Assembly (NCBI RefSeq): GCF_000517625.1
Contig: NZ_CP007055.1
Coordinates: forward strand, 310,001 to 374,000
DNA from: Halostagnicola larsenii XH-48
Lineage (GTDB): Archaea; Halobacteriota; Halobacteria; Halobacteriales; Natrialbaceae
Reading direction: 5' to 3'
Length of the DNA: 64,000 nt
Shown here: one piece after another, positions 1 through 64,000 of the stretch
Layout of the letters: every line of letters begins with the position of its first letter
Position numbering within the stretch: the first letter of the stretch is position 1
Notes under the pieces: model-generated
Told to the model about the DNA's origin: nothing
The model's input: the letters and a program-made list of their open reading frames with translations, nothing else
Database searches by the model: none
Made by a program: the position numbers and the translations under genes

Positions 1-390
1 GACGAGAGTCGCGAGCACCAGAACCAACAAGACGGCGATGACGCCGAGTGCGACCAGCGGCTGTTGCAGCGTGAAAAACGTCGGCGTCCAGGCGACGTTG
101 AACGCCATCTGGACCGCGAAGAGCCCGAGCGCGAGCCGTCGTCCGGAGCTATTTGCTCGCCAAACGCGCCACAGCGCGATCCCGAGCAGCGTAAACAGCG
201 CGGTCCAGACGATCGAAAACGCGATCGACGGCGGGTAGAACCACGGCTTCTCGAGACCCTCGAACCAGGCCGTGTCCGTCGAGGTGACCAGCGCCGGCGC
301 GCTCCCGACGACGTTGACCAGCAGGACGAAGCCCACGAGTTCGGCTATCGGACGCGGCTCGAGATCCAGCGATCGGACGCCGTATGCCAT
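1..390 (-). CDS. tspO: TspO/MBR family protein (tryptophan-rich sensory protein), 3' end cut by window edge
   Basis: Reading the minus strand from the ATG at 390 gives 130 codons with no stop before base 1, so the C-terminus lies outside the window. The protein has the family signature WFEGLEKPWFYPP (about residues 44-56), then hydrophobic helices, a QMAFNVAWTPTFF helix and a last hydrophobic stretch. TspO proteins are five-helix membrane proteins that bind tetrapyrroles and tune stress or pigment responses; the ligand here is not known. A TATA-like element at 411-419 about 25 bases before the ATG suggests its own leaderless transcript, although it also lies 49 bases downstream of the CobW pair on the same strand. 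Confidence 0.88.
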   Translation of the reverse strand, partial: MAYGVRSLDLEPRPIAELVGFVLLVNVVGSAPALVTSTDTAWFEGLEKPWFYPPSIAFSIVWTALFTLLGIALWRVWRANSSGRRLALGLFAVQMAFNVAWTPTFFTLQQPLVALGVIAVLLVLVLATLV

Positions 391-410
391 ACCGAACGGA
401 CGTGTTCAAC

Positions 411-419
411 CTAATTATA
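411..419 (-). promoter_or_regulatory. TATA-like element of tspO
   Basis: Minus-strand TATAATTAG lies 21-29 bases before the tspO ATG, the spacing of leaderless haloarchaeal promoters. Confidence 0.5.
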
Positions 420-439
420 GCCGGAGGTGCAACCCTTGT

Positions 440-1789
440 TTACGGGTTTGACCGGTCAGCGGCGCTTCCGGAAGAAATCGTCGTCGACTCGCCCATCGCC
501 GTTGGCGTCTCGTTCTCGTAGTCGTCCCAATTTTCGGCCATCTCGCTATCGGTGAGCAGACAGTCCTCGAGTCGCGACTCGAGGGCGACCTGATCCAGGT
601 TCCGGCCGATGAGCGCGAGTCGAACCTCGCGGTCGCCCCACTCCTCGTCCCACGGCATGTCTGGCTGGCCGCGGCGATAGGCTTCCTGTCGTTGCTCGGA
701 GAAGCTGGCGATCCACCGCCCGGTGACCTCGAGGGTCGTCTCGGTTCCCGCGTAGCTCATCGTGATCGCCGCCCGTTCGCGGCCCGCGATCCAGCAGAGC
801 CCCTTCGCGCGAACGAGCCCGTCCGGAACGTCCTCGAGGAACTCGCGGAGTCGCCGGGGGTGAAACGGACGGGTTCGCGCGAACGTTGTGACGTCGATCC
901 CATATCGCTCGGGCGGGTGAGTGTGGTCGTCATCGCCGTGGTCGTGGCTCTCGCCGTCGCCGTGATCGTGGTTTTCACCGTCACCGCTCTCGCCGTCACC
1001 GTGATTGCGGTGCTCGTCGCCGCTTTCGCCATCACCGCTGTCGCCGTGATCGTGCAGACTGTCACCGGCCTCGTGGTCCGCGCTCGCCTCGACGGCTCGT
1101 TTCCAGCCCGCGGACTCGCGTGCGGCCTCGAGGTCGAATCGCTCGCTCTCGAGCAGTTCGTCGGGACGCACCGAGCCGTACTCCGTGGTCACGATGTCGG
1201 CTCGCGGCTGGAGCGTCTCGAGGACGGCGACGACGCGGTCGCGTTCGGCCTCGCTAACCAGGTCGCACTTGTTGAGGACGAGCAGGTCACAGAACTCGAC
1301 CTGCTCGAGCAGGAGGTCGGCGATCGGACGGGAGCCGCTCTCGTCGGGACCCTGTCGGACCGGCTTTTCGTCCCCGTCGACGAACGTGTCGTAAAACAGG
1401 CGAGCGTCGGCGACGGTGACGACCGCGTCCAGATCGTAGGGGCCGCCAGCGGGCCCGCGGACGAACTGGCGGGCGATCGGTTCCGGCTCGCCGACGCCGG
1501 AGGCTTCGACGACGAGGGAGTCGAAGTCGTGTTCCTTCCAGAGTTGGATCACCGAGCGCGAGAGTTCGCCGCCGAGGCTACAACAGATACAGCCGTTCTC
1601 GAGGGCGACGACCTCGTCGCCCGTCTCGAGGTCGGTGCGCGCTTCGACGAGGTCGGCGTCGACGTTAACCTCGCCGACGTCGTTGACGAGGACGGCGATA
1701 TCGCGGTCGTCTTCCTCGAGCAACTGCGAGAGCAGCGTCGTCTTGCCTGCGCCGAGCCCGCCACAGAGGATGGTAACCGGAACGGACAT
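440..1789 (-). CDS. CobW/ZNG1-type GTPase metallochaperone with His-rich insert (paralogue 2)
   Basis: 449-aa COG0523 G3E GTPase. Visible are Walker A GGLGAGKTT (residues 10-18), the metal-binding GCICC motif (66-70), NKCD guanine specificity (173-176), a His/Asp/Gly-rich insert (about 239-291, with repeated HDHGD and HGDGESGD units) and a CobW C-terminal domain. The family hydrolyses GTP to hand metals, typically zinc or cobalt, to client proteins; the His-rich loop probably buffers metal. Its ATG follows directly on the TAA of the upstream paralogue (1790-1792), so the two are almost certainly co-transcribed. Which metal and client are served cannot be read from the sequence. Confidence 0.93.
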   Translation of the reverse strand: MSVPVTILCGGLGAGKTTLLSQLLEEDDRDIAVLVNDVGEVNVDADLVEARTDLETGDEVVALENGCICCSLGGELSRSVIQLWKEHDFDSLVVEASGVGEPEPIARQFVRGPAGGPYDLDAVVTVADARLFYDTFVDGDEKPVRQGPDESGSRPIADLLLEQVEFCDLLVLNKCDLVSEAERDRVVAVLETLQPRADIVTTEYGSVRPDELLESERFDLEAARESAGWKRAVEASADHEAGDSLHDHGDSGDGESGDEHRNHGDGESGDGENHDHGDGESHDHGDDDHTHPPERYGIDVTTFARTRPFHPRRLREFLEDVPDGLVRAKGLCWIAGRERAAITMSYAGTETTLEVTGRWIASFSEQRQEAYRRGQPDMPWDEEWGDREVRLALIGRNLDQVALESRLEDCLLTDSEMAENWDDYENETPTAMGESTTISSGSAADRSNP

Positions 1790-3004
1790 TTACTGATCCG
1801 CGAGCGCGAGTTCACGTCGTTCTTCCGGTTCGAACGGATCGGGGTACCCTCCCCAGTCGTCGTTCGTGTACTCCTCCTCCGTGAGCAAGCAGTCATCGAG
1901 TTGGTCGACGAGCGACTCGGCGTCGAACTCGCGGCCGATGAGGACGAGCCGCGTCATACGGTCGCCCCACTCGTCGTCCCAGTCCTCCTCGAGACCGGGT
2001 CTGGCGGCGAAGTACTGCTCGCGTTCTGCCTCGGGGAGCGTCGCGAGCCACTGGCCCGACGGGCCGGCGCGGACGGAGGTTCCCGCTTTGTCGATCCCCA
2101 TCGCAACGTCTTCGCGGCCTGCACTCCAGAAGAATCCCTTCGCGCGGATGATCCGGTCTGGGAGTTCGGGTAAGAGCGCCGCGATCCGTTCGGGGTGGAA
2201 CGGTCGATCCCGCTCGTAGGAAACGGAGGTGACGCCGTGTTCTTCCTGCGGGTCGTGGTGGTGTTCGTGCTGGAGTTCGCGCTTCCAGCCCGCCGAGTTC
2301 TGTGCGGCCTCGAAGTCGAACCGTCCGGTGTCGAGGATGGCCGCCGCCTCGACGTTCCCGAACTTGGTCCGACGGATCTTGGCTCGAGGCTGCAGCGTCT
2401 CGAGGACGGCTTCGATCTCCTCGAGTGCGTCGTCGGGAACGAGGTCGCACTTGTTGAGGACGAGCACGTCGCAGAACTCGATCTGGTCGAGCAACACTTC
2501 TTCGGGAACCCGTCCCGATTCGGCGTCGATGTCACCTTCGCCCCCTGAAAGCGCCGTTCCGGAGTCGAACGACTCCCAGAAGCTGTGGGCGTTGACGACG
2601 GTGACCATCGTATCGAGCGCGTAGGTGTCGGTTGGATCGAACGTCGCATCTTCGAAGCCCATCGAGAATGTCTGGGCGACGGGGATCGGTTCGGAAATGC
2701 CGGAGGATTCGACGAGCAAATAATCGAACTCGCGCTGCTCGGCCAGCCGTCCGATCTCCGCTAACATGTCGCCGCGAAGGCGACAGCAGATACAGCCGTT
2801 CGAGAGTTCCACTACCTCCTCGTCGCCGCCCAGATCCGATCGCTGGGTGACGGCTTCGGCGTCGACGTTCACCGCTCCCATATCGTTGACCACGACCGCC
2901 GCTTCCATCCCGTGATCCGCGGAGAGAACGCGGTTGAGAACGGTCGTCTTGCCCGCGCCGAGACTGCCGCTCAGAACTGTCACCGGTATTCGTTCGTCGT
3001 TCAT
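1790..3004 (-). CDS. CobW/ZNG1-type GTPase metallochaperone (paralogue 1)
   Basis: 404-aa COG0523 GTPase with Walker A SGSLGAGKTT (12-21), GCICC (70-74), NKCD, a short His-rich patch HEHHHDPQEEHG (about 246-257) and a CobW C-terminal domain. It is clearly related to the next gene (440-1789) but lacks the long His-rich insert, so the two may serve different clients or metal states. First gene of a two-gene unit, behind an AT-rich upstream region with inverted repeats. Tandem COG0523 genes are often zinc-starvation genes; here that is inference. Confidence 0.93.
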   Translation of the reverse strand: MNDERIPVTVLSGSLGAGKTTVLNRVLSADHGMEAAVVVNDMGAVNVDAEAVTQRSDLGGDEEVVELSNGCICCRLRGDMLAEIGRLAEQREFDYLLVESSGISEPIPVAQTFSMGFEDATFDPTDTYALDTMVTVVNAHSFWESFDSGTALSGGEGDIDAESGRVPEEVLLDQIEFCDVLVLNKCDLVPDDALEEIEAVLETLQPRAKIRRTKFGNVEAAAILDTGRFDFEAAQNSAGWKRELQHEHHHDPQEEHGVTSVSYERDRPFHPERIAALLPELPDRIIRAKGFFWSAGREDVAMGIDKAGTSVRAGPSGQWLATLPEAEREQYFAARPGLEEDWDDEWGDRMTRLVLIGREFDAESLVDQLDDCLLTEEEYTNDDWGGYPDPFEPEERRELALADQ

Positions 3005-3033
3005 CGTACGCGCTAGTAGGATTTCTTAACCAC

Positions 3034-3105
3034 TTAATACTAATCTCTAGTTTCCCTAGAACTCATAATAATAACTAATATTAAAATTAGAGATATTTTT
3101 AATAT
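3034..3105 (-). promoter_or_regulatory. AT-rich promoter/operator region of the CobW pair
   Basis: On the minus strand TATTAAG (3034-3040) sits about 30 bases before the ATG at 3004 and can act as TATA box. Just upstream is an inverted repeat TCTAG-TTTCC-CTAGA (3046-3060), and beyond it ATATTAAAA (3078-3086) faces TTTTAATAT (3097-3105), a perfect 9-base inverted repeat. The stretch is far more AT-rich than its surroundings. A metal-responsive repressor site is plausible but unproven. Confidence 0.5.
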
Positions 3106-3327
3106 CGTCCGGTCATTTCGATGCGTTACGATCCAATCGAATGACTCGACGAGTTTGTCGTGGATCGCTGTCATCGCCGGAAGCGACCCAAACGCTATTC
3201 GAGCGAACCGGCCGCGGGGTAGACGTTTCGATGCGCAACGATCGAACCGCGTGGGCAATGCTTTTCCTCCAGACCGTTGGTCAAGGACGTATGGACGATA
3301 GCCTCGATTCTGTCGGGTGGTTCGCCA

Positions 3328-3843
3328 ATGACTAACGGAACGTCGTCGGAGTCGACGCCCGACGAGGCCGATCCGTGGATCGAGTTGCTCGAGGACGCGG
3401 CGGCAATCGAGGGCGAGTTTCAGGATGCGGGTTGGGAGACGCTGTTCGTCGAACCGGAGGCCGTCACGCCGGTCGAGACGGACGACCGAGTCGGTCTTCG
3501 AGCGGTCGTCTCACAGGACCAGTACACCGCCGTCGAGGACCTCGTTGGCCGGGACGACATCGCCTTCGCCGCGGTCGACGTCTACTACCAGACCGAAGGA
3601 CAGACGACCTTCATCCTCGCCGTCGAACGCGACGACGAAACCGAACACGCCGTCTTGCTCCCGCTGTACTACGATCTACCGGACGCATCCTCGGTGCTCG
3701 AGACCGCACTCGCCGACGGGCACCTCTTCGTCTACCTCGATCCGGCGGACGAACCGGCGGAAACGGACGAAGACCGCTGGGTCGTGTTTTCCCACGACGA
3801 GCCGTCGCTGTTCGTCGATTCAGTCGCCGATCTCGAGGAGTAG
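3328..3843 (+). CDS. Haloarchaeal conserved acidic protein, function unknown
   Basis: 171 aa when started at the ATG at 3328, which has a GGGTGG Shine-Dalgarno-like stretch at 3315-3320; an ATG 51 bases upstream in the same frame is less likely. The protein is soluble and very acidic, without signal peptide or membrane helix. The middle part reads as an alpha/beta fold (RAVVSQDQYTAVEDLV..AAVDVYYQ) and the end has VVFSHDEPSLFVDSV. I recognise no catalytic motif. It converges on the 3874-4620 gene with a 30-base gap. Confidence 0.75.
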   Translation: MTNGTSSESTPDEADPWIELLEDAAAIEGEFQDAGWETLFVEPEAVTPVETDDRVGLRAVVSQDQYTAVEDLVGRDDIAFAAVDVYYQTEGQTTFILAVERDDETEHAVLLPLYYDLPDASSVLETALADGHLFVYLDPADEPAETDEDRWVVFSHDEPSLFVDSVADLEE

Positions 3844-3873
3844 TCGTTCGGGTCTCTCGTTTCGTTCGACTCG

Positions 3874-4620
3874 CTACGCCTCGTCTTCTCGCAACTCCTG
3901 ACTGGCGTCGCGAACGTCGCGCATCACCGTCGAAATCCGCTCTTCGGCCTCGAGTTCCTCCTCGACCGAGAGGTCGACGCCTTCGACCTCGAGGAGGAAC
4001 TTCGCGACCTCGGTCGCCTCGTACATCACGTCGTCGAGCTCTTCGGCGGTAAAGAAGTCGCACATCGCGCCGTAGAGGAAGGTCGCGCCGGCGGTTCGGA
4101 TCTTGTCCTCGAAGGAGCTCCGGGCCTGATTGACCGCCTGCGGGGTGTAGGTGTCGGTCATGAAGGGGACGAGTTCGGGGAGGTTCTCGCCGATTTTGGT
4201 CATCTCGACGCCGGTTTCGGTTCGGAAGTCAGAACACAGGCGGGCGATGGCCCACTCGCGGGCCGTGATGTACGTTCGATCCCGCAGGAACTCGTTGACC
4301 CGGTCGTACTGCGCGCCGTCCATCTTCTGGAATCGGGCGTACTTCTGGACATCCGTCGGCACGTCGTTCCCGTCGGCCTCGTCGGGGTCCGGCACGCCCG
4401 GCATCGACTGCTCGACCGAAGCGGGATCGTCAGCTTCGTCGGCGGCGTCCCGGCCTTCGTCGGCGCCATCCCGGCTTTCGCCGGCAGGAGTCTCGAGATC
4501 AGGAGTTGTGCCGTCGATATCGACGGTCTCTGGGTCGTCGTCGGTGGCTTCCACGGTGGTGGTCTCGCTCGAGTCGGAGTCCGCGTCGTCGGACTCCATC
4601 CGTGAACCGTCCTCGTTCAT
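3874..4620 (-). CDS. Haloarchaeal conserved protein (DUF5806-like)
   Basis: 248 aa. The first about 90 residues are a low-complexity acidic Ser/Thr/Asp/Glu tail, probably disordered. The rest is a helical domain beginning VPTDVQKYARFQKMDGAQYDRVNEFLRD and containing AREWAIARLCSDFRT and GATFLYGAMCDFFTAEELDDVM. I take this as the DUF5806 type, from memory, with moderate certainty; function unknown. No membrane segment or cofactor motif is seen. Confidence 0.75.
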   Translation of the reverse strand: MNEDGSRMESDDADSDSSETTTVEATDDDPETVDIDGTTPDLETPAGESRDGADEGRDAADEADDPASVEQSMPGVPDPDEADGNDVPTDVQKYARFQKMDGAQYDRVNEFLRDRTYITAREWAIARLCSDFRTETGVEMTKIGENLPELVPFMTDTYTPQAVNQARSSFEDKIRTAGATFLYGAMCDFFTAEELDDVMYEATEVAKFLLEVEGVDLSVEEELEAEERISTVMRDVRDASQELREDEA

Positions 4621-4756
4621 AGCCCCTCATTCCCAAGGCCCGGAGATAAGGATTGTTCTCGAGGCCGTCGGATCGAAGCTGCTGTCGGCTCGAGGATCGC
4701 TTCTCGGAACGCACCCGAGCAATAAACTCTCGGCGCATTTCGAGTGGTTCTGCGTG

Positions 4757-4763
4757 TTTTAAG
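4757..4763 (+). promoter_or_regulatory. TATA-like element of the thiolase gene
   Basis: TTTTAAG lies 25-31 bases before the ATG at 4788, consistent with a leaderless transcript. Confidence 0.45.
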
Positions 4764-4787
4764 ATGATAAAGACCGTCACCTAGGCT

Positions 4788-5924
4788 ATGTCACAGACGC
4801 CAGTCATCGCAGCCGCGTATCGCACCCCGCAAGGGAAAGAAGACGGCGTGTACGCCGATCTGCGAAGTGAAGACCTCTCTATCCCGCTGATCAACGAGAT
4901 TCTGGCCGAGAGCGGCCTCTCGAGCGAGGACATCGACGACCTGATGTGGGGCTGTGCCCAGCAGCGCGGCGAGCAGGACAACAACCTCGCCCGGATCATC
5001 GCGTTGCTCTCGGACCTCGGCGAGGGCGTTCCCGCGACGACGATCAACCGCTGGTGTGCCTCCTCGATGCAGGCGGTCATTTCGGCGTCGGACGCCATCG
5101 CGGCGGGCAACCGCGACGCGATCATCGCCGGCGGCGTCGAGTCGATGACCCGCGTGCCGATGGGCGAGAACACGATGGAAGTCCACCCGCGGATGGCCGC
5201 CGAGTACAACGTTGGCGAACTCCAGATGGGGATGACCGCAGAGAAGGTCGCCGAAGAGTTCGGCGTCACTCGAGAGGACCAAGACGAGTACGCGGCTCGG
5301 AGCCAACAGCGGGCCGTCGAGGCGACCGAAGAGGGCCGCTTCGAGGACGAAATCGTCCCGATCGAAACGGAGGACGGAACGATCACGGAAGACGAAGGCC
5401 TCCGGCCGGGCACGACCGCCGAGAAACTCGGCGAACTGCCGACGGTCTTCAAATCCGACGGCAGCGTCACCCCCGGAAACGCCTCGCAGATCTCCGACGG
5501 TGCCTCCGCAGTGCTCGTCACGAGCGAGGCGTTCGCCGAGGAGAACGACCTCGAGATCCTCGCGGAGGTCGGGATGAACAACGTGGCGGGCGTCGACCCG
5601 ACCATCATGGGAATCGGTCCGGTACCGGCGACGCGGGGTCTGCTCGAGCGAAACGGCCGCGACATCGACGACTACGATCTGGTCGAACTCAACGAGGCCT
5701 TTGCCAGCCAGAGTCTCTACTCCCGAGACGAACTCGGAATCGATCCCGAGATCTTCAACGTCAACGGCGGCGCGATCGCGATCGGTCACCCGCTCGGAGC
5801 CTCGGGCGCTCGCCTGCCGGTGACCCTGATTCACGAACTGCAAAAACGCGGCGGCGGTCTCGGACTGGCGACGCTGTGTGTCGGCTTCGGACAGGGTGCG
5901 GCGATCGAGTTCGAGGTCAACTGA
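4788..5924 (+). CDS. Acetyl-CoA C-acyltransferase (thiolase)
   Basis: 378 aa, slightly short for the family (about 385-400). Catalytic Cys90 sits in NRWCASSMQA, the His334 loop is NGGAIAIGHPLGASGAR, and the second Cys (364) lies in CVGFGQGAAIEF. These are the three classic thiolase signatures. The enzyme makes or cleaves 3-ketoacyl-CoA, in beta-oxidation, acetoacetyl-CoA formation for isoprenoids, or PHA supply; substrate length cannot be told. It is transcribed alone. The last codons recur 120 bases downstream (see repeat at 6013). Confidence 0.95.
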   Translation: MSQTPVIAAAYRTPQGKEDGVYADLRSEDLSIPLINEILAESGLSSEDIDDLMWGCAQQRGEQDNNLARIIALLSDLGEGVPATTINRWCASSMQAVISASDAIAAGNRDAIIAGGVESMTRVPMGENTMEVHPRMAAEYNVGELQMGMTAEKVAEEFGVTREDQDEYAARSQQRAVEATEEGRFEDEIVPIETEDGTITEDEGLRPGTTAEKLGELPTVFKSDGSVTPGNASQISDGASAVLVTSEAFAEENDLEILAEVGMNNVAGVDPTIMGIGPVPATRGLLERNGRDIDDYDLVELNEAFASQSLYSRDELGIDPEIFNVNGGAIAIGHPLGASGARLPVTLIHELQKRGGGLGLATLCVGFGQGAAIEFEVN

Positions 5925-6012
5925 GGGTCCGGTCGTTCACTTTTTGGTCCAGATTTTCCGAGGCCGCGAGCGAGCGAAGCAAGCGAGTCGGCCGAGAGAA
6001 AAGGTGGTCGCG

Positions 6013-6049
6013 ACAGGGTGCAGCGATCGAGTTTGACGTGAACTGAGGG
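6013..6049 (+). repeat. Diverged second copy of the thiolase gene tail
   Basis: Bases 6013-6049 match 5891-5927, the last codons and stop of the thiolase gene, at 33 of 37 positions. In the same frame relation they read QGAAIEFDVN-stop against QGAAIEFEVN-stop. Three of the four differences are synonymous and the fourth is Glu to Asp, which points to a copy from a once-translated paralogue. No reading frame for the rest of a thiolase precedes it. Confidence 0.75.
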
Positions 6050-6126
6050 GCTGACAGTCGCCTCTCGATCGCTCGAGCACGACGTGCCACGGTGCGACTT
6101 ACAACCGTGTAGCGCGAACACCTCCT

Positions 6127-6492
6127 ATGAGCAGTCTCCTGCTGTTCGCGGTCGGCTTCGTCTCGCTGTGTATACACGCCGGACTCGTGGGATTCGTCTA
6201 CTACGATACCGGCGAGGTCGCCCTCGAGCGTCGGCGCTGGCTGTTGCTCGTCGGGCTGATCCCGATCTTCGGCTTTTTCATGTACCTCTTCGAGCGGAGC
6301 GAACTCGACTACGATCCGTCGACGGACCCCTACGCCGGTGGCGGCTACAACGTCCACCCCTCTCGAGCCGACGACTTTCCCTTCTCGAGGTCCGACGGCC
6401 AGGAGGGCGCTCGAGAGGCTAGTCCGGATGGTGTGAGACGTACAGAAACCGAGAACCGAACGGCAACCGACGACGAAGAACGCACCCAGTGA
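6127..6492 (+). CDS. Small membrane protein, unknown function
   Basis: 121 aa with two hydrophobic helices (about 1-24 and 38-55), separated by a charged turn, followed by a long polar tail (about 57-121) with YDPSTDPYAGGGYNVHPS. The helix pair with an FxxYLFERSE exit resembles phospholipase-D-nuclease N-terminal-like (PLDc_N) membrane anchors, but no catalytic domain follows. Convergent with the Doc remnant 8 bases away. Function unknown. Confidence 0.7.
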   Translation: MSSLLLFAVGFVSLCIHAGLVGFVYYDTGEVALERRRWLLLVGLIPIFGFFMYLFERSELDYDPSTDPYAGGGYNVHPSRADDFPFSRSDGQEGAREASPDGVRRTETENRTATDDEERTQ

Positions 6493-6500
6493 TTGGAACC

Positions 6501-6707
6501 CTACTCGTTTTCGAGTGCATCGTATACGTCCCGATTTTCGTCTCGGTCGGCAGCCGCTACCTGCCTTACTAACTCCTGACGGATGTCTTCCATCGCTTCG
6601 TCGAGTTGGGTGCTGTTCTCGACATCTTCTTCGGTCGACTCAGAGACGACGTCGTCGTGGATTGCGAGGACATCTTCAACTGACGGGTACCAGAACGAGT
6701 CAGCCAT
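6501..6707 (-). pseudogene. Shortened death-on-curing (Doc/Fic) toxin remnant
   Basis: 68-aa reading frame. The first about 23 residues (MADSFWYPSVEDVLAIHDDV) are the N-terminus of haloarchaeal Doc-type toxins. It then jumps to STQLDEAMEDIRQELVRQVAAADRDENRDVYDALENE with none of the Fic core (no HPFxxGNKR). Doc proteins are usually about 130-170 aa and transfer phosphate to EF-Tu. The frame has stayed open across the presumed deletion, so a short protein could still be made, but it cannot be a Fic enzyme. No antitoxin gene lies beside it. Confidence 0.6.
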
Positions 6708-6848
6708 TCGTTTCAGAGTGAGGGATCGAATCGGCCTAATTCTTGCTGTCGGTCACTACTACCGTTCCATTTCACAGGAGCGACTGCCGCTGACAGATCG
6801 CCACGCCTCGGGGGAGATATTATCGCCCTCGAGCAACGACTCACGTAC

Positions 6849-7451
6849 ATGCCCACAGACGAGACTCGCCGAACGACGGACGAGCACGGACACGACATCA
6901 TCGACCCGCTGTACGTCGCCATCGTGACGGTGTCGTCCTCTCGAGCGGCCGCGGCCGAAACCGACGATCCGGCCGCGATCGAAGATCCCGGCGGCGATAC
7001 GGTCGCCGAGTGTTTCGAGACCGACGGTCACGAGGTCCGCGAGCGCGTTCTGGTCCGGGACGATTACGCCGCGATCCGAACCGCGGTCCGACGGCTGGCC
7101 GCGATGCGGGATATCGATATCGTGGTGACGACCGGCGGAACGGGGGTCACCGCGGACGACGTTTCCCCCGAAGCGACCGCCTCGCTGTTCGAACGCGACC
7201 TGCCCGGCTTCGGCGAACTGTTCCGCTCGCTCTCCTGGGACGAGGTCGGGACCCGCGCGATGGCCTCTCGAGCCACGGCTGGCATCGCGGTCGACACGCC
7301 GGTATTCACCCTCCCCGGAAGCACGAACGCCTGCCGAACCGCCTGCGAGAAACTCATCGTGCCCGAGGCACCGCACCTCGCGGGGCTCGCGACGAGCCAC
7401 CGAACTGACGCGACCGACCAATCGCTCGAGGCGTTTCGGTCCGAGGAGTGA
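6849..7451 (+). CDS. moaB: Molybdenum cofactor biosynthesis protein MoaB/MogA family
   Basis: 200 aa, with a polar N-terminal extension of about 20 residues. The MPT-binding motif TTGGTGVT is at 94-101, followed by DLPGFGELFR and SRATAGIAVDTPVFTLPGS. The family adenylylates molybdopterin before Mo or W insertion. It may supply the tungsten aldehyde oxidoreductase encoded at 58.5-60.4 kb, an inference. GATATTATC at 6815-6823 is a fitting TATA box about 28 bases before the ATG. Confidence 0.92.
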   Translation: MPTDETRRTTDEHGHDIIDPLYVAIVTVSSSRAAAAETDDPAAIEDPGGDTVAECFETDGHEVRERVLVRDDYAAIRTAVRRLAAMRDIDIVVTTGGTGVTADDVSPEATASLFERDLPGFGELFRSLSWDEVGTRAMASRATAGIAVDTPVFTLPGSTNACRTACEKLIVPEAPHLAGLATSHRTDATDQSLEAFRSEE

Positions 7452-7493
7452 GCCCGGCGGTCACGGCAGGCGAAGTCGGTCGTCGACCGGCGA

Positions 7494-8003
7494 TCAGTCG
7501 GTTACTCCCCGGAAGACGCGGTAGGATCCCTGTCCGGTCGCGACCGCCTTCGTCTCGCCGTCTTCGGTCGCGCTCTCGACGGTAATTTCGCTCACGCCGA
7601 CGCTCGAGCCGACTCGGACCACGTTCGCGGTCGCGCTCAGGTCGCCCGTCGCGGGCCGGAGGTAGTTGACGTTGAGGTTGATCGTCGCGATGCTCGCGTC
7701 GAACGGGTCCTCGAGTTCCGTTCGAAGTGCCAGTCCGCCAGCGGTATCGATGAGCGTCGCGGCGACGCCGCCGTGCATGTCGGGGCGTCGATCCGATCCC
7801 GAGTCGGGACGGACGTTCGTGAGCTTCTCGTCGTAGGGAATCGAGAGCGTCATCGTTCCCGCGCCGATGTGGTCGACCGAGGTACCCAACCAGGACAGAA
7901 ATTCCTGGGACTCGTCGATATGTCCCTGTAAGAAATCCTCGAGTTCGCCGGTCGCTTCGTCGGCGTTCGGAGTTCCGATCGAATCCGGTGTCTCATCGCT
8001 CAT
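7494..8003 (-). CDS. PaaI-type hotdog thioesterase
   Basis: 169 aa. An acidic N-terminal stretch is followed by a single hotdog domain with the HGG motif (H77-G79: DMHGGVAATLIDTAGGLA) and the NLNVNYLRPATGDL strand typical of PaaI/YbgC-like acyl-CoA thioesterases. The likely reaction is hydrolysis of aromatic or medium acyl-CoA. It is convergent with moaB 42 bases away. The substrate is not predictable. Confidence 0.88.
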   Translation of the reverse strand: MSDETPDSIGTPNADEATGELEDFLQGHIDESQEFLSWLGTSVDHIGAGTMTLSIPYDEKLTNVRPDSGSDRRPDMHGGVAATLIDTAGGLALRTELEDPFDASIATINLNVNYLRPATGDLSATANVVRVGSSVGVSEITVESATEDGETKAVATGQGSYRVFRGVTD

Positions 8004-8147
8004 GTCACCTCGTGTGCGAGCGGTCGTCTTGATCCCTGCGCTTTCGGGATTCTACCGGTTCGGGTGTTTCGATGAGATTCTCTCGATTCGAGTGGCGGAC
8101 CGGGTGGACATGGATCGTTATTTGGTCCTCCGCCGTCGACTCCCCCT

Positions 8148-8852
8148 ATGTCGCGGGGTGTCGGCGCAGTCGAATCGATTCAGGGGCTGCTCCCCGAGTG
8201 GCTGGCACTGGTCGTCGCCCTGCTCACGCAGCTGGGTGACGTGTGGTTTTTGACGCTCCTTCTGGCCGTGCTTTACTGGCTGGACGCGCCGAGGCGCGAC
8301 GCCATCGCGGTCGTCGTCGGCGCGTGGATAGCCGGGACGGGGATGTACCTGGGACTGAAGGAGGTGTTCGCCCTCCCGAGACCGAACGAGCCGTTGGCCG
8401 ATCCCTCCCTGTATCCCTCGGTTATCCAACCCGTCTACGAAGCGACGGCGTTGGCCACCGGATACGGGTTCCCGAGCGGACACGCCGTTGGCACGACGAT
8501 CGTTTACGTCGGACTGGCAGCCGTTTTCACGAGTAGTACGCGGCGGCGGCGCTTTACTGGCGCAGCGGCGCTCGTCGGAACGGTTTGTTTCTCCCGCGTC
8601 GCACTCGGCGTTCACTATCTCGTCGATGTCGTCGCCGGCGTCGCCGCCGGTCTCCTCTTGTTGCTCGTCGTGCGAGCGCTCGCCGCGCGCCGGCCCGACG
8701 ACCCCGCCGCGACCACGTTCGGGCTGGCCGTCGTCTTCGCCGTTTTCTTCGTCGTTGTGAGCGGCGTCGCTTTCAAATCGATTCTCGTGCTGGCGGCCTC
8801 GCTCGGTACGGTGGCGGGTTGGCGGTTTTTCGACTTCGGTCGTCGCGGGTAG
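8148..8852 (+). CDS. PAP2-family membrane phosphatase
   Basis: 234 aa with about six membrane helices. The three PAP2 motifs are intact: K71-EVFALPRP, PSGH (109-112) and SRVALGVHYLVD (149-160). Such enzymes remove phosphate from lipid phosphates, for example isoprenyl pyrophosphates or phosphatidate; in haloarchaea archaetidyl or polyprenyl phosphates are likely. Convergent with the 8894-9928 gene (41-base gap). Confidence 0.93.
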   Translation: MSRGVGAVESIQGLLPEWLALVVALLTQLGDVWFLTLLLAVLYWLDAPRRDAIAVVVGAWIAGTGMYLGLKEVFALPRPNEPLADPSLYPSVIQPVYEATALATGYGFPSGHAVGTTIVYVGLAAVFTSSTRRRRFTGAAALVGTVCFSRVALGVHYLVDVVAGVAAGLLLLLVVRALAARRPDDPAATTFGLAVVFAVFFVVVSGVAFKSILVLAASLGTVAGWRFFDFGRRG

Positions 8853-8893
8853 GCAACGCGCTCGGTTCGACTTTCGGGCATCGCACCGGTCAA

Positions 8894-9928
8894 TCAGTCG
8901 CGAGCACTGACGCGAACGCGAACCCGCTGACCGACGGCGAACGAGCGATCGGGACAGACGAGTTTGACGCCGAAGGCGGCGTCTCGAGCGCAAAACAGGG
9001 AGATCCCGGTGATCCGTTCTCCGTCGACCGTAACGGCGACGTCGTCCCACGCAATCGTTCGCCCGCTCGCGACGCCCAGGCGATCCCCGTTCAGCGCCAC
9101 GATCTCCTCCACTCCGTCGTTCAAACGGGTGGCGTCGCCGACGGTGGTCGACCCGTTCGGACTGGCGGGTCTCGATTCGACGCTCGAGGGACCGCGAGCC
9201 GCGCCTCCTGCTTCGAGAATCCCGCCGCCGTCGTAGTGCGGGAGTCCGCCGTCGAGGACGCCGCCGCCGTCGGCGCGAATCCCGGCGAACGCCGCGCCCG
9301 GATTCGGATGGGGCGGACGATCGAGGATCGCGTACGTCTCGCCGGTTTCGACGACCGTTCCCGTGCCGTCCCACTCGAGCGGCGTGATGTCGACGCCCGC
9401 GCCGATCTCGAGGGGAAGCGATCCCGAGGCGCGCACCGGGTTCTGATCGGGTCGCCGGAAGCCGACGTGGAGGTGGTTGTCGACCCACGGCGCGAAAAAC
9501 CCCGACCGGATCAGCGTCCCGAGCGATTCGCCCGCGGCGATACGATCGCCCGCCTCGACGGCGGGGTCGACGTGAAGAATTCTGGCGACGAGTTCGTCGG
9601 ACTCATCGACGCTGCCGGCGTCGGCGGTTCCGTCGCTTCGGCTCGAGTTCTCGATTCCACTCGAGTCGGTGATTCCGCTCGAGCCCTCGACCTCGAGGAC
9701 GACGAGGTGGTCGTGTTCCGGTGCGTAAGGCTTCGACGGCGCGCGAACCGTCCGCGTCTCGAGCACCGTCCCCGAAACGGGACTCGGCGCGTCGGTTGTC
9801 CGGCCGCTCTCGAGCGTTCCGGGATAGAGATCGATCGCACGGCCGCCGTCGTGGGCTGGGTACGGCGAGTTGTACAGCGAGAACCGCTCGTACCGGGCGA
9901 GCACCGACTCGGGGAGGGTGACGGCCAT
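8894..9928 (-). CDS. Peptidase-M23/biotinyl-lipoyl-like barrel protein, haloarchaeal
   Basis: 344 aa from the ATG at 9928; an in-frame extension further upstream overlaps the divergent lipoate ligase and is rejected. The N-terminal half reads like a lysostaphin-type barrel: YPAHDGGRAIDLYP, SPVSGTVLE, VARILHVDPAVEAGDRIAAGESLGTLIRSGFFAPWVDNHLHVGFR. The HLHVGF metal-like motif is present, but the partner HxxxD is only approximated. The C-terminal half contains VVETGETYAILDRPPHPNPGAAFAGIRADGG. No signal peptide is seen, so a cytosolic role is more likely than wall cleavage. Function unknown; divergent from lipoate ligase. Confidence 0.72.
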   Translation of the reverse strand: MAVTLPESVLARYERFSLYNSPYPAHDGGRAIDLYPGTLESGRTTDAPSPVSGTVLETRTVRAPSKPYAPEHDHLVVLEVEGSSGITDSSGIENSSRSDGTADAGSVDESDELVARILHVDPAVEAGDRIAAGESLGTLIRSGFFAPWVDNHLHVGFRRPDQNPVRASGSLPLEIGAGVDITPLEWDGTGTVVETGETYAILDRPPHPNPGAAFAGIRADGGGVLDGGLPHYDGGGILEAGGAARGPSSVESRPASPNGSTTVGDATRLNDGVEEIVALNGDRLGVASGRTIAWDDVAVTVDGERITGISLFCARDAAFGVKLVCPDRSFAVGQRVRVRVSARD

Positions 9929-9997
9929 CTGTTCGTCTGTCCCTGCGCGCCACGAAGGTTTAGGCGCGTCGGCGCGTAGGCCGTCTCGAGACGACGA

Positions 9998-10828
9998 ATG
10001 TCCGTTCGTGTCCTTCGCGGCCGTTCCGAGACCACCGAGGCCGATCGAGCGGTGAGTCAGCGACTTCTCGAGATCGCCGCGGCCGGAACGCCCGCGGTTC
10101 GGGTCTGGCGACCCCACAGACAGGTCGCCTTCGGCCGGCGGGACGCCAGACTCGAGGGGTACGACGACGCTCGTGCGGTTGCGCGCGATTTCGGCTTTTC
10201 GCCGGTCGAGCGCAGCGTCGGCGGTCGGGCCGTCGCCTACGACGGGGAGACGACGCTCGCGTTCGCCCGCGCCGAACCGGTCGCGGACTTTCGGCAGGGG
10301 ACCGACGAGCGGTACGACCGGCTGACCGCCGATCTCGAGCGAGCGTTCGAGAAGCTGGGCGTCGATATCGTCCGCGGCGAACCCGCCGATTCGTTCTGTC
10401 CGGGTACACACTCGCTTTCGGTCCCAGCGCCGAATGAGCGAACCGGCTCGAGTGAGGTCCCGGACCGTCGGAAGATCGCCGGCCTCGCCCAGCGGGTTCA
10501 ACAAGACGCGGCGCTCGCGTCCGGAATCGTCGTCGTCGCGAACCGTGCCGAACTCGCGCGCGTTCTCGAGGGCGTCTACGGGGCGCTCGGGGTTCCGTTC
10601 GATCCCGACTCCGTCGGCGCGATCGCAGATTGGAGTCGTCGTTCCGAGTCGGAGTCGTCATCGGCTGACCGCGTCGAGGCCGACGCGCTCGAGGCGGACA
10701 CCCTCGCGATCGATCGCGCCGAGACCCAGCACGCAGAGACCGAACGTCTCAAGGTCGAGCGTGTCCGCTCCGTTCTCGAGGAGGCGCTGATCGGCGATCG
10801 TCCCGTGGAAGCCGTCGACGTGGCCTGA
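9998..10828 (+). CDS. Lipoate/biotin-protein ligase family protein
   Basis: 276 aa with a BPL/LplA/LipB fold. RSVGGRAVAY (72-81) is the substrate-binding loop and Lys159 in RKIAGLAQRVQQ corresponds to the conserved ligase Lys. The family attaches lipoate or octanoate to E2 or GcvH proteins. The C-terminal 60 residues are acidic and repetitive (EADALEADTLAIDRAETQHAETE) and probably disordered. Only 69 bases separate it from the divergent gene at 9928, so promoters overlap. Confidence 0.85.
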   Translation: MSVRVLRGRSETTEADRAVSQRLLEIAAAGTPAVRVWRPHRQVAFGRRDARLEGYDDARAVARDFGFSPVERSVGGRAVAYDGETTLAFARAEPVADFRQGTDERYDRLTADLERAFEKLGVDIVRGEPADSFCPGTHSLSVPAPNERTGSSEVPDRRKIAGLAQRVQQDAALASGIVVVANRAELARVLEGVYGALGVPFDPDSVGAIADWSRRSESESSSADRVEADALEADTLAIDRAETQHAETERLKVERVRSVLEEALIGDRPVEAVDVA

Positions 10829-10885
10829 GGCCGCTGATCTGGTCAGGGGTAATCGTCGGGTTCGAAATCCGAGCGATGCCCCACG

Positions 10886-10892
10886 CTTTATG
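10886..10892 (+). promoter_or_regulatory. TATA-like element of the FAD/Fe-S dehydrogenase
   Basis: CTTTATG lies 24-30 bases before the ATG at 10916, which fits a leaderless start. Confidence 0.45.
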
Positions 10893-10915
10893 CTGGCGAC
10901 GCGTAAGAATGTGGT

Positions 10916-13900
10916 ATGGCCACGGAGCCGAGTGACGATCCGGCCGCCGACGCACGCGCGGGATACGACTACGCGAGCACCGACGTCGACCGGCCGGGGT
11001 TGGTTCGGGACCTCGAGAACCTCGTCGACTGTTCGGTTCGATTCGACTCGTACTCGCGGCAGTTGTACGCCACCGACGCCAGCCCCTACGAGGTGACGCC
11101 GGTCGGCGTCGTCTTCCCCGAATCGACGGCCGACGTCGCTCGCGTCGTCGAGTACTGCGCGAGACGCGGAGTTCCGGTCCTCCCCCGCGGCGGCGGCACG
11201 AGCCTTGCCGGACAGACGGTCAACCGCGCCGTCGTCCTCGATTTCACTCGGCACATGAACGAGATTGTAGAGACAGATCCCGACGAGCGGACCGCGACGG
11301 TCCAGCCGGGAACCATCCTGGGGACGCTCAACGAGACGCTCGAGCCCCACGACCTCAAGTTCGCACCGGACCCCGCCTGGGGCGACAAGAGCGCAATCGG
11401 CGGCGCGATCGGGAACAACTCGACCGGGGCACACTCCCTGCAGTACGGCAAAACCGACGCCTACGTCGAGTCCTGCGAGGTCGTCCTCGCGGACGGCACC
11501 GTCACCCGATTCGGCGAGGTGACCCTCGAGGAGATCGACGAGCGAGGCGATCCCGACGGCCCGCTCGAGGCGCGGATCTACGCCGAAATCGCGCGCATTC
11601 TCGAGGAGGACGCAGACGCAATTTCCGAGGCGTACCCAGACCTCAAGCGAAACGTCTCGGGGTACAACCTCGATCGATTAGTCGCCGAAGCCCGGGGAGA
11701 GAACCTTCCCGGAGGAGAAGACACCGGCGAACCGGGGACCGTCAACCTCGCGCGGGTGCTCGCCGGCAGCGAGGGAACGCTCGCGATCGTGACCGAGGCG
11801 ACCGTCTCGCTCGAGCCGGTTCCCGAAACGAAGTCCGTCGCCCTGCTTTGTTACGCGGAACTTCGCGACGCGATGACGGACGTCGCGCCGATCATAGAGC
11901 ACGACCCCGCCGCCGTCGAGGTGCTCGACGACGTGCTGATCGACCTCGCCCGGGGTACCGCGGAGTTCGCTCCCGTGACCGAGATGCTCCCCGAGGGAAC
12001 GAACGCAACGTTGCTCGTCGAGTTCTACGCCGAGGACGATTCGGAGGGCCGAGAGCGGGTCGCCGAACTGCTCGCCGATCGATGCCCGTCGGTCACGCCC
12101 GCCGGGGCGTCCGACGGCGGCGTTTCGAAGGTGGACTCGAGTGCCGACGACACGAGCGGCAATGGCTCGAGCGGTGCTGATTCGAATACTACAGCTTCGG
12201 GCGACGCGCAACCGGTCGCGATCGACGCGCTCGAGGCCTACGAGGACGCTGAGCGGGCGAAGCTCTGGAAGCTCCGAAAATCTGGGCTTCCGATCTTGCT
12301 CTCGCGGACGACCGACGAGAAACACATCTCCTTCATCGAGGACACGGCGATCCCGCCCGAACGGCTGCCCGAGTTCGTCGACCGGTTCGAGTCGATTCTC
12401 GAGTCCCACGACACCTACGCGACCTTCTACGCCCACGCCGGGCCGGGCGTGCTCCATGTGCGGCCGCTGGTCAACACGAAGACCGATACCGGAATCGACC
12501 AGCTACGGGGCATCGCCGACGACGTGACGGACCTCGTGGTCGAACTCGGGGGCTCCGTCTCGGGCGAGCACGGGGACGGCCGCGCCCGAACGCAGTGGAA
12601 TCGCAAACTCTACGGCGAGGACCTCTGGGTGACGTTCAGGGATCTCAAGAGCGCCTTCGATCCCGACTGGCTCCTGAACCCGGGGCAGGTCGTCTTCCGC
12701 GATGAGAACCCGACGGACCTCCGCGAGAACCTCAGGTTCGACCCCGACTACGAGTACGACGCCGGGTTCGAGCCGACCCTCGAGTGGAACAACGACAACG
12801 GCATGCAGGGGATGGTCGAACTCTGTCACGGCTGTGGCGGCTGTCGCGGCGAGCAGTCGACGACCGGCGGGGTGATGTGTCCGACCTACCGCGCCTCACA
12901 CGAGGAGATCACGAGCACCCGCGGGCGGGCAAACTCCCTCCGGCAGGCGATGAGTGGCGATCTCCCGCGGGGCGAGCAGTTCTCCGACGAGTTCACGGAG
13001 GAGGTCATGGACCTCTGTATCGGTTGCAAGGGCTGTGCCATCGACTGCCCGAGCGAGGTCGATATGGCGAAGCTGAAAGCCGAAGTCACCCACGAGTACC
13101 ACCAGCGCAACGGCGCGTCGCTTCGCGACCGACTGTTCGCCAACGTCGCGAACCTCTCGCGCTGGGGCAGTCGCTTCGCGCCGCTGTCGAACGTCGCCCA
13201 CAGGATACCTGGCTCGCGCTGGCTGCTCGAGAAGACGGTCGGCATCGCGTCCGATCGGCCGCTGCCGACGTTCCACAGCGACACGTTCTCGGACTGGTTC
13301 GAACGCCGGGGCGGCACAGCCGTCGAAGAAGTCGACGCCGAGCGCGAGGTCGTGCTCTATCCAGATACGTATACCAACTACAACCACCCGGAGGCCGGAA
13401 AGGCGGCGGTTCGGGTGCTCGAGGCGGCGGACGTCCACGTCACGGTTCCCAACGGCGTCGGGGATACGGGGCGGCCCGCGTTCTCGAAGGGATTCCTCGA
13501 CAAAGCGCGAGAAACCGCCCGCGACAACGTCGAGTCGCTTTCACCGCATCTCGAGGAGGGACGAGATATCGTCCTTATCGAGCCCTCCGACGCCGTCATG
13601 TTGCAGTCGGACTACCTGGACCTGCTCGGCGAGGACGCTCGAGCGCTCGCAGAGCGCACCTACGGCGTCTGCGAGTACCTCGATACCTTCCGGCTCGACG
13701 AGTCGATTTCGTTCCTGTCGCCGTCCGATCTCGAGCCGGGTGGCGACGAGGCCGCGGCCGACGGGGCGACCGCGGACGGCGGCGCGCTCGAGCACCTCAC
13801 CTACCACGGTCACTGTCACCAGAAGGCGACGGCCAAAGATCACCACGCGGTCGGCGTCCTCCGGCGGGCGGGCTACGCCGTCGATCCGCTCGATTCCGGC

Positions 13901-14113
13901 TGCTGCGGGATGGCCGGCAGTTTCGGCTACGAAGCCGAACACGCCTCGATGAGTAACGCGATCGCCGACGTACTCTACGAGCAGGTCGACTCGAGCGAGG
14001 GCGAGCGGGTCGTCGCGCCGGGTGCCTCCTGTCGGAGCCAACTCGAGGGCCGTCCCGACGCCGAGGAGGAGCCACCGACACCGATCGAGATGCTCGCGAA
14101 CGCGCTCGAGTAA
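10916..14113 (+). CDS. FAD- and Fe-S-containing D-lactate/glycolate dehydrogenase (GlcD-GlpC fusion)
   Basis: 1065 aa. N-terminal PCMH-type FAD domain with PRGGGTSLAGQT (90-101), then the FAD-oxidase C-terminal domain with HISFIEDTAIP and SGEHGDGRART. Two 4Fe-4S clusters follow: C637-x2-C640-x2-C643...C655 and C701-x2-C704-x2-C707-x3-C711. Two CCG-like segments close the protein (HGHCHQK near 965, SGCCGMAGSFGYE near 994). The layout matches fused D-lactate dehydrogenases that pass electrons to the quinone pool at the membrane. A Ser/Asp-rich linker of about 35 residues (about 402-438) interrupts the FAD C-terminal domain, a haloarchaeal-style insertion. The choice between lactate and glycolate cannot be made from sequence. 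Confidence 0.92.
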   Translation: MATEPSDDPAADARAGYDYASTDVDRPGLVRDLENLVDCSVRFDSYSRQLYATDASPYEVTPVGVVFPESTADVARVVEYCARRGVPVLPRGGGTSLAGQTVNRAVVLDFTRHMNEIVETDPDERTATVQPGTILGTLNETLEPHDLKFAPDPAWGDKSAIGGAIGNNSTGAHSLQYGKTDAYVESCEVVLADGTVTRFGEVTLEEIDERGDPDGPLEARIYAEIARILEEDADAISEAYPDLKRNVSGYNLDRLVAEARGENLPGGEDTGEPGTVNLARVLAGSEGTLAIVTEATVSLEPVPETKSVALLCYAELRDAMTDVAPIIEHDPAAVEVLDDVLIDLARGTAEFAPVTEMLPEGTNATLLVEFYAEDDSEGRERVAELLADRCPSVTPAGASDGGVSKVDSSADDTSGNGSSGADSNTTASGDAQPVAIDALEAYEDAERAKLWKLRKSGLPILLSRTTDEKHISFIEDTAIPPERLPEFVDRFESILESHDTYATFYAHAGPGVLHVRPLVNTKTDTGIDQLRGIADDVTDLVVELGGSVSGEHGDGRARTQWNRKLYGEDLWVTFRDLKSAFDPDWLLNPGQVVFRDENPTDLRENLRFDPDYEYDAGFEPTLEWNNDNGMQGMVELCHGCGGCRGEQSTTGGVMCPTYRASHEEITSTRGRANSLRQAMSGDLPRGEQFSDEFTEEVMDLCIGCKGCAIDCPSEVDMAKLKAEVTHEYHQRNGASLRDRLFANVANLSRWGSRFAPLSNVAHRIPGSRWLLEKTVGIASDRPLPTFHSDTFSDWFERRGGTAVEEVDAEREVVLYPDTYTNYNHPEAGKAAVRVLEAADVHVTVPNGVGDTGRPAFSKGFLDKARETARDNVESLSPHLEEGRDIVLIEPSDAVMLQSDYLDLLGEDARALAERTYGVCEYLDTFRLDESISFLSPSDLEPGGDEAAADGATADGGALEHLTYHGHCHQKATAKDHHAVGVLRRAGYAVDPLDSGCCGMAGSFGYEAEHASMSNAIADVLYEQVDSSEGERVVAPGASCRSQLEGRPDAEEEPPTPIEMLANALE

Positions 14114-14440
14114 TCTCCCGTCCTTCCACATTGAGTGACCGCACCGCGTTCATGATGCTTGGAAGAGCCTCATTTTCCGTAGAGTCGCGCTCCGGCCGTT
14201 CACCCCGGCGCGCGCTGGAGGCGGCATCGAACACCGTGAGATGCCGTCCCGACTTCGTGCGAGGGACGGCGCTGAACGAAGTGAAGCGCCGAGGCTGGGG
14301 TGGCTCGAGGTGCTGTGGCGGACTGAACGCAGTCGCCGAGTGAACGACTCGTGGGCCGTTCTCGACGCGACGAACTCAAGCGATTTCGGTGCATTCGAAA
14401 CCCTGGCTTCGCGATTTCCCAGCCCTCTCGAGACAACCGA
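14114..14440. other. Intergenic region with three consecutive stem-loops
   Basis: No convincing coding frame. GCCGTCCC (14243-14250) pairs with GGGACGGC (14263-14270); GGCGCT (14268-14273) pairs with AGCGCC (14285-14290); and GGCGGACTG pairs with CAGTCGCC with one bulge (14317-14337). It lies between convergent genes, so a two-sided terminator or a short structured RNA are the main options. Confidence 0.5.
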
Positions 14441-15481
14441 TCAGTTCCCCACCAGTTCCTCGTACTGCGCGCCGGTCTGTTTCAACGTCTTCGTCGAGTA
14501 CAGTCGCTCGTGCTCTACAGGCAGGTACTCGCTCGCGAGTTCGTCGATCTTCTCGTCGACGGCCGCCGGATCGCGTCCGTGGATCATCGTAAACAGATTG
14601 TAGGGCCACTCGAGCGCGTCCCGTCGCGGCCGGTGATAACAGAGCGTGACGTACGAGCGGTCGCCGACGCGAACGCCGCGCTCGTCGAGTTCGTCGTCGG
14701 GCACGTTCCAGACGACCATGCAGTTGGCGTTGAACCCCGTCACGACGTGGTTGACCACGCAGCCGATGCGCTTGATACAGCCCGTCTCGAGGAGGCGGTC
14801 GATCCCGCGCAGGACCGCCTCGACGTCCGCCTCGAGCTCCGCGGCGACGTCTCGGTAGGGCGTTCGCGAAAGCGGGAACCCGTTCTGGATCGCGAGCAGG
14901 AGGTCGGCCTCGAACGCCGAGAGGTCGCCGACGGCCTCCTCGCTGATCCGGGTCGCCGAAGCGTCGGTTCCGCTCTCGAGCGATTCGCGCGCGAATCGAT
15001 CCGCGTTGACCACGGGGAACTCGAGGTCGATGTAGTAGTCGGTCAGCATCGGGAGGTTCAGGACCGTACAGCCGGTTCGAGCCTCGATGTCCGCCAGGAT
15101 TTCGTCGCGGGCCGCTCGAGAGCCGGCGGTGACGACGAACCACATATTCCACTCGTGGTCTCGGGCGTAGTTGTGGTTGACCTGCCGGTAGCCGTTGATC
15201 ACGTCGGCGATCTCCTCGAATCGATTCTCGGGGGCTCGAACGGCCGCCAGCGTCGACGAACCGATCACCGGCGGGTTGAGAACGGGGCCGAACCGGCGGA
15301 AGATCCCGTCCTCGTGGAGGCTTCGAACGCGCTCGAGGGCGTCCGATTCGTCGATTCCGAGGTCCTCGCCGAGGCTCCGAAACGGCCGTTCGGCCACCGG
15401 AAAACCGCTCTGATAGCCGTCGATGATCGCAGCGTCCACGTCGTCGACCGCCTCGCGCCAGTCCCTCGAGAGGGTACTCAT
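14441..15481 (-). CDS. ahbAB: Siroheme decarboxylase, AhbA-AhbB fusion (Lrp/AsnC fold)
   Basis: 346 aa from the ATG at 15481. There are two tandem AsnC-like units: the first has a helix-turn-helix around AIIDGYQSGFPVAERPFRSLGEDLGI and a domain with RQVNHNYARDHEWNMWFV; the second repeats the pattern as LLLAIQNGFPLSRTPYRDVAAELEAD and YVTLCYHRPRRDALEWPYNLFTMIHG. The conserved HxxE/RxxxWPYNLF features are those of AhbA/AhbB rather than of amino acid regulators. Known role: decarboxylation of siroheme to 12,18-didecarboxysiroheme in the alternative heme pathway. Both halves in one chain mean one gene replaces the usual pair. Confidence 0.88.
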   Translation of the reverse strand: MSTLSRDWREAVDDVDAAIIDGYQSGFPVAERPFRSLGEDLGIDESDALERVRSLHEDGIFRRFGPVLNPPVIGSSTLAAVRAPENRFEEIADVINGYRQVNHNYARDHEWNMWFVVTAGSRAARDEILADIEARTGCTVLNLPMLTDYYIDLEFPVVNADRFARESLESGTDASATRISEEAVGDLSAFEADLLLAIQNGFPLSRTPYRDVAAELEADVEAVLRGIDRLLETGCIKRIGCVVNHVVTGFNANCMVVWNVPDDELDERGVRVGDRSYVTLCYHRPRRDALEWPYNLFTMIHGRDPAAVDEKIDELASEYLPVEHERLYSTKTLKQTGAQYEELVGN

Positions 15482-15719
15482 TGACCTGTCTAGGGACGAG
15501 CGAAAGGTAGTGGTTTCGGATCGTTTCCGGCCCCAGTGGCTGAATTCGAAGGTTCTCGAGCCGGTTTTAGACCGAAACCGCACCGGCATTCGGTTCGGAA
15601 GTGACTACTCCGGGTCCTCGGGCCCACGCACTGTGCTCGAGCACGTCCTCGCTCGAGCGTACGTGTCAGTCGGTCGCCGGAAGCGGGAGGCTTTTGCGCC
15701 GTCCGTTCGAACCACGGAC

Positions 15720-16790
15720 ATGGCTCAGACAACTCGAGAATTCGGTGATTGGCCGTTGAAGCGGCTGATGACGGAGGTCGTCGGCACCGGCACGAAATCG
15801 GCGGAGGACATGTCTCGCGAGCAGGCCCGCGAGGCGTTCGAACGCATTCTGGCCGGCGAACCGGACCCGACGACGCTCGGCGCGTTCTGGCTCGCAAACC
15901 GGTGGAAGCACAACAACGCCGAAGAGCTATCGGCGTTCACCGACGTGATGATAGAGGAGGGCGTCGTGAGCGCGGAACCCGACTGCGACCCCGTCGATTG
16001 CGGCGCGAACTACGACGGCAAGCACACTTCGGCGATCCTCGGCGTCGGTGCGGGCGCAGTCGCCGCCGCCGCGGGAACGCCGGTCGTCGTCCACTCCGGC
16101 GACCGCGTGCCGACCCAGAAGGAGACGGCCTACAAACACGTCCTCGACGAACTCGGCGTTCGAACCGAACTCGAACCCGAAGAGAGCGCCGAGATGGTCG
16201 ACGAGACCGGCTTCGGCTTCTACTACCAGCCCGCGTTCAACCCCCCGATCGACTCGCTGTACGACCGCCGGGACCAGATGGGCGTCCGGACGTTCGTCAA
16301 TACGATCGAGACCGTCGCCAATCCGGCCAACGCGGACGTCCACCTCGGCTCGTTCTACCACCTCGCGTTCGCGAAGAAGATGACCGACCTGATCAAAGGC
16401 AGCGAGCACCTCGAGTACTCGCGCGTGATCATGTTTCAGGGGATGGAAGGCTACGACGACATCCGCCCCGGCTACACGAAGGTCGCAGAGTGGGACGAGT
16501 CCGCGGGCACGTTCGAGGACTTCGAAATCGAGACCGCCGAGTACGGCATGGAGATGGAGGGCGACGACCTCGCGGTCGAAGACGTGCGGGCCGACTCCGC
16601 GCGGATCACCGAGGAAGTGCTCGCCGGCGAGCGCGACGATCACTTCGCCGACGCCATCGCCTTGAACGGCGCGTTCCGAATCTACGCCCGGGGCGACGTC
16701 GATTCGCTCGAGGAGGGTCTTGAGGACGCTCGAGCGGCGATCACTGACGGAAGCGCACAGGCGGTGCTCGAGGACCTCCAGTCGTTCTGA
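15720..16790 (+). CDS. TrpD-like glycosyltransferase family 3 protein with altered PRPP motif
   Basis: 356 aa from the ATG at 15720. The fold of anthranilate phosphoribosyltransferase is clear: an N-terminal helical domain (MSREQAREAFERILAGEPDPTTLGAFWLANRWKHNNAEEL) and AAAAGTPVVVHSGDR. The diagnostic GTGGD PRPP loop is replaced by CGANYDGKHTSAI, and KHGNR by VHSGDR. It stands alone, away from tryptophan genes. It may be annotated trpD, but the missing motif argues against that reaction. Confidence 0.82.
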   Translation: MAQTTREFGDWPLKRLMTEVVGTGTKSAEDMSREQAREAFERILAGEPDPTTLGAFWLANRWKHNNAEELSAFTDVMIEEGVVSAEPDCDPVDCGANYDGKHTSAILGVGAGAVAAAAGTPVVVHSGDRVPTQKETAYKHVLDELGVRTELEPEESAEMVDETGFGFYYQPAFNPPIDSLYDRRDQMGVRTFVNTIETVANPANADVHLGSFYHLAFAKKMTDLIKGSEHLEYSRVIMFQGMEGYDDIRPGYTKVAEWDESAGTFEDFEIETAEYGMEMEGDDLAVEDVRADSARITEEVLAGERDDHFADAIALNGAFRIYARGDVDSLEEGLEDARAAITDGSAQAVLEDLQSF

Positions 16791-16827
16791 ATTCGGAACT
16801 GCACGTATTCTGCCTTCCCTTCTCCAG

Positions 16828-16877
16828 CGAATCGAGCCATCTGAAGCCCTGCGGCTTCGCATCGGTGATCCGATTCG
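16828..16877. terminator. Nested stem-loop downstream of the TrpD-like gene
   Basis: GAAGCC (16843-16848) pairs with GGCTTC (16853-16858) across a 4-base loop, inside outer arms CGAATCG (16828-16834) and CGATTCG (16871-16877). It starts 38 bases after the stop codon. There is no U-run, so a terminator role is tentative. Confidence 0.4.
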
Positions 16878-16992
16878 TCTCTCGAGCGGACTCTTACCAT
16901 CGTTCACTATATCTCGAAGAAGGGTGAACGACATCGGGCTCTAACCGGAAAACTATGAACGAATTTATGTTCCGCCCGCTCGATACAGAACC

Positions 16993-17754
16993 ATGCGACT
17001 CGAAGACAAGACAGTTGTTGTCACTGGTGCGGCCGCGGGAATCGGACGGGCGACCGCCGAACGCTGCGCCGAGGAGGGCGCGCGCGTCGTCGTCACCGAC
17101 ATCGACTCGAGCGGCGGCGAGGCGGTCGTCGAAACGATCGAAGACGCCGGCGGCGAGGCGACGTTTTCCGAACTCGACGTCACCGATAGCGACCAGTTCC
17201 ACGCGGTGATCGACGCGGTCGCCGCGGAGAACGGCCTCGACGTGCTCGTCAACAACGCGGGCACGGGCCATCCCTCATCGCGAATGGAAGAGACCGACGA
17301 GTCGATCCGGGACTTCGTGATGGACGTCAACGTCAACGGCGTCTGGAACGGCTGTCACGCCGCGTTGCCCCACCTCAAAGAACAGGGTCACGGAGCCATC
17401 GTCAACGTGGGCTCGCTCGCGAGCATCCTCGGCCTCCCGAAACAGGCCGCCTACTCGCTAAGCAAGGGCGCGGTGTTGAACTTCACCCGAGCGGTCGCCG
17501 CCGAGGCGGGTCCCCACGGCGTTAGAGCGAACACGGTCTGTCCAGGCTTTACGAACACGCAACTCGTCGAGCAGTACCTCGAGGGACAGGGAGATCCAGA
17601 AGAGGCTCGCAAGGAGATGGAAGCCCAGTATCCGCTCAAGCGACTGGCCGAACCGGAGGAGGTGGCGGACGCGATCCTGTTTCTCGCCAGCGACGAAGCG
17701 TCGTTCGTCAGCGGACACGGGCTGGTCGTCGACGGCGGATTTTCGACCTGTTGA
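16993..17754 (+). CDS. SDR-family NAD(P)-dependent oxidoreductase
   Basis: 253 aa classical short-chain dehydrogenase. TGAAAGIG (11-18) is the nucleotide loop, Asp at DIDSS (about 36) favours NAD(H), NNAG is at 87-90, and the catalytic set is Ser141, Tyr154 and Lys158. It ends with the common GHGLVVDGGFS. It resembles glucose/3-ketoacyl-type reductases, but the substrate cannot be assigned. AATTTATG at 16961-16968 is a good TATA box at -25 to -32. Confidence 0.92.
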   Translation: MRLEDKTVVVTGAAAGIGRATAERCAEEGARVVVTDIDSSGGEAVVETIEDAGGEATFSELDVTDSDQFHAVIDAVAAENGLDVLVNNAGTGHPSSRMEETDESIRDFVMDVNVNGVWNGCHAALPHLKEQGHGAIVNVGSLASILGLPKQAAYSLSKGAVLNFTRAVAAEAGPHGVRANTVCPGFTNTQLVEQYLEGQGDPEEARKEMEAQYPLKRLAEPEEVADAILFLASDEASFVSGHGLVVDGGFSTC

Positions 17755-17793
17755 GCGGCCAGCCCGCTCCCTCGGGTTTCCCCGGTGCCGATC

Positions 17794-18798
17794 TCACTCG
17801 AGACCGAGTTCCTCGTCGCGAATCGCGACGCTCGCGAGTTTGCTCCCCGCGGTCACCGTCGCTTCCCTGGTGAGCGTATAGAGGATTCCCTCGCGGTCGG
17901 TTACCGGGCGCTCGAGGACATCGTACGTGGTCGGCTGGTAGATCGTCCCGAGACTGATCCCCTTCGAAACCGATTGGCCGAGTTCGAGGTCGGGGTTCGG
18001 TCGAAACAACCCCGACTCGTCGGCGGTGACCTGCCCGAGGTGGTTTCGCGCGATGACCGGCGCGTCGTCCCGATCCGGACCGCGTTCGCGGGCGTACTCC
18101 TGTGGCAGCATCTCGAGGTGGGAAAGGACGCTTAACAGCCCCTCCACGCCGTATTCGACCACGTCCTCTATGATCTGCCTGCTGTGGGCGAGTTCGGGCG
18201 TTATCGACGGAATGCCCTCTTGCGTGGCCGCGACCCGAAGCTTTCCGGCGAACCCCCGTCGGTGCCACTCCTCGGGAGCGTCCTCCGCGGCTTCCTCGGC
18301 GAGCAGGAGATCGGTTCCGAACGCCCGCGCCAGTGCGGCGGACGGCTCGTCAGCCTCGAGATAGACGACGTGGGGGAGCATGTCCGGGCTGCCCGTGTGG
18401 AGGTCGACGACGGCGTCCGCGTTTTCGATGTACTCCCAGAGGCGGGCGGCCATGCGCTGGTGGAGGCTCCCGCTCTCGTCGCCGGGCCAGACGCGATTCA
18501 TGTTGTCGTTGACGCTGTCGATCGAGTGCGGTGCCGTGTAGGAGACCCGATCGAACGTCAGCGGGTTCGCGACCGGAACCGCGACGACCGTTCCCGAAAG
18601 CGACTCGAGCGGGAGTCGGTCGTGAAAGCGCCGCAGGACCGCCGTACCGTTGATCTCGCGTCCGTGTTGGGCCGCCTGCACGTAGAGCGTCGGTCCCGAC
18701 CCCTCGCCGCGATAGGTGTGGACCGTGGTCGTCAGTTCCACGCCCGATGGCAGACGGGCGAGTGTCACCTGCTCGGCCACGTGCGTGCCGTCACTCAT
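17794..18798 (-). CDS. Succinylglutamate desuccinylase/aspartoacylase family metallohydrolase
   Basis: 334 aa from the ATG at 18798. Zinc ligands of the M14-like fold are visible: H45 and E48 in QHGREING, and H134 in VVDLHTG. The substrate-binding NPLTFDRVSYTAPHSIDSVNDNMNRVWPG segment follows. The C-terminal third (about 240-334) looks like the biotinyl-lipoyl-like domain common in archaeal members. The enzyme probably cleaves an N-acyl amino acid. It is divergent from cyclophilin with 94 bases between the starts. Confidence 0.9.
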   Translation of the reverse strand: MSDGTHVAEQVTLARLPSGVELTTTVHTYRGEGSGPTLYVQAAQHGREINGTAVLRRFHDRLPLESLSGTVVAVPVANPLTFDRVSYTAPHSIDSVNDNMNRVWPGDESGSLHQRMAARLWEYIENADAVVDLHTGSPDMLPHVVYLEADEPSAALARAFGTDLLLAEEAAEDAPEEWHRRGFAGKLRVAATQEGIPSITPELAHSRQIIEDVVEYGVEGLLSVLSHLEMLPQEYARERGPDRDDAPVIARNHLGQVTADESGLFRPNPDLELGQSVSKGISLGTIYQPTTYDVLERPVTDREGILYTLTREATVTAGSKLASVAIRDEELGLE

Positions 18799-18892
18799 AG
18801 GAAGGCGTTTCACGGCCAGCGATATGTAGCTGCGGCCGTCACGGCCGGCGGAGACCACTACCGTTTTCACTCGGCCGCCCGTCTCGAGGGAT

Positions 18893-19411
18893 ATGGGAGA
18901 CGTTACTGCGACGCTGCACACGAACCGTGGCGACATCGACGTCGAACTGTACGACGACCGCGCGCCGCGGACCGTCGACAACTTCGTCGGGCTCGCAACA
19001 GGCGGAAAGACCTGGGAAGACCCCGAAACGGGCGAGGAGGTCGAAGGCGAGCCGCTGTACGACGACGTGGCCTTCCACCGGATCATCGAGGACTTCATGA
19101 TCCAGGGCGGCGACCCGACCGAAACCGGTCGCGGCGGCCCCGGCTACCAGTTCGACGACGAGTTCCACGACGACCTGCGCCACGACGACGAGGGCATCCT
19201 GAGCATGGCCAACTCCGGCCCCGACACCAACGGGTCGCAGTTCTTCATCACCCTCGCTCCACAGCCCCACCTCGACGACCGCCACGCGGTCTTCGGAAAG
19301 GTCACCGACGGCATGGACGTCGTCCACGAGCTCGGAAACGTCGACACGAACGCGAACGACCAGCCGAAAGAAGACGTCGTCCTCGAGTCGGTTTCGGTCG
19401 ACTACGAGTAA
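18893..19411 (+). CDS. Cyclophilin-type peptidyl-prolyl cis-trans isomerase
   Basis: 172 aa single-domain cyclophilin, no signal peptide. The family core FHRIIEDFMIQGGDPTETG and MANSGPDTNGSQFFITLAPQPHLDDRHAVFGKV are complete, including the catalytic Arg. It catalyses proline isomerisation in protein folding. The acidic surface fits a salt-in cytoplasm. Confidence 0.96.
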   Translation: MGDVTATLHTNRGDIDVELYDDRAPRTVDNFVGLATGGKTWEDPETGEEVEGEPLYDDVAFHRIIEDFMIQGGDPTETGRGGPGYQFDDEFHDDLRHDDEGILSMANSGPDTNGSQFFITLAPQPHLDDRHAVFGKVTDGMDVVHELGNVDTNANDQPKEDVVLESVSVDYE

Positions 19412-19543
19412 GACAAACCGAACGCGGGTGGGCTTGCCTAGCAATTCCGTAATGGTTTGCACTCTCGAGTTGCCCGCATTCATCGATCCACCATTTTTCG
19501 ATGACTGATCGTTCGCGAGCGACGTTTCTCACCAGAATCATGG

Positions 19544-20278
19544 CTACCAACCATCCGTGATCGTGACAATACCTTCCCTAGCGGCGACGTTGACCCGCGT
19601 CTCCGGGTCGACGGTTAGACTGGTCAGCCCCGACTCGAGTTCGTCGGGTCGCTCGAATCGGGCGACACCCGTTCGGTACGTGTAGTCCGTCGTCATCAGG
19701 CACGGACGGCTGTAACAGCCGAACGCGTGGATGCCGTCGTCGGTCTCCTCGATCCGCTTGATGTACGGCGTTTCGGCGCTCGAGCCCCAGCCGGTCTGGA
19801 CGAGCAGAACCGCCTGCTCCGCGAAGTCGGTCCGTTCGAGCAACGCCGTCGCCGGGGTGTCTGCTTCGAGGTCGACGCGCTCGAGGTCGGTCTCGTCGGT
19901 GAGCAGCGCCGTAAACAGCTGCGGATTCCCGTCGCCGCCGTCGCCGCTCCCGAGGCCGCCATCGATCGATACCGATCGGCTCGTCGTCTCGTACTCGACC
20001 TCGAGCGAGGGGTCGGCGGGCATCTCGTCGCAGAGATAGAGCGGGTCGCGTCCGTCGCCCGACCCGAATCCACAGTCTTCCGCCTCGATTTCGTACGGTG
20101 GCGTGTCGATTCGGTCGAAATCGTCCGTTGGCCATCCATCGACGCTCTCGTCGGAGCCCGTTGTATCGCCATCCCGCGAACGCGATCTCCGCCTCTCGCC
20201 TGCCACCTGTCCGGTTGCGAGTGCGGTCGCGAGCGATCCACCTGCGGCCAGTAGCGCCTTTCGTCGGGTATACTCCAT
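19544..20278 (-). CDS. Tat-exported protein, unknown function
   Basis: 244 aa from the ATG at 20278; a start 45 bases upstream in frame would bury the signal. EYTRRKALLAAGGSLATALATG is a twin-arginine signal peptide without a lipobox Cys. The mature part has two Cys pairs (ECDGFG-type DCGFGSG..YLCDEM, and FGCYSRPCLMTTDY), a Gly/Asp-rich loop and no enzyme motif that I know. AT-rich DNA at about 20300-20335 upstream contains TATA candidates. Likely extracellular. Confidence 0.75.
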   Translation of the reverse strand: MEYTRRKALLAAGGSLATALATGQVAGERRRSRSRDGDTTGSDESVDGWPTDDFDRIDTPPYEIEAEDCGFGSGDGRDPLYLCDEMPADPSLEVEYETTSRSVSIDGGLGSGDGGDGNPQLFTALLTDETDLERVDLEADTPATALLERTDFAEQAVLLVQTGWGSSAETPYIKRIEETDDGIHAFGCYSRPCLMTTDYTYRTGVARFERPDELESGLTSLTVDPETRVNVAAREGIVTITDGW

Positions 20279-20463
20279 AGACAAATGACCTTCTAACGAC
20301 TCATAATAAAAATTTTTATCCAATATAAAAATATCTCTGTACTGGACAGAAGTAATGAATTACGCGAGGAAATCAATGATGGCTTATGAATCCACACCAG
20401 GGAATCACTGCCGATCTCCGCGACTAGATAGACGCGGCGCGAAAAGAGCGGCACGTGCAACGA

Positions 20464-21288
20464 TTACCGACCATCACTGCCCGTTTGTGGGTCACTGGGG
20501 GTGAACCAGCGGGCAAGGCCATCGGACTGATCAATCCAGCGTCCCCCGTAGATCGACCACTCCATTGTGACCTTCGCAAAAATCGTGATCAGGGGGATCC
20601 CGCTCTCGATAGCGCTTTTCGCATCGAACACGATCGCCACTGGCCAGAGTAGTAGGGGGACCACGATTTGTGCAACGACCCCCACAACTATCCAAAACCC
20701 GATCTGTCGTGTCGGGATTTCAGCGATCATGGGTGCCGAGAGGGTTTCGTATGCGTGTTGTGCGAAAAAATGACGAATAAATAGAAGCTGTGAGGCGAGC
20801 AGTACAATTCCGTTGAGGAGAAGTACGGGAGAGGCTGTCGCTACTATGGCGGCTAGCCCTTCGCCGAAAAGAGCCCGTCCCTCAGCACCTGTCTCGACTG
20901 GTTCGGGATACGAAAAGATGATTAGAAGCACCGAGAGAGACCACCAGAAAACGAGTCCCCAGATGAACAGTCCGACGGCGTATGGAACGTTCCGACGGTA
21001 TATAGGAGGCATCCAGCCGACCGGCTGTATCTGACCGGTTCGTGTTTCCAGAAGTGGAATCGGGAGTGACGGCGGGTTGAAATCCCGATCATCCGGTCTC
21101 GGTTCTCGACTCGCAAAAAGTACCAGCCCACTGTAGAGGACGACAATGAATCCGACCTCGAGCCAATACACGAACAGCACTTCATGCAGTTGCCAACCGA
21201 GAACTGCTATTCCAGCGAGCGGCAGCAGGTTGCCGACGAGAACCGAGACGAACACCGCTCGGTCGCCGTTCCGTGATCCGGTTGCCAT
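20464..21288 (-). CDS. DUF6498-like multi-helix membrane protein
   Basis: 274 aa with about seven hydrophobic helices. The opening NLLPLAGIAVLGWQLHEVLFVYWLEVGFIVVLYSGL matches my recollection of DUF6498 proteins, and HAYETLSAPMIAEIPTRQIGFWIV is a second conserved block. Function unknown. No operon partner. Confidence 0.75.
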   Translation of the reverse strand: MATGSRNGDRAVFVSVLVGNLLPLAGIAVLGWQLHEVLFVYWLEVGFIVVLYSGLVLFASREPRPDDRDFNPPSLPIPLLETRTGQIQPVGWMPPIYRRNVPYAVGLFIWGLVFWWSLSVLLIIFSYPEPVETGAEGRALFGEGLAAIVATASPVLLLNGIVLLASQLLFIRHFFAQHAYETLSAPMIAEIPTRQIGFWIVVGVVAQIVVPLLLWPVAIVFDAKSAIESGIPLITIFAKVTMEWSIYGGRWIDQSDGLARWFTPSDPQTGSDGR

Positions 21289-21440
21289 TGGAACGAAGTT
21301 CGGATACGGAAGTGTTAATTTTACTTTGTTCGATCGTCTATGGAGACATCCGCTATCGGCAACTCCACCCTCGAGCGAGTCAATGGCTCATCGTTCGCAC
21401 CAATCGTAACGCGAAAGACGACTCGCTCGAACAAGTACAC

Positions 21441-21779
21441 ATGAGCGACGACGAGATTACGCGCCCGAGCGACGTCGGGTCGGGCGACGCGCCACCGGTC
21501 GAGGAAAAGCCCTACAAGATCGTCTTCGAGGCCAACAAGTGCTTCGGCGCGGGCAAGTGCGCCGAAGTCAGCGCCAACTGGGAGATGTCCATCGCGTCGG
21601 GCATGGCCAAGCCCAACGAGTACTTCTTCGGCGAGGAGGACCTCGAGCACAACGTCCGCGCGGCGGAAATCTGCCCGGCGAAGAAAGACGACGGCTGCAT
21701 CCACGTCGTGGATCGGCGGACCGACGAGGAGATCGCGCCCGATCCCCACGGTGACGGTACGCTAAGCGTCGACTGGTAA
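21441..21779 (+). CDS. Single-cluster ferredoxin ([3Fe-4S]/[4Fe-4S] type)
   Basis: 112 aa from the ATG at 21441. The cluster pattern is C34-x5-C40 ... C78-P with an extra C86, as in P450-type one-cluster ferredoxins (CxGxGxC ... CP). The missing Cys in the usual CxxCxxC stretch suggests a [3Fe-4S] cluster, or a fourth ligand supplied by C86. It is a soluble electron carrier. It stands alone just before tRNA-Leu, so no partner enzyme is indicated. Confidence 0.82.
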   Translation: MSDDEITRPSDVGSGDAPPVEEKPYKIVFEANKCFGAGKCAEVSANWEMSIASGMAKPNEYFFGEEDLEHNVRAAEICPAKKDDGCIHVVDRRTDEEIAPDPHGDGTLSVDW

Positions 21780-21855
21780 CAGCGGGTAATTTTCTTCTCG
21801 AGTGCACACCGAAACGCACATCCCAAGGCGGTGGCAACGGGCAAGTGCGTTTTGA

Positions 21856-21939
21856 GCGAGGGTAGCCAAGCAGGCCAACGGCGGTGGGCTTAAGACCCGC
21901 TCCCGTAGGGGTCCTTGGGTTCAAATCCCAACCCTCGCA
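21856..21939 (+). tRNA. tRNA-Leu (anticodon UAA)
   Basis: 84-nt class II tRNA: acceptor GCGAGGG pairs perfectly with CCCTCGC, discriminator A at 21939. The anticodon loop CTTAAGA lies between GGG and CCC, giving anticodon TAA. A long variable arm and a T-arm GGGTTCAAATCCC follow. No CCA is encoded and there is no intron. Confidence 0.96.
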
Positions 21940-22059
21940 TACCGACTCGAACGACTGTGAGAGTCGTGTATGCGAGACGCGGGATTTGAAGTAGACGAGT
22001 CGCAGCGCCCGAGCAAAGCGAGGGCGACCGTCTCGGCGTAGTTCAAATCCCAACCCTCG
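21919..22059. repeat. tRNA-Leu 3'-end direct repeat (att-like) with inverted third copy
   Basis: GTTCAAATCCCAACCCTCG occurs at 21919-21937, inside the tRNA, and again exactly at 22041-22059. Between them an inverted, partly decayed copy is present (TATGCGA 21969-21975 and GGGATTTGAA 21981-21990). Only about 100 bases separate the direct repeats, too little for an element. This looks like the scar of an excised or collapsed tRNA-integrating element. Confidence 0.7.
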
Positions 22060-22229
22060 AGTTGCCGTCGCTCGATCGAATCAGCCGATTCAGAAGGGAT
22101 CTCATAGAACGCATCTCGAGGATTGCTTTTCCTCCATACGTCGGTGAGTCTGCCGATATGACGGTCTGCGTATGCACCGATCAAGAAAGTGAGGGCAAGA
22201 CTTGTAACGACGTACTAATATGACAAAAT

Positions 22230-22460
22230 ATGTGTACTGGAGAGATAGTTGCGTTTGGGATCGTCGGATTGATTTTCGGCCCGCCACTGGCTATCTGGCC
22301 ATATAAATTAGCGCGCTGGAATGAAATCCTCGATGCGATCGGTCGAAAGCCCAGCGGGAGAGTGGAACCGGCCGAGTGGAACGTGACCCTGCATCGCCTC
22401 ACGGGACTGGGGTTGTCCGCCATCGGACTACACTTTCTTGTCGCATGCGTTCTGCTCTAA
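22230..22460 (+). CDS. Small two-helix membrane protein
   Basis: 76 aa. Hydrophobic helices at about 5-24 and 56-75 flank RWNEILDAIGRKPSGRVEPAEWNVTLHRLTG. This is the layout of small haloarchaeal membrane proteins of the DUF6199-like kind, from memory. AT-rich upstream DNA (TAATATGACAAAATATG) gives a promoter but leaves little leader. Function unknown. Confidence 0.6.
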   Translation: MCTGEIVAFGIVGLIFGPPLAIWPYKLARWNEILDAIGRKPSGRVEPAEWNVTLHRLTGLGLSAIGLHFLVACVLL

Positions 22461-22640
22461 AACCTGTCCCTCGAAACTGATTCCGACGGTATCTCGTTGC
22501 TTTGGACATCGCGCTCGCCGGGGTCAACACAATCTGTACGCGAACAATTCTATGGCCGCCTCGAGAACTCCCAATCGACCACAACTCACGTACCGACTCG
22601 AGCGCCCGCCAGCGCCAGCATTGTCGGAGTTCGAACCCGC

Positions 22641-23069
22641 TCAGTTCTCGAGGCCCGCGTTCGGGAGGGCAAAGCCGGCGACGAGATAAATCAGGGCGGC
22701 GACGACGAGCGCGCCCGGTATCCCAACCACGATGTCACCTTCGGTCATCCCCCAGCCAAAGACGAGGATTCCCGCAGCGGAGAATCCGAACCCCGCTGCG
22801 AGTCGGTGGTATTCTCGGACCGGGCTCGCGTCCCGGTGTTCGTGTTCCGCCTCGAGGCCAGCCGGTTGCATGAAAACCGGCAGGAAGTGGTAGACGCCGA
22901 GGCCGACGAAGAGTCCGGCAATCGGCCCAAACGCGGGGTTCTCGAGGGCCAGATATCCAACGAGCGAGAAAATGAAGATGTCGGCGACGCCGACGAATGC
23001 GGCGAGTCGGGTCGGTGTGAGCGGCGTTCCCTCGAAGGCGTCGTCGTCCGGTTCGAACGTGCCGGGCAT
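22641..23069 (-). CDS. Four-helix membrane protein, unknown function
   Basis: 142 aa with about four hydrophobic helices and a charged central loop EHEHRDASPVREYHRLAAG. The ends are short and acidic. No known motif. It lies 126 bases downstream of nadC on the same strand; that gap makes co-transcription uncertain. Confidence 0.7.
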   Translation of the reverse strand: MPGTFEPDDDAFEGTPLTPTRLAAFVGVADIFIFSLVGYLALENPAFGPIAGLFVGLGVYHFLPVFMQPAGLEAEHEHRDASPVREYHRLAAGFGFSAAGILVFGWGMTEGDIVVGIPGALVVAALIYLVAGFALPNAGLEN

Positions 23070-23195
23070 ACCGTTCAGTGTTCGAGGCGAGAATTTATAC
23101 TTTGTTGAATGGTTTCGGGCTGGTGCAACCGAAACCGAGGATGAACGACGGGAGCGGTCGAATCCGTCGACGGACGCGTCGACCGCGTCGAATCG

Positions 23196-24011
23196 CTACT
23201 CGCCCGTCCGAAAGGAGAGGTCGAGCGACGGCGCGGAGTGGGTGAGCGCCCCCATCGAAATCACGTCGACGCCCGTCGCGGCGTACTCGGCGACCGTCTC
23301 GAGCGTGATCCCGCCGCTGGCTTCGACGAGGACGCCGTCGTAGTCCTCGAGTTCCGAAACGGCTGTCTCGACCGCCGACGGCTCCATGTTGTCGAGCAGG
23401 ACGATATCCGCCTCGGCCGCGGCGGCCCGCGGCGCGTCCGCGACCGTCTCCACCTCGACTTCGATCTTCGTCGCGAACGAGACGCGCTCTCGGAACGCGG
23501 AAACCGCTTGCTCGAGCCCCATCTCGGCGACGTGGTTCTCCTTGACCATGACCATGTGCGAGAGGTCGAGCCGGTGGGTGTCGCCGCCGCCCGCGACGAC
23601 GGCCCGCTTCTCGAGGCCCCGCAGGCCGGGCGTCGTCTTTCTGGTCGCCGCGATCCGAACGGCGTCGGATTCGCCTCGAGCCCGCTCGACCGCCGCCCGC
23701 GTTTTCGTCGCGATTCCCGAGGCGTGGCCCGCGAGGTTGATGGCCACGCGTTCGCCCCGGAGCACGTCGCGTGCGGGTCCCTCGACGCGGAGGACGACTT
23801 CGCCGGCGTCGACATTCGTCCCCGGATCGACGGAGTCGAGGACGTCGACTCCGAGGTATTCGAGGACCGCACGGGCAGCTTCGACACCCGCGATGGTACC
23901 GGATTCTTTCGCGATGAGCCGTCCCGTCGTCTCGCCGGGCACCTGATTGGTCACGTCGTGGTGGCCGAGGTCTTCGCGAAGCCACCGCTCGATCTGCGTC
24001 TCTGTGATCAT
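23196..24011 (-). CDS. nadC: Nicotinate-nucleotide pyrophosphorylase (carboxylating)
   Basis: 271 aa, normal length. It converts quinolinate and PRPP to nicotinate mononucleotide, the last step of the de novo pathway encoded here. Signatures: INLAGHASGIAT, ATRKTTPGLRGLEKRAVVAGGG with the substrate-binding RKTTPGLR, HMVMVKENH, LLDNM and VEASGGIT. Third gene of nadA-nadB-nadC, with 9 bases to the nadB stop. Confidence 0.97.
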   Translation of the reverse strand: MITETQIERWLREDLGHHDVTNQVPGETTGRLIAKESGTIAGVEAARAVLEYLGVDVLDSVDPGTNVDAGEVVLRVEGPARDVLRGERVAINLAGHASGIATKTRAAVERARGESDAVRIAATRKTTPGLRGLEKRAVVAGGGDTHRLDLSHMVMVKENHVAEMGLEQAVSAFRERVSFATKIEVEVETVADAPRAAAAEADIVLLDNMEPSAVETAVSELEDYDGVLVEASGGITLETVAEYAATGVDVISMGALTHSAPSLDLSFRTGE

Positions 24012-24020
24012 CTTATGGAG

Positions 24021-25709
24021 TCAGTCGTCCGCCGCCGTGTTTGTGTTCGGTTCGCCGACGCCCTCGAGGTAGTGACACCCCTTCGAGGTCGGATTCTCGC
24101 TCGCCGCACGCGCGATCAACAGCGCGGTCACGCACGCGTTTCGGAGCTCGTAGAGGTCTCGAGCGGTTCGGGTTCGGGTGTAGGCGTCGACCTCTCCCTT
24201 GAGTCGGCGGAGCACCGCACTCGCGCGCCCGATCTCCTCAGGGTTCCGTCGCAAGCCGAGGTAGTCGTCCATCGTTCGCTGCAGTCGACGCGACTTCTCG
24301 GCGGCGAATCGCTCGGGGAGGTCGGGGTCTCGGTCGACCAACTCGGGGGCGTCGATCCCTTCCGGTTCGGGTTCGGCCCCTGCAGCATCGGCACCCGCGC
24401 GATAGCCCCAGACGAGCCCCTCGAGCAGACTCGTGCTCGCCAACCGGTTCGCGCCGTGGACGCCCGTTCGGGCGCACTCGCCGGCGGCGTACAGGCGATC
24501 CAGCGACGTGCGTCCGTCCTCGTCGACGTCGATCCCGCCACAGAGGAAGTGTTCGCACGGCGCGACGGGAATCTCCTCGCCCGAGATTCCCCGCTGCCGG
24601 CACTTCTCGGCGAGTGCCGGGTACTCCGCCTCGAACTCGAGGGGGCTCACGTCGAGGACGACCTCGCCCGTCGCCTCGCGCTCGTCGGCTACCGCGCGGG
24701 CGACGACGTCTCGCGGTGCGAGGTCTCCCTGCGGGTGGTATTCGGTCATAAACCGCTCGCCGTTGCCGTTTCGCAGGACGGCTCCTTCGCCGCGCAGCGC
24801 CTCCGAAAGCAAGAACGGGTCGTCGTCCCCGGTAGCGTTGCCGTCACGTTTTGTGGCCCCGTTGGCCCTCTCCTCTCCGGTCCCGGCGTACGCGGTCGGA
24901 TGGAACTGGACGTACTCCAGATCTGCCACGTCGGCACCCGCCAGCGCCGCCATCGCGATCCCGTCTCCGGTCGCGCCGTCGGGGTTGGTCGACCGACTGT
25001 AAAGCGCGCCGATTCCGCCGGTCGCGAGAATCGTCGCACCCGCGTAGATCGGCTTCCCGGTCGTTCGCTCGTCGCTGACGACGCCGTGGACTCGGCCCTC
25101 GTGGGTGAGCAACTCGAGGGCGGCCGTCTCCTCGCTGATCTCGACGCGGTCGTGATTGTCGAGGTACTCGAGAAACGGCCGAAGGATGTGCGTTCCCGTC
25201 GCGGCGTCGACGTGGAGGATCCGGTGTTCGGAGTGGGCGGCCTCTCGAGTGTAATCGAACCGCTCGCTGATCGCGGAGTCCGTCTCGTCATCCGAAATTT
25301 CGGATCCGTCTTCCGAAGATTCGTCGAATTCAATATCGAGGGTCGAAAGCAAAACGTCTTCGACCAACTCGTCTGCGTCCTTGAGCAGCGCGTCGATGGC
25401 GTCCGGATCGGCCGTGTGGTCGCTGGCCGCGAGGATATCCGCTTTGAGGCCCTCCGGATCGCCGCGAGTCGTCGAGATGCCGCCCTGCGCTCGGTCGGTG
25501 CTCGCCCCGTCTGGGCGACTCGCTTTCGTGAGCACGAGGACGTTCGACCCCGCTCGAGCGGCGGCGAGAGCCGCCGCACAGCCGGCGATACCGCTTCCCA
25601 CGACGAGGGTGTCCACGATTTCTGGTGGCGTTTGGTCGTCCGCGGAAGGCGAGCGATCGTCTCTGGAATTGGGTCGTTCGTCCGCGGTGGTGGATGATTC
25701 CTCGGTCAT
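24021..25709 (-). CDS. nadB: L-aspartate oxidase
   Basis: 562 aa from the ATG at 25709; an upstream in-frame extension overlaps nadA and is rejected. FAD dinucleotide loop VVGSGIAGCAAALAAARAG, then GASTDRAQGGI, an HILHVDAATGTHILRPF segment, FHPTAY, and the conserved ARTGVHGANRLASTSLLEGLVWG near the C-terminal part. It oxidises aspartate to iminoaspartate for NadA. The start lies 2 bases from the nadA stop, so translation is probably coupled. A polar N-terminal tail of about 30 residues is extra. Confidence 0.96.
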   Translation of the reverse strand: MTEESSTTADERPNSRDDRSPSADDQTPPEIVDTLVVGSGIAGCAAALAAARAGSNVLVLTKASRPDGASTDRAQGGISTTRGDPEGLKADILAASDHTADPDAIDALLKDADELVEDVLLSTLDIEFDESSEDGSEISDDETDSAISERFDYTREAAHSEHRILHVDAATGTHILRPFLEYLDNHDRVEISEETAALELLTHEGRVHGVVSDERTTGKPIYAGATILATGGIGALYSRSTNPDGATGDGIAMAALAGADVADLEYVQFHPTAYAGTGEERANGATKRDGNATGDDDPFLLSEALRGEGAVLRNGNGERFMTEYHPQGDLAPRDVVARAVADEREATGEVVLDVSPLEFEAEYPALAEKCRQRGISGEEIPVAPCEHFLCGGIDVDEDGRTSLDRLYAAGECARTGVHGANRLASTSLLEGLVWGYRAGADAAGAEPEPEGIDAPELVDRDPDLPERFAAEKSRRLQRTMDDYLGLRRNPEEIGRASAVLRRLKGEVDAYTRTRTARDLYELRNACVTALLIARAASENPTSKGCHYLEGVGEPNTNTAADD

Positions 25710-25711
25710 GA

Positions 25712-26845
25712 TCAGATCTCGAGCATGCGCTCGAGTGCGAGCCCGGCCATCTCTTTTTCCTCGGGAGCGACCTCGATGACGTTGCGTTCGCGGCCCGCAC
25801 AGAGTTCCTCGAGGACCCAGGTGAGGTAGTTGGGATCGATCTGGCGCATCGCGTTGCAGTCCATACAAGCGTCGCCACAGAGGGGGACGACGTTCACCTC
25901 GGGATGCCAGCGCTGGAGGTGGTTCGTGAGGTGGATTTCGGTGCCGATCGCCCACGTGTCGCCGGGATCTGCGTTTTCGACCGTTTCACAGATCGTCGCG
26001 GTCGAACCCGCTTTGTCCGCGGCTTCGACGACCTCGCGGCGGCATTCGGGGTGGACGATGACCTTCGCGTCCGGGTGTGTTTCCCGAACCTCCTTGACGT
26101 GGTCGGTGCGAAAGCGTTCGTGGACCTGACAGTAGCCGTTCCAGAGGACGATGTCGTTGTCGACGACCTCCTCGGCGTCTTTTCCGTCAGGGTCCCAGGG
26201 GTCCCACTCGACGGTTTCGTCCGCCATTCCGAGCCTGTGGGCGGTGTTCTCGCCGAGGTGTTTATCCGGCAGAAACAGGACTTTGTCCCCTTTCTCGAAG
26301 GCGTACTCGAACGCTTTGTGCGCGTTCGAGGAGGTACAGACGAGACCGCCGTGGCTGGCACAGAACGCCTTGAGGTCCGCGTAGGAGTTCATGTACGTGA
26401 TCGGAACGATGTCGTCGTCGGATGCGGCGTCGGTGATCTCGGCCCAGGCGGCGTCGACCTGCAGCGCTTCTGCCATCCCGGCCATCGGGCAGGAGGCTTC
26501 CATCGACGGCAGGATGACGGTCTGGTCGTCGTCCGTGATGATGTCCGCCGACTCGGCCATGAACGTCACGCCGCCGAAGATCACGTACTCGGCGTCCGCG
26601 TTCGCAGCTTCTTTCGAAAGCTGATAGGAGTCGCCGACGAAATCGGCGTGCTCGACGATTTCCCGGCGCTGATAGTTGTGCCCCAGGATCACCACGTCGT
26701 CGCCTAACTCCTCGAGTGCGGCCTCGATACGCGCCGTTCGCTCAGCTTCTTCGAGGTCTCGATACCTCGAGGGAAGCTGTTCGAGGTTGTCGTATTTGAA
26801 CAAACTTAGATCGGTTTCCAGCTCTGCGGTTTCCATCGTTACCAT
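25712..26845 (-). CDS. nadA: Quinolinate synthase
   Basis: 377 aa from the ATG at 26845; an ATG at 26836 and a GTG at 26854 are alternatives. It condenses iminoaspartate with dihydroxyacetone phosphate using an oxygen-sensitive [4Fe-4S] cluster. Motifs: ILGHNYQRREIVEHADFVGDS, GVTFMAESADI, SCPMAGM, HPECRREVVEAADKAGSTATI and CGDACMDCNAMRQIDP, which supply the cluster cysteines. First gene of the NAD operon. Confidence 0.97.
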   Translation of the reverse strand: MVTMETAELETDLSLFKYDNLEQLPSRYRDLEEAERTARIEAALEELGDDVVILGHNYQRREIVEHADFVGDSYQLSKEAANADAEYVIFGGVTFMAESADIITDDDQTVILPSMEASCPMAGMAEALQVDAAWAEITDAASDDDIVPITYMNSYADLKAFCASHGGLVCTSSNAHKAFEYAFEKGDKVLFLPDKHLGENTAHRLGMADETVEWDPWDPDGKDAEEVVDNDIVLWNGYCQVHERFRTDHVKEVRETHPDAKVIVHPECRREVVEAADKAGSTATICETVENADPGDTWAIGTEIHLTNHLQRWHPEVNVVPLCGDACMDCNAMRQIDPNYLTWVLEELCAGRERNVIEVAPEEKEMAGLALERMLEI

Positions 26846-26851
26846 AGGGGT

Positions 26852-26884
26852 CACTAGTGGGTAATTCTAGTCCACAGGCCACTA
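26852..26884 (-). promoter_or_regulatory. Inverted repeats at the nad operon start
   Basis: TAGTGG (26855-26860) faces CCACTA (26879-26884), and the left arm is itself inside the palindrome CACTAGTG (26852-26859). The block begins 7 bases upstream of the chosen nadA ATG, where a repressor would block transcription or loading. The regulator is not identified. Confidence 0.35.
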
Positions 26885-27039
26885 TTGAATAACTTTTTCC
26901 TTCAAACCCCTCATTTGACTGTTTGGTGTTGTCTAGCACGACTGTCGGCTGAACAGGGTGGCTCCTGAAAACTGATACGTTCGGTAACAGTCTGTCTACG
27001 CTGAACTGGGGTCTTTTGGCTCGAGCACGTAGTGATTGT

Positions 27040-28149
27040 ATGGCCCTCGAGGAGTATTTCGAAAACTTCAGGCGTCGAGACTGGGAACGCGATTCGGTCG
27101 ATGGGACGGTTCGGCTGGCGGTGATCGGAATCGGCGGCTTCGCACGAAATCGCGCGCTTCCCGCCATACGAGCGGGCACTTACTGCGAAACGACCGTACT
27201 CGTCACCGGTTCACAGCGTCGAACGCGGGAGGTCGCCGACGAATTCGCCGTCGAGCACGTCGTCGATTACGAGGGGTATCTAGCCGGCGAACTCGCCGAC
27301 GAGTACGACGCCGTCTACGTTTCGACGCCGAACGCATATCACGCGAGATACGCACTTTCGGCCGCCCAACGCGAGAAACACGTCATCTGCGAGAAGCCAC
27401 TCGAGGTGCGCGTCGACCGCGCACGCGAGATCGCCGACGCCTGTCGGCAGGCGGGGGTGGCCCTGATGACTGCCTACCGACTCCAACTCGAGCCGACGGT
27501 TCGGCGGTGTCGCGAACTCGTCGCCGACGGCGTTATCGGCGACGTCGTGCAGGTCCACGGCGGGTTTTCCCACCCGCTCCTCGAGTATACGAGCGCCGAC
27601 ACCTGGCGGCTCGATCCGGAGCTGGCGGGCGGGGGCGCGCTCGTCGACCTCGGCATTTATCCCATCAACACCACGCGATACCTCCTCGACGCCGATCCCG
27701 TCTCAGTGTACGCCTCGACGCACTCGAGCGGTGATCCCTTCGACCGCGTCGACGAGCACGTCTCGGTCCAGCTCGAGTTCCCGGGGGATGCGACGGCGGC
27801 CTGTACGGCGAGTTTCGACGCGCACGCGAGCAGTCAGCTCCAACTGGTCGGGACCAACGGGATGATTTCGGTCATCTCGCCGTTCGGCGGCGTCGTTCCA
27901 CAGGATATCGTCGTCGAGAGCGGCGAGATGCGTATGGAGCACACCGGACCGCCCGTGGACGAAGTCCGCGAGGAGTTCGATTACTTCGGCTACTGCGTGC
28001 AGACGGGAACGCGACCGGAACCCGACGGAACGGACGGAATTGCCGACCTTCGAGTCATCGAGGCCGCCTACGAATCCGCCGAGACGGGCCATCGGATCGA
28101 GTTGGATCCATCCCGCCGGGGTGCGTCGAACACCGATCGCGGGCGCTAG
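27040..28149 (+). CDS. D-xylose 1-dehydrogenase-like Gfo/Idh/MocA oxidoreductase
   Basis: 369 aa from the ATG at 27040. Rossmann loop GIGGFARNRALPAI (30-43), EKP (118-120, catalytic Lys119), and the second-domain block LAGGGALVDLGIYPINTTRYLL. The N-terminal FENFRRRDWE and overall pattern follow the haloarchaeal NADP-dependent D-xylose dehydrogenases that form xylonolactone. No xylose-pathway partners lie nearby, so another aldose is possible. The 3' end overlaps the convergent LLM gene by 4 bases. Confidence 0.85.
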   Translation: MALEEYFENFRRRDWERDSVDGTVRLAVIGIGGFARNRALPAIRAGTYCETTVLVTGSQRRTREVADEFAVEHVVDYEGYLAGELADEYDAVYVSTPNAYHARYALSAAQREKHVICEKPLEVRVDRAREIADACRQAGVALMTAYRLQLEPTVRRCRELVADGVIGDVVQVHGGFSHPLLEYTSADTWRLDPELAGGGALVDLGIYPINTTRYLLDADPVSVYASTHSSGDPFDRVDEHVSVQLEFPGDATAACTASFDAHASSQLQLVGTNGMISVISPFGGVVPQDIVVESGEMRMEHTGPPVDEVREEFDYFGYCVQTGTRPEPDGTDGIADLRVIEAAYESAETGHRIELDPSRRGASNTDRGR

Positions 28150-29129
28150 AACCGTTCAGGTGCCGCCTCTCGAATCGTGTTATCTCGAAGCTCTGTGGTC
28201 GCCGGTTCGGGGACGACGACGATCGGCCGGTCGACGATCGACTCCGCTGCCAGCTCGCGAAGTCGGTTCCGGACGGTCTCGGGATCGCCGGCGACGCCGA
28301 GGTCGTCGACCATCTCGTCGGTTACCATCCCCGTCGCTTCGTCTCGAGCGCCCTCTCGCCAGGCGTTGGCGATCCGCTCGGCTTCGCGCTCGTACTTCAT
28401 CGCGACGGCGTTTCGATACCCCTCACCGCTGCCGACGTAGTAGGCGACGTGTCGTCGCATCGTCTCTCGAGCGAGTTCCGGGTCCTCGCTCGCCGCCGTC
28501 GGAACGTAGGGGGCGACCGTAATTTCGTCGGGGTCCCGCCCTCGCTCGCGCGCGGCGTCGACGACGGTTTCGAAGGCCTCCTCGAGTCGGGAAAACGGGA
28601 TGTTGTGCGGTATCCACCCGTCACACAGCCGGCCGACGACGCGACGATTCGCCGGTCCGAGACCGGCGTGATAGATGGGTACGTCGACCTCGAGCGCGGG
28701 GAAATCAGCCACCTCGAGGAGTTCTCCCTCGTAGCGGACGCGCTCGCCGTCGCCTGCGGTGAACCGCCGGACGAGTTCGATCGTCTCGTGGGCGCGTCGA
28801 ACCGGCCGATCGAACGACTCGCCGTGGAGGTCCTCGACCACCTTTTTGGTGCTGACGCCCGTCCCGAGGACGAACCGGCCGTCGGACGCTCGCTCGAGCG
28901 AGTTGGCGGTCATCGCGAGCAAGGCTGGCGATCTCGAGTAGACGTTGACGATCGCCGTCCCGAGACCGATCTCGTCTGTCGCGGCCGCCATCTCGGTGAG
29001 TTGCACGGCGGCGTTTTCGCCCCAGAGTTCCGTCAGCCAGAGGCCATCGTAGCCGATCGCTTCTGCGCGTTTCGCGAGATCGGCCGGCTCTTCTTCGCCG
29101 AGTTCCGAAACGATGAGATCGAGCTCCAT
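28146..29129 (-). CDS. LLM-class (F420/flavin-dependent) oxidoreductase
   Basis: 327 aa luciferase-like TIM barrel: LIVSELGEEEPADLAKRAEAIGYDGLWLTELWG, the GLGTAIVNVYSRSPALLAMTANSLE block and FVLGTGVSTKKVVEDLHG. It resembles methylenetetrahydromethanopterin-reductase-like F420 enzymes, the commonest type in haloarchaea. The substrate is unknown. The SxGxG-like turn and NPxx cofactor residues are conserved only in part. Confidence 0.9.
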   Translation of the reverse strand: MELDLIVSELGEEEPADLAKRAEAIGYDGLWLTELWGENAAVQLTEMAAATDEIGLGTAIVNVYSRSPALLAMTANSLERASDGRFVLGTGVSTKKVVEDLHGESFDRPVRRAHETIELVRRFTAGDGERVRYEGELLEVADFPALEVDVPIYHAGLGPANRRVVGRLCDGWIPHNIPFSRLEEAFETVVDAARERGRDPDEITVAPYVPTAASEDPELARETMRRHVAYYVGSGEGYRNAVAMKYEREAERIANAWREGARDEATGMVTDEMVDDLGVAGDPETVRNRLRELAAESIVDRPIVVVPEPATTELRDNTIREAAPERF

Positions 29130-29307
29130 GCTGGTACTTCCACACCGCGGGTCAAAAACGTCGGTCCCGTTGGCCCGCGTGAACGTGGTTCTCCGCTCGT
29201 TTTTGTGGTGGATTGGACGGTTTTCTGCCTCGAGTAGCGAATCGGATAACCAACACGATCGATCGTCTCGAAAATACTTATCCGCGTCTGCAATAAATTA
29301 CTCATGT
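29130..29307. other. Intergenic DNA with a TATA-like element
   Basis: No gene seen. ATACTTAT at 29274-29281 lies 27-34 bases before the ATG of the 52-aa frame at 29308 and is a convincing TATA box. Confidence 0.45.
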
Positions 29308-29466
29308 ATGAGTAAATCATCATCCTTCCCCGCTCGAATCGCACGACGTGGATCGAAAATTCGTCGGACGATCCGTCACTCGCCCGATTTCGGCACTGAA
29401 CTGTCGACGACAGCTGGCGGCCAGCCGCTGAAACACTGGCCTCCCGGTGGCTTCATCACGGGCTAA
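29308..29466 (+). CDS. Possible 52-aa basic peptide
   Basis: 52 codons: a basic N-terminal half (FPARIARRGSKIRRTIRHSP) and a C-terminal half ending GGQPLKHWPPGGFITG. Support is the well-placed TATA box (29274-29281) and the absence of any other gene in a 526-base gap. Basic proteins are unusual in a salt-in proteome, which may mean nucleic acid binding or a non-gene. I recognise no family. Confidence 0.35.
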   Translation: MSKSSSFPARIARRGSKIRRTIRHSPDFGTELSTTAGGQPLKHWPPGGFITG

Positions 29467-29655
29467 CTCGCCCCACGAGACGATGAGTATGCGGATGGCA
29501 AACGAGCGCTTCACCGTTTTCCTCGAGCGAGTGCTCCGTTCTTTCCGTGTGCAATTTTGTGTCCGCTCTTCAGTGGGTTCGATGGCTGTGTCAGCAACTG
29601 CCACAAAGAATAAGCCGACGCTTGATCGTTCTCTGTACGAGACACAGTAGCAAAT

Positions 29656-31221
29656 ATGACAGAAAACCGTTCGTCACTCACCGAGGGGGAGAGTCCGGAA
29701 TCGAGGGAAACAGGCGTGTCGGATAGGGATTCATCCACCGTTGGGAGTGACGCTCGTCCGGGTGCGAACTCGGCCGACGCAGATCGCGAAACGTTAGCTC
29801 GTGCCGGCTATACACAACTTTTCAACGGAATCGAGACGCCGACGTTCGTCCTCGACACCGACGGCGTCATCGTCGAGTGGAGTCGAACGCTCGCCGAGCT
29901 AACCGGTGCGAGCCGCGAGGAGGCGGTCGGTCACGATCGGGCCTCGGAGATGTTCTACCCCGACGGCCGCCGGGCAAAAACGCTCGCCGACAAGGTCCTC
30001 GAGACGCCCGAACGGGCACACGTAGCGCACGACGTCGAACTCCGCGATCCGTCGTCAAACCGCGTCGGCGACACGAGTACGATGATCGACCAACACGGGG
30101 ACGAACGCCACATCGATTTCTCCGCGACGCCGCTTTACGACGGCGGCGAACTGATCGGCGTCGTCGAAGTCGTCATCGACCGCACGGAGACGATCAACGA
30201 ACGCGACGCGACGACGGCGTTGATCTCGGAGGTCCAGCAGACGACGAATTCGATCAAACGGGGGAATCTCTCGGCTCGAGCCGAGCGAAAACCGGCGTTT
30301 TCCTCGCTCGACCCCGAACTCGTCGAGGTGATCGATTCGATAAACGAGATGGCCCAGAACCTCGCGGATATCACCGGGCAGGTCACCGACCACGCCGAGC
30401 AGATGGACGACGCGACCGACGAGGCAAACGAGGCGGCGACCGAAATCGCCCAGAACGTCTCCCAACAGAACAACCTGATCGAAGACGCGACGACCGAAAT
30501 CCAGTCGTTCGCCGCGGAAATCGAGGAGGTCGCCGCCGAGGCCAACGAGGTAAGCGCGGCCGCCGAATCCTCGCTCGAGACCGCAGAGGATGGCCTCGAA
30601 GCCGGCGAGACGACCCGGGAGGCGACCGAGGAGGTCGTCGAAATCGGGAACGAACTCTCCGAGAGTGTCCAGGAGCTCTCAGAGCAGATCAGGGACATCG
30701 ACGAGGTGATCGAGGTGATCTCGGATATCGCCGACGAGACGAACCTGCTCGCGATCAACGCCACCATCGAAGCCGCAGGCTCCGATCAGGGCGGCGAGCG
30801 CTTCGCCGTCGTCGCGGATCACGTCAAAGAACTCGCCGACGAGACCAATCAGCACGCAGACGAAATCACGCGGAGTATCTCGGACCTCCAGAAACAATCC
30901 GAGAAAACCGCCTCGGCCGTCGAGCGTTCCCAGGATCGAATCCAGCACGCTGACAACCAGATCGGACAGATGCACAGCTCGCTCGAGGAGATCAGCGACT
31001 CCGTCGAGGAGGCGGCCCACGGCATTTCGGAAGTCGCCCGCGTGACCGACGAACAGGCGACGTCAGTCGAAGCGCTCACCGAAACGCTCCAGACGGTCAG
31101 AGATCGCTCCGATCGCTCGGAGGAGGCGACCCAGCAGATCGTCGAGACGACCAATGAACAGGAACAGATCATGACGACGCTGATCGACCGCGTCGACGAG
31201 TTAACCGAAGCGGATCACTAA
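29656..31221 (+). CDS. Soluble methyl-accepting transducer with PAS domain
   Basis: 521 aa without any membrane helix. A polar N-terminal tail (about 1-45) is followed by a PAS domain (about 50-180, GIETPTFVLDTDGVIVEWSRTLAELTGASREEAVGHD), a HAMP-like linker and a long coiled-coil signalling domain. The hairpin tip ISDIADETNLLAINATIEAAG...GERFAVVADHVKELADE matches the CheA/CheW contact region. It should feed a cytosolic redox, light or energy cue into the flagellar (archaellum) control system. No che genes are nearby. Confidence 0.92.
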   Translation: MTENRSSLTEGESPESRETGVSDRDSSTVGSDARPGANSADADRETLARAGYTQLFNGIETPTFVLDTDGVIVEWSRTLAELTGASREEAVGHDRASEMFYPDGRRAKTLADKVLETPERAHVAHDVELRDPSSNRVGDTSTMIDQHGDERHIDFSATPLYDGGELIGVVEVVIDRTETINERDATTALISEVQQTTNSIKRGNLSARAERKPAFSSLDPELVEVIDSINEMAQNLADITGQVTDHAEQMDDATDEANEAATEIAQNVSQQNNLIEDATTEIQSFAAEIEEVAAEANEVSAAAESSLETAEDGLEAGETTREATEEVVEIGNELSESVQELSEQIRDIDEVIEVISDIADETNLLAINATIEAAGSDQGGERFAVVADHVKELADETNQHADEITRSISDLQKQSEKTASAVERSQDRIQHADNQIGQMHSSLEEISDSVEEAAHGISEVARVTDEQATSVEALTETLQTVRDRSDRSEEATQQIVETTNEQEQIMTTLIDRVDELTEADH

Positions 31222-31338
31222 CGTCGCGCGGATCACTGAACTCGAGGCGGTTTCGAACCGAAATTCTGCGTCCGTTGTGCGCCCGTTCTGCGACGAGAAT
31301 CAACAACTGTTAGGTCCGAGGGCTGTGACTGGTGAGCC

Positions 31339-32562
31339 ATGACAGACGCAGCTTCTCTCGCCCGGCGCGTCCGCGATGGCGACCTTCGCCTGCACGAACT
31401 CGAGGACCACGTCGATCACGACACCGCCGCCACGGCGCGACGGCTGGTGCTCGAGGCCGAAACCGACGCGGATCTCGAGGCGATCGGCTCCTACGGCTTC
31501 GACGCGGAGGCGGCCGAGTCGGCCATCGAGAACATGGTCGGCGCGGCCCAAATTCCGATGGGAGTCGCCGGCCCGGTTTCGGTCGACGGCGGCGCGGCCT
31601 CGGGGGAGTACTACCTTCCGCTCGCCACCACCGAAGGAGCGTTGCTCGCCTCCGTCAACCGCGGCCTCTCGGTGCTCGAGGACGCCGGCGGCGTCGACGC
31701 CCGCGTGACCAAACACGGGATGACTCGAGCGCCTGTCTTCCGGGTGTCGGGCGTCGTCGAGGCGGCCGAGACGGTCGAGTGGGTCGAGGATAACGGCGAG
31801 CGACTCCGCGAAGCGGCCGAGGAGACCACGAGCCACGGCGAGGTGATCGGCGTCGAGCCCTACGTCGTCGGCGACTCGGTGTTCCTGCGCTTTGCCTACG
31901 ACACGAAAGACGCGATGGGGATGAACATGGCGACGATCGCGACCGAAGCCGCCTGCGCCGTCGTCGAGGAGGAAACGCCCGCCTCGCTCGTCGCGCTCTC
32001 GGGAAACCTCTGTTCCGATAAGAAACCCGCCGCGATCAACGCGATCGAGGGACGCGGCCGCTCGGTTACTGCAGACGTCGTCATCCCGGGGGAACTGCTC
32101 GAGGAGCGACTCCACACGACCGCGTCGGCGATCGTCGAAGCCAACACGCGAAAGAACCTGATTGGCAGCGCCAAAGCCGGCAGTCTGGGGTTCAATGCCC
32201 ACGCGGCGAACGTCGTCGCCGCCGTCTTCCTCGCGACCGGACAGGACGAAGCCCAGGTCGTCGAAGCGGCCAACGCCATCACGACGATGGACGCCCGCGA
32301 ACGGGGAGCGACCACCGACCTGTACGCGAGCGTCTCGCTCGCCTCCCTCGAGGTCGGAACCGTCGGCGGCGGCACGAAACTCCCGACGCAAGCCCAGGCG
32401 CTCGATATCGTCGGCGTCCGCGGCGGTGGCGACCCCGCGGGATCGAACGCCGACGCGCTCGCGGAAGTGATCGCCGCCGGCGCGCTGGCCGGGGAACTCT
32501 CCTTGCTCGCCGCGCTCGCCTCGAACCACCTCGCGAGCGCCCACGAAGATCTCGGACGGTAA
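31339..32562 (+). CDS. hmgA: Hydroxymethylglutaryl-CoA reductase (NADPH, class I)
   Basis: 407 aa. ENMVGAAQIPMGVAGP (64-79), catalytic Glu99 in TTEGALLAS, DAMGMNM (191-197), the catalytic Lys in SDKKPAA (226-232), GTVGGGT and the terminal His-containing HLASAH (397-402) are all present. It makes mevalonate for archaeal isoprenoid lipids and is the target of statins. Monocistronic, 117 bases after the transducer gene. Confidence 0.97.
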   Translation: MTDAASLARRVRDGDLRLHELEDHVDHDTAATARRLVLEAETDADLEAIGSYGFDAEAAESAIENMVGAAQIPMGVAGPVSVDGGAASGEYYLPLATTEGALLASVNRGLSVLEDAGGVDARVTKHGMTRAPVFRVSGVVEAAETVEWVEDNGERLREAAEETTSHGEVIGVEPYVVGDSVFLRFAYDTKDAMGMNMATIATEAACAVVEEETPASLVALSGNLCSDKKPAAINAIEGRGRSVTADVVIPGELLEERLHTTASAIVEANTRKNLIGSAKAGSLGFNAHAANVVAAVFLATGQDEAQVVEAANAITTMDARERGATTDLYASVSLASLEVGTVGGGTKLPTQAQALDIVGVRGGGDPAGSNADALAEVIAAGALAGELSLLAALASNHLASAHEDLGR

Positions 32563-32860
32563 CCGATCGTCTCCAACCGGTCGTCTTCGTTCGATCGTCT
32601 CCAGCCGGTCAGTGGTCGCCCGAAACTGATTTCGATAGATAGTCTGGCTACCGCGACCGTCGAACCGTCTTTACTTTCATAACGTTCGTCCAGTCTGGTT
32701 TCCGTCTTTTCACTGTCGTTGGGACAAATACGTGACTCTCGGCATCTCGCTGCCACTTTCACTTTCACCACGCGCTGTTGGCGTTGGTACTTTTCGATGG
32801 CTCGAGTAGGTGTAGACGCGTCCGTTCGGCGAGCACCGGCGGGCGTTCCACAGATCATCT
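32563..32860. other. Intergenic region with a short direct repeat
   Basis: No gene found. A 19-base unit CGATCGTCTCCAACCGGTC (32564-32582) recurs at 32592-32610 with one mismatch, 28 bases apart, immediately after the hmgA stop. The remainder is pyrimidine-rich with no clear TATA box. Confidence 0.4.
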
Positions 32861-33049
32861 ATGAGTTGTGACTGCCCCTATCCGGACTCGGAGTCCGATC
32901 CCGACGCGGATTCGGAGCCGATCCCGGACACGTGCGGCCGCCCGCTCCTCGAGTCGCATCGCGCGCACCGATGGCTGTCGGTGATCGAATTATTGCTCTC
33001 GGTCGCGACGTTCGTCCTCTCGCTGTCGGTTGCACTCGGCTGGCTCTAG
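32861..33049 (+). CDS. Small one-helix membrane protein with Cys pair
   Basis: 62 aa. An acidic N-terminus containing CDCPYPD and a later Cys (DTCGRP) precedes a single membrane helix (about 40-61). Codon use is strongly GC3. Its TAG stop overlaps the stop of the convergent gene in the tetranucleotide CTAG (33046-33049), which supports both ends. Function unknown. Confidence 0.55.
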   Translation: MSCDCPYPDSESDPDADSEPIPDTCGRPLLESHRAHRWLSVIELLLSVATFVLSLSVALGWL

Positions 33050-33411
33050 GCCGCTTCACTGGCCGCCTCGGATCGCAACCGACGAGAAACGAGGAGGATA
33101 TACGCGCCCGAGAGACCGAGCAAGAGGAGGCCGATCCCGATCTGGACGCTCGAGGTTCCAAGGAGGACGAACAGCCAGCCGGCCGCTGCGCCGCCATAGC
33201 CCCATGCGAGGGAGCCGGACCCGTAGGCCGCGTGCAACGTTCCGACTGCGAGGAACGTTCCGGCGAACACCCACATCGCGATCGTCGTCGCCTCGATTCC
33301 GACGATCGTCCGGCTCACGACCGTCCCGTACACCAGACAGGCCATCGCGATCACGGTTCCGACGCCGATCGCGGTTCCCTGAACGTCGACCGTTTCGATC
33401 GTCTCTGTCAT
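33046..33411 (-). CDS. Four-helix membrane protein, unknown function
   Basis: 121 aa from the ATG at 33411; an in-frame start 63 bases upstream is possible. Four closely spaced hydrophobic helices (about 13-120) rich in Gly and Ala, ending in the basic and acidic tail SRRLRSEAASEAA. No recognised family. Its stop overlaps that of the 32861 gene. Confidence 0.7.
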   Translation of the reverse strand: MTETIETVDVQGTAIGVGTVIAMACLVYGTVVSRTIVGIEATTIAMWVFAGTFLAVGTLHAAYGSGSLAWGYGGAAAGWLFVLLGTSSVQIGIGLLLLGLSGAYILLVSRRLRSEAASEAA

Positions 33412-33495
33412 AGCTCTCGTTTCGAGCGCGTGAAAATAGCCGTGGCGGTTCGGTGGGTCGACCGAGTCGGTCACGAACGGTTCGGTACGTGCCGA

Positions 33496-33639
33496 TCAGG
33501 TAAACAGCTCCTGAAAGATATCGCCGAACAGAATCAGGAGGATGCCGGCGATGATGATGAGACTCAGGAACGTAAAGAAGATGATCGCTGCCTGCCGGCC
33601 GGTAAGCGCATCCCCCGCGAGCAATTCGTCCAAAGCCAT
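33496..33639 (-). CDS. 47-aa single-helix membrane peptide
   Basis: MALDELLAGDALTGRQAAI opens the frame and a strongly hydrophobic helix (about 19-41) is followed by GDIFQELFT and TGA. The start ATG is at 33639. Good haloarchaeal codon use and a tidy charge layout (acidic amphipathic N-terminus, membrane helix, acidic end) support a real small protein. It is followed by the 33411 membrane gene on the same strand. Confidence 0.6.
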   Translation of the reverse strand: MALDELLAGDALTGRQAAIIFFTFLSLIIIAGILLILFGDIFQELFT

Positions 33640-33699
33640 ATGCAGTCGTTCACCAGCCTGTCGCTTAAATTGAGGGTGTCGTTTTCACGGATAGGACTC

Positions 33700-34224
33700 T
33701 CAGAGCGTTCGATACTGTCCTCGATGTTCGCTGATCTCGCCCTGTCGTGAGAGCTTTCGAAGCGCTTTCTGGACGTACTCTGCGGACACTCCGCGATTCC
33801 CGGCGTACCTGATGATTTCGGCTTCGGTCGGCTCATCGAGTTCCTCGAGCGCCCGGTTGACGACGTCTTTCTTGCTCCCGCGCCGGTTCGGTCCGCGAGG
33901 ATCGCGCTTGCCGGCGGAATCGATTTCTTCAACATTGAGTCCGGAGGACTCGAGATACGCCGTTTCATCGATAACGCCGCCATCGACTCTGGTCTCGAGG
34001 GCCGCGTAGGACTCGAGTTCGGCAAAGGCTTCGCCTTGGCCCTGACGATTCGCGAGCATCGACGCGCGAACGTCGCGTGCGTGATCCGCATCCTCGGTTT
34101 CGACGAACTTCTTTCGTTTCTCGTAGGCCCGGCGCGACCCACAGCGGGGACACTGGGTCGTCTCCGAGCGCCCCTCGAGCAACCAGAGATGCGAGCACTC
34201 GCTACAGCCGACGACGGCGTACAT
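33700..34224 (-). CDS. Zinc-ribbon plus winged-helix protein (DUF5817-like)
   Basis: 174 aa from the ATG at 34224. The N-terminal ribbon MYAVVGCSECSHLWLLEG...TQCPRCGSRRAYEKRKKF has CxxC/CxxC at Cys8, Cys11 and a second pair about 20 residues later. The middle is charged and helical. The C-terminal part (about 115-174) reads as a winged helix: DVVNRALEELDEPTEAEIIRYAGNRGVSAEYVQKALRKLSRQGEI. Probably nucleic acid binding. TTTAA at 34249-34254 is a plausible TATA box on the minus strand. Confidence 0.82.
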   Translation of the reverse strand: MYAVVGCSECSHLWLLEGRSETTQCPRCGSRRAYEKRKKFVETEDADHARDVRASMLANRQGQGEAFAELESYAALETRVDGGVIDETAYLESSGLNVEEIDSAGKRDPRGPNRRGSKKDVVNRALEELDEPTEAEIIRYAGNRGVSAEYVQKALRKLSRQGEISEHRGQYRTL

Positions 34225-34355
34225 GCCCGGATCTGGGTTCCGGTCGTAGTTTAACGTTCGGCAACCGGAGTGAAAGTGAACGCGTGCCAACGATTGTCCG
34301 AACTGAGCGCTACTATCGCGATTCGGGCAGTGATACGAGTTCGGACGGTATTCCA

Positions 34356-34733
34356 ATGGCATCAGTAAAGGCGTCCCGCGTTGGAGCCACGGGTATGGAA
34401 CGCGTTTCACTTTCGGCTGTCGAAGGAACGGAAGCCGCCGACGGCGTGTCCCTCGCCCTGCTGGCCGGCTCCGAATCGATGAACGTACAGCACTTCGAAA
34501 TCGACGCCGGTGCGACCATCGAGAAACACAGCCATCCGCACGAACAGACCGGTTTCATCTACGAGGGCGAACTCACGTTCGTCCTCGAGGGCGAGGAGGT
34601 CGTCTGCGGTCCCGGCGATTCCTACGCGATTCCGGGCGAACAGCCACACGCTGCGACGAACCGTGGTGACGAACCCGTTCGCGGCGTCGACATCTTCAGC
34701 CCGCCGCGGGAGAACCCGAGCTGGCAGGAGTAG
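34356..34733 (+). CDS. Cupin-domain protein
   Basis: 125 aa. One cupin barrel with motif 1 HSHPHEQTGFIYEGELTFVLEG (two His, Gln, Glu) and motif 2 GDSYAIPGEQPHAATN. These supply a typical metal site. An internal ATG at 34395 (MERVSLSAVEG) is an alternative start. Such small cupins act as isomerases, dioxygenases or ligand sensors; the substrate is unknown. Divergent from the zinc-ribbon gene. Confidence 0.88.
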   Translation: MASVKASRVGATGMERVSLSAVEGTEAADGVSLALLAGSESMNVQHFEIDAGATIEKHSHPHEQTGFIYEGELTFVLEGEEVVCGPGDSYAIPGEQPHAATNRGDEPVRGVDIFSPPRENPSWQE

Positions 34734-34865
34734 CGCTTGGGTCTGGGCTGGTATGCAACCGTTCTCCTCTTGACCGATTCAGTTTGCCTGTTCAATTCTC
34801 GAGCCACCGACCGAACCACAGATAAATACCACGGAGTTATATCTCCCCTTCTTCAAGGTGGGTCG

Positions 34866-36224
34866 ATGGCAACGGAGTCGGAAGTGGTGCATGCGGGTCG
34901 TACCGAGACGTTCATCAGCCGATTAGGGCCGACGTGGCTCGCGGGTGCGATCGCCGCGGGACCGGCGACGATGGCGAGTCTCCTCACCGCGGGCGCGAGT
35001 TTCGGCTACGCGCTCCTGTGGGTCGTGATCGTCTCCGCCGTCCTGGGGACGATCGGACAGTACCTCGCGATGCGACTCGGCTTGCTCACTGAACGGGGAA
35101 TCATCGCCGTTGTCGAGGACCACCTCGGCGAGTTCTGGGCGTGGGTGCTCCTCGCCGACGCGGTGCTCGCCGCGGGGCTCGCACAACTGGTCATCATGAA
35201 GACGCTCGCCGACGTCAGCGCGACGATGGCCGGGAGTGCCGGGTTCGCGGCCCTTTCGGATCCGCGGCTGTGGGGCGTCGCCTGGGCGCTCTTTCTCGCC
35301 CTCACGCTGGCCGGGGGCGGCTACCGGTTTGCGGAACTCGGTGCGAAAGTCATCGTTTCGCTCGTCGTCCTCGCGTTCGTCGTTGCGGCGTTCGTCGTGC
35401 CGATCGATCCGGCGAATGCTGTCGCCGGACTCCAACCCGAGATTCCGGCGGGCGTCGACGGCGCACTCGTCGCGGCGGGGATCCTCGGCGGCGCGGTCCA
35501 CATCACGCTCCTGACGATGCAGAGTTACACGATGAAAGCCCGCGGTTGGACTCGAGCGGACGAATCGATCGCGCGCTTTGACATCCTCACCTCGATGCTC
35601 GTCGCGTTCGGGGTCTTCAGCCTCGCGATCTTTCTCGTCGCCGCGAGCGTGTTGCCCGAATCCGGTCTGGATCCGTCGACGATCACCGAAATTCAGGCCG
35701 CGGAGGCGCTCGGCCCCGTCGCGGGCGAACACGCCGTCTGGCTGTTCCTGCTCGGTCTGTGGGGTGCCGCGATTTCGACGCTCGGCGGGAACACGATCGT
35801 TCCGCCGTACCTCCTCGCCGACAAGTTCGGCTGGGAGCAGTCGGTTACGGACCCGCGATTCCGCGCGATGGTCGTCGTCGTCGCGCTCGCCTCCGCGATC
35901 GGCGCGTTCCTCGGCGGCGCGTTCTTCCAGTTGCTCGTTCTGGTCCTCGCGTTCGGCCTCGTCGGGACGCCGTTCGCACTCGTCGTGATCCTTTACCTGT
36001 TGAACGACCCCGATACGGTTCCCGAGACGAACTCGCCCCTCGAGAACGTCGGCGGGATCGCCCTGCTTATGGTCGCGATCGTGCTCGCCGGAGAGTTCGT
36101 TCGCGACGAACTCGCGACGGTGACGGAGCCGGCCTCGGCGTTCGTCGTCGCGTTCGCCGTCGCGATGTCGATCGCGGTTCTCGGGATCTGTGTGCGATAT
36201 CTGCGTGACAACGTTCTGGGGTAA
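34866..36224 (+). CDS. Divergent Nramp (SLC11)-family transporter
   Basis: 452 aa, about 11 membrane helices; AGGTGGG (34856-34862) precedes the ATG. The Nramp scaffold is recognisable (GPTWLAGAIAAGP...TAGASFGYALLW, LGLLTERGIIAVVEDH). However, helix 1 has GPAT at 32-35 where DPGN is expected, and helix 6 has GGAVHITLLTMQS (208-220) in place of A-x-MPH. The Asp, Asn and Met that bind Mn/Fe are therefore absent. Substrate may be another cation or a non-metal solute. Confidence 0.85.
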   Translation: MATESEVVHAGRTETFISRLGPTWLAGAIAAGPATMASLLTAGASFGYALLWVVIVSAVLGTIGQYLAMRLGLLTERGIIAVVEDHLGEFWAWVLLADAVLAAGLAQLVIMKTLADVSATMAGSAGFAALSDPRLWGVAWALFLALTLAGGGYRFAELGAKVIVSLVVLAFVVAAFVVPIDPANAVAGLQPEIPAGVDGALVAAGILGGAVHITLLTMQSYTMKARGWTRADESIARFDILTSMLVAFGVFSLAIFLVAASVLPESGLDPSTITEIQAAEALGPVAGEHAVWLFLLGLWGAAISTLGGNTIVPPYLLADKFGWEQSVTDPRFRAMVVVVALASAIGAFLGGAFFQLLVLVLAFGLVGTPFALVVILYLLNDPDTVPETNSPLENVGGIALLMVAIVLAGEFVRDELATVTEPASAFVVAFAVAMSIAVLGICVRYLRDNVLG

Positions 36225-36259
36225 TCGTCGGCGAGGGCCACTGTCTGAACCTCCAGTCC

Positions 36260-36700
36260 TCACTCGAAGGACTTTTTCATCGCGACGTGGGGGATTCCCG
36301 CTTCTTCGAACGCCTCGCCATAGCGCTCGTATCCGAGCCCGCGGTAGAAGCCGGCTGCTCGAGTTTGTGCGTGTAATTTCAGCGTTTCGAGGCCCGCCGA
36401 CGCGGCTTTCGCTTCCAAGGCGTCCATCAGTGCTCGGCCGACGCCGCTTTCGCGGTGTGACTCGAGCACCGCGACGCGTTCGACTTTCCCGACGCCACCT
36501 TCGGGCTCTCGAAGTCGAGCGGCACCGATCGGTTTCTCGCTGTGGGTGTCGTCCTCGTAGGCGACGAAGTGAACGGCCTCGTCCTCGTACTCGTCGTACT
36601 CGATGTCCTCGTCGACGCCCTGTTCCTCGACGAATACTGTTTGGCGGACGCTGAAGGCGTCCTCGAGTCGGTCGCCGTCGGCGATGCGGACCGCTGTCAT
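36260..36700 (-). CDS. GNAT-family N-acetyltransferase
   Basis: 146 aa. VRQTVFVEEQGVDEDIEYDEYEDEAVHFVAY is the ElaA/YjcF-like opening. KVERVAVLESHRESGVGRALMDALE holds the acetyl-CoA loop (R/Q-x2-G-x-G/A), and AAGFYRGLGYERYGEAFEEAGIPHVAMKK closes the fold. Acceptor unknown. Convergent with the transporter at 36 bases. Confidence 0.92.
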   Translation of the reverse strand: MTAVRIADGDRLEDAFSVRQTVFVEEQGVDEDIEYDEYEDEAVHFVAYEDDTHSEKPIGAARLREPEGGVGKVERVAVLESHRESGVGRALMDALEAKAASAGLETLKLHAQTRAAGFYRGLGYERYGEAFEEAGIPHVAMKKSFE

Positions 36701-36927
36701 CGACCGTCCCTACGGCCTCGAGTCCGAGAACATTGTGGTTTCGACGCGACGTGTGATTTCTGCGCGCCGGTACAATTTCGCCATAGCGGGACGGTCCGAA
36801 CGCAGGCGCTCACTTGATAGCGCAAAAGAAAAACAGCAGATTCGGTATCGTCGATTGCAGATCGGGCACAAACCGCTTGCGCCAACTTCCGAAAGCGTTG
36901 GACTGGTTCCCAACCCGACTGTTCGGA

Positions 36928-36949
36928 AGACTCGCTTACGCGAGTTTCT
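36928..36949. repeat. Second TTAC-loop hairpin, EKLA-stop-like copy
   Basis: AGACTCGC, loop TTAC, then GCGAGTTTCT gives a stem with the same loop as the icd terminator hairpin about 60 bases away. On the minus strand 36936-36956 reads V-L-E-K-L-A-stop, close to the N-I-E-K-L-A-stop of icd. No gene precedes it. It may be a decayed copy of a gene end. Confidence 0.45.
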
Positions 36950-36984
36950 CGAGAACGTCAGACCGCTTCGCGGCCTGACTGCCC

Positions 36985-37010
36985 GAAAAGCTGGCTTACG
37001 CCAGCTTTTC
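36985..37010 (-). terminator. Perfect hairpin spanning the icd stop codon
   Basis: GAAAAGCTGGC (36985-36995) and GCCAGCTTTTC (37000-37010) pair over 11 bases around the loop TTAC. The TAA stop of icd (36996-36998) sits in that loop. On the icd transcript the stem is followed by a GGGCAG stretch, with no strong U-run. Confidence 0.6.
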
Positions 37011-38267
37011 GATGTTGTTGACGACTTCTTCTGTGTATTCGCTCGTGGCGAGCTTCTCGGCGTCCTCGAGCTGGCGCTCTAAGTCGTAGGTGACTTTGCC
37101 CGAGGAAATGGTCTCCTCGACGGCGTCGCGGATCAGGTCCGAAGCGTCGTCCCAACCGAGGTAGTCGAACATGAGACGGCCGGAGAGGATCATCGCGGTC
37201 GGGTTCGCCATGTCCTGGCCGGCGCGCTTGGGCGCGGAGCCGTGGACCGGTTCCGCGAGCATGCGCCCCGTACCGAAGTTTCCGCCGGGCGCGATGCCGA
37301 GACCGCCGATCTGGGCGCCGGCGGCGTCGGAGAGGTAGTCACCGTTGAGGTTCGGCATCGCGAGGATGTCGAACTCATCGGTGCGCAGCTGCATCCACTG
37401 CAACATTGCGTCGGCGAGGCGTTCCTCGACCATGACGGCGTCTTCCGGGATGTCGACCTCGTCCTGGGTCTCCCACAGCGAGTCGGGTGCGGCGAAGACC
37501 TCTTCGTCGGGGTACTCCTCCTCGGCGACCTCCATGCCCCAGTCGCCGAACTGTCCCTCGGTGAACTTCATGATGTTTCCTTTGTGGACGAGCGTGACCT
37601 TGTCGCGGTCGTTCTCGATGGCGTAGTCGATGGCCTCGCGGACGAGGCGCTTGCTCCCCTTCTCGGAGATCGGCTTCAGACCGAGACCGATGTCGCCCTC
37701 GTGCATGATGCCGTCGAAGTCCATTTCCTCTTCGACGAAATCCCGAACCTGTTCGGACTCGTCGGTGCCGGCTTTCCACTCGATGCCGGCGTAGACGTCC
37801 TCTGTGTTCTCCCGGAAGGTGACCATGTCCATCTTCTCGGGAGCCTTCATCGGCGACGGGACGCCGTCGAGGTAGTAGGTCGGACGGACGTTGGCGTACA
37901 GATCGAGCGTCTGGCGCAGCGCGACGTTCAGCGAGCGAAAGCCAGCACCGACGGGCGTCGTAAGCGGACCTTTGATCGCGACGCGGTGTTCCTTGATGGC
38001 CTCGACGGTCTCGTCCGGGAGATTCTCGTCGTACATCTCGCGGGCGGACTCGCCGGCGTAGACGCGCATCCAGTTGATCTCGCGACCGGTTGCCTCTGCG
38101 GCGGCCTCGAGCACCTTCTGTGCGGCGGGACCGACGTCACTGCCCACACCGTCACCATGGATGATGGGGATGATCGGGTCGTCTGGAACCTCGAGTTCGT
38201 CCGCAGAACCGTCCTTCAGCGTGATCTTCTCCCCCTGTTCGGGGACCTCGATCTTGTCGTAGCTCAT
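36996..38267 (-). CDS. icd: Isocitrate dehydrogenase (NADP-dependent)
   Basis: 423 aa from the ATG at 38267; a GC-skewed in-frame extension upstream is rejected because a TATA-like CTTTTAC lies inside it. Substrate loop KGPLTTPVGAGFRSLNVALRQTLDLYANVRP and FRENTEDVYAGIEW; metal Asp in NLNGDYLSDAAGAQIGGLGIAPGGNFG; nucleotide part HGSAPKRAGQDMANPTAMILSG. It catalyses isocitrate to 2-oxoglutarate in the TCA cycle. The gene ends inside a perfect hairpin. Confidence 0.97.
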   Translation of the reverse strand: MSYDKIEVPEQGEKITLKDGSADELEVPDDPIIPIIHGDGVGSDVGPAAQKVLEAAAEATGREINWMRVYAGESAREMYDENLPDETVEAIKEHRVAIKGPLTTPVGAGFRSLNVALRQTLDLYANVRPTYYLDGVPSPMKAPEKMDMVTFRENTEDVYAGIEWKAGTDESEQVRDFVEEEMDFDGIMHEGDIGLGLKPISEKGSKRLVREAIDYAIENDRDKVTLVHKGNIMKFTEGQFGDWGMEVAEEEYPDEEVFAAPDSLWETQDEVDIPEDAVMVEERLADAMLQWMQLRTDEFDILAMPNLNGDYLSDAAGAQIGGLGIAPGGNFGTGRMLAEPVHGSAPKRAGQDMANPTAMILSGRLMFDYLGWDDASDLIRDAVEETISSGKVTYDLERQLEDAEKLATSEYTEEVVNNIEKLA

Positions 38268-38373
38268 TTCGTCTAAACGGTTCTTCGAAGGGGGTAAAAG
38301 GTCTCTCATTTACCCGCCAAATCGACGATCGTCGTAGTACATATTTATTATCGTCGATGAACACAACTCGAGT

Positions 38374-38484
38374 ATGCTTCGCCCACCACAGCATACGGCA
38401 AAGCGATGTCCGCTCTGTCAAGCGACGCTATCAAACGTTCAGGGCCTTTCCGCCTGTCCTGACTGCGAATGGACGGGTCACTAA
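38374..38484 (+). CDS. 36-aa CPxC zinc-ribbon micro-protein
   Basis: Starts ATG at 38374 and ends TAA at 38482-38484. The frame reads KRCPLCQATLSNVQGLSACPDCEWTGH at its C-terminal end, giving two knuckles, CPLC and CPDC, spaced like haloarchaeal zinc-finger micro-proteins. TATTTATTA (38342-38350) is a strong TATA box 24-32 bases before the ATG. Function is unknown; such proteins often have regulatory or ribosome-associated roles. Confidence 0.75.
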   Translation: MLRPPQHTAKRCPLCQATLSNVQGLSACPDCEWTGH

Positions 38485-38627
38485 TACCGTCTGGTTCTCC
38501 TCCGTTGGCGTCGCCACTTGGAGATACGGTTTACGGAATCTTCTCGCCGTCTCGAGTGCGGATCTACTCCAGGTATACGGATTCGCCAGGCGGAACCTCT
38601 TTTTGCTGACCGATACAACCCGAGTGC

Positions 38628-39524
38628 ATGAGCGAAACGGAAGTCGACCTCGAGGCGGAGATGTACGAAAAGCACCGCGAAGCCGGCGACATCCTCGCGC
38701 AGGTACGCGAGGAGACAGCAGACCGCGTCGAGGTCGGTGTAAGTCACCTCGAGATCGCTGAATACGCCGAAGACAGGATCCGGGAACTGGGCGGAAAACC
38801 GGCGTTCCCGGTGAACATTTCGATCGACGAGGAAGCCGCGCACGCGACGCCGAGCATCGACGACGAGTCGACCTTCGGCGAGGAGATGGTCAACCTCGAT
38901 ATCGGCGTCCACGTCGACGGCTGGCTGGCAGATACCGCGATTACCGTCGATCTGTCGGGCAACCCGGAGCTCGCCGAGGCGTCCGAACAGGCGCTCGAGG
39001 CCGCACTCGACGTGATCGAACCGGGCGTAGACACCGGTGACATCGGCGCCGAAATCGAGGACGTGATCGACGGCTACGGCTTCAATCCCGTCGTCAACCT
39101 CACCGGACACGGATTGGGACACTGGGAACAACACACCAGTCCGAACATCCCGAACCGGGCCGTCTCACAGGGGACGACACTCGAGACCGGTGATGTCGTC
39201 GCCATCGAGCCGTTCGCGACCGACGGCGGCGGGAAAGTGACGGAGGGCTCGAGCGAGGAAATCTTCTCGCTCGAACGCGAGGGATCGGTCCGGAACCGGC
39301 AGGCTCGAGAAGCGCTCGAGCAGATCACCGGTGACTTTCGAACCCTCCCGTTCGCGACGCGTTGGCTCGAGACTGATCGGCCGGAGGTCGCACTGCGTCG
39401 ACTCAAACGTAACAACATCGTTCACGGCTATCCCGTTCTCAAGGAGGACGACGGGTTCCTGGTGAGTCAGAAAGAGCACACGATCATCGTCACCGAAGAC
39501 GGGTGTGAAGTGACGACACAGTAG
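38628..39524 (+). CDS. map: Methionine aminopeptidase, type II (archaeal)
   Basis: 298 aa. Metal ligands of the pita-bread fold are in place: Asp in NLDIGVHVDGWLADTAITVD, His in GHGLGHWEQH, and Glu residues in AIEPFATDGGG and the C-terminal KEHTIIVTEDG. The type II insertion is short, as in archaea. It removes the initiator Met from nascent proteins. CTTTTTGC at 38597-38604 is a suitable TATA box. Confidence 0.96.
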   Translation: MSETEVDLEAEMYEKHREAGDILAQVREETADRVEVGVSHLEIAEYAEDRIRELGGKPAFPVNISIDEEAAHATPSIDDESTFGEEMVNLDIGVHVDGWLADTAITVDLSGNPELAEASEQALEAALDVIEPGVDTGDIGAEIEDVIDGYGFNPVVNLTGHGLGHWEQHTSPNIPNRAVSQGTTLETGDVVAIEPFATDGGGKVTEGSSEEIFSLEREGSVRNRQAREALEQITGDFRTLPFATRWLETDRPEVALRRLKRNNIVHGYPVLKEDDGFLVSQKEHTIIVTEDGCEVTTQ

Positions 39525-39661
39525 CGCTGGCTCGCCGATCGAAACGGCATTGCAATTCTCCCTGTTATTCGTCCGAAAAAACACTCATCAGCCGATCCCA
39601 TTGTTCTCGACTGTTCGAGTGCAACTGTTTCACAGTGCGGTACGGTCGTTCGTAACGCCTG

Positions 39662-39862
39662 TCAGGCGTTGTTCATCCGCTGGCTCGTTCGGGTCCCACA
39701 GCGCTGGCACTCGGCCACGCGATACGGTTCGCGGGAGAATTGCGCGTTTTCCTGTTTGAGACTCTCGGTTCGAATCTGCACGTTCACTTCGTGAAGCGTG
39801 TCGAGTTCGCATTCGTCACAGCGTTCAGTCATCCCATTGAATGAGTTGTCTGTTGTTGCCAT
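39662..39862 (-). CDS. Small zinc-ribbon protein, haloarchaeal
   Basis: 66 aa with CDEC (about 15-18) and CQRC (about 52-55) pairs around a helix/strand core: NVQIRTESLKQENAQFSREPYRVAECQRCGTRTSQRMNNA. The whole pattern is a conserved haloarchaeal family of unknown function. A TATA-like GCTTTATGATA lies about 30 bases upstream of the ATG at 39862 on the minus strand. An inner ATG at 39832 would lose little. Confidence 0.8.
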   Translation of the reverse strand: MATTDNSFNGMTERCDECELDTLHEVNVQIRTESLKQENAQFSREPYRVAECQRCGTRTSQRMNNA

Positions 39863-40047
39863 TGAAACTTCTTTAGCTTAGGGGTATCATAAAGCCGTGC
39901 TCCATTACGGGTGTTGAGTCGGAAAAATCGCAAGACGTGACGGGGGTGGAGGAAACGACTCACTGAGAACGCTCGAGACTGTTTAGAACCGGATTTAATG
40001 ACTTATTAAGCCGAACGTGACAGTCGGTTAAGATTGTATTACGGCGT

Positions 40048-40073
40048 CTAAGACACGCTATCGCGTGTTTAGG
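40048..40073. repeat. Stem-loop between the zinc-ribbon gene and the HIT gene
   Basis: CTAAGACACGC (40048-40058), loop TATC, then GCGTGTTTAGG (40063-40073) pair over about 10 bases, with one G-T wobble position. It lies in a 279-base gap with no gene, upstream of the HIT TATA box. Confidence 0.4.
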
Positions 40074-40141
40074 AATACCACGAAACACGTTCGCATCCGC
40101 CGGTATGAAATGCTTTAGGGGATGCTCGAGTGGACGCATGT

Positions 40142-40681
40142 ATGGATCAGGTGTTCGCACCGTGGCGAATCGAGTGGATCAAACGCCAGGAGAAAAACTC
40201 GGATATCGAGGGCTGTGTGTTCTGTGCGTTTCCCGACCAGGAGACGGATCGGGACAACCTCCTCGTTGCCCGTAGCGAACACGCATTCGTCCTGTTGAAC
40301 AATTATCCGTACAGTCCGGGCCACGTCATGGTAATTCCGCGGGTTCACACGGGCGAATACGCCGATCTCACCGACGAACAGTTGCTCGATCACGCACGGC
40401 TCAAACAGCGGACCTTCGAGGCCGTCGAGACGGCGCTCGAGCCCGACGGCTTCAACGCCGGGTTGAACCTCGGAGAGGGTGCCGGCGGCTCGATCGGCGA
40501 TCACCTCCACACCCATATCGTTCCCCGCTGGCAGGGAGACACCAACTTCATGCCGGTGATCGGGGATACCTCCGTCATCGTGCAAGCCCTGGACGAAACC
40601 TACGACCTCCTGCACGAGGCGTTCGCCGAACAGGAGGGGGCAACAGTGCCCGGAGACGGGCGGGCCGTCGTTTTCGAGTGA
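40142..40681 (+). CDS. HIT-family nucleotide hydrolase
   Basis: 179 aa from the ATG at 40142. Zinc pair C25-x2-C28 and the HIT triad HLHTH (121-125) in GDHLHTHIVPRW. The C-terminal extension with NFMPVIGDTSVIVQALDETYDLL is the AP4A-phosphorylase/hydrolase-like form common in actinobacteria and archaea. It probably cleaves dinucleoside polyphosphates or nucleotidyl adducts. GCTTTAGG at 40112-40119 is a matching TATA box. Confidence 0.93.
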   Translation: MDQVFAPWRIEWIKRQEKNSDIEGCVFCAFPDQETDRDNLLVARSEHAFVLLNNYPYSPGHVMVIPRVHTGEYADLTDEQLLDHARLKQRTFEAVETALEPDGFNAGLNLGEGAGGSIGDHLHTHIVPRWQGDTNFMPVIGDTSVIVQALDETYDLLHEAFAEQEGATVPGDGRAVVFE

Positions 40682-40726
40682 GTTACGGCCCACTCTGCGC
40701 GTGAGTCCTACGGTCCCACGATAGCC

Positions 40727-40963
40727 TTAGGCGTACGTGCGCTCGAGATACGAGCGGATGTTTTCCGATTCGGCCATCGTAACGCCGTACTCGTCGTCGA
40801 CGAGCAGCGGGACCTGCCGCTGGCCGGAGCGGCGTTTGACCTCGTCGCGTTTCGAATGCAGCCCATCCACCCAGACGGTTTCGTACTCGAGGTTCAGCGA
40901 GGTGAGCTTCTCGTCGACGGCCTCACAGTACGGACAGCCCTCGAGTTGGTAGAGCGTGATCAT
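40727..40963 (-). CDS. Glutaredoxin-like protein
   Basis: 78 aa from the ATG at 40963. Redox motif CPYC (C10-C13) and the cis-Pro VPLLVDDEYGVTMAESENIRSYLE block. A small thiol-disulfide exchange protein; haloarchaea use gamma-glutamylcysteine rather than glutathione, so the partner is probably that thiol. Convergent with the HIT gene (45 bases). Confidence 0.92.
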   Translation of the reverse strand: MITLYQLEGCPYCEAVDEKLTSLNLEYETVWVDGLHSKRDEVKRRSGQRQVPLLVDDEYGVTMAESENIRSYLERTYA

Positions 40964-41086
40964 ACGCGCTCTTCGTCTCGAACCCGCAAAAACGTGGTGT
41001 CGCGGGGTCCCATCACTCCACGGTTTCGCTACATGCAACCGGAAAAATTGCCGCAACTCTCCGTCTCACATTCTGAGAATGTCGGG

Positions 41087-42340
41087 TTAGAGGGGTTCTC
41101 CGAACGCATACACCGTATTTTGCCCTGTGATCTCGAGATCGATGAAATCGCCGATTTCGATGCCGTGATCGCCGGCGTTCTGGACGATGATCTGGCGGTA
41201 CGCGCCGTCCCGACACTTCACGGAGTCGGCGGTTCCGTCCTCGACGACGAGGACGTCCTCTCGAACCTCGCCGACCATCTCCTCGTAGGCTTCGCCGACG
41301 ATTTCGAGTTTGAGGTCGCTCATCGCTTTCGAGCGTTCTTTCTTTACGGTGCCGCCGAGACCTTTCATCTCGGCTGCGTCCGTTCCCGGTCGTTTCGAAA
41401 AGCGGGTGACGTTGAGCTTTTCGGGGCGGGTTTCCCGAAGCAGGGCCATCGACTGCTCGTGGTCGCGCTCCGTCTCGGTCGGGAAGCCGACGATGAAGTC
41501 GGTCGAGAGCGTCCAGTACTCGAGTGTCGAATCGAACGTTTCGACGACCTCCACGTACTCCCCGACCTGATGCTGGCGGCGCATGTCGCCGAGCACGTCG
41601 TTCGAACCCGATTGCACCGGGGCGTGCAGGAAGTTGTAGAGTTTGTCGTTCTCAGCAAAGACGTCAGCGAGTTCCTCGCGGATGCCGTGGACGCCCTTCG
41701 GATTCGCCATGCCCACGCGGACGCGAAAGTCGCCGTCGATGGCACAGATCCGCTCGAGCAGTTCGTGAAGCGTCCGCTCGCCCGTGTCCCAGCCGTAGAC
41801 GCCCGTGTCCTGGCCGGTGATGCGGATTTCTTTCGCACCGGCGTGGACGAGCGCGCGGGCTTTCTCGACGTTTTCCTCGATCGGCGGGGAGTCGATTTTC
41901 CCGGTCGCCTGCTTGGTGATGCAGTACGAACAGTCGGACATACAGCCGCGAGCGATCGGCAAAATGCCGATCACGCCCTCGAGGATGGGTTCGGCATCCG
42001 GCGTCGTCGTCGGACACTCGCCGTTCGTGACCGCGTCGGGAACCTCGTCCCAGTGTAACACCTGGCCGTCGATTCCCGCGCCGGCGAACTCCTCGCCCTG
42101 CGCGAGGGCCATACAGCCCGTAATGAACAGATCGGCGGTTTCGTCGGCCAGTTCTTCCGCCCGACGGAGCATGTTGCGCTCGGTTTTCTCGACGACCGTG
42201 CAGGTGTTGAGGATAGCGACGTCGGCCTGTTCGGGGCCTTCGACCTGGTGGTGGCCCGCGTCGCGGAGCCGCCGCTCGATTTCGCGGCTCTCTCCGCGGT
42301 TCGACGTACAGCCGTACGTCTCGATGTGGTATCGGGCCAT
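41087..42340 (-). CDS. tRNA t6A37 methylthiotransferase (CDKAL1/MtaB-type radical SAM)
   Basis: 417 aa from the ATG at 42340. UPF0004 domain cysteines C11, C47 and C76 bind one Fe-S cluster; C133-x3-C137-x2-C140 (GCMSDCSYC) binds the radical SAM cluster; a TRAM domain follows (about 355-415). It adds a methylthio group to t6A37 in ANN-decoding tRNAs. The eukaryote/archaeal branch is favoured by the ETYGCTSNRGESR opening. Confidence 0.93.
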   Translation of the reverse strand: MARYHIETYGCTSNRGESREIERRLRDAGHHQVEGPEQADVAILNTCTVVEKTERNMLRRAEELADETADLFITGCMALAQGEEFAGAGIDGQVLHWDEVPDAVTNGECPTTTPDAEPILEGVIGILPIARGCMSDCSYCITKQATGKIDSPPIEENVEKARALVHAGAKEIRITGQDTGVYGWDTGERTLHELLERICAIDGDFRVRVGMANPKGVHGIREELADVFAENDKLYNFLHAPVQSGSNDVLGDMRRQHQVGEYVEVVETFDSTLEYWTLSTDFIVGFPTETERDHEQSMALLRETRPEKLNVTRFSKRPGTDAAEMKGLGGTVKKERSKAMSDLKLEIVGEAYEEMVGEVREDVLVVEDGTADSVKCRDGAYRQIIVQNAGDHGIEIGDFIDLEITGQNTVYAFGEPL

Positions 42341-42411
42341 TCGCGTACGAATAGGTCTGCGCTCGTCGGCCAAAAGCGCGACGGATTCGGCGTTTCGTTC
42401 GGCCGTTTCGG

Positions 42412-43455
42412 TTACTCCTCCGTGACATCAGCTTCCATTTGGGTTTCGTTCGCCCCCTCGAGGCGTTCGTAGTTTTCGTCGATAACGCGGACGACGGCGA
42501 TAAACGCTCCCAGAACGACAGGTCCGAAGAACAGCCCCATGATTCCGAAGGCGTAGGCACCGCCGAGAACGCCGACGATAATAACGGCCGGATTGATGTC
42601 CGCATAGCGGTCGACGACGATCGGTCGGAGATAATCGTCCGAAACGGCGACGATGGTCGCGCTGTAGACGAACAGTCCGACGGCCAACAGCGGATCGCCG
42701 GTGATGACGAGGTAGACCGCTGCGGGTCCCCACACGAGGAAGGCCCCGACCAGCGGAATGAGCGCCAGGACGATCATTACGACCGTCCAGAACGCGGCGT
42801 TCGGGATGCCGGTGACGAACAGTCCGATTCCGGCGATGAACCCCTGTACCATCGCGATAAATACGTGTCCGAGGAGGACAGCGCGCATGACCTGATCCAG
42901 TTCCGTGTAGAGGTCGTCCTGGACGTCGTCCGGAAGCGGCGTCATTTCGCGAACCCAGCCGTAGAGCCGATGGCCGTCCTTGAGGAGGTAGTAGATGAGA
43001 AACACCGCGAGACCGAGTCCGATCAGGGCGTGGGTGATCGTACTGACCCACGCAGTCGACTGCTCGAGTACCATCGTCCCGAGCTGTTGGCCGGAATCTG
43101 CGGCCGTCGACGCGAGGTCGACGCTGAGGCCGAACTCGGATTCGAGCACCGCCTCGATTTCCGCTACCTGTAGCTGTTCGGGATCGGCGTTCTGTGCGAT
43201 TCTGGCTGCGTCGTCTGCGATGGCGACGACGACGAAGAGAAACGGGACGATGAAGGCTACGACCGCGAGGATGACCAGCGAGAACGCGGCGATCGTCGAG
43301 GACGTCACGGTCTCGAGGCGGCGCTGGAGGGGAGAGAGGATGTACGCGATCAGTATTGAAACGAGGACGTACTGTGCAAACGGCAAGAGTAACAGCAAGG
43401 ACAGGTAGCCGAAGGCGAGCAACAGGGCGAGGAGGTATCCCTTACGACGGTTCAC
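42412..43455 (-). CDS. AI-2E family transporter (PerM/YdgG type)
   Basis: 347 aa with seven to eight helices and the family block LIGLGLAVFLIYYLLKDGHRLYGWV, GLFVTGIPNAAFWTVVMIVLALIPLVGAFLVWGPAAVYL and PIVVDRYADINPAVIIVGVLGGAYAFGIMGLFFGPVVLGA. In archaea members are more likely small-solute or sodium-linked exporters than quorum transporters. Substrate unknown. Minus-strand neighbour of the methylthiotransferase, 71 bases apart. Confidence 0.93.
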   Translation of the reverse strand: MNRRKGYLLALLLAFGYLSLLLLLPFAQYVLVSILIAYILSPLQRRLETVTSSTIAAFSLVILAVVAFIVPFLFVVVAIADDAARIAQNADPEQLQVAEIEAVLESEFGLSVDLASTAADSGQQLGTMVLEQSTAWVSTITHALIGLGLAVFLIYYLLKDGHRLYGWVREMTPLPDDVQDDLYTELDQVMRAVLLGHVFIAMVQGFIAGIGLFVTGIPNAAFWTVVMIVLALIPLVGAFLVWGPAAVYLVITGDPLLAVGLFVYSATIVAVSDDYLRPIVVDRYADINPAVIIVGVLGGAYAFGIMGLFFGPVVLGAFIAVVRVIDENYERLEGANETQMEADVTEE

Positions 43456-43666
43456 AGTGGAGTCTCAACGAACGTTCGGATAAAACTGGCCTCGTCGTCG
43501 AATCGAAGACGAGATTCGACGCTGTTTCGGGCACGGCTATCAGACACCGCCTTGGCTACGGCCTGCAGACCGTGTGTTTCGAGGGGGCCGAACCTGTCTG
43601 TAGGCGCGATAGTCGTCCTGACCTGTCACAGTCTTTCAAGAAACTGGTGCGCCAAGTTGTATTCGA

Positions 43667-44395
43667 ATGTCGACACACCTCGATCCGCTCTCGTTGTCGG
43701 CCGATCTGCTGTACGCGGTCAAAACGGACGGCAACTCGGAGGCGTTCGAACGCCGCCTCGCCGCGTTCGACCGATCGCAACTCCGCCGATCGCTCCGCGG
43801 GCGAGCCCGTCGACTCGCGTTCTGGCTCAATTGCTACAACGCGTTCCTCCGTCTGCGGTGTGAAGCCGACCCGTCGGTTTTCGAGGGCGGTTCGCTCGAG
43901 CGCTGGAAGTTCTACGCCCGCGACCGTATTCCGATCGCGGGCGTCCGGCTGAGCCTCGCGGACATCGAACACGGCCTGTTGCGCGGCTCGAAACACCCGT
44001 GGGGGCTGGGATACCTCCCGCGACCGTTTCCCTCCCAGTTCGAGCGCGAGTTCCGCCTCGAGTCGGTCGACCCGCGTATCCACTTCGCGTTGAGCCGAGT
44101 CGCCGAAACCGGACCGCCCTCGACCGTATTTTCGGCGTCGGAGGTCGACGAAGAACTCGACCTGACGACCGAATGGTATCTCGAGGAAACCGTCGTCTAC
44201 GACGCGGGCTCGAACATCGTTCGGGTTCCGTTCGTCTTTCTCTGGTACCGTGGCGACTTCGGCGGGGGAGCCGGGGTCCTCGAGTTCCTGCGGGAGTACG
44301 ACTCGCTTCCGGAGCGAACGCCGCGACTCGAGTACGAGAGCGTTTACGGCGAGGACTGGTCGGTCGATATCGAACCCGGCGACGATCAGGAATAG
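43667..44395 (+). CDS. DUF547-domain protein
   Basis: 242 aa. The hallmark FWLNCYNAFLRLR (about 52-64), the FYARDRIPIAGVRLSLADIEHGLLRG block and PRIHFALSR are the DUF547 core, proposed as a papain-like or peptidase-type fold. The usual catalytic Cys and His are in NCYNA and RIHFAL, which supports hydrolase or transferase chemistry. No signal peptide is seen. Cellular role unknown. Confidence 0.9.
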   Translation: MSTHLDPLSLSADLLYAVKTDGNSEAFERRLAAFDRSQLRRSLRGRARRLAFWLNCYNAFLRLRCEADPSVFEGGSLERWKFYARDRIPIAGVRLSLADIEHGLLRGSKHPWGLGYLPRPFPSQFEREFRLESVDPRIHFALSRVAETGPPSTVFSASEVDEELDLTTEWYLEETVVYDAGSNIVRVPFVFLWYRGDFGGGAGVLEFLREYDSLPERTPRLEYESVYGEDWSVDIEPGDDQE

Positions 44396-44431
44396 GGTAC
44401 TGGGGCAGACCGGAAACGACAGCCGCACCGA

Positions 44432-45493
44432 TCACTCCTCGGGATACTCGAGGGTGACCGACTCGGCCTCGAAATCCTCGAGAAACGCGCCGCTGCCGCC
44501 GATCCTGTACCGCTCGCCGTCGACGTCGATATCGAAGGAGTTCTCGACGGGAATCGTCGAGGTGACGGGACGGACGAGACTCTGCTGGACGGAGACGACG
44601 GTTCCCGAGAGTTCCGTGGGAAGCGCCCGATCGCCGACGGGCGATCCCGTGACCGTGGCCTCGAGCGTGGTGTTTGCGGCCTCGTGGAGTGCGACCTGAA
44701 ACACCGCGTTTCGAAAGCCGTCGTAGGTCTGTGGGAGCGTCGCCGGCGTCGTCACGTAGCGTTCGTCGGCGGTCGGCCAGTAGTTCGCCAGAAACGATCC
44801 GACGAAGACCGGGACGAGCTGTTCCTGGCTCAGCGCGATCGCCTTCGTGTCGCTCGTCGTGCTCGTCAGCAACTGACTGGGCGCGAGCAGGCCGTGGCGC
44901 TGGTCCGCCGTCATCATCGTCGGGACCAGCGCGTCCCAGGTCCGGACCGTACTCGCCGTCCCGGAAACCGTCGCGAGATCCGGCTCGTTCCGGTCGGTCG
45001 CACCGAGCAAGAGCAAGACGAGAACACCTCGATCGACCGTCTCCTCGAGCGTCGATCTGATCTGGGGCAGTATTTCGGTCGGCAGCGAGAGGGTGACCTC
45101 CGTTTCGGCGTTCGAAAGCAGCGTCTCGATCCGCTTTAGCACCGTTTGTCTGGATTTGATCACCTCGAACTGTTCGCCGGTTCGCTCGGTTGCGGTGTAG
45201 CGCGAGCGGATTCCCGGCTCGATCGCCTCGACGCTCTCGGTCAGTCGATCGACGACTTCTTCGGGCGGAACGGGCCTGATTACCGTCGGCACCGCGTGGT
45301 CGTCGACCTCGACGAACCCCCGTTCCTCGAGCGCTTCGCTGATGCTGTAGACGTACCGTTTGGAGACGTCGGCGGCGTCCGAGATCGTACTCGCCTTCGA
45401 ATCCCCGTGCTCGAGAATCGCGAGGTACGTGTCGATCTCCTTTTCGGAGAGTCCGAATCGCTCGAGTAGGTCGGTGAGCCCGTCTTGATCCAT
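44432..45493 (-). CDS. TrmB-family sugar-responsive transcriptional regulator
   Basis: 353 aa from the ATG at 45493; the upstream in-frame stretch lies in the promoter region and is rejected. The N-terminal HTH (about 1-75) is LLERFGLSEKEIDTYLAILEHGDSKASTISDAADVSKRYVYSISEALEERGFVEV. The C-terminal PLD-like sugar-binding domain and a beta-rich tail follow. TrmB proteins bind sugars and control glycolytic or maltose genes. Divergent from a GH15 gene and next to an importer, it is the likely regulator of the whole 44-55 kb block. Confidence 0.92.
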   Translation of the reverse strand: MDQDGLTDLLERFGLSEKEIDTYLAILEHGDSKASTISDAADVSKRYVYSISEALEERGFVEVDDHAVPTVIRPVPPEEVVDRLTESVEAIEPGIRSRYTATERTGEQFEVIKSRQTVLKRIETLLSNAETEVTLSLPTEILPQIRSTLEETVDRGVLVLLLLGATDRNEPDLATVSGTASTVRTWDALVPTMMTADQRHGLLAPSQLLTSTTSDTKAIALSQEQLVPVFVGSFLANYWPTADERYVTTPATLPQTYDGFRNAVFQVALHEAANTTLEATVTGSPVGDRALPTELSGTVVSVQQSLVRPVTSTIPVENSFDIDVDGERYRIGGSGAFLEDFEAESVTLEYPEE

Positions 45494-45516
45494 GTATAGA
45501 CAGTACGTCACAGATC

Positions 45517-45526
45517 GTATCGATAC
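45517..45526. promoter_or_regulatory. Palindrome before trmB
   Basis: GTATCGATAC is a perfect 10-base palindrome 24-33 bases upstream of the trmB ATG at 45493. Its GTATCG/CGATAC halves recur in the importer promoter region (49251-49275), fitting autoregulation. Confidence 0.4.
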
Positions 45527-45608
45527 CTGAAAAAGATTCGCTGTCTCCCCCGAACTCGAGCGGGACGATCGATATCGGGGTACACCACGCGCACCAATCG
45601 GCCTGAGT

Positions 45609-45631
45609 GGACGGATATCGGATCCGTCCAC
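45609..45631. promoter_or_regulatory. Inverted repeat between trmB and GH15 genes
   Basis: TGGACGGAT (45609-45617), spacer ATCGG, then ATCCGTCCA (45623-45631) form perfect 9-base arms. ATCGGATCCGT recurs directly 24 bases on (45642-45652). The site is 93 bases before the GH15 ATG and 116 before trmB, so it may serve both. Confidence 0.55.
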
Positions 45632-45723
45632 CCGCGATAAATCGGATCCGTACGCCAACGATAAAAGTAGGAATACATTTTACAACAAACTTTAATCCAC
45701 GCGGGGTGTACTGGTGAGATACG

Positions 45724-47844
45724 ATGACAGTACATACCGCCCTGAACGACTTCAAGCGCGTTCGGGGCAGCGATCGCCTGTTCGCCGGCGAGCGTCGGTC
45801 GACGGAGGGGCTGTTTTCCGGGCTCGACGAACGCCTCGTCCACGTCTCGCCGGACGGGGCGATCAGCGATTACTCCTATCCGCTTTCGGGACTGGTCGGT
45901 CTCGACCGATCCCGGTTCGGTATCGACGTCGACGGCACCGTCCGCTGGTTCGACGGCGGCGAGCAACGCTACGTCGAGGAAACCGCCGTGGTCGAAACCG
46001 TCCACCGCGTCGGCGGCCGGACGATTGTACAGTACGATCTGACGCTCGGTCGACTCCATCTCACTCACTTCGTTCTCGAAACTGAAACGGGTGAATCGGA
46101 TCGCGGATGGCAGAGTCAGTCCGACGGGGCGCTGGGGTGCGGCTCCGACACGGCGAACCCCACGATACAGGCCTGTCTCGGCTTTGCACCTGAAGGTCGG
46201 GCCGGACAGGTCGGACAGCTCTGGCACGACGGCGCGGTCGAAGTCCATCACGACAGCGAACGAGACGTCCTCGCCGCGTCGACAGGACTCGAGGTGACCG
46301 GCCAGGTTCCGGAGACGTTCGACGAACTGCTCGATTCGGAGCCGACCACGCTCCCCCGCGGGTCCGACGACGGCCGCTACGAGGACGGCCGACTCAGTCC
46401 GATCGTCCTGGCGTCGGTCGAACTCGAGGGATCGACGCCGCAGGCGACGATCGCGACGCTGCTCACCGACGCCGACGAGAGCGATCGTCCCGAGGCGATC
46501 GAGCGCGTTCGATCCGGCGCGGCCGATCACGCGACCCGCGAGTCCCTGCTCGAGGCGGGTCGAACGCAGGCCCGGCGTCTCGGTCCGGAACGCTCCCTCC
46601 GATCAACGGACGGCATTGAGGGCGCGTTCGAGGATCTCCGGGCCCTTCAGTTGTTACGCGCTCCGGGCGGCTCTCGGATCGCGGGCCCCGAGTTCGACCC
46701 GTACTACCGGTACTCCGGCGGCTACGGTTACACGTGGTTCCGGGACGACGCCGAAATCTCCCGGTTCCTGCTCGCCGCCGACCGCCGGGCCGAACTCGGC
46801 CTCGAGGACTGGCACGAGGCGAGCGCCCGGTTCTACACCGAAACGCAGCGGTCGGACGGCACCTGGCCCCACCGGGTCTGGCCCCACAGCGGTCGCCTCG
46901 CCCCCGGTTGGGCGAACGGCCGACTCGAGCGCGGGTCGGGATCGGCGGACTACCAGGCCGACCAGACCGCGAGCGTCGCGACCTACCTCGCGACCTACCT
47001 CCGGGTCGTCGATTCGTCGGCTGATCACGTCCGGGACTCGCTTCTCGCCGCGAAAGACGGCCTCGACGCTTCGCTCGAGGACGACGGACTTCCCACCCGC
47101 GTCCAGAACGCCTGGGAGAACATGACCGGGCGCTTTACCCACACCGCGGCGACGTTTCTCGAGGCCTACGCGGCGATGGCGCGCGCCCCCATCGAGGAGC
47201 GCGTCCGGGAGGACGCGGCCGAACGCGCTCGAGCCGTTTACGACGCGCTCGAGACGCTGTGGGTTCCCGAACGGGGGATCTACGCCCTTCGTCTCGACGG
47301 CGACGCGCTCGACGACCGACTGGACGCCAGTACGTTCGCGCTCGCCTCTGCGCACGCCGAATACGACCGTCTCGAGTGTGGCGGCGTCGACGGCGACAGA
47401 CTCGATCGACTGGCTTCCCACCACGAAACGACGATGGAGGGACTCTCGCGCGAACCGGACGGACCGGTCGCGGGGCTGGCTCGATTCGAGGGCGATCCGT
47501 GGCGGGTTCGCGATCAGGACGAGCCGAAAATCTGGACCGTGACGACCGCGTGGGGCGCTCACGCGGCGGTCGAACTCGAGTCGCTGCTCTCGGCTCACGA
47601 CTCCGCCGCGGCCGCGTACTTCCGCGAACGAGCGGCGGACCTTCTCGCGGCCGTCGGCCCCGACGGCTCGCTTCGGCGCGCTGGCGGCTACCTCCCCGAA
47701 CAGGTGTTCGACGACGGGACGGCCGACAGTGCGACGCCGCTTGGCTGGCCCCACGCCTTGCGACTCGCGACCGCAACGGCGTTTGCGGATTCCGAGCGAT
47801 CGGCCTCCTCGAGAAGTGGTGAGGCGTCCACAGTGGAGGAGTAG
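45724..47844 (+). CDS. GH15 glucoamylase-like glycoside hydrolase, cytosolic
   Basis: 706 aa without signal peptide. N-terminal beta-sandwich (about 1-270), then an (alpha/alpha)6 barrel. Family points: YGYTWFRDDAEISRFLLAADRRAELG, TWPHRVWPHSGRLAPG, NAWENMTGRFTHTAATFLEAYAAM with the catalytic Glu in WE, and EPKIWTVTTAWGAHAAVELE. It releases glucose from alpha-glucans or oligosaccharides inside the cell, which fits import of intact sugars by the adjacent ABC system. TTTAAT at 45691-45696 is the TATA candidate. Confidence 0.92.
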   Translation: MTVHTALNDFKRVRGSDRLFAGERRSTEGLFSGLDERLVHVSPDGAISDYSYPLSGLVGLDRSRFGIDVDGTVRWFDGGEQRYVEETAVVETVHRVGGRTIVQYDLTLGRLHLTHFVLETETGESDRGWQSQSDGALGCGSDTANPTIQACLGFAPEGRAGQVGQLWHDGAVEVHHDSERDVLAASTGLEVTGQVPETFDELLDSEPTTLPRGSDDGRYEDGRLSPIVLASVELEGSTPQATIATLLTDADESDRPEAIERVRSGAADHATRESLLEAGRTQARRLGPERSLRSTDGIEGAFEDLRALQLLRAPGGSRIAGPEFDPYYRYSGGYGYTWFRDDAEISRFLLAADRRAELGLEDWHEASARFYTETQRSDGTWPHRVWPHSGRLAPGWANGRLERGSGSADYQADQTASVATYLATYLRVVDSSADHVRDSLLAAKDGLDASLEDDGLPTRVQNAWENMTGRFTHTAATFLEAYAAMARAPIEERVREDAAERARAVYDALETLWVPERGIYALRLDGDALDDRLDASTFALASAHAEYDRLECGGVDGDRLDRLASHHETTMEGLSREPDGPVAGLARFEGDPWRVRDQDEPKIWTVTTAWGAHAAVELESLLSAHDSAAAAYFRERAADLLAAVGPDGSLRRAGGYLPEQVFDDGTADSATPLGWPHALRLATATAFADSERSASSRSGEASTVEE

Positions 47845-47913
47845 CGAAACCTCCGTACTTGGTGGAGTGGTGAGGCTTCTCCGAGACGAACTGAAGGATT
47901 GACGACGATATTC

Positions 47914-47985
47914 CTCGAGCGGCCGGTGATGGTAGTTCTCGAGCGGTCCGTGTTGTTGGTCCTCGAGCGGTAGGGTTCGACAGCT
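47914..47985. repeat. Three 24-base tandem repeats after the GH15 gene
   Basis: CTCGAGCGG recurs at 47914, 47938 and 47962, exactly 24 bases apart. Units 1 and 2 agree at about 18 of 24 positions; unit 3 decays after the first ten bases. They lie between two convergent stop codons. Confidence 0.5.
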
Positions 47986-49121
47986 CAGGAGGTCGCCATC
48001 GTCGGCGGCTCCTTGGTCGGGCCGAGAACGTCCCGACCGGTCTTGGGGTCGAAAAGGTGGATGTCGGACTCGTCGAACGTGAGGGTCACGTCGTCACCGG
48101 GCTGCGGTTCGATCTCCGGACTGACGCGGGCGATGAACTCCCCCGCGAGGTCGAGATGGAGGTAGTTGTCCGAGCCGACCGGTTCGACGACCGAGACGCC
48201 CGCGGTGATCGAGTTCCGCGTGTCCTCGGTGAAATCGACGCTCTCCGGTCTGATCCCCAACGTGTACCGATCCGCTTCGAGCGCGCCGGCGTGTCGATCC
48301 ACGTAGGTTCCGGAGAGTTCGAAGTCGAACTCCTCCTCGAGTCCGGTCAGGTGGACAGTATCTCCGCGCTCGTCCACATCGACCTCGAGGAAGTTCATCG
48401 ACGGCGAACCGATGAAGCCGCCGACGAACTCGTTGACCGGATTTTCGTAAACGTGCGTCGGTTTTCCGACCTGCTGTAGCTCCCCGCCGTCGAGGATGAC
48501 GATTCGATCGCCCATCGTCATCGCCTCGTGTTGATCGTGGGTGACGTAGACGGCCGTAATACCGAGTTCGTTCTGGAGGCGCTGGATCTCCGCGCGCATC
48601 GTCGTTCGGAGTTTGGCGTCGAGGTTCGACAGCGGTTCGTCGAAGAGGAACACGTCGGGTTCGCGAACGATCGCCCGCCCGAGCGCGACGCGCTGTTTCT
48701 GCCCGCCCGAGAGCTGATCGGGTTTGTCCTCGAGAAGTCCCTCGATGTCCATCATTTCCGCGGTCTCGACCACCTGCTGTTCTCGTTCTTCGGCGCTCAT
48801 GTCGGTACTCATCCGAAGACCGAACGCCATGTTTTCGAAGACCGTCTTGTGCGGGTAAAGCGCGTAGTTCTGGAACACCATCGCGACGTCGCGGTTTTTC
48901 GCGTGGACGTCCGTGACGTCCTCGCCCCCGATAGCGATCGTCCCCGACGTGGGTTCTTCGAGCCCCGCTAACATCCGGAGCGTCGTCGTTTTCCCACAGC
49001 CCGACGGTCCTACGACGGTGACGAACTCGCCGTCTTCGATCTCGAGGTTCAGGTCGTCGACGGCGACGACCGTTCCGACATCGTACTCCTTTCGAAGTGA
49101 TTCGATCCTGACCTGTGCCAT
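47985..49121 (-). CDS. Sugar ABC transporter ATP-binding protein (UgpC/MsmK type)
   Basis: 378 aa from the ATG at 49121. Walker A GPSGCGKTT (38-46), Q-loop FQNYALYPHKTVFENMAFGL, LSGGQ (137-141), Walker B FLFDEP (158-163), H-loop TVYVTHDQHEAMT, and an OB/TOBE C-terminal domain (about 240-370). It powers the sugar permeases encoded divergently (50672-52671). The C-terminal domain is the usual place for regulatory contacts. Confidence 0.95.
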   Translation of the reverse strand: MAQVRIESLRKEYDVGTVVAVDDLNLEIEDGEFVTVVGPSGCGKTTTLRMLAGLEEPTSGTIAIGGEDVTDVHAKNRDVAMVFQNYALYPHKTVFENMAFGLRMSTDMSAEEREQQVVETAEMMDIEGLLEDKPDQLSGGQKQRVALGRAIVREPDVFLFDEPLSNLDAKLRTTMRAEIQRLQNELGITAVYVTHDQHEAMTMGDRIVILDGGELQQVGKPTHVYENPVNEFVGGFIGSPSMNFLEVDVDERGDTVHLTGLEEEFDFELSGTYVDRHAGALEADRYTLGIRPESVDFTEDTRNSITAGVSVVEPVGSDNYLHLDLAGEFIARVSPEIEPQPGDDVTLTFDESDIHLFDPKTGRDVLGPTKEPPTMATS

Positions 49122-49431
49122 TTGCCCACTGGTTCGTCGAGGGGACGTAAAACCCTTTCCCAAAAATTGGAATATGGGAAGTAATATTACAACATATGGT
49201 GGTTGGCTTGCAAACGCCATTATTCGGGCGCTTTACGCATACGAAGTAACGTATCGTGAGATCAACGACCGATACTCGATCGGCTTCCACTATCCAACAT
49301 TATTCTTCGACACACACGGATAACGGAGGTAGAGCGCTTCTGACCGAAGTTTATTTGATGTCGTGGCCAGCTAACCGATCCCGATCCTAAATACTAAATA
49401 TATGAAGATATAATACATCACTGATTCCACC
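49122..49431. other. Divergent promoter region of the sugar importer
   Basis: 310 bases between the ATPase and binding-protein starts, AT-rich with no gene. GGTTTTACG about 30 bases before 49121 serves the minus side; TAAATACTAAATATATG (about 49387-49403) serves the plus side. GTAATATTAC (49181-49190) is a palindrome. GTATCG (49251-49256) faces CGATAC (49270-49275). Confidence 0.5.
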
Positions 49432-50649
49432 ATGTCAATGGAACGCAGACAGATGCTCAGGGGGATCGGCGGGCTGGCAGCAGTAGGCGCCGCCGGTTGT
49501 TTGGATCGGATCACCGGACAACAACAGGGGACGACCGCCTGGCACGATTTCACCGAGGCACAAGAGAGCGCGTTCAAACGCTCCCTCGAGGAGTTCAACG
49601 ACGGACGCGACGACACACTCAACGCGGAAGCGCCCGCCGAGATGGAAAAGGAACTCGAGACGGCGCTTCCGGCCGATCAGGGGCCGGAGACGTTCAACTG
49701 GGCGCACGACTGGATCGGCCGGTATCACGAACAGGAGTTCGTCTACGACGCATCCGACGACCTCGAGATCGACCTCGAAGAAACCTACACCGAGAACGCA
49801 CTCGAGGCGGTCCAGTGGGAGGGCGCGGTGTACGGGCTCCCGTACGCGATCGAGACGGTTTCGCTGATGTACAATCCGGAGTACGTCGACGAACCGCCCG
49901 AAACGCTCTCGGAGATGGTCGAGATTATGGAGGAGTATCACGACCCGGAAAACAATCGGTACGGTCTCTCGATGCCGTCGGTCGATCCGTACTTCCTGAG
50001 CGCGTGGCTGCAGGCGTTCGGCGGTTCGCTCTTCGACACGGAATCCGAGGAACTCCGCATCGAAGACGATGCGTTCATCGAGGGCGTCGAACTCCTCGAG
50101 GAGTCGATCTGGCCGTACGTGCCCGGCGACCCCGGATACGACAGCCAGATCCCGGTCTTCTCCGAGGGTAACGCCCCGTTCGCGATCAACGGGCCCTGGG
50201 AACTCGAAGGGTTCCGCGAGGCCGGCGTCGACGCACAGGTTGCACCCCTTCCCGACGTCGACGGCGGCGATCCGACGCCGTTTACCGGCGTTCAGGTCTG
50301 GTACTTTACGTCCCAACTGGAATCAGCCGACGAGTCGGCACTCGAGACAACCATCGAGTGGGCCGAGTGGTACACGACCAACGAGCAGGCGATCATCGAC
50401 AACGCCGAGATTCAGGGCCTGATTCCCGTTCACCAGGATTACACCGATAGCGACAACGCCGATCTGGGCGAGGACGTCCTGACTTTCGCGGAAACGGTCG
50501 AGATGGGAACGCCGCTGCCGACGCATCCGAAGGTCGACCAGATTTGGGATCCGCTCGAGTCGGGTCTCGAGCGGGTCTTCAACGGCAACGAAAGCGCGGC
50601 ACAAGCGATGGAATCGACTGCGCAGAATATCCGCGATCGCTGGGAGTAA
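49432..50649 (+). CDS. Sugar ABC transporter substrate-binding lipoprotein
   Basis: 405 aa MalE-type protein. The signal ERRQMLRGIGGLAAVGAAGC joins a twin-arginine-like motif to a lipobox ending in Cys23, so the protein is exported and anchored outside. The body shows MYNPEYVDEPPETLSEM, SPYFLSAWLQAFGG-like DPYFLSAWLQAFGGSLFD and FAINGPWELEGFREAG, as in maltose and maltodextrin binding proteins. First gene of a three-gene operon with the permeases. Confidence 0.94.
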   Translation: MSMERRQMLRGIGGLAAVGAAGCLDRITGQQQGTTAWHDFTEAQESAFKRSLEEFNDGRDDTLNAEAPAEMEKELETALPADQGPETFNWAHDWIGRYHEQEFVYDASDDLEIDLEETYTENALEAVQWEGAVYGLPYAIETVSLMYNPEYVDEPPETLSEMVEIMEEYHDPENNRYGLSMPSVDPYFLSAWLQAFGGSLFDTESEELRIEDDAFIEGVELLEESIWPYVPGDPGYDSQIPVFSEGNAPFAINGPWELEGFREAGVDAQVAPLPDVDGGDPTPFTGVQVWYFTSQLESADESALETTIEWAEWYTTNEQAIIDNAEIQGLIPVHQDYTDSDNADLGEDVLTFAETVEMGTPLPTHPKVDQIWDPLESGLERVFNGNESAAQAMESTAQNIRDRWE

Positions 50650-50671
50650 CGCGAGGTGAACTAGTACAGCC

Positions 50672-51706
50672 ATGTCTTCGTCACTTCGAAACCGCGTTGT
50701 CGGTCACGGACGCGAACGGTTGCCGTTCGACGTCGACTCCGTCGGACTCGCCGGACTCCTGTTGGTCGCACCCGGCGCGGTGTTGTTTCTCTCGTTCATG
50801 CTGTTTCCGATCGCGTTTCTGATCTACCTCTCGTTTACCGACGCGACCCACGCCGGGACGGTCCTCGGCGGCGAGGCGTCGATCATCGGCCTCGAGAACT
50901 ACGCCCAGCTCTTTACCGATCCGCAGTTCTGGCAGTCGTTCGGGGTCACGTGGCTGTTTCTGGCCGTGAGCCTCGCGATCAAAGTCGTGCTGGCGACCGG
51001 CATCGCGATGATCCTGACGCACGCTCGAGTGCTCGGAAAACGATACATGCGAGCGCTCGTGATCGTCCCGATGGGGTTCCCGGCGATTTTCGTGATCACC
51101 GTTTGGGAGGGAATGTTCAGCGGCGCGCGGTACGGGCCGCTAAACCAGTTCGCTGGAACGTACAATTCGATCGTCTCGGGGTTCGTCGGCGTGCTCGATA
51201 GCCTCCTGTTTTTCGTGACGGTTTCGGCCCCCGAACTGCTGCTCGCCGACCTCCCGATCCAGTGGCTCAGTGGCCGCTGGAGCGCGTTCGCCGCCTACAC
51301 CATCACCGAGGTCTGGCTGGCGTATCCGTTCATGGTGATCATCATCGTCAGCGCACTGCAAGACGTACCGATGGATCTACACGACGCGGCGAAGGTCGAC
51401 GGGGCCGGATACGTACATCGGTTCTTCAACGTGACGTTGCCGGCGATCAAACGCCCGGTGCTGTTCGCGTCGATCCTGACCGCTGCGACCTCGTTCCAGC
51501 AGTTCCTGATTCCGTTTATCTTCAATGGCGGCGGACCGTCGCGACAGAACGAACTGCTGATCCTCTACGGCTATCGCGAGGCGATCGAACTTCACGAGTA
51601 CGCGTTCGCCTCGGCGATCATGGTCACCGCAATCGCGTTCATTGGCATGTTCATGTGGCTCGCCGTCAAGAAAGGGAACCTCGCGGAGGGTATCGATTCT
51701 GCATGA
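50672..51706 (+). CDS. Sugar ABC permease, MalF type
   Basis: 344 aa with about eight helices after a short polar N-terminus. The EAA-type loop DLHDAAKVDGAGYVHRFFNVTLPAIKRP contacts the ATPase. Similar to maltose/trehalose permeases. The TGA overlaps the ATG of the next permease (ATGA at 51703-51706), giving coupled translation. Confidence 0.94.
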   Translation: MSSSLRNRVVGHGRERLPFDVDSVGLAGLLLVAPGAVLFLSFMLFPIAFLIYLSFTDATHAGTVLGGEASIIGLENYAQLFTDPQFWQSFGVTWLFLAVSLAIKVVLATGIAMILTHARVLGKRYMRALVIVPMGFPAIFVITVWEGMFSGARYGPLNQFAGTYNSIVSGFVGVLDSLLFFVTVSAPELLLADLPIQWLSGRWSAFAAYTITEVWLAYPFMVIIIVSALQDVPMDLHDAAKVDGAGYVHRFFNVTLPAIKRPVLFASILTAATSFQQFLIPFIFNGGGPSRQNELLILYGYREAIELHEYAFASAIMVTAIAFIGMFMWLAVKKGNLAEGIDSA

Positions 51707-52671
51707 GTCGTTTCACTCGCTACACCACGTCGATCGGTCGGTGGATAGCTCGAAAACTAACCTGGCCCCGGCGGGCCGCAGACTCCGCTCGAGTAACGGT
51801 CAAGCAGGTCAGAACCGGCCGCCGAACCGTCCGTGACGTTGCGAAGACGGGCGTCGGTACCGCGGGTGCGGCCGCGTTGCTTCTGGTCCTGCTGTTCCCG
51901 GTTTACTGGGTCCTCGCCGCGTCGCTCTCGCAGGGGTCGGGCCTGATGAGCTCGCAGGGGATTTTCGCGGACCCGAGGTCGTACAACCTCGAGGCCTACC
52001 GCTGGGTGCTCTTCGAGTCGAGTTTCACCTACGCGGCCGTCAACAGCCTCATCGTGGTCTCGATCACGGTGCTCGTCTCGATGTCGGTGATAATTCCCGG
52101 AGCGTACGCGCTCTCGCGTCGCGAGTTCCTCGGTCGTCGGGGAATTCTCTACGGATACGTCCTGTTCACGCAGGTCGGTGCCGGGTTGTCGATCGCGACG
52201 CTGATCGCGCTGTACGCGCTGTTCGTCAACCTCGGGCTGGACAACAACCTCCTCGTCCTCGGCGTGTTCTACGCCGCGGGCGCGATTCCGTTCAACACCT
52301 GGTTGCTCAAGACGTTCATGGACAACATCCCGGTCTCCTACGAGGAGGCCGCGATCGTCGACGGCGCGAGCCAGTGGCAGGTCATCCGTGAGATCATCCT
52401 GCCGCTGTCGAAACCCGGCATCGCGGTCGTGCTCGTCTTTACGTTCCTCGCGGGCTGGAACGAGTTCGTCATCGCACAGACGCTGCTCCAGTCGCACAAC
52501 TACACGCTCTCGGTCGAACTCTACTCGCTCATCGCGGGCGGCGGCTACGAAACGCCGTGGACGGAGTTCTCGGCGTTTGCAATCTTGTTCGCTCTGCCCG
52601 TCGCGGCCATCTACTTCCTCGCCCAGAGCTACGTCGAGGACGGCCTCTCGTTCGGCGGCATGAGCGGCTAA
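51703..52671 (+). CDS. Sugar ABC permease, MalG type
   Basis: 322 aa from the ATG at 51703. A charged N-terminal tail of about 50 residues precedes six helices. EAA loop PVSYEEAAIVDGASQWQVIREIILPLSKPG, then the FTFLAGWNEFVIAQTLL segment typical of MalG. Completes the import channel with the upstream permease. Confidence 0.94.
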   Translation: MSRFTRYTTSIGRWIARKLTWPRRAADSARVTVKQVRTGRRTVRDVAKTGVGTAGAAALLLVLLFPVYWVLAASLSQGSGLMSSQGIFADPRSYNLEAYRWVLFESSFTYAAVNSLIVVSITVLVSMSVIIPGAYALSRREFLGRRGILYGYVLFTQVGAGLSIATLIALYALFVNLGLDNNLLVLGVFYAAGAIPFNTWLLKTFMDNIPVSYEEAAIVDGASQWQVIREIILPLSKPGIAVVLVFTFLAGWNEFVIAQTLLQSHNYTLSVELYSLIAGGGYETPWTEFSAFAILFALPVAAIYFLAQSYVEDGLSFGGMSG

Positions 52672-52784
52672 TCCGTCTCGTTTTCTTTCGCACGCCTCGA
52701 GAGATGCCGGTGATCGGCGGTAGCGAGATCGAAAAATCGACGGCGGTGACAGACTCTACTTTGACTTCAACGAGCGGCCGCCGC

Positions 52785-54023
52785 TCAGGCCTCGTCGAAG
52801 AGTTCGTCTCCTTCGACCATGCGGTCCTCGACTTCGTCCATATCGAGAGTCAGGCCGAGGCCCGGCTTCTCGGGGATCTCGATCGAGCCGTCCTCGATGA
52901 CGTCTTCTTCGACTAAGTCCCCCCACCAGCCGAGTTCGTAGCTGTGGTACTCGACGGCCAGCGAGTTTGGAATCGCCGCGCCGACGTGAGCCGAGGCCAT
53001 CGTGGCGATGGGTGAGGCGACGTTGTGCATCGCGACCGGAATGTAGTACATGTCGGCCAGGTCCGCGATCTTTCGGGTCTCGCGCATGCCGCCGACCTTC
53101 GGCATGTCGGGGGCGATGATGTCGACGGCCTGCTCCTCGATGAGTCGGCGCTGGCCGTGTTTGCGGTAGACGTTCTCGCCGACCGTGATCGGCGTCGTCG
53201 TCGACTGGGTGACCTCCTGCTGGACATCGTGGTTCTCCGGCGGGACGGGATCCTCGAGCCACCAGATGTCGTAGGACTCGAGTTCGCGCGCGAGCCGTTT
53301 CGCGCTGTCGGCGGAGAACGTCCAGTGGCAGTCGAAGGCCACGTCGGCGCGGCTGCCGACGCGTTCGGTGATGGCTTCGACGATCGAGACCTTGTGGTCG
53401 ATCTCGGGGCCGCGAAGGTGGCGGTTCGCGCGATCCTTCTCGTGGCCGCTCGGCACGTCGAGGTCGAACTTGAGCGCGTCGTAGCCCAGTTCCTCGACGA
53501 CGCGTTCGGCCTCGTCCGCGCAGGCGATCGGATCGGCTTCGTCTTCGGTGTGACAGTCGCAGTAGACTCGGACCTCGTCACGATACTTTCCACCCAGCAA
53601 CTGATAGGCAGGGACCTCGAGGATCTTGCCCGCCAGATCGTGCAGCGCGACTTCGATTCCCGAGATGGCGGTGACGGTGACGCCGCCGATCGAGCCCTCT
53701 CCGGACATCTTCTGGACGAGGTGTTCGGTCAGCCGGTCGATGTCGAGCGGGTTCTCGCCCTCGAGGAAGGGTTTCATTCGCTGGATGAGTTCCGGTGCGC
53801 CCGCGCCCCAGTAGGCTTCGCCGGTGCCGACGACGCCGGCGTCGGTGTAGATCCGGACCAGCGTCCACGGGAAGTTGCCGTCGACCATGGTCGTCTGGAT
53901 GTCCGTGATTTCGACGTCCCGTCCGTCCCCGCGCTCGCGCGTGACGTTCATCGTCTCAGCGGATAGGTCCCGCATCGTATACTCGGCGTTCGGATCGTGT
54001 AGCTGTGAGTAATCGACTCCCAT
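52785..54023 (-). CDS. Sugar acid dehydratase, enolase superfamily (gluconate-type)
   Basis: 412 aa. Enolase-superfamily residues: K185 in KFDLD, metal ligands D231 (AFDCHW), E257 (WLEDPVPP) and E283 (VGENVY), and the general His333 in AMHNVASP. Haloarchaeal gluconate and xylonate dehydratases share this layout. It would turn gluconate, made by the adjacent glucose dehydrogenase, into 2-keto-3-deoxygluconate. The neighbour favours gluconate, yet xylonate is not excluded. Confidence 0.9.
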   Translation of the reverse strand: MGVDYSQLHDPNAEYTMRDLSAETMNVTRERGDGRDVEITDIQTTMVDGNFPWTLVRIYTDAGVVGTGEAYWGAGAPELIQRMKPFLEGENPLDIDRLTEHLVQKMSGEGSIGGVTVTAISGIEVALHDLAGKILEVPAYQLLGGKYRDEVRVYCDCHTEDEADPIACADEAERVVEELGYDALKFDLDVPSGHEKDRANRHLRGPEIDHKVSIVEAITERVGSRADVAFDCHWTFSADSAKRLARELESYDIWWLEDPVPPENHDVQQEVTQSTTTPITVGENVYRKHGQRRLIEEQAVDIIAPDMPKVGGMRETRKIADLADMYYIPVAMHNVASPIATMASAHVGAAIPNSLAVEYHSYELGWWGDLVEEDVIEDGSIEIPEKPGLGLTLDMDEVEDRMVEGDELFDEA

Positions 54024-54033
54024 GACTAATGAG

Positions 54034-54045
54034 TTACTCGTATCA
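54034..54045 (-). promoter_or_regulatory. Candidate operator before the sugar acid dehydratase
   Basis: Minus-strand TGATACGAGTAA is 11-22 bases upstream of the ATG at 54023. It resembles TGATACTGAGTAA before the glucose dehydrogenase gene. Confidence 0.4.
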
Positions 54046-54222
54046 TAGTAATGTTTTTCTATCCTGTGAACGCAGCTGCTGTCGGATCCGTCGTCCAGAT
54101 TATCGTATCGGCAACCTGGAAAATAACTGTTCTGCCGGCGAGGAGGGCATTCGAATCAGTAGAACAACTATTTCGAGTTCGCTCGAGTACCGACAGTTGG
54201 CGCAAGTTCGGCCCGGCTGATT

Positions 54223-55290
54223 TCAGCGCGTGTCGAACTCGACGGCCGTCTTGATCACCGAGTCGTTCCGTTCGAAGGCGCGCTCGAACTCCTCGAGACC
54301 GTAAACTCCGGTCACGAGGTCGTCGGTGACCCACTCGGGAATCGACGAGAGCGTATCGACTGCGGCCTCGAAGTGGCCGCGGTGGGAGTTGACGGTGCCC
54401 ACGAGCGCCTTGTTGTGGAGGACGAGCTCCCGGTGGAGTCGGCCGCCGTCGATTTCGAACGACCAGTCGTCGGGAACGCCGACCAGCGCGCCGACGCCGT
54501 TGGGTGCGAGCGCCTCGACGGTTTCGAAGGGGTGTTTCGCGTAGCCCGTCGCCTCGTAAACGAGGTCCATCGACTCGTACGCCTCGGGGATTTCGGAGAC
54601 CGGCGTCTCTCGAGAGTCGATGTAGGTGGCCCCGAGGTCGTCGATCAGGTCGATCGAGGGATCGGGTCGATCGCGCTTGCCGAGACAGTACGTGCGCTCG
54701 AGTTCGAGCACTTCCTCGAACATCGCGAGGGTCACGAGCCCGAGCGAGCCGTTTCCGAGAACGATGGCGGATTCTGGCTCCCAGTGGACCGTCGAGCGGG
54801 CCGCCTGGGCGTGCTCGAGGGCCTTTTCGGTGATGCTGATCGGCTCGACCAGAAAGCCGAGCTCCGCGAGTTCGGCCGGGACCGGGACGAGCGTCTCGGC
54901 AGGGCTGGTGAAGTACTCCGCCATGAATCCGTGTGCGCCGACGATGCCGCGCTCGAGGTAGGCTCCCTCGGGTGCCATGTCCGGCTCGCCGCGTTCGAAG
55001 TACTCGTTGGTCCCGTTTGGCGGTCTGCGAACCGTCGGTGCGACGATGTCGCCCGCCTCGAGATCGGTTCCGTTCGGGTCCTCGACGACGCCGACCGCCT
55101 CGTGGCCGAGAACGAGCCGATCGCTTCCGTCGGGGAGTTCGCCGTGTGCGCCGCGGATCACCTCGTGGTCGGTGCCGTCGACGCCCACGCGAAGCGTCCG
55201 CACGAGCGCGTGACCGGCCGCTGGCTCGGGAACCGGCTTCTCCACCACGACGGGGTCGCCGGCACCGGGTTCGACTGCGATCGCTTTCAT
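54223..55290 (-). CDS. gdh: Glucose 1-dehydrogenase (zinc MDR type)
   Basis: 355 aa from the ATG at 55290; upstream in-frame codons overlap the promoter. Zinc ligands D38, H63 and E64 occur at the positions known from the Haloferax mediterranei enzyme, in GVDGTDHEV and LGHEAVGVV. The Rossmann block is VLGNGSLGLVTLAMF. NAD(P)-dependent oxidation of glucose to gluconolactone, first step of the semi-phosphorylative Entner-Doudoroff pathway. Co-oriented with the dehydratase downstream, 199 bases apart. Confidence 0.94.
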   Translation of the reverse strand: MKAIAVEPGAGDPVVVEKPVPEPAAGHALVRTLRVGVDGTDHEVIRGAHGELPDGSDRLVLGHEAVGVVEDPNGTDLEAGDIVAPTVRRPPNGTNEYFERGEPDMAPEGAYLERGIVGAHGFMAEYFTSPAETLVPVPAELAELGFLVEPISITEKALEHAQAARSTVHWEPESAIVLGNGSLGLVTLAMFEEVLELERTYCLGKRDRPDPSIDLIDDLGATYIDSRETPVSEIPEAYESMDLVYEATGYAKHPFETVEALAPNGVGALVGVPDDWSFEIDGGRLHRELVLHNKALVGTVNSHRGHFEAAVDTLSSIPEWVTDDLVTGVYGLEEFERAFERNDSVIKTAVEFDTR

Positions 55291-55320
55291 TGATGGTACA
55301 CAGACGACGATCAGCAATAA

Positions 55321-55341
55321 ATTTACCTGATACTGAGTAAA
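55321..55341 (-). promoter_or_regulatory. Candidate operator/promoter of gdh
   Basis: TGATACTGAGTAA (55328-55340) overlaps an inverted repeat ATTTAC (55321-55326) / GTAAAT (55336-55341) and the AT-rich core upstream of the ATG at 55290. Confidence 0.4.
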
Positions 55342-55433
55342 TACTGCTTCCGGCCAACGCTCTCGATCGCTACCATTCCGGGGCGCGACTCCACAGTCCA
55401 AGCGTTCAATGCCCCCGACCGGGTAGCTATCGT

Positions 55434-55784
55434 ATGACCTACACCGTCTCGCGCGAGGTCCGAACGCTCGTCACCCTTCACGAAGGGACCGACACGACCG
55501 CCCGCGACGAAGCCGCGACCGAACTCGCCGAGACGCTCGAGTCACTAACTGAAACGGAGGATATCCACATTGCAGACGGGCTCGAAACGGCGGTTTATGA
55601 GCATCCAGCAGCGCCGTTCGATCCGTACACGGTCGCCGTTTCGTTCCGCGCGGTCGTCGACGTCGATGCGGACTCGGCCGCGGACGCGAACGCGCGCGGC
55701 GCAGCGATCATCGAGAACGTCCTCGAGCGCTCGAGTCTCGAGTCCATCTCGTACCCGTCCCCGGCGACAGCGGAGGGGTCCTGA
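55434..55784 (+). CDS. Haloarchaeal conserved small protein, unknown function
   Basis: 116 aa, soluble, acidic. It reads as a compact alpha/beta domain: VSREVRTLVTLHEG, TELAETLESLTE, TVAVSFRAVVDVDADSAADANARGAAIIENVLERSSLESISY. No cofactor motif. It is divergent from gdh with about 140 bases between. Confidence 0.65.
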   Translation: MTYTVSREVRTLVTLHEGTDTTARDEAATELAETLESLTETEDIHIADGLETAVYEHPAAPFDPYTVAVSFRAVVDVDADSAADANARGAAIIENVLERSSLESISYPSPATAEGS

Positions 55785-55857
55785 GAAGTCGAGATTCGAG
55801 CGGCGGTACCGCTAGATGGCGAGGAGAAACAGAGGCGTTCCGGGAGCGCTAGACAGC

Positions 55858-56061
55858 TCAATTCCACAGTTTCGTCGCGTCGACAACAGTGAGTCCGTCG
55901 TCGTCTTCGACTTCGCAAATGCGAAGGACGAGATGCGCTTTGCAGTAGTACTCGACGGTTTCGATACCCGTGTCGTTGTTCCGAATTACGAGCTGACACG
56001 CATCGTCTTTCGAGCAATTTGCGGAACGCTCGCACATACCTGATGGGAGAGGATAATCCAC
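55858..56061 (-). CDS. Small Cys-rich protein, unknown function
   Basis: 67 aa with CERSANC, DDAC, YYC and RIC, five cysteines suited to a zinc site. An inner ATG at 56037 (MCERSANC) may be the true start. The sequence between the Cys pairs, QLVIRNNDTGIETVEYYCKAHLVLRICEVEDDDGL, is beta-rich. Not recognised. Confidence 0.6.
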   Translation of the reverse strand: MDYPLPSGMCERSANCSKDDACQLVIRNNDTGIETVEYYCKAHLVLRICEVEDDDGLTVVDATKLWN

Positions 56062-56210
56062 TCGTCAATAAGTTGTTGTCGGTGGTCTACCCCCCCAACT
56101 TTATGAGGGGTCTGATACTGCGCTGGGGTGCGGCCAGAGGAGACGCTACTTCGTCGAGAGTCGGGTTCGGTATCGGCCGAACTTATGGTCACTGCAGGTA
56201 ATATCCCCGT

Positions 56211-56489
56211 ATGGAACTCGAGTTGCGATTCTTCGCGACGTTTCGAGAGGCTGTCGGGCAAAAGGAGGTGCGACGGACAGTCGCCGACGGGTTGTCAGTC
56301 GGCGACGCGCTCAGCGAACTCGAGGCCGAATACGACGGACTCGAGGGAAAACTCCTCGAAGACGGCTCGATTCGGCCACAGCTCAGCGTGTTGAAAAACG
56401 GCCGCGACGTCGCTCACATGGCGGGGACGGATACGATCCTCGAGGACGGGGATCGCCTGTCCGTGTTTCCACCCGTCGCTGGCGGGTGA
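56211..56489 (+). CDS. samp1: Ubiquitin-like small archaeal modifier protein (SAMP1/MoaD type)
   Basis: 92 aa beta-grasp protein ending PPVAGG, the diglycine needed for E1 (UbaA) adenylation. FFATFREAVGQKEV and DTILEDGDRLSVFPPVAGG are MoaD/SAMP1 signatures. It works both as a protein modifier and as sulfur carrier of molybdopterin synthase. CTTATGG about 28 bases upstream is the TATA candidate. Followed after about 90 bases by the DUF1952-like gene. Confidence 0.92.
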   Translation: MELELRFFATFREAVGQKEVRRTVADGLSVGDALSELEAEYDGLEGKLLEDGSIRPQLSVLKNGRDVAHMAGTDTILEDGDRLSVFPPVAGG

Positions 56490-56581
56490 TCGCTCTTCGT
56501 TCTCGCCCGTATCGCGGGCCTCTCGGCGCGCAGTTTCGCCGTCGAACGTGGCTTTATTCGGGTCCTGGCCGAAGACTGGGT

Positions 56582-56842
56582 ATGACTCGGCGTATCGAGC
56601 GATCGTTTCGCGGAATCTCCGAACGGCTCGCGGCTCGCTACCTGACCAATCTCGGTGGCGAACGGGTCGACGACAGGACGATCGAGGGTGACCGGTGGTC
56701 GGCGTCGCTCGCCTCGGAGACGGTCGAGGTCGGTCCATCGTTGACGCTCACCGAGGTGACGGTCGTCTTCGAGGGCGAGGAGGGACACCTCGAGACGCTC
56801 GTCGAAGAGTTCGCACAGAAAGCGATGCGGGCGGGCGGCTAA
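56582..56842 (+). CDS. DUF1952/MoaD-C-terminal-like protein
   Basis: 86 aa. RGISERLAARYLTNLGGERVDDRTIEGDRWSASLASE and TLTEVTVVFEGEEGHLETLVEEFAQKAMRAGG recall the C-terminal domain fused to MoaD in Thermus-like proteins (DUF1952). Here it is a separate chain behind SAMP1, which suggests a molybdopterin or sulfur-transfer accessory role. The family match is from memory. Its TAA overlaps the next ATG. Confidence 0.75.
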   Translation: MTRRIERSFRGISERLAARYLTNLGGERVDDRTIEGDRWSASLASETVEVGPSLTLTEVTVVFEGEEGHLETLVEEFAQKAMRAGG

Positions 56843-57237
56843 TGGCTGGACCGATCGAGGGTCAGATGCTGGTCCTCGCCGCCGCGAAAGCCAGCGTTTC
56901 CCCCACCCGGCTTCCGATTCTCGTCGCGCGCGCACAGCAGGAACTCGAGGCTACTCTCGAGCGGTATCGACGGGAGTACGAGGTAGTTTTCGAAGACGAT
57001 ACTCGCTGTGCGTTTCTGGTCGAGCGTGGATTCTGGGACGAAATCGGCGACCGATTCGACTGGAACCATCGCGAGGCCGCAGCAGTCGAACGCGCCCACG
57101 AAGAACAACTCCAGCGAATCGGTCGGCGCGAGGACCGGGTCGAAGAGTTCGAGGCGGCACTCGAGATACGCGATCCGCTGATCGTGGCGACCACGGCTGT
57201 GGAATCTGGCGCGGAATCCAACGGATCCGGCGATTGA
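56842..57237 (+). CDS. Haloarchaeal conserved protein coupled to DUF1952
   Basis: 131 aa, starting inside the stop of the previous gene (TAATG at 56840-56844), so translation is coupled. Helical: EGQMLVLAAAKASVSPTRLPILVARAQQELEATLERYRREYEVVFEDDTRCAFLVE, then charged residues. No motif known. The coupling points to work with the SAMP1/DUF1952 pair. Confidence 0.75.
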   Translation: MAGPIEGQMLVLAAAKASVSPTRLPILVARAQQELEATLERYRREYEVVFEDDTRCAFLVERGFWDEIGDRFDWNHREAAAVERAHEEQLQRIGRREDRVEEFEAALEIRDPLIVATTAVESGAESNGSGD

Positions 57238-57396
57238 ACTCGCGTCGATGCCGGATCGATTGCTGTCTTCGCTGAAAACGTAATTTTGACTCCACTTTTT
57301 TCGCTTCGATAGCAATCTCGCCCGTGAGTACTGTTTGAATAATCCGTGGGGTATTTATTGTTCGATCGTGAAGGCGAACGCAGTGAATACGGAGGA

Positions 57397-58209
57397 TGAG
57401 TATCTATCGCTAGTCAACGCCCCAATTCTGGATACCGGCTCGATGAGATCGATCGTCGGATCATCTACGCGCTCATGGCAGACGCGCGCAACACCTCCGC
57501 TCCCATGATCGCCGAGGAGGTAAGCGTCTCTCCGGCGACGATTCGCAACCGAATCGACCAACTCGAGGACAACGGGATCATCCGCGGCTATCACACGTCG
57601 GTCGATTTCGAGCACGCAGACGGCGGCTTGAGCACGCTCTTTCAGTGTAACGTCCCCGTCGAAAACCGCGAAGCGATCGCCCAGCAGGTGAGTGCGATTC
57701 CGGGCGTGATAAACGTTCGAAAGCTGATGACCGGTCGGCGAAACCTCCACGTGATGGCCGTCGGAGCCGACACGCAGTCGCTCGAGCGGATCGGCCGCGC
57801 GCTGTCGGAACTCGGCGCGGAAATCGAGGACGAAGACCTCATACAGGACGAAATTTCTCGTCCGTACACGCCCTACGGACCCGACGAAACGGCGACCGGT
57901 CCGACGCCGATGGACGTGATCAGCCTGACCGGCGATGCGAACGTCGTCGAAGTCACCGTCAGTTCGGACTCCGAAATAAGCGGCTACACGCTCGAGGAGG
58001 CGGGAAGTCGAGACGTTCTCCCCGACGACCTCCTCGTCGTCGCCATCGAACGGGACGGGACCGTCCTCACGCCCCGCGGTGAAACGACGATCCGTGCGGA
58101 CGACGTCGTCACCGTGCTCTCACGCGAGGGCATCGACGACCGAACGCTGGACAGCTTTCGAGAATCCACCGCCGAGTCCGATCTGGAATCGGACCGAATC
58201 GATCCGTAA
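57397..58209 (+). CDS. Lrp/AsnC regulator fused to RCK_C (TrkA-C) domain; 5' end frame-disrupted
   Basis: The clear part starts at an in-frame ATG (57475, 244 aa), but the frame is open back to 57400 and reads SQRPNSGYRLDEIDRRIIYALMADARN, the normal first helix of this family. No ATG, GTG or TTG exists between the upstream stop (57397-57399) and 57475. An ATG with GGAGG directly before it (57396) is one base out of frame. HTH about 1-50, AsnC effector domain, then an RCK_C domain (VVEVTVSSDSEISGYTLEEAG...IRADDVVTVLSREG). It may sense nucleotides or amino acids and control transport. Confidence 0.8.
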
Positions 58210-58364
58210 TGACGCTCAAAGACGTTCTCACGGGGTTGTTGACCGACGATGGCCCGCACTACGAGTGTCGAAATTGCGGGATGACCCTCGAGGAATCACA
58301 CGACGTTTGTCCGAACTGTGACTCGAGCGAAATTGCAACTTACGAGTTCGATTCGAATTCGTAA
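58209..58364 (+). CDS. 51-aa zinc-ribbon protein coupled to the Lrp-RCK_C gene
   Basis: Starts in the TAATG at 58207-58211 and ends TAA at 58362-58364. Sequence features are YECRNCGMTLEESHDVCPNCDSSEIATYEF: CRNC and CPNC knuckles. Coupled translation with the regulator suggests a shared role. Below the usual annotation size limit. Confidence 0.8.
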   Translation: MTLKDVLTGLLTDDGPHYECRNCGMTLEESHDVCPNCDSSEIATYEFDSNS

Positions 58365-58508
58365 GCGGAGTGGCCCGACCAGTAAGTAGTGAGTTGACTC
58401 GAACCAGTGAGTAGGTCGGTTCGGCTCTGTGAGTGTAGAACGTGTTTTCGTCGACAACGGACTCAAACGGCCTCCAGTCGTGGACCCTGTACGGCCAGTG
58501 GCGCGAAA

Positions 58509-60434
58509 TCAGTCGTCGCCCATTGCCGCCGCCCCGCCAGCGGAACTCACGCCAGTTCCGGGTCCGATATCGATCTCGAGTTCCTCGAGTTTCTCGTCCG
58601 GCACGACGCCGTCGACCCAGCCGCGGTGGTCGTAGTACTCGACTTTCATCTCCTCGAGTTCGCAGTACTCGCCCTCGCTTGCGCCCTGGCCGGCGATTCC
58701 CGCCTCTCCCTCGAGGAATCGCGCCGGCAGGGAGTCGTCCGCGCCGTCGAAGCCGGCGAGGTTGTTGTAGTAGCGCTCTAGGTTGTAGATCCGCTCGCCG
58801 GCCTCGAGCAGGTCGTCTTCGGTCACGTCCAGCCCGGTCATGCCGTTGTACTGGAGGACGTACTCCTCGATCCCTTCGGCGAAGGCGTTGAACTTGCAGA
58901 TGTCGAAGCTGTCCGAGATGGCGTGGAGATCCTGGAACGCTGCGGTGAGTTCGCCTTTCCCCTCGTACTCGTAGGGATCGACTTTCTCTGGAACTCCGAG
59001 AATCTCTGCCGCGGGCGTGTACGCCCGGAGGTGACACGCCCCCCGGTTCGAGGTCGCGTAGGCGATGCCCATCCCCTTCATACAGCGCGGGTCGTAGGCC
59101 GGAATCGTCTGGCCTTTGACCGCCAGGGAGTTGTCCTCGGCGTCCTTGCGCTCTGCGACGCGCCGTGGGCCTTCGGCCAGCAGATCCGCGAGGTCGTCCT
59201 CGCGGCGGGCGATGCGCTCGATCATGTCGACCATCGTTTCGGTATCGCCCCAGTCGAGGCCCTCCTCGAGTTTCCCCTCCTCGCTCATCTCCATGGCCAT
59301 CGCCATCATGTTCCCGACTTCGATGGTGTCGATCCCCATGTCGTTACAGCGGTCGATCATGAGTGCGACTGCGTCGCGGTCGGTGTGTCCCGAGTTCGGC
59401 CCGAGCGCGTAGGCGGACTCGTACTCGTAGGACTCCATCCGGACGTTCATCTCCTCGCCTTTGTGCATCGTCTGGACCTCGACTTCCTTCTTGCAGGCGA
59501 CCGGACAGGAGTGACAGGTCGGCTCGTCGACGAGGATGTTTTCTCGGACGTTCTCCCCGGAGACGCGCTCGGCGTCGATATCGACGCCTTCCGACTCCGT
59601 CATGCTCTCGGTGGAGGTGTAGACCCCGTTTTTCGTCGGGAGGCCGTCCATCTCTTCGGTGATGTTCATCAGGACGTTCGTGCCGTAAAGCGAAAGGCCG
59701 CCCTCGTTCGGCGCGGTCACGTCGGACTCGGTGATCGCGGCCATCGCCTGCTGGTGGCCCTCCTTGAACGTCTCCTGATCGGCGGGCTGGGGCATTTTCG
59801 TCGTCGATTTGATGACGACTGCTTTGAGATTCTTCGAGCCCATGACGCAGCCAGTTCCCCCTCGCCCGGACGCGCGGTCGTCCTCGTTGAGGATGCCCGC
59901 GTACTTGACGCCGTTTTCGCCGCCCGGACCGATCGCCATCAGCGAGAGATTCTTCCCGTACGAGCCCGCTACTTCCTCCTCTATCGTGTCTCGAGTCTCG
60001 TGAACGCCTTTTCCCCAGAGGTGAGAGGCGTCCCGGAGTTCGACTTCGCCATCCTCGATGTAGGCGTAGACGGGGTCGTCGGCCTGCCCTTCGAACAACA
60101 GTCCGTCGAAGCCGGACCACTTGAGTCGAGCACCGGACCAGCCGCCCTGGTGGCTGTCGGTGACGGTCCCCGTTAGCGGCGATTTCGTACAGACCGCGAT
60201 CCGCCCGCTCATGGTTACCTGCGTCCCCGAGAGCGGCCCGTTCATGAACGCGAGCAGGTTCTCCGGCCCCATCGGATCGACATCGGGCCCCTGTTCGAAG
60301 ACGTACTTCACCCCCAGCCCGCGGGCACCGATGTACTTCTTCGCGTCCTCATCGTCGATCGACTCGTAGTCGATCGACTCCTCCCCGAGGTCGATTCGTG
60401 CGACCGTGTCCTGAAAGCCGCCGATATCTGTCAT
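58509..60434 (-). CDS. Aldehyde:ferredoxin oxidoreductase (tungsten AOR family)
   Basis: 641 aa, full length. N-terminal domain with the cofactor-binding GARGLGVKYVFEQ and GRIAVCTKSPLTGTVTDSHQGG. The [4Fe-4S] cluster is held by C307-x2-C310-x3-C314 (CHSCPVACKK) and a late Cys in FDICKFNAF. It oxidises aldehydes to acids using tungstopterin and passes electrons to ferredoxin. MoaB and SAMP1 in this window could serve cofactor synthesis. No ferredoxin or partner oxidoreductase is adjacent. Confidence 0.95.
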   Translation of the reverse strand: MTDIGGFQDTVARIDLGEESIDYESIDDEDAKKYIGARGLGVKYVFEQGPDVDPMGPENLLAFMNGPLSGTQVTMSGRIAVCTKSPLTGTVTDSHQGGWSGARLKWSGFDGLLFEGQADDPVYAYIEDGEVELRDASHLWGKGVHETRDTIEEEVAGSYGKNLSLMAIGPGGENGVKYAGILNEDDRASGRGGTGCVMGSKNLKAVVIKSTTKMPQPADQETFKEGHQQAMAAITESDVTAPNEGGLSLYGTNVLMNITEEMDGLPTKNGVYTSTESMTESEGVDIDAERVSGENVRENILVDEPTCHSCPVACKKEVEVQTMHKGEEMNVRMESYEYESAYALGPNSGHTDRDAVALMIDRCNDMGIDTIEVGNMMAMAMEMSEEGKLEEGLDWGDTETMVDMIERIARREDDLADLLAEGPRRVAERKDAEDNSLAVKGQTIPAYDPRCMKGMGIAYATSNRGACHLRAYTPAAEILGVPEKVDPYEYEGKGELTAAFQDLHAISDSFDICKFNAFAEGIEEYVLQYNGMTGLDVTEDDLLEAGERIYNLERYYNNLAGFDGADDSLPARFLEGEAGIAGQGASEGEYCELEEMKVEYYDHRGWVDGVVPDEKLEELEIDIGPGTGVSSAGGAAAMGDD

Positions 60435-60641
60435 GGTAAATACTCACTATTATCTTCGTCGTCCGTGGTGTTAGTCCTTCCCAACGTCGTGAAACCACAT
60501 GTGGTTACGTCAAATCTGCCAGAGCAGACGACACGAATCCGAAACGTCCCGTCTTTCCTCCGCTCGAGACGGGTCACCGAGACGGCAAATCCTGCGCGTT
60601 CGTAACCGATTGTATGTACTACAGCGGAGCGAACACCCCGA

Positions 60642-60830
60642 TCACAACAGCAACGCGACGATCGCGAGGACGATGAAAATCAACACGAAGATGCGCGCGA
60701 TCTCCATCGAGATCCCGGCGACACCGCGAGCGCCGACGGCGGCCGCGACGATCGCGAGGACGAAAAAGAGGATCGCCCAGTACAGGAAGCCACCGCCACC
60801 GATCTGCAGGGGAGTCGCGAGCTCGAGCAT
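60642..60830 (-). CDS. DUF1328-family small membrane protein
   Basis: 62 aa from the ATG at 60830; MKGLT five codons upstream is an alternative. Two hydrophobic helices: [26 protein letters not shown] and [19 protein letters not shown], the DUF1328 pattern. Proposed stress-related membrane peptide; function unknown. Confidence 0.88.
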
Positions 60831-60947
60831 AGTCAGCCCTTTCACGACGGTGCATATAAACGACGACGACCGTCCGGAACCGTTCCGGTCGCTAAGTGCT
60901 ACCTACAGGATCGTAGGCCGGGCCTCAGCTGCCAGCGGCTCTCGGCA

Positions 60948-62834
60948 CTACTCGTCGCCGAAGAACGCTCGACAGAGTTTGGCCTCGGCGTTTCGGAGGT
61001 GTTCGTGAAACGTCGGCCGGGAAACGCCAAGCGACTCGGCGAGTTTCTCCCCCGTGGCGGGCCGGGGCCACTCGAAGTACCCGCCGAGGTACGCCCGCTG
61101 AATCGCGGCGAACTGGCGGTCGGTAAGTTCCTCCTCGAGTCGGGCGGCGAACTCCTGTCGCGTTTCGCTGTCGGGTTCTCGGTGGTGGAACGAGCGGACG
61201 TCCGTGCCATCGTAGCGCCCCTCGATTTCATCGATAATCGACCGAACGTCCGCGGATCGGGGAATCTCGAGCGTCAGTCGAGCCCGCCCATCTCCGGCGA
61301 TGATCGACTGCGTCCGAACGCCTCGGTCGGAGAGCCACGCGACGACGTTCTCCTCGGTCACGAGTTCTATCAGACAGGTGTTGTCCCGATCGACCAGCAC
61401 GGAGAGGTCGACGGTCTCGAGATCCGCCGCCGATTCGGTCAGCGTCCCCGCCAGATCCGCGGACTCACCCGCCGACGTCTCCATCGCGGTGAACAACGAG
61501 GCGGTTTCCGCGCCCGTTCGGTGGACGGACCGTCGATACTCGAGTCGGCAGTCCGCCGCCTGCGAGACGGCGACCGGGACGGCAGCGGGGTCGGTGATCT
61601 CGAGTTCGACGGCGACCACGGCGTCGGTCGCGAGCATTCGGCTGGTTTCGCGGGCGTTGACGCCGCTGGCGGCGGCGCGAGCGAGCGCGGAGAGGATGAC
61701 GACCTCCCGTTCGCTGAGGTCGCGTTCGGTGCTCGCCCGGACGGTCAGGGCGCCGTATTCGATGTCGTTGTAAAACAGCGGGAACGCGGCGCGCGTCGCT
61801 CCGTCGATCGTCTCGATCGCGACAGACTTCGTCTCGAGGGTCTCGATGGCCGGGTGATCGCCTGTCGCGGGATCGGCGGGCGACTGGCCCGCCGCGGTCC
61901 GAACGTCGATCTCGCGGCTCGCGGGATTGTGCTCTCCGATCCAGGCTCCGTCGTAGGCCGATTCCTCGACGATTCGCTCGCAGACCGCAGCCTCCAGTTC
62001 GGTGCGCGTTTCCGATCCGGCGACGGCGTCGGTCACGTCCTGGATCAGTCCCTCCACGCGCTCGAGCGTGTACTCGAGCTCCTCGGTCCGGCGCTCGGCC
62101 TCGAGTTCGGCTTCTTTGCGTGCGGTGATGTCGTTCTGGAACCCGACGTAGTTGGTGAGTTCTCCCCGGTCGTCGTAGACGGGTGCGATCGTGACCTCGT
62201 TCCAGAACTCGGAGCCGTCCTTGCGGTAGTTCTTGAGTTCGACGGTCACCGGCCGTTCGTCGTCGATCGCGGCTCGCATTTCTCCCACGGCGTCTGGATC
62301 CGAATCCGGTCCCTGCAGAATTCTGCAGTTCTCTCCGACGATATCCTCGAACCCGTAGCCGGTGAGTTCCCGATAGGTGTCGTTGATGTAGACCAACGGA
62401 TTGTCCTCGAGCGACGGATCGGAAATCGTCACGCCGACCGGCGCTTCGTTGACCGCGCGAGCTTTGACGGCCCTGTCGCTTGCGGGGCTGTCGGTTCCTG
62501 CCGGTCGACTGAAGACGATCGTCGCACCGTCGACAGCCCGATGGACGCGCGCGTCGTAGTCCATGTGCTCGAGTTCGACCGTTCGGGCCGTCCCGACCGT
62601 CGTCTCGTCGATCTCTTCGCCGAGCGTGCCCCAGGTGTCCCCGAACTCTGCGTCCCCACGCTCGCCGTTCGCATCGTCCGAAAGGCCGAATTCGTCGCGA
62701 GCGGCTTCGTTCGCATAAACGATCGCCCCGTCTCTGACCAGCACCACCGGATCGACGACGTGCTCGAGCGCCGCCGGCGCGTTCGATGCCGGATCGGCGT
62801 CCCCCTCGGTCAATTCGGTGTCGATCGTATCCAT
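60948..62834 (-). CDS. Bacterio-opsin-activator-like regulator with LOV domain
   Basis: 628 aa. N-terminal PAS (about 20-110), a second PAS of LOV type (about 123-240) with GENCRILQG and Cys170 at the flavin-adduct position, a coiled linker, a GAF/BAT domain (about 265-410) and a C-terminal HTH_10 (LTDRQFAAIQRAYLGGYFEWPRPATGEKLAESLGVSRPTFHEHLRNAEAKL, about 570-620). Bat-type proteins control phototrophy and pigment genes by oxygen or light. The LOV Cys suggests direct blue-light sensing. Confidence 0.93.
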   Translation of the reverse strand: MDTIDTELTEGDADPASNAPAALEHVVDPVVLVRDGAIVYANEAARDEFGLSDDANGERGDAEFGDTWGTLGEEIDETTVGTARTVELEHMDYDARVHRAVDGATIVFSRPAGTDSPASDRAVKARAVNEAPVGVTISDPSLEDNPLVYINDTYRELTGYGFEDIVGENCRILQGPDSDPDAVGEMRAAIDDERPVTVELKNYRKDGSEFWNEVTIAPVYDDRGELTNYVGFQNDITARKEAELEAERRTEELEYTLERVEGLIQDVTDAVAGSETRTELEAAVCERIVEESAYDGAWIGEHNPASREIDVRTAAGQSPADPATGDHPAIETLETKSVAIETIDGATRAAFPLFYNDIEYGALTVRASTERDLSEREVVILSALARAAASGVNARETSRMLATDAVVAVELEITDPAAVPVAVSQAADCRLEYRRSVHRTGAETASLFTAMETSAGESADLAGTLTESAADLETVDLSVLVDRDNTCLIELVTEENVVAWLSDRGVRTQSIIAGDGRARLTLEIPRSADVRSIIDEIEGRYDGTDVRSFHHREPDSETRQEFAARLEEELTDRQFAAIQRAYLGGYFEWPRPATGEKLAESLGVSRPTFHEHLRNAEAKLCRAFFGDE

Positions 62835-62937
62835 ACCCTACGGACGTAGGGAAATCCTATGAAGGTGTTGTGGCCCCGCGAACGGACTCGGAACGAGCAC
62901 CCCGAATGTTATTACCAACCGCGACCTATGGTAACAC

Positions 62938-63132
62938 ATGTCTGCCCAACAGCGACGATTCCCATTCGACCGGCTTCGACAGAAGTTCGACGAGACCGAA
63001 CGGCGGTGCCGTCAGTGCGGATTCGTCGACGACGACGGCGGATGGCGCGTCCGGACCAGCGGTGATCGAGTCACCTACCAACACGTTTGTCCATCCTGTG
63101 ATGCCATTGAAACGCGGGAACTTCGGCTGTAA
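62938..63132 (+). CDS. HVO_0649-family zinc finger protein
   Basis: 64 aa. CRQCG and CPSCD knuckles around DDDGGWRVRTSGDRVTYQHVCPSCDAIE, the HVO_0649-type single zinc finger protein. TTATTACC at 62908-62915 is the TATA box at about -27. Role unknown; probably nucleic acid or protein binding. Confidence 0.85.
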   Translation: MSAQQRRFPFDRLRQKFDETERRCRQCGFVDDDGGWRVRTSGDRVTYQHVCPSCDAIETRELRL

Positions 63133-63318
63133 CGCCGGTCTGTGACGCCGCCGTCTCGTCCTAGCCCTGCGTCTCCCCTGGCCCCTGCCTCTTTCCCGTC
63201 GAACGCGATCGATCTCACTTCTCGTGGCGTAACCGAAGTTGAGGCGTTCCGTTCCAGCTAGCGATACCGGCTGCGCGGCAACGAAGGCGCTTTAGGCGTC
63301 CGACCGCTTGTCTCGACA

Positions 63319-64000
63319 ATGAGTACTCCCACGCCCGAGGTCTACGAGCAGGGCAAGGGCATGGACGCCCACAATCAGGTGATGCGGGAGATCCGCTCCG
63401 AGAAGGAAGCGAGTTACGACCCGCACGAACCGACCCGCGTCTGGCTCGACGAGGACAACACGCCCGACGGCGTCAAAACGAGCCTGACGATCATCCTGAA
63501 CACCGGCGGCTGTCGCTGGGCCCGCGCCGGCGGCTGTACGATGTGTGGCTACGTCGCCGAGAGCGTCGACGGCGGGAGCGTCCCCCACGACGCCCTGATG
63601 GACCAGATCGACGTCTGTCTCGAGCACGAAACTGCGAACGCCGACGAACCCGCCGACCTCATCAAGATCTACACCTCCGGGTCGTTCCTCGACGAGCGCG
63701 AGGTCGGGGCCGAAACCCGCAGCGCCATCGCCGAGACCTTCGGCGACCGCGACCGCATCGTCCTCGAGTCCCTGCCGGATTTCGTCGACCGCGAGAAACT
63801 CACGGACTTCACCGACGAAGGGCTCCAGACCGACATCGCGATCGGCCTCGAGACCGCCACGGATCGGGTTCGCCACGACTGCGTGAACAAGTACTTCGAC
63901 TTCGCGGATTTCGAGGACGCCTGCGCCACCGCGGCCGACGTCGAGAACGCGGGAATCAAGGCCTACCTGCTGATGAAACCGCCGTTCCTCGCAGAACCCG
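63319..64000 (+). CDS. Archaeosine synthase radical SAM subunit RaSEA, 3' end cut by window edge
   Basis: 227 codons visible from the ATG at 63319. CRWARAGGCTMCGY carries the cluster cysteines of the RaSEA (ELP3-like) radical SAM domain; YTSGSFLDEREV and IGLETATDRVRHDCVNK follow. With ArcS it forms archaeosine at tRNA position 15. The remainder lies beyond base 64000. Confidence 0.93.
   Translation, partial: MSTPTPEVYEQGKGMDAHNQVMREIRSEKEASYDPHEPTRVWLDEDNTPDGVKTSLTIILNTGGCRWARAGGCTMCGYVAESVDGGSVPHDALMDQIDVCLEHETANADEPADLIKIYTSGSFLDEREVGAETRSAIAETFGDRDRIVLESLPDFVDREKLTDFTDEGLQTDIAIGLETATDRVRHDCVNKYFDFADFEDACATAADVENAGIKAYLLMKPPFLAEP

Follow-up and report, generated by a model that had tools for sequence, protein, structure and literature searches.

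The hairpin unit that follows the tRNA-Leu(UAA) gene of Halostagnicola larsenii XH-48 is probably, if not securely, a member of a non-coding, non-autonomous, hairpin-forming DNA repeat family of Halobacteria, which inserts at T-arm-like sequences and duplicates the right half of its target. Members of the family are dispersed, and they stand 3' of tRNA genes in a fixed orientation. The units repeat the tail of the very target they adjoin, both directly (X) and inverted (X'), and the number of units at the same tRNA varies between close relatives.

The stretch of DNA analyzed here (the window) comprises 64,000 nt of a haloarchaeal chromosome (G000:C1:310001-374000, G000 being the genome of H. 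larsenii XH-48). At tRNA-Leu(UAA) it holds a single unit, a 122-bp stretch, and the parts of the locus are as follows:

21856-21939, + strand: tRNA-Leu(UAA) gene, the host target (ARAGORN; RF00005 at G000:C1:331856-331939)
21919-21937, + strand: X, the tRNA tail from the T-loop into the acceptor 3' strand, GTTCAAATCCCAACCCTCG (repeat comparison)
21938-21972, + strand: hairpin A, with left arm 21938-21948, apex GAACGACTGTGA at 21949-21960 and right arm 21961-21972 (folds)
21973-21990, - strand: X', the inverted tRNA-tail copy, CGAG-ACGC-GGGATTTGAA, its middle four letters mismatched, which pairs with the downstream X (repeats, folds)
21991-22040, + strand: hairpin b core, GTAGACGAGTCGCAGCGCCCGAGCAAAGCGAGGGCGACCGTCTCGGCGTA, one among several core types (BLAST likeness to Glu, Met and Gly loci; folds)
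22041-22059, + strand: second X, an exact copy of the tRNA tail and the right end of the unit (repeat comparison)

The exact 19-base direct repeat of the tRNA-Leu(UAA) 3' end, described in the earlier note, was confirmed at 21919-21937 and 22041-22059 (122 nt start to start), and an exact match of 19 nt within about 200 nt is far beyond chance expectation. Two inverted pairs were also found, one at 21920-21942 and 21968-21990 (23 nt, 83% complementary) and a further one at 21981-21993 and 22039-22051. The 123-nt segment 21938-22060 folds into two neighbouring hairpins on the tRNA-sense strand (z of -5.1 as DNA and -5.5 as RNA, with 0/200 shuffles equally stable), and the outer stem of hairpin b is formed by X' paired with the second X. 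Because of these folds, the three tail copies at tRNA-Leu(UAA) are the arms of one structure, in the order X, A, X', b core, X. The inverted partial copy reported in the earlier note is present between the direct repeats, but it is the middle arm of two adjacent hairpins and not a stray third copy.

Two further observations concern the surroundings of the unit. Past the last X, window positions 22058-22090 (CGAGTTGCCGTCGCTCGATCGAA) look like the decayed start of another hairpin A, and a similar sequence is found in the congeners G001 and G002. The mechanically called ORFs 21568-22053 and 21921-22184, both on the - strand, cross the tRNA and the hairpin unit and may get annotated as spurious proteins.

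When the 122-bp stretch was compared with the whole G000 genome by BLAST, matches were found beside tRNA-Glu, tRNA-Met and tRNA-Gly genes. Tail copies were scored wherever the last 19 nt of a tRNA recurred with at most four mismatches within 400 nt downstream, and the tails of tRNAs for other amino acids served as the control; this test misses diverged units. An own-tail copy was detected in 22/42 tRNA genes of G000 (43 Rfam matches; 45 ARAGORN predictions), compared with 21/1646 swapped-tail pairings. Among the tRNA genes listed, the corresponding figures were 12/37 genes versus 8/1270 swapped pairings in the congener G001, and 21/39 versus 40/1414 in G347, a genome from another family (43 Rfam tRNA matches in each of these two genomes). 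Six copies of the perfect palindrome GATTTGAA-N20-50-TTCAAATC exist in the entire 4.1-Mb genome of G000, each of them no more than 200 nt 3' of a tRNA gene by Rfam tRNA coordinates.

The commonest core, the strict pattern GAATCAGGGAG-N5-35-CGACCGTGGTTC, was present exactly in 220 of 391 haloarchaeal genomes, representing 68 of 86 genera, while a reversed-pattern control gave no match in the 391 genomes of the class. A slightly looser core was found in 33/53 Halobacteria versus 0/241 genomes of other classes in the phylum. Genomes without the strict core may still hold other core types, as the window copy does.

Among the matches listed (L073-L212), 135 of 149 strict core matches had a same-strand tRNA gene within 1500 nt upstream; the other 14 consisted of eight at a locus edge, four at displaced tRNA tails and two at a protein gene. 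The distance from tRNA to core ranged from 35 to 296 nt, with a median of 51, in the 95 tRNA-linked cases among 103 matches listed (L073-L172), and the matches listed in that set cover tRNAs of 14 amino acids. The neighbour's own tail was copied with at most two mismatches in 19 in 95 of the 135 cases among the matches listed, and with 3 to 9 in the other 40. Forty out of 40 further loci, taken down the strict-core list and not at random, were also 3' of a tRNA (36 new loci, with four repeating earlier ones). The 120 stretches L093-L212 came from the listed matches; L073-L172 were used for the distance, strand, A-arm and core analyses, and the remaining 40 for placement. Six more stretches, L316-L321, were picked for arrays or odd spacing: a tRNA is present in L317, L318, L319 and L320 and absent from L316, and L321 ends at the contig start.

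The motif GGTTCRA occurs 48 times in the 64-kb window, once inside a tRNA. Since the motif is common and yet the units stand at tRNA genes, selection or a tRNA-linked mechanism must add to motif targeting. Tolerance may account for part of the tRNA bias, in that a duplication reaching as far as the end of the tRNA leaves the gene whole.

Some loci behind tRNA genes showed additional features. Copied tails often have two extra nucleotides in the T-loop (GGTTCACAATCC, TTCAACATCC, TTCAATATCC; loci L073, L085, L091, L105, L119, L134, L135, L145, L150, L151, L259 and L266), as though to stop the copy from passing for a T-loop; eight of these 12 loci are at Thr tRNAs. In L318 (G318:C2:1324800-1328900), two near-identical units stand 2.9 kb apart behind tRNA-Thr(CGT), at locus positions 440-3530, and the segment between them encodes a DUF6895 protein (PF21836); recombination between units may have captured this segment.

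The tRNA-Leu locus was compared across five genomes of the genus (G000-G004). It had been proposed in the earlier note that some relatives might hold a full element between the repeats; none of the five did, and all carried the short arrangement. The opposite prospect, that relatives would be identical at tRNA-Leu(UAA), held for the short arrangement, which is common to 5/5, but not for the number of units: G002 has three, and G000, G001, G003 and G004 have one each. Among the G002 units, it is the farthest one that gives the best alignment to the window unit in core and right end, and the sequence beyond is also common to both. In G003 the tRNA-Leu T-loop reads TTCGAAT, as opposed to TTCAAAT in the others, and the same A to G change is found in the unit's X and X'; thus X and X' follow the changes of the tRNA.

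Copy-number differences were also observed between G000 and G001 at genes whose flanks match on both sides, with one and two units, respectively, at Ser(CGA), one and two at Ile(GAT), and two and one at Lys(CTT). At the Asp tRNA the core type differs between the two genomes. In 37 gene comparisons, a tail copy was detected in both genomes in 11, in G000 only in nine, in G001 only in one and in neither in 16, many of the one-sided cases being diverged copies or having unmatched downstream flanks. A clean presence or absence with both flanks conserved was not seen at any of these 37 tRNA genes, only differences in copy number. The Val(CAC) unit was considered as one lost in G001, and this was rejected because the gene has different flanks in the two genomes.

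Units were also found away from tRNA genes. In Natronorubrum (L096; G117, L286, has this array too), a protein gene that ends in the codons GGTTCGAACCGGTC, a mimic of a T-arm, is followed by three units, and X and X' of the array copy the end of the protein gene. Three units were present at the same protein gene in another genus (G066, L289), with that gene's own version of the end. Homologue loci of the protein gene numbered 30, of which 28 were parsed; units were present at two of the 28 and no unit at 26. The arrays in two genera may represent two insertions, or one old insertion lost elsewhere. Between two protein genes of G174 (L316), at GGTTCGATCCG, a 50-bp unit is repeated eleven times. 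This array was absent at the same spot in 9/9 parsed congeners (nine of 11 parsed; another short palindrome stands close by in L363 and L372), and in G281 the target GGGTGGTTCGATCCG is present without any array. Arrays without a tRNA are rare and are located at T-loop-like GGTTCGANCC sites, and relatives have the empty site; the non-tRNA arrays and the empty sites together indicate that units can reach a site by insertion. The data show that the common denominator of unit sites is a T-arm-like sequence. A lone match in L295, with two mismatches and without hairpins, was taken as chance.

The same anatomy, including the inverted copy, recurs at other tRNAs and at non-tRNA sites, which does not bear out the earlier suggestion that the inverted copy at tRNA-Leu(UAA) records a second event in the opposite orientation. 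The reading as a single scar plus a second, inverted event was rejected because the inverted copy occupies the same place in units at other tRNAs.

We infer that a DNA-level insertion would recognize a T-arm-like dyad around GGTTCRA and duplicate the right half of the target (11-21 nt). The tRNA genes would survive such an insertion because the duplicated stretch reaches the tRNA 3' end. A and b would work as folded single-stranded DNA of the tRNA-sense strand, and arrays would grow by recombination between X copies. More speculatively, X' might be made by fold-back copying of the target, and the putative enzyme might be a tyrosine recombinase or a single-strand (HUH-type) nuclease. If a dumbbell-shaped DNA, with X as its stem and a and b as its loops, were copied all the way around, the product would have the order X-a-X'-b-X. 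Insertion at non-tRNA sites is easier to reconcile with a DNA element than with an RNA trailer. Several points count against a DNA element: the preference for tRNA genes exceeds what motif targeting by itself would predict, G000 and G001 differ at matched tRNA genes in copy number and not in clean presence or absence, no gene was carried by any unit seen, the host-specific X' arises, to our knowledge, from no standard transposition, and folding of the sense-strand RNA is as convincing as folding of the DNA. A bolder form of the DNA-element reading, which is possible although we would not expect it, is that the unit is a self-propagating, cargo-free hairpin DNA of a new kind, whose site is the universal T-arm of tRNA genes, which gains direct and inverted copies of its target and persists class-wide by duplicating tails and not breaking them.

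It is unlikely, yet worth serious consideration, that the unit is instead a functional RNA, namely the 3' trailer of the tRNA transcript, in which X' pairs with the tRNA tail or the downstream X and the hairpins switch or protect maturation or yield small RNAs. Such a trailer is consistent with the fixed tRNA-sense orientation and with the better folding of the sense strand than of the antisense strand (A, 61 vs 16; variable part of b, 73 vs 5) in 78 distinct units among the matches listed, drawn from 95 with a tRNA after duplicates and long A regions were left out. As a sign of RNA this strand preference is weakened, being partly due to GA/GA and GNA motifs that may also suit DNA. Strong covariation speaks for a functional RNA too, as it does for the DNA repeat. 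In the 28 distinct units with a 34-nt core, from 101 usable among the matches listed, 12 pairs of the aligned 23-pair helix were changed on both sides, and the covariation was 0.290 versus 0.132 when shuffled (0/500) and no more than 0.095 when slid. Since the search pattern selected for them, the core letters do not vary in this alignment.

Other properties of the same hairpins argue against a functional RNA. The outer, acceptor part of X' is often degenerate, with 8 to 10 of the 28 units among the matches listed unpaired in the outermost four columns, and the A arms have little G.U preference (48 G.U versus 41 A.C mismatches among the matches listed). A trailer likewise explains poorly why the end of a protein gene and an intergenic site show the same anatomy, and why unit numbers change between congeners. 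About half of the tRNA genes have no tail copy by a test that misses diverged units, and only tRNA (RF00005) reached the Rfam gathering score, with no curated family outside tRNA doing so.

Across the same 28 units among the matches listed, the variable stem had 105 Watson-Crick and 2 U.G pairs in 112 cells. Hairpin-A arms among the matches listed formed 5.9 of 8 pairs with their own partner versus 4.2 of 8 with others, a comparison that favours the own partner as the best of several placements. Of the apical loops among the matches listed, 62/96 were three-base loops, often GNA, and the apex pattern GAACGACTGTGA was seen in 71 distinct cases in 101 units elsewhere among the matches listed, some of which may be chance placements. 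Hairpin loops of d(GNA) are stable in DNA. The low wobble and the GNA loops are a hint of folded DNA, not proof. Two further ideas were considered from the sequence and dropped: a kink-turn reading of the tandem GA motif, as the 3-nt bulge is absent, and tRNA-primed reverse transcription, as there is no CCA between tail and hairpin.

We consider it very unlikely that the units are remnants of tandem att sites, left by a tyrosine integrase that used the T-loop-to-3' end as attB and whose larger elements were lost by excision. X does run from the T-loop to the 3' end, a region that is described as used by integrases (PMC8371274), and four matches without a tRNA (L128, L155, L181 and L189) are tails displaced outside their tRNA, partial in L155, L181 and L189, with an integrase gene adjoining in L155. 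At that locus, only a 13-nt partial tail stands at the junction beside the PF00589 integrase gene, and the unit is left aside, intact, outside the junction; a probable integrated element can thus be distinguished from the unit, which counts against att remnants. The 13-nt tail was assigned, by its letters, to a putative tRNA-Arg(CCG) lying outside the locus; a tail of this kind occurs among those compared in the tail-copy test. Against att remnants also stand the 0/5 genus genomes with an element at tRNA-Leu(UAA), and the single conserved core at tRNAs of 14 amino acids (among the matches listed), which is ill-suited to independent elements. No exact match to the type-1 core was found in viral contigs by an exact-pattern scan, and one 48-nt type-1 core query gave nothing in plasmids and one chance partial match only in phages; the core type of the window differs from type 1. 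A virus or plasmid origin has no support from these type-1 core searches of viral contigs, plasmids and phages. Of the integrase scar proposed in the earlier note, what remains is the duplicated tail, best explained by a target-duplicating, insertion-type event; the scar of a larger element is not supported.

Several observations concern integrases and displaced tails in their own right. The 13-letter partial tails of L155, L181 and L189 (CCCGTCGGGTCCG, CCCATCGTGCCCG and CCCTCCACCGGCT) begin at the same T-stem place, and this common start looks like a shared junction of tRNA-targeting integrases. In L128, at 1502-2962, the segment between tRNA-Val(CAC) and the displaced unit encodes an ORC-CDC6-like ATPase (PF24389) and is perhaps an integrated element. 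There are 11 PF00589 integrase places in G000. Two integrase genes are repeated there with an offset of 22,283 nt (G000:C1:902245-902730 / 924528-925013 and 908085-908459 / 930368-930742); the doubled genes stand just ahead of tRNA-Ala(GGC) at 931133, which suggests tandem duplication of an integrated element.

As improbable as att remnants is an origin without a dedicated enzyme, in which quasi-palindrome template switching during replication makes and homogenizes X, X' and the arms of the hairpins, and slippage in tandem accounts for everything else. Fold-back copying would be expected to give the layout X-a-X'-b-X, most changes in the variable stem are from Watson-Crick to Watson-Crick (28 units, among the matches listed), and X and X' change along with the tRNA. 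Against such an origin, a core of 23 fixed letters (GAATCAGGGAG...CGACCGTGGTTC) is common to 68 genera and, among the matches listed, to tRNAs of 14 amino acids, which calls for a source that is templated or under selection; this core is also present at non-tRNA sites.

The DNA repeat family may be compared with known systems. The nearest pattern known to us is the rtT (rttR) repeat of Escherichia coli tyrTV, where a 19-nt tRNA-Tyr tail recurs downstream with a 178-nt period (checked on NC_000913). Like rtT, haloarchaeal units form tandem repeats, each with the 3' part of the adjacent tRNA, the window having a single unit; rtT is one locus, examined by its tail period only, whereas in haloarchaea about half of a genome's tRNA genes share the hairpin design. 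Integron attC sites also occur in tandem arrays. Gene cassettes were not seen with the haloarchaeal units, whose ends, in contrast to attC, match the neighbouring tRNA and not fixed core sites, and we know of no integrase partner for them. The attC sites are folded single-strand hairpins whose unpaired bases matter (PMC8266576). REP and BIME sequences, with the IS200/IS605-related TnpA-REP, are short imperfect palindromes with a conserved bulge or mismatch and single-strand processing, and are proposed to be non-autonomous elements (PMC8266576). The haloarchaeal units resemble them as dispersed short imperfect palindromes on a defined strand and differ in copying the target's sequence in both orientations. 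As for the conserved GTAG foot of REP, the letters GTAG occur in the window copy at 21991-21994, inside the core, and at 22038-22041, but such a foot stands at only 4/42 tRNA genes of G000 and in none of the 28 type-1 cores among the matches listed.

For archaeal tRNA-targeting integrative elements, the T stem loop is described as a dyad among the regions that integrases use (PMC8371274). The window unit is likewise flanked by direct repeats of the tRNA 3' part (19 nt exact), but the units are about 50-180 bp long and without an integrase, contain conserved hairpins and not cargo, and share one core across the tRNAs of many amino acids. An archaeal palindrome, CGTTA(N)9TAACG, lies 3' of about half of the tRNA genes of one archaeon and, according to its authors, in no other genome; unlike for the haloarchaeal units, tRNA tail copies are not mentioned in the passages that describe it (PMC5217627). 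As folded single strands, REP and attC come closest in kind, and the archaeal integrative elements come closest in target. No system known to us has both a common hairpin core and copies of the tail of each host, direct as well as inverted. A published description of the haloarchaeal units was not found in the open-licence literature, and an earlier report may exist elsewhere.

If the units were functional RNAs, about half of the tRNA genes of these archaea would have an unexplored structured trailer. If the reading as a DNA repeat family is true, many short duplications behind haloarchaeal tRNA genes would be class-wide repeat units and not prophage scars, and the annotation of attachment sites and tRNA-linked islands would change. 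It would raise the question of which haloarchaeal enzyme reads T-arm dyads or folded strands, and would provide a natural system, testable in laboratory haloarchaea, that copies a target in both orientations and keeps the copies matched to one another.
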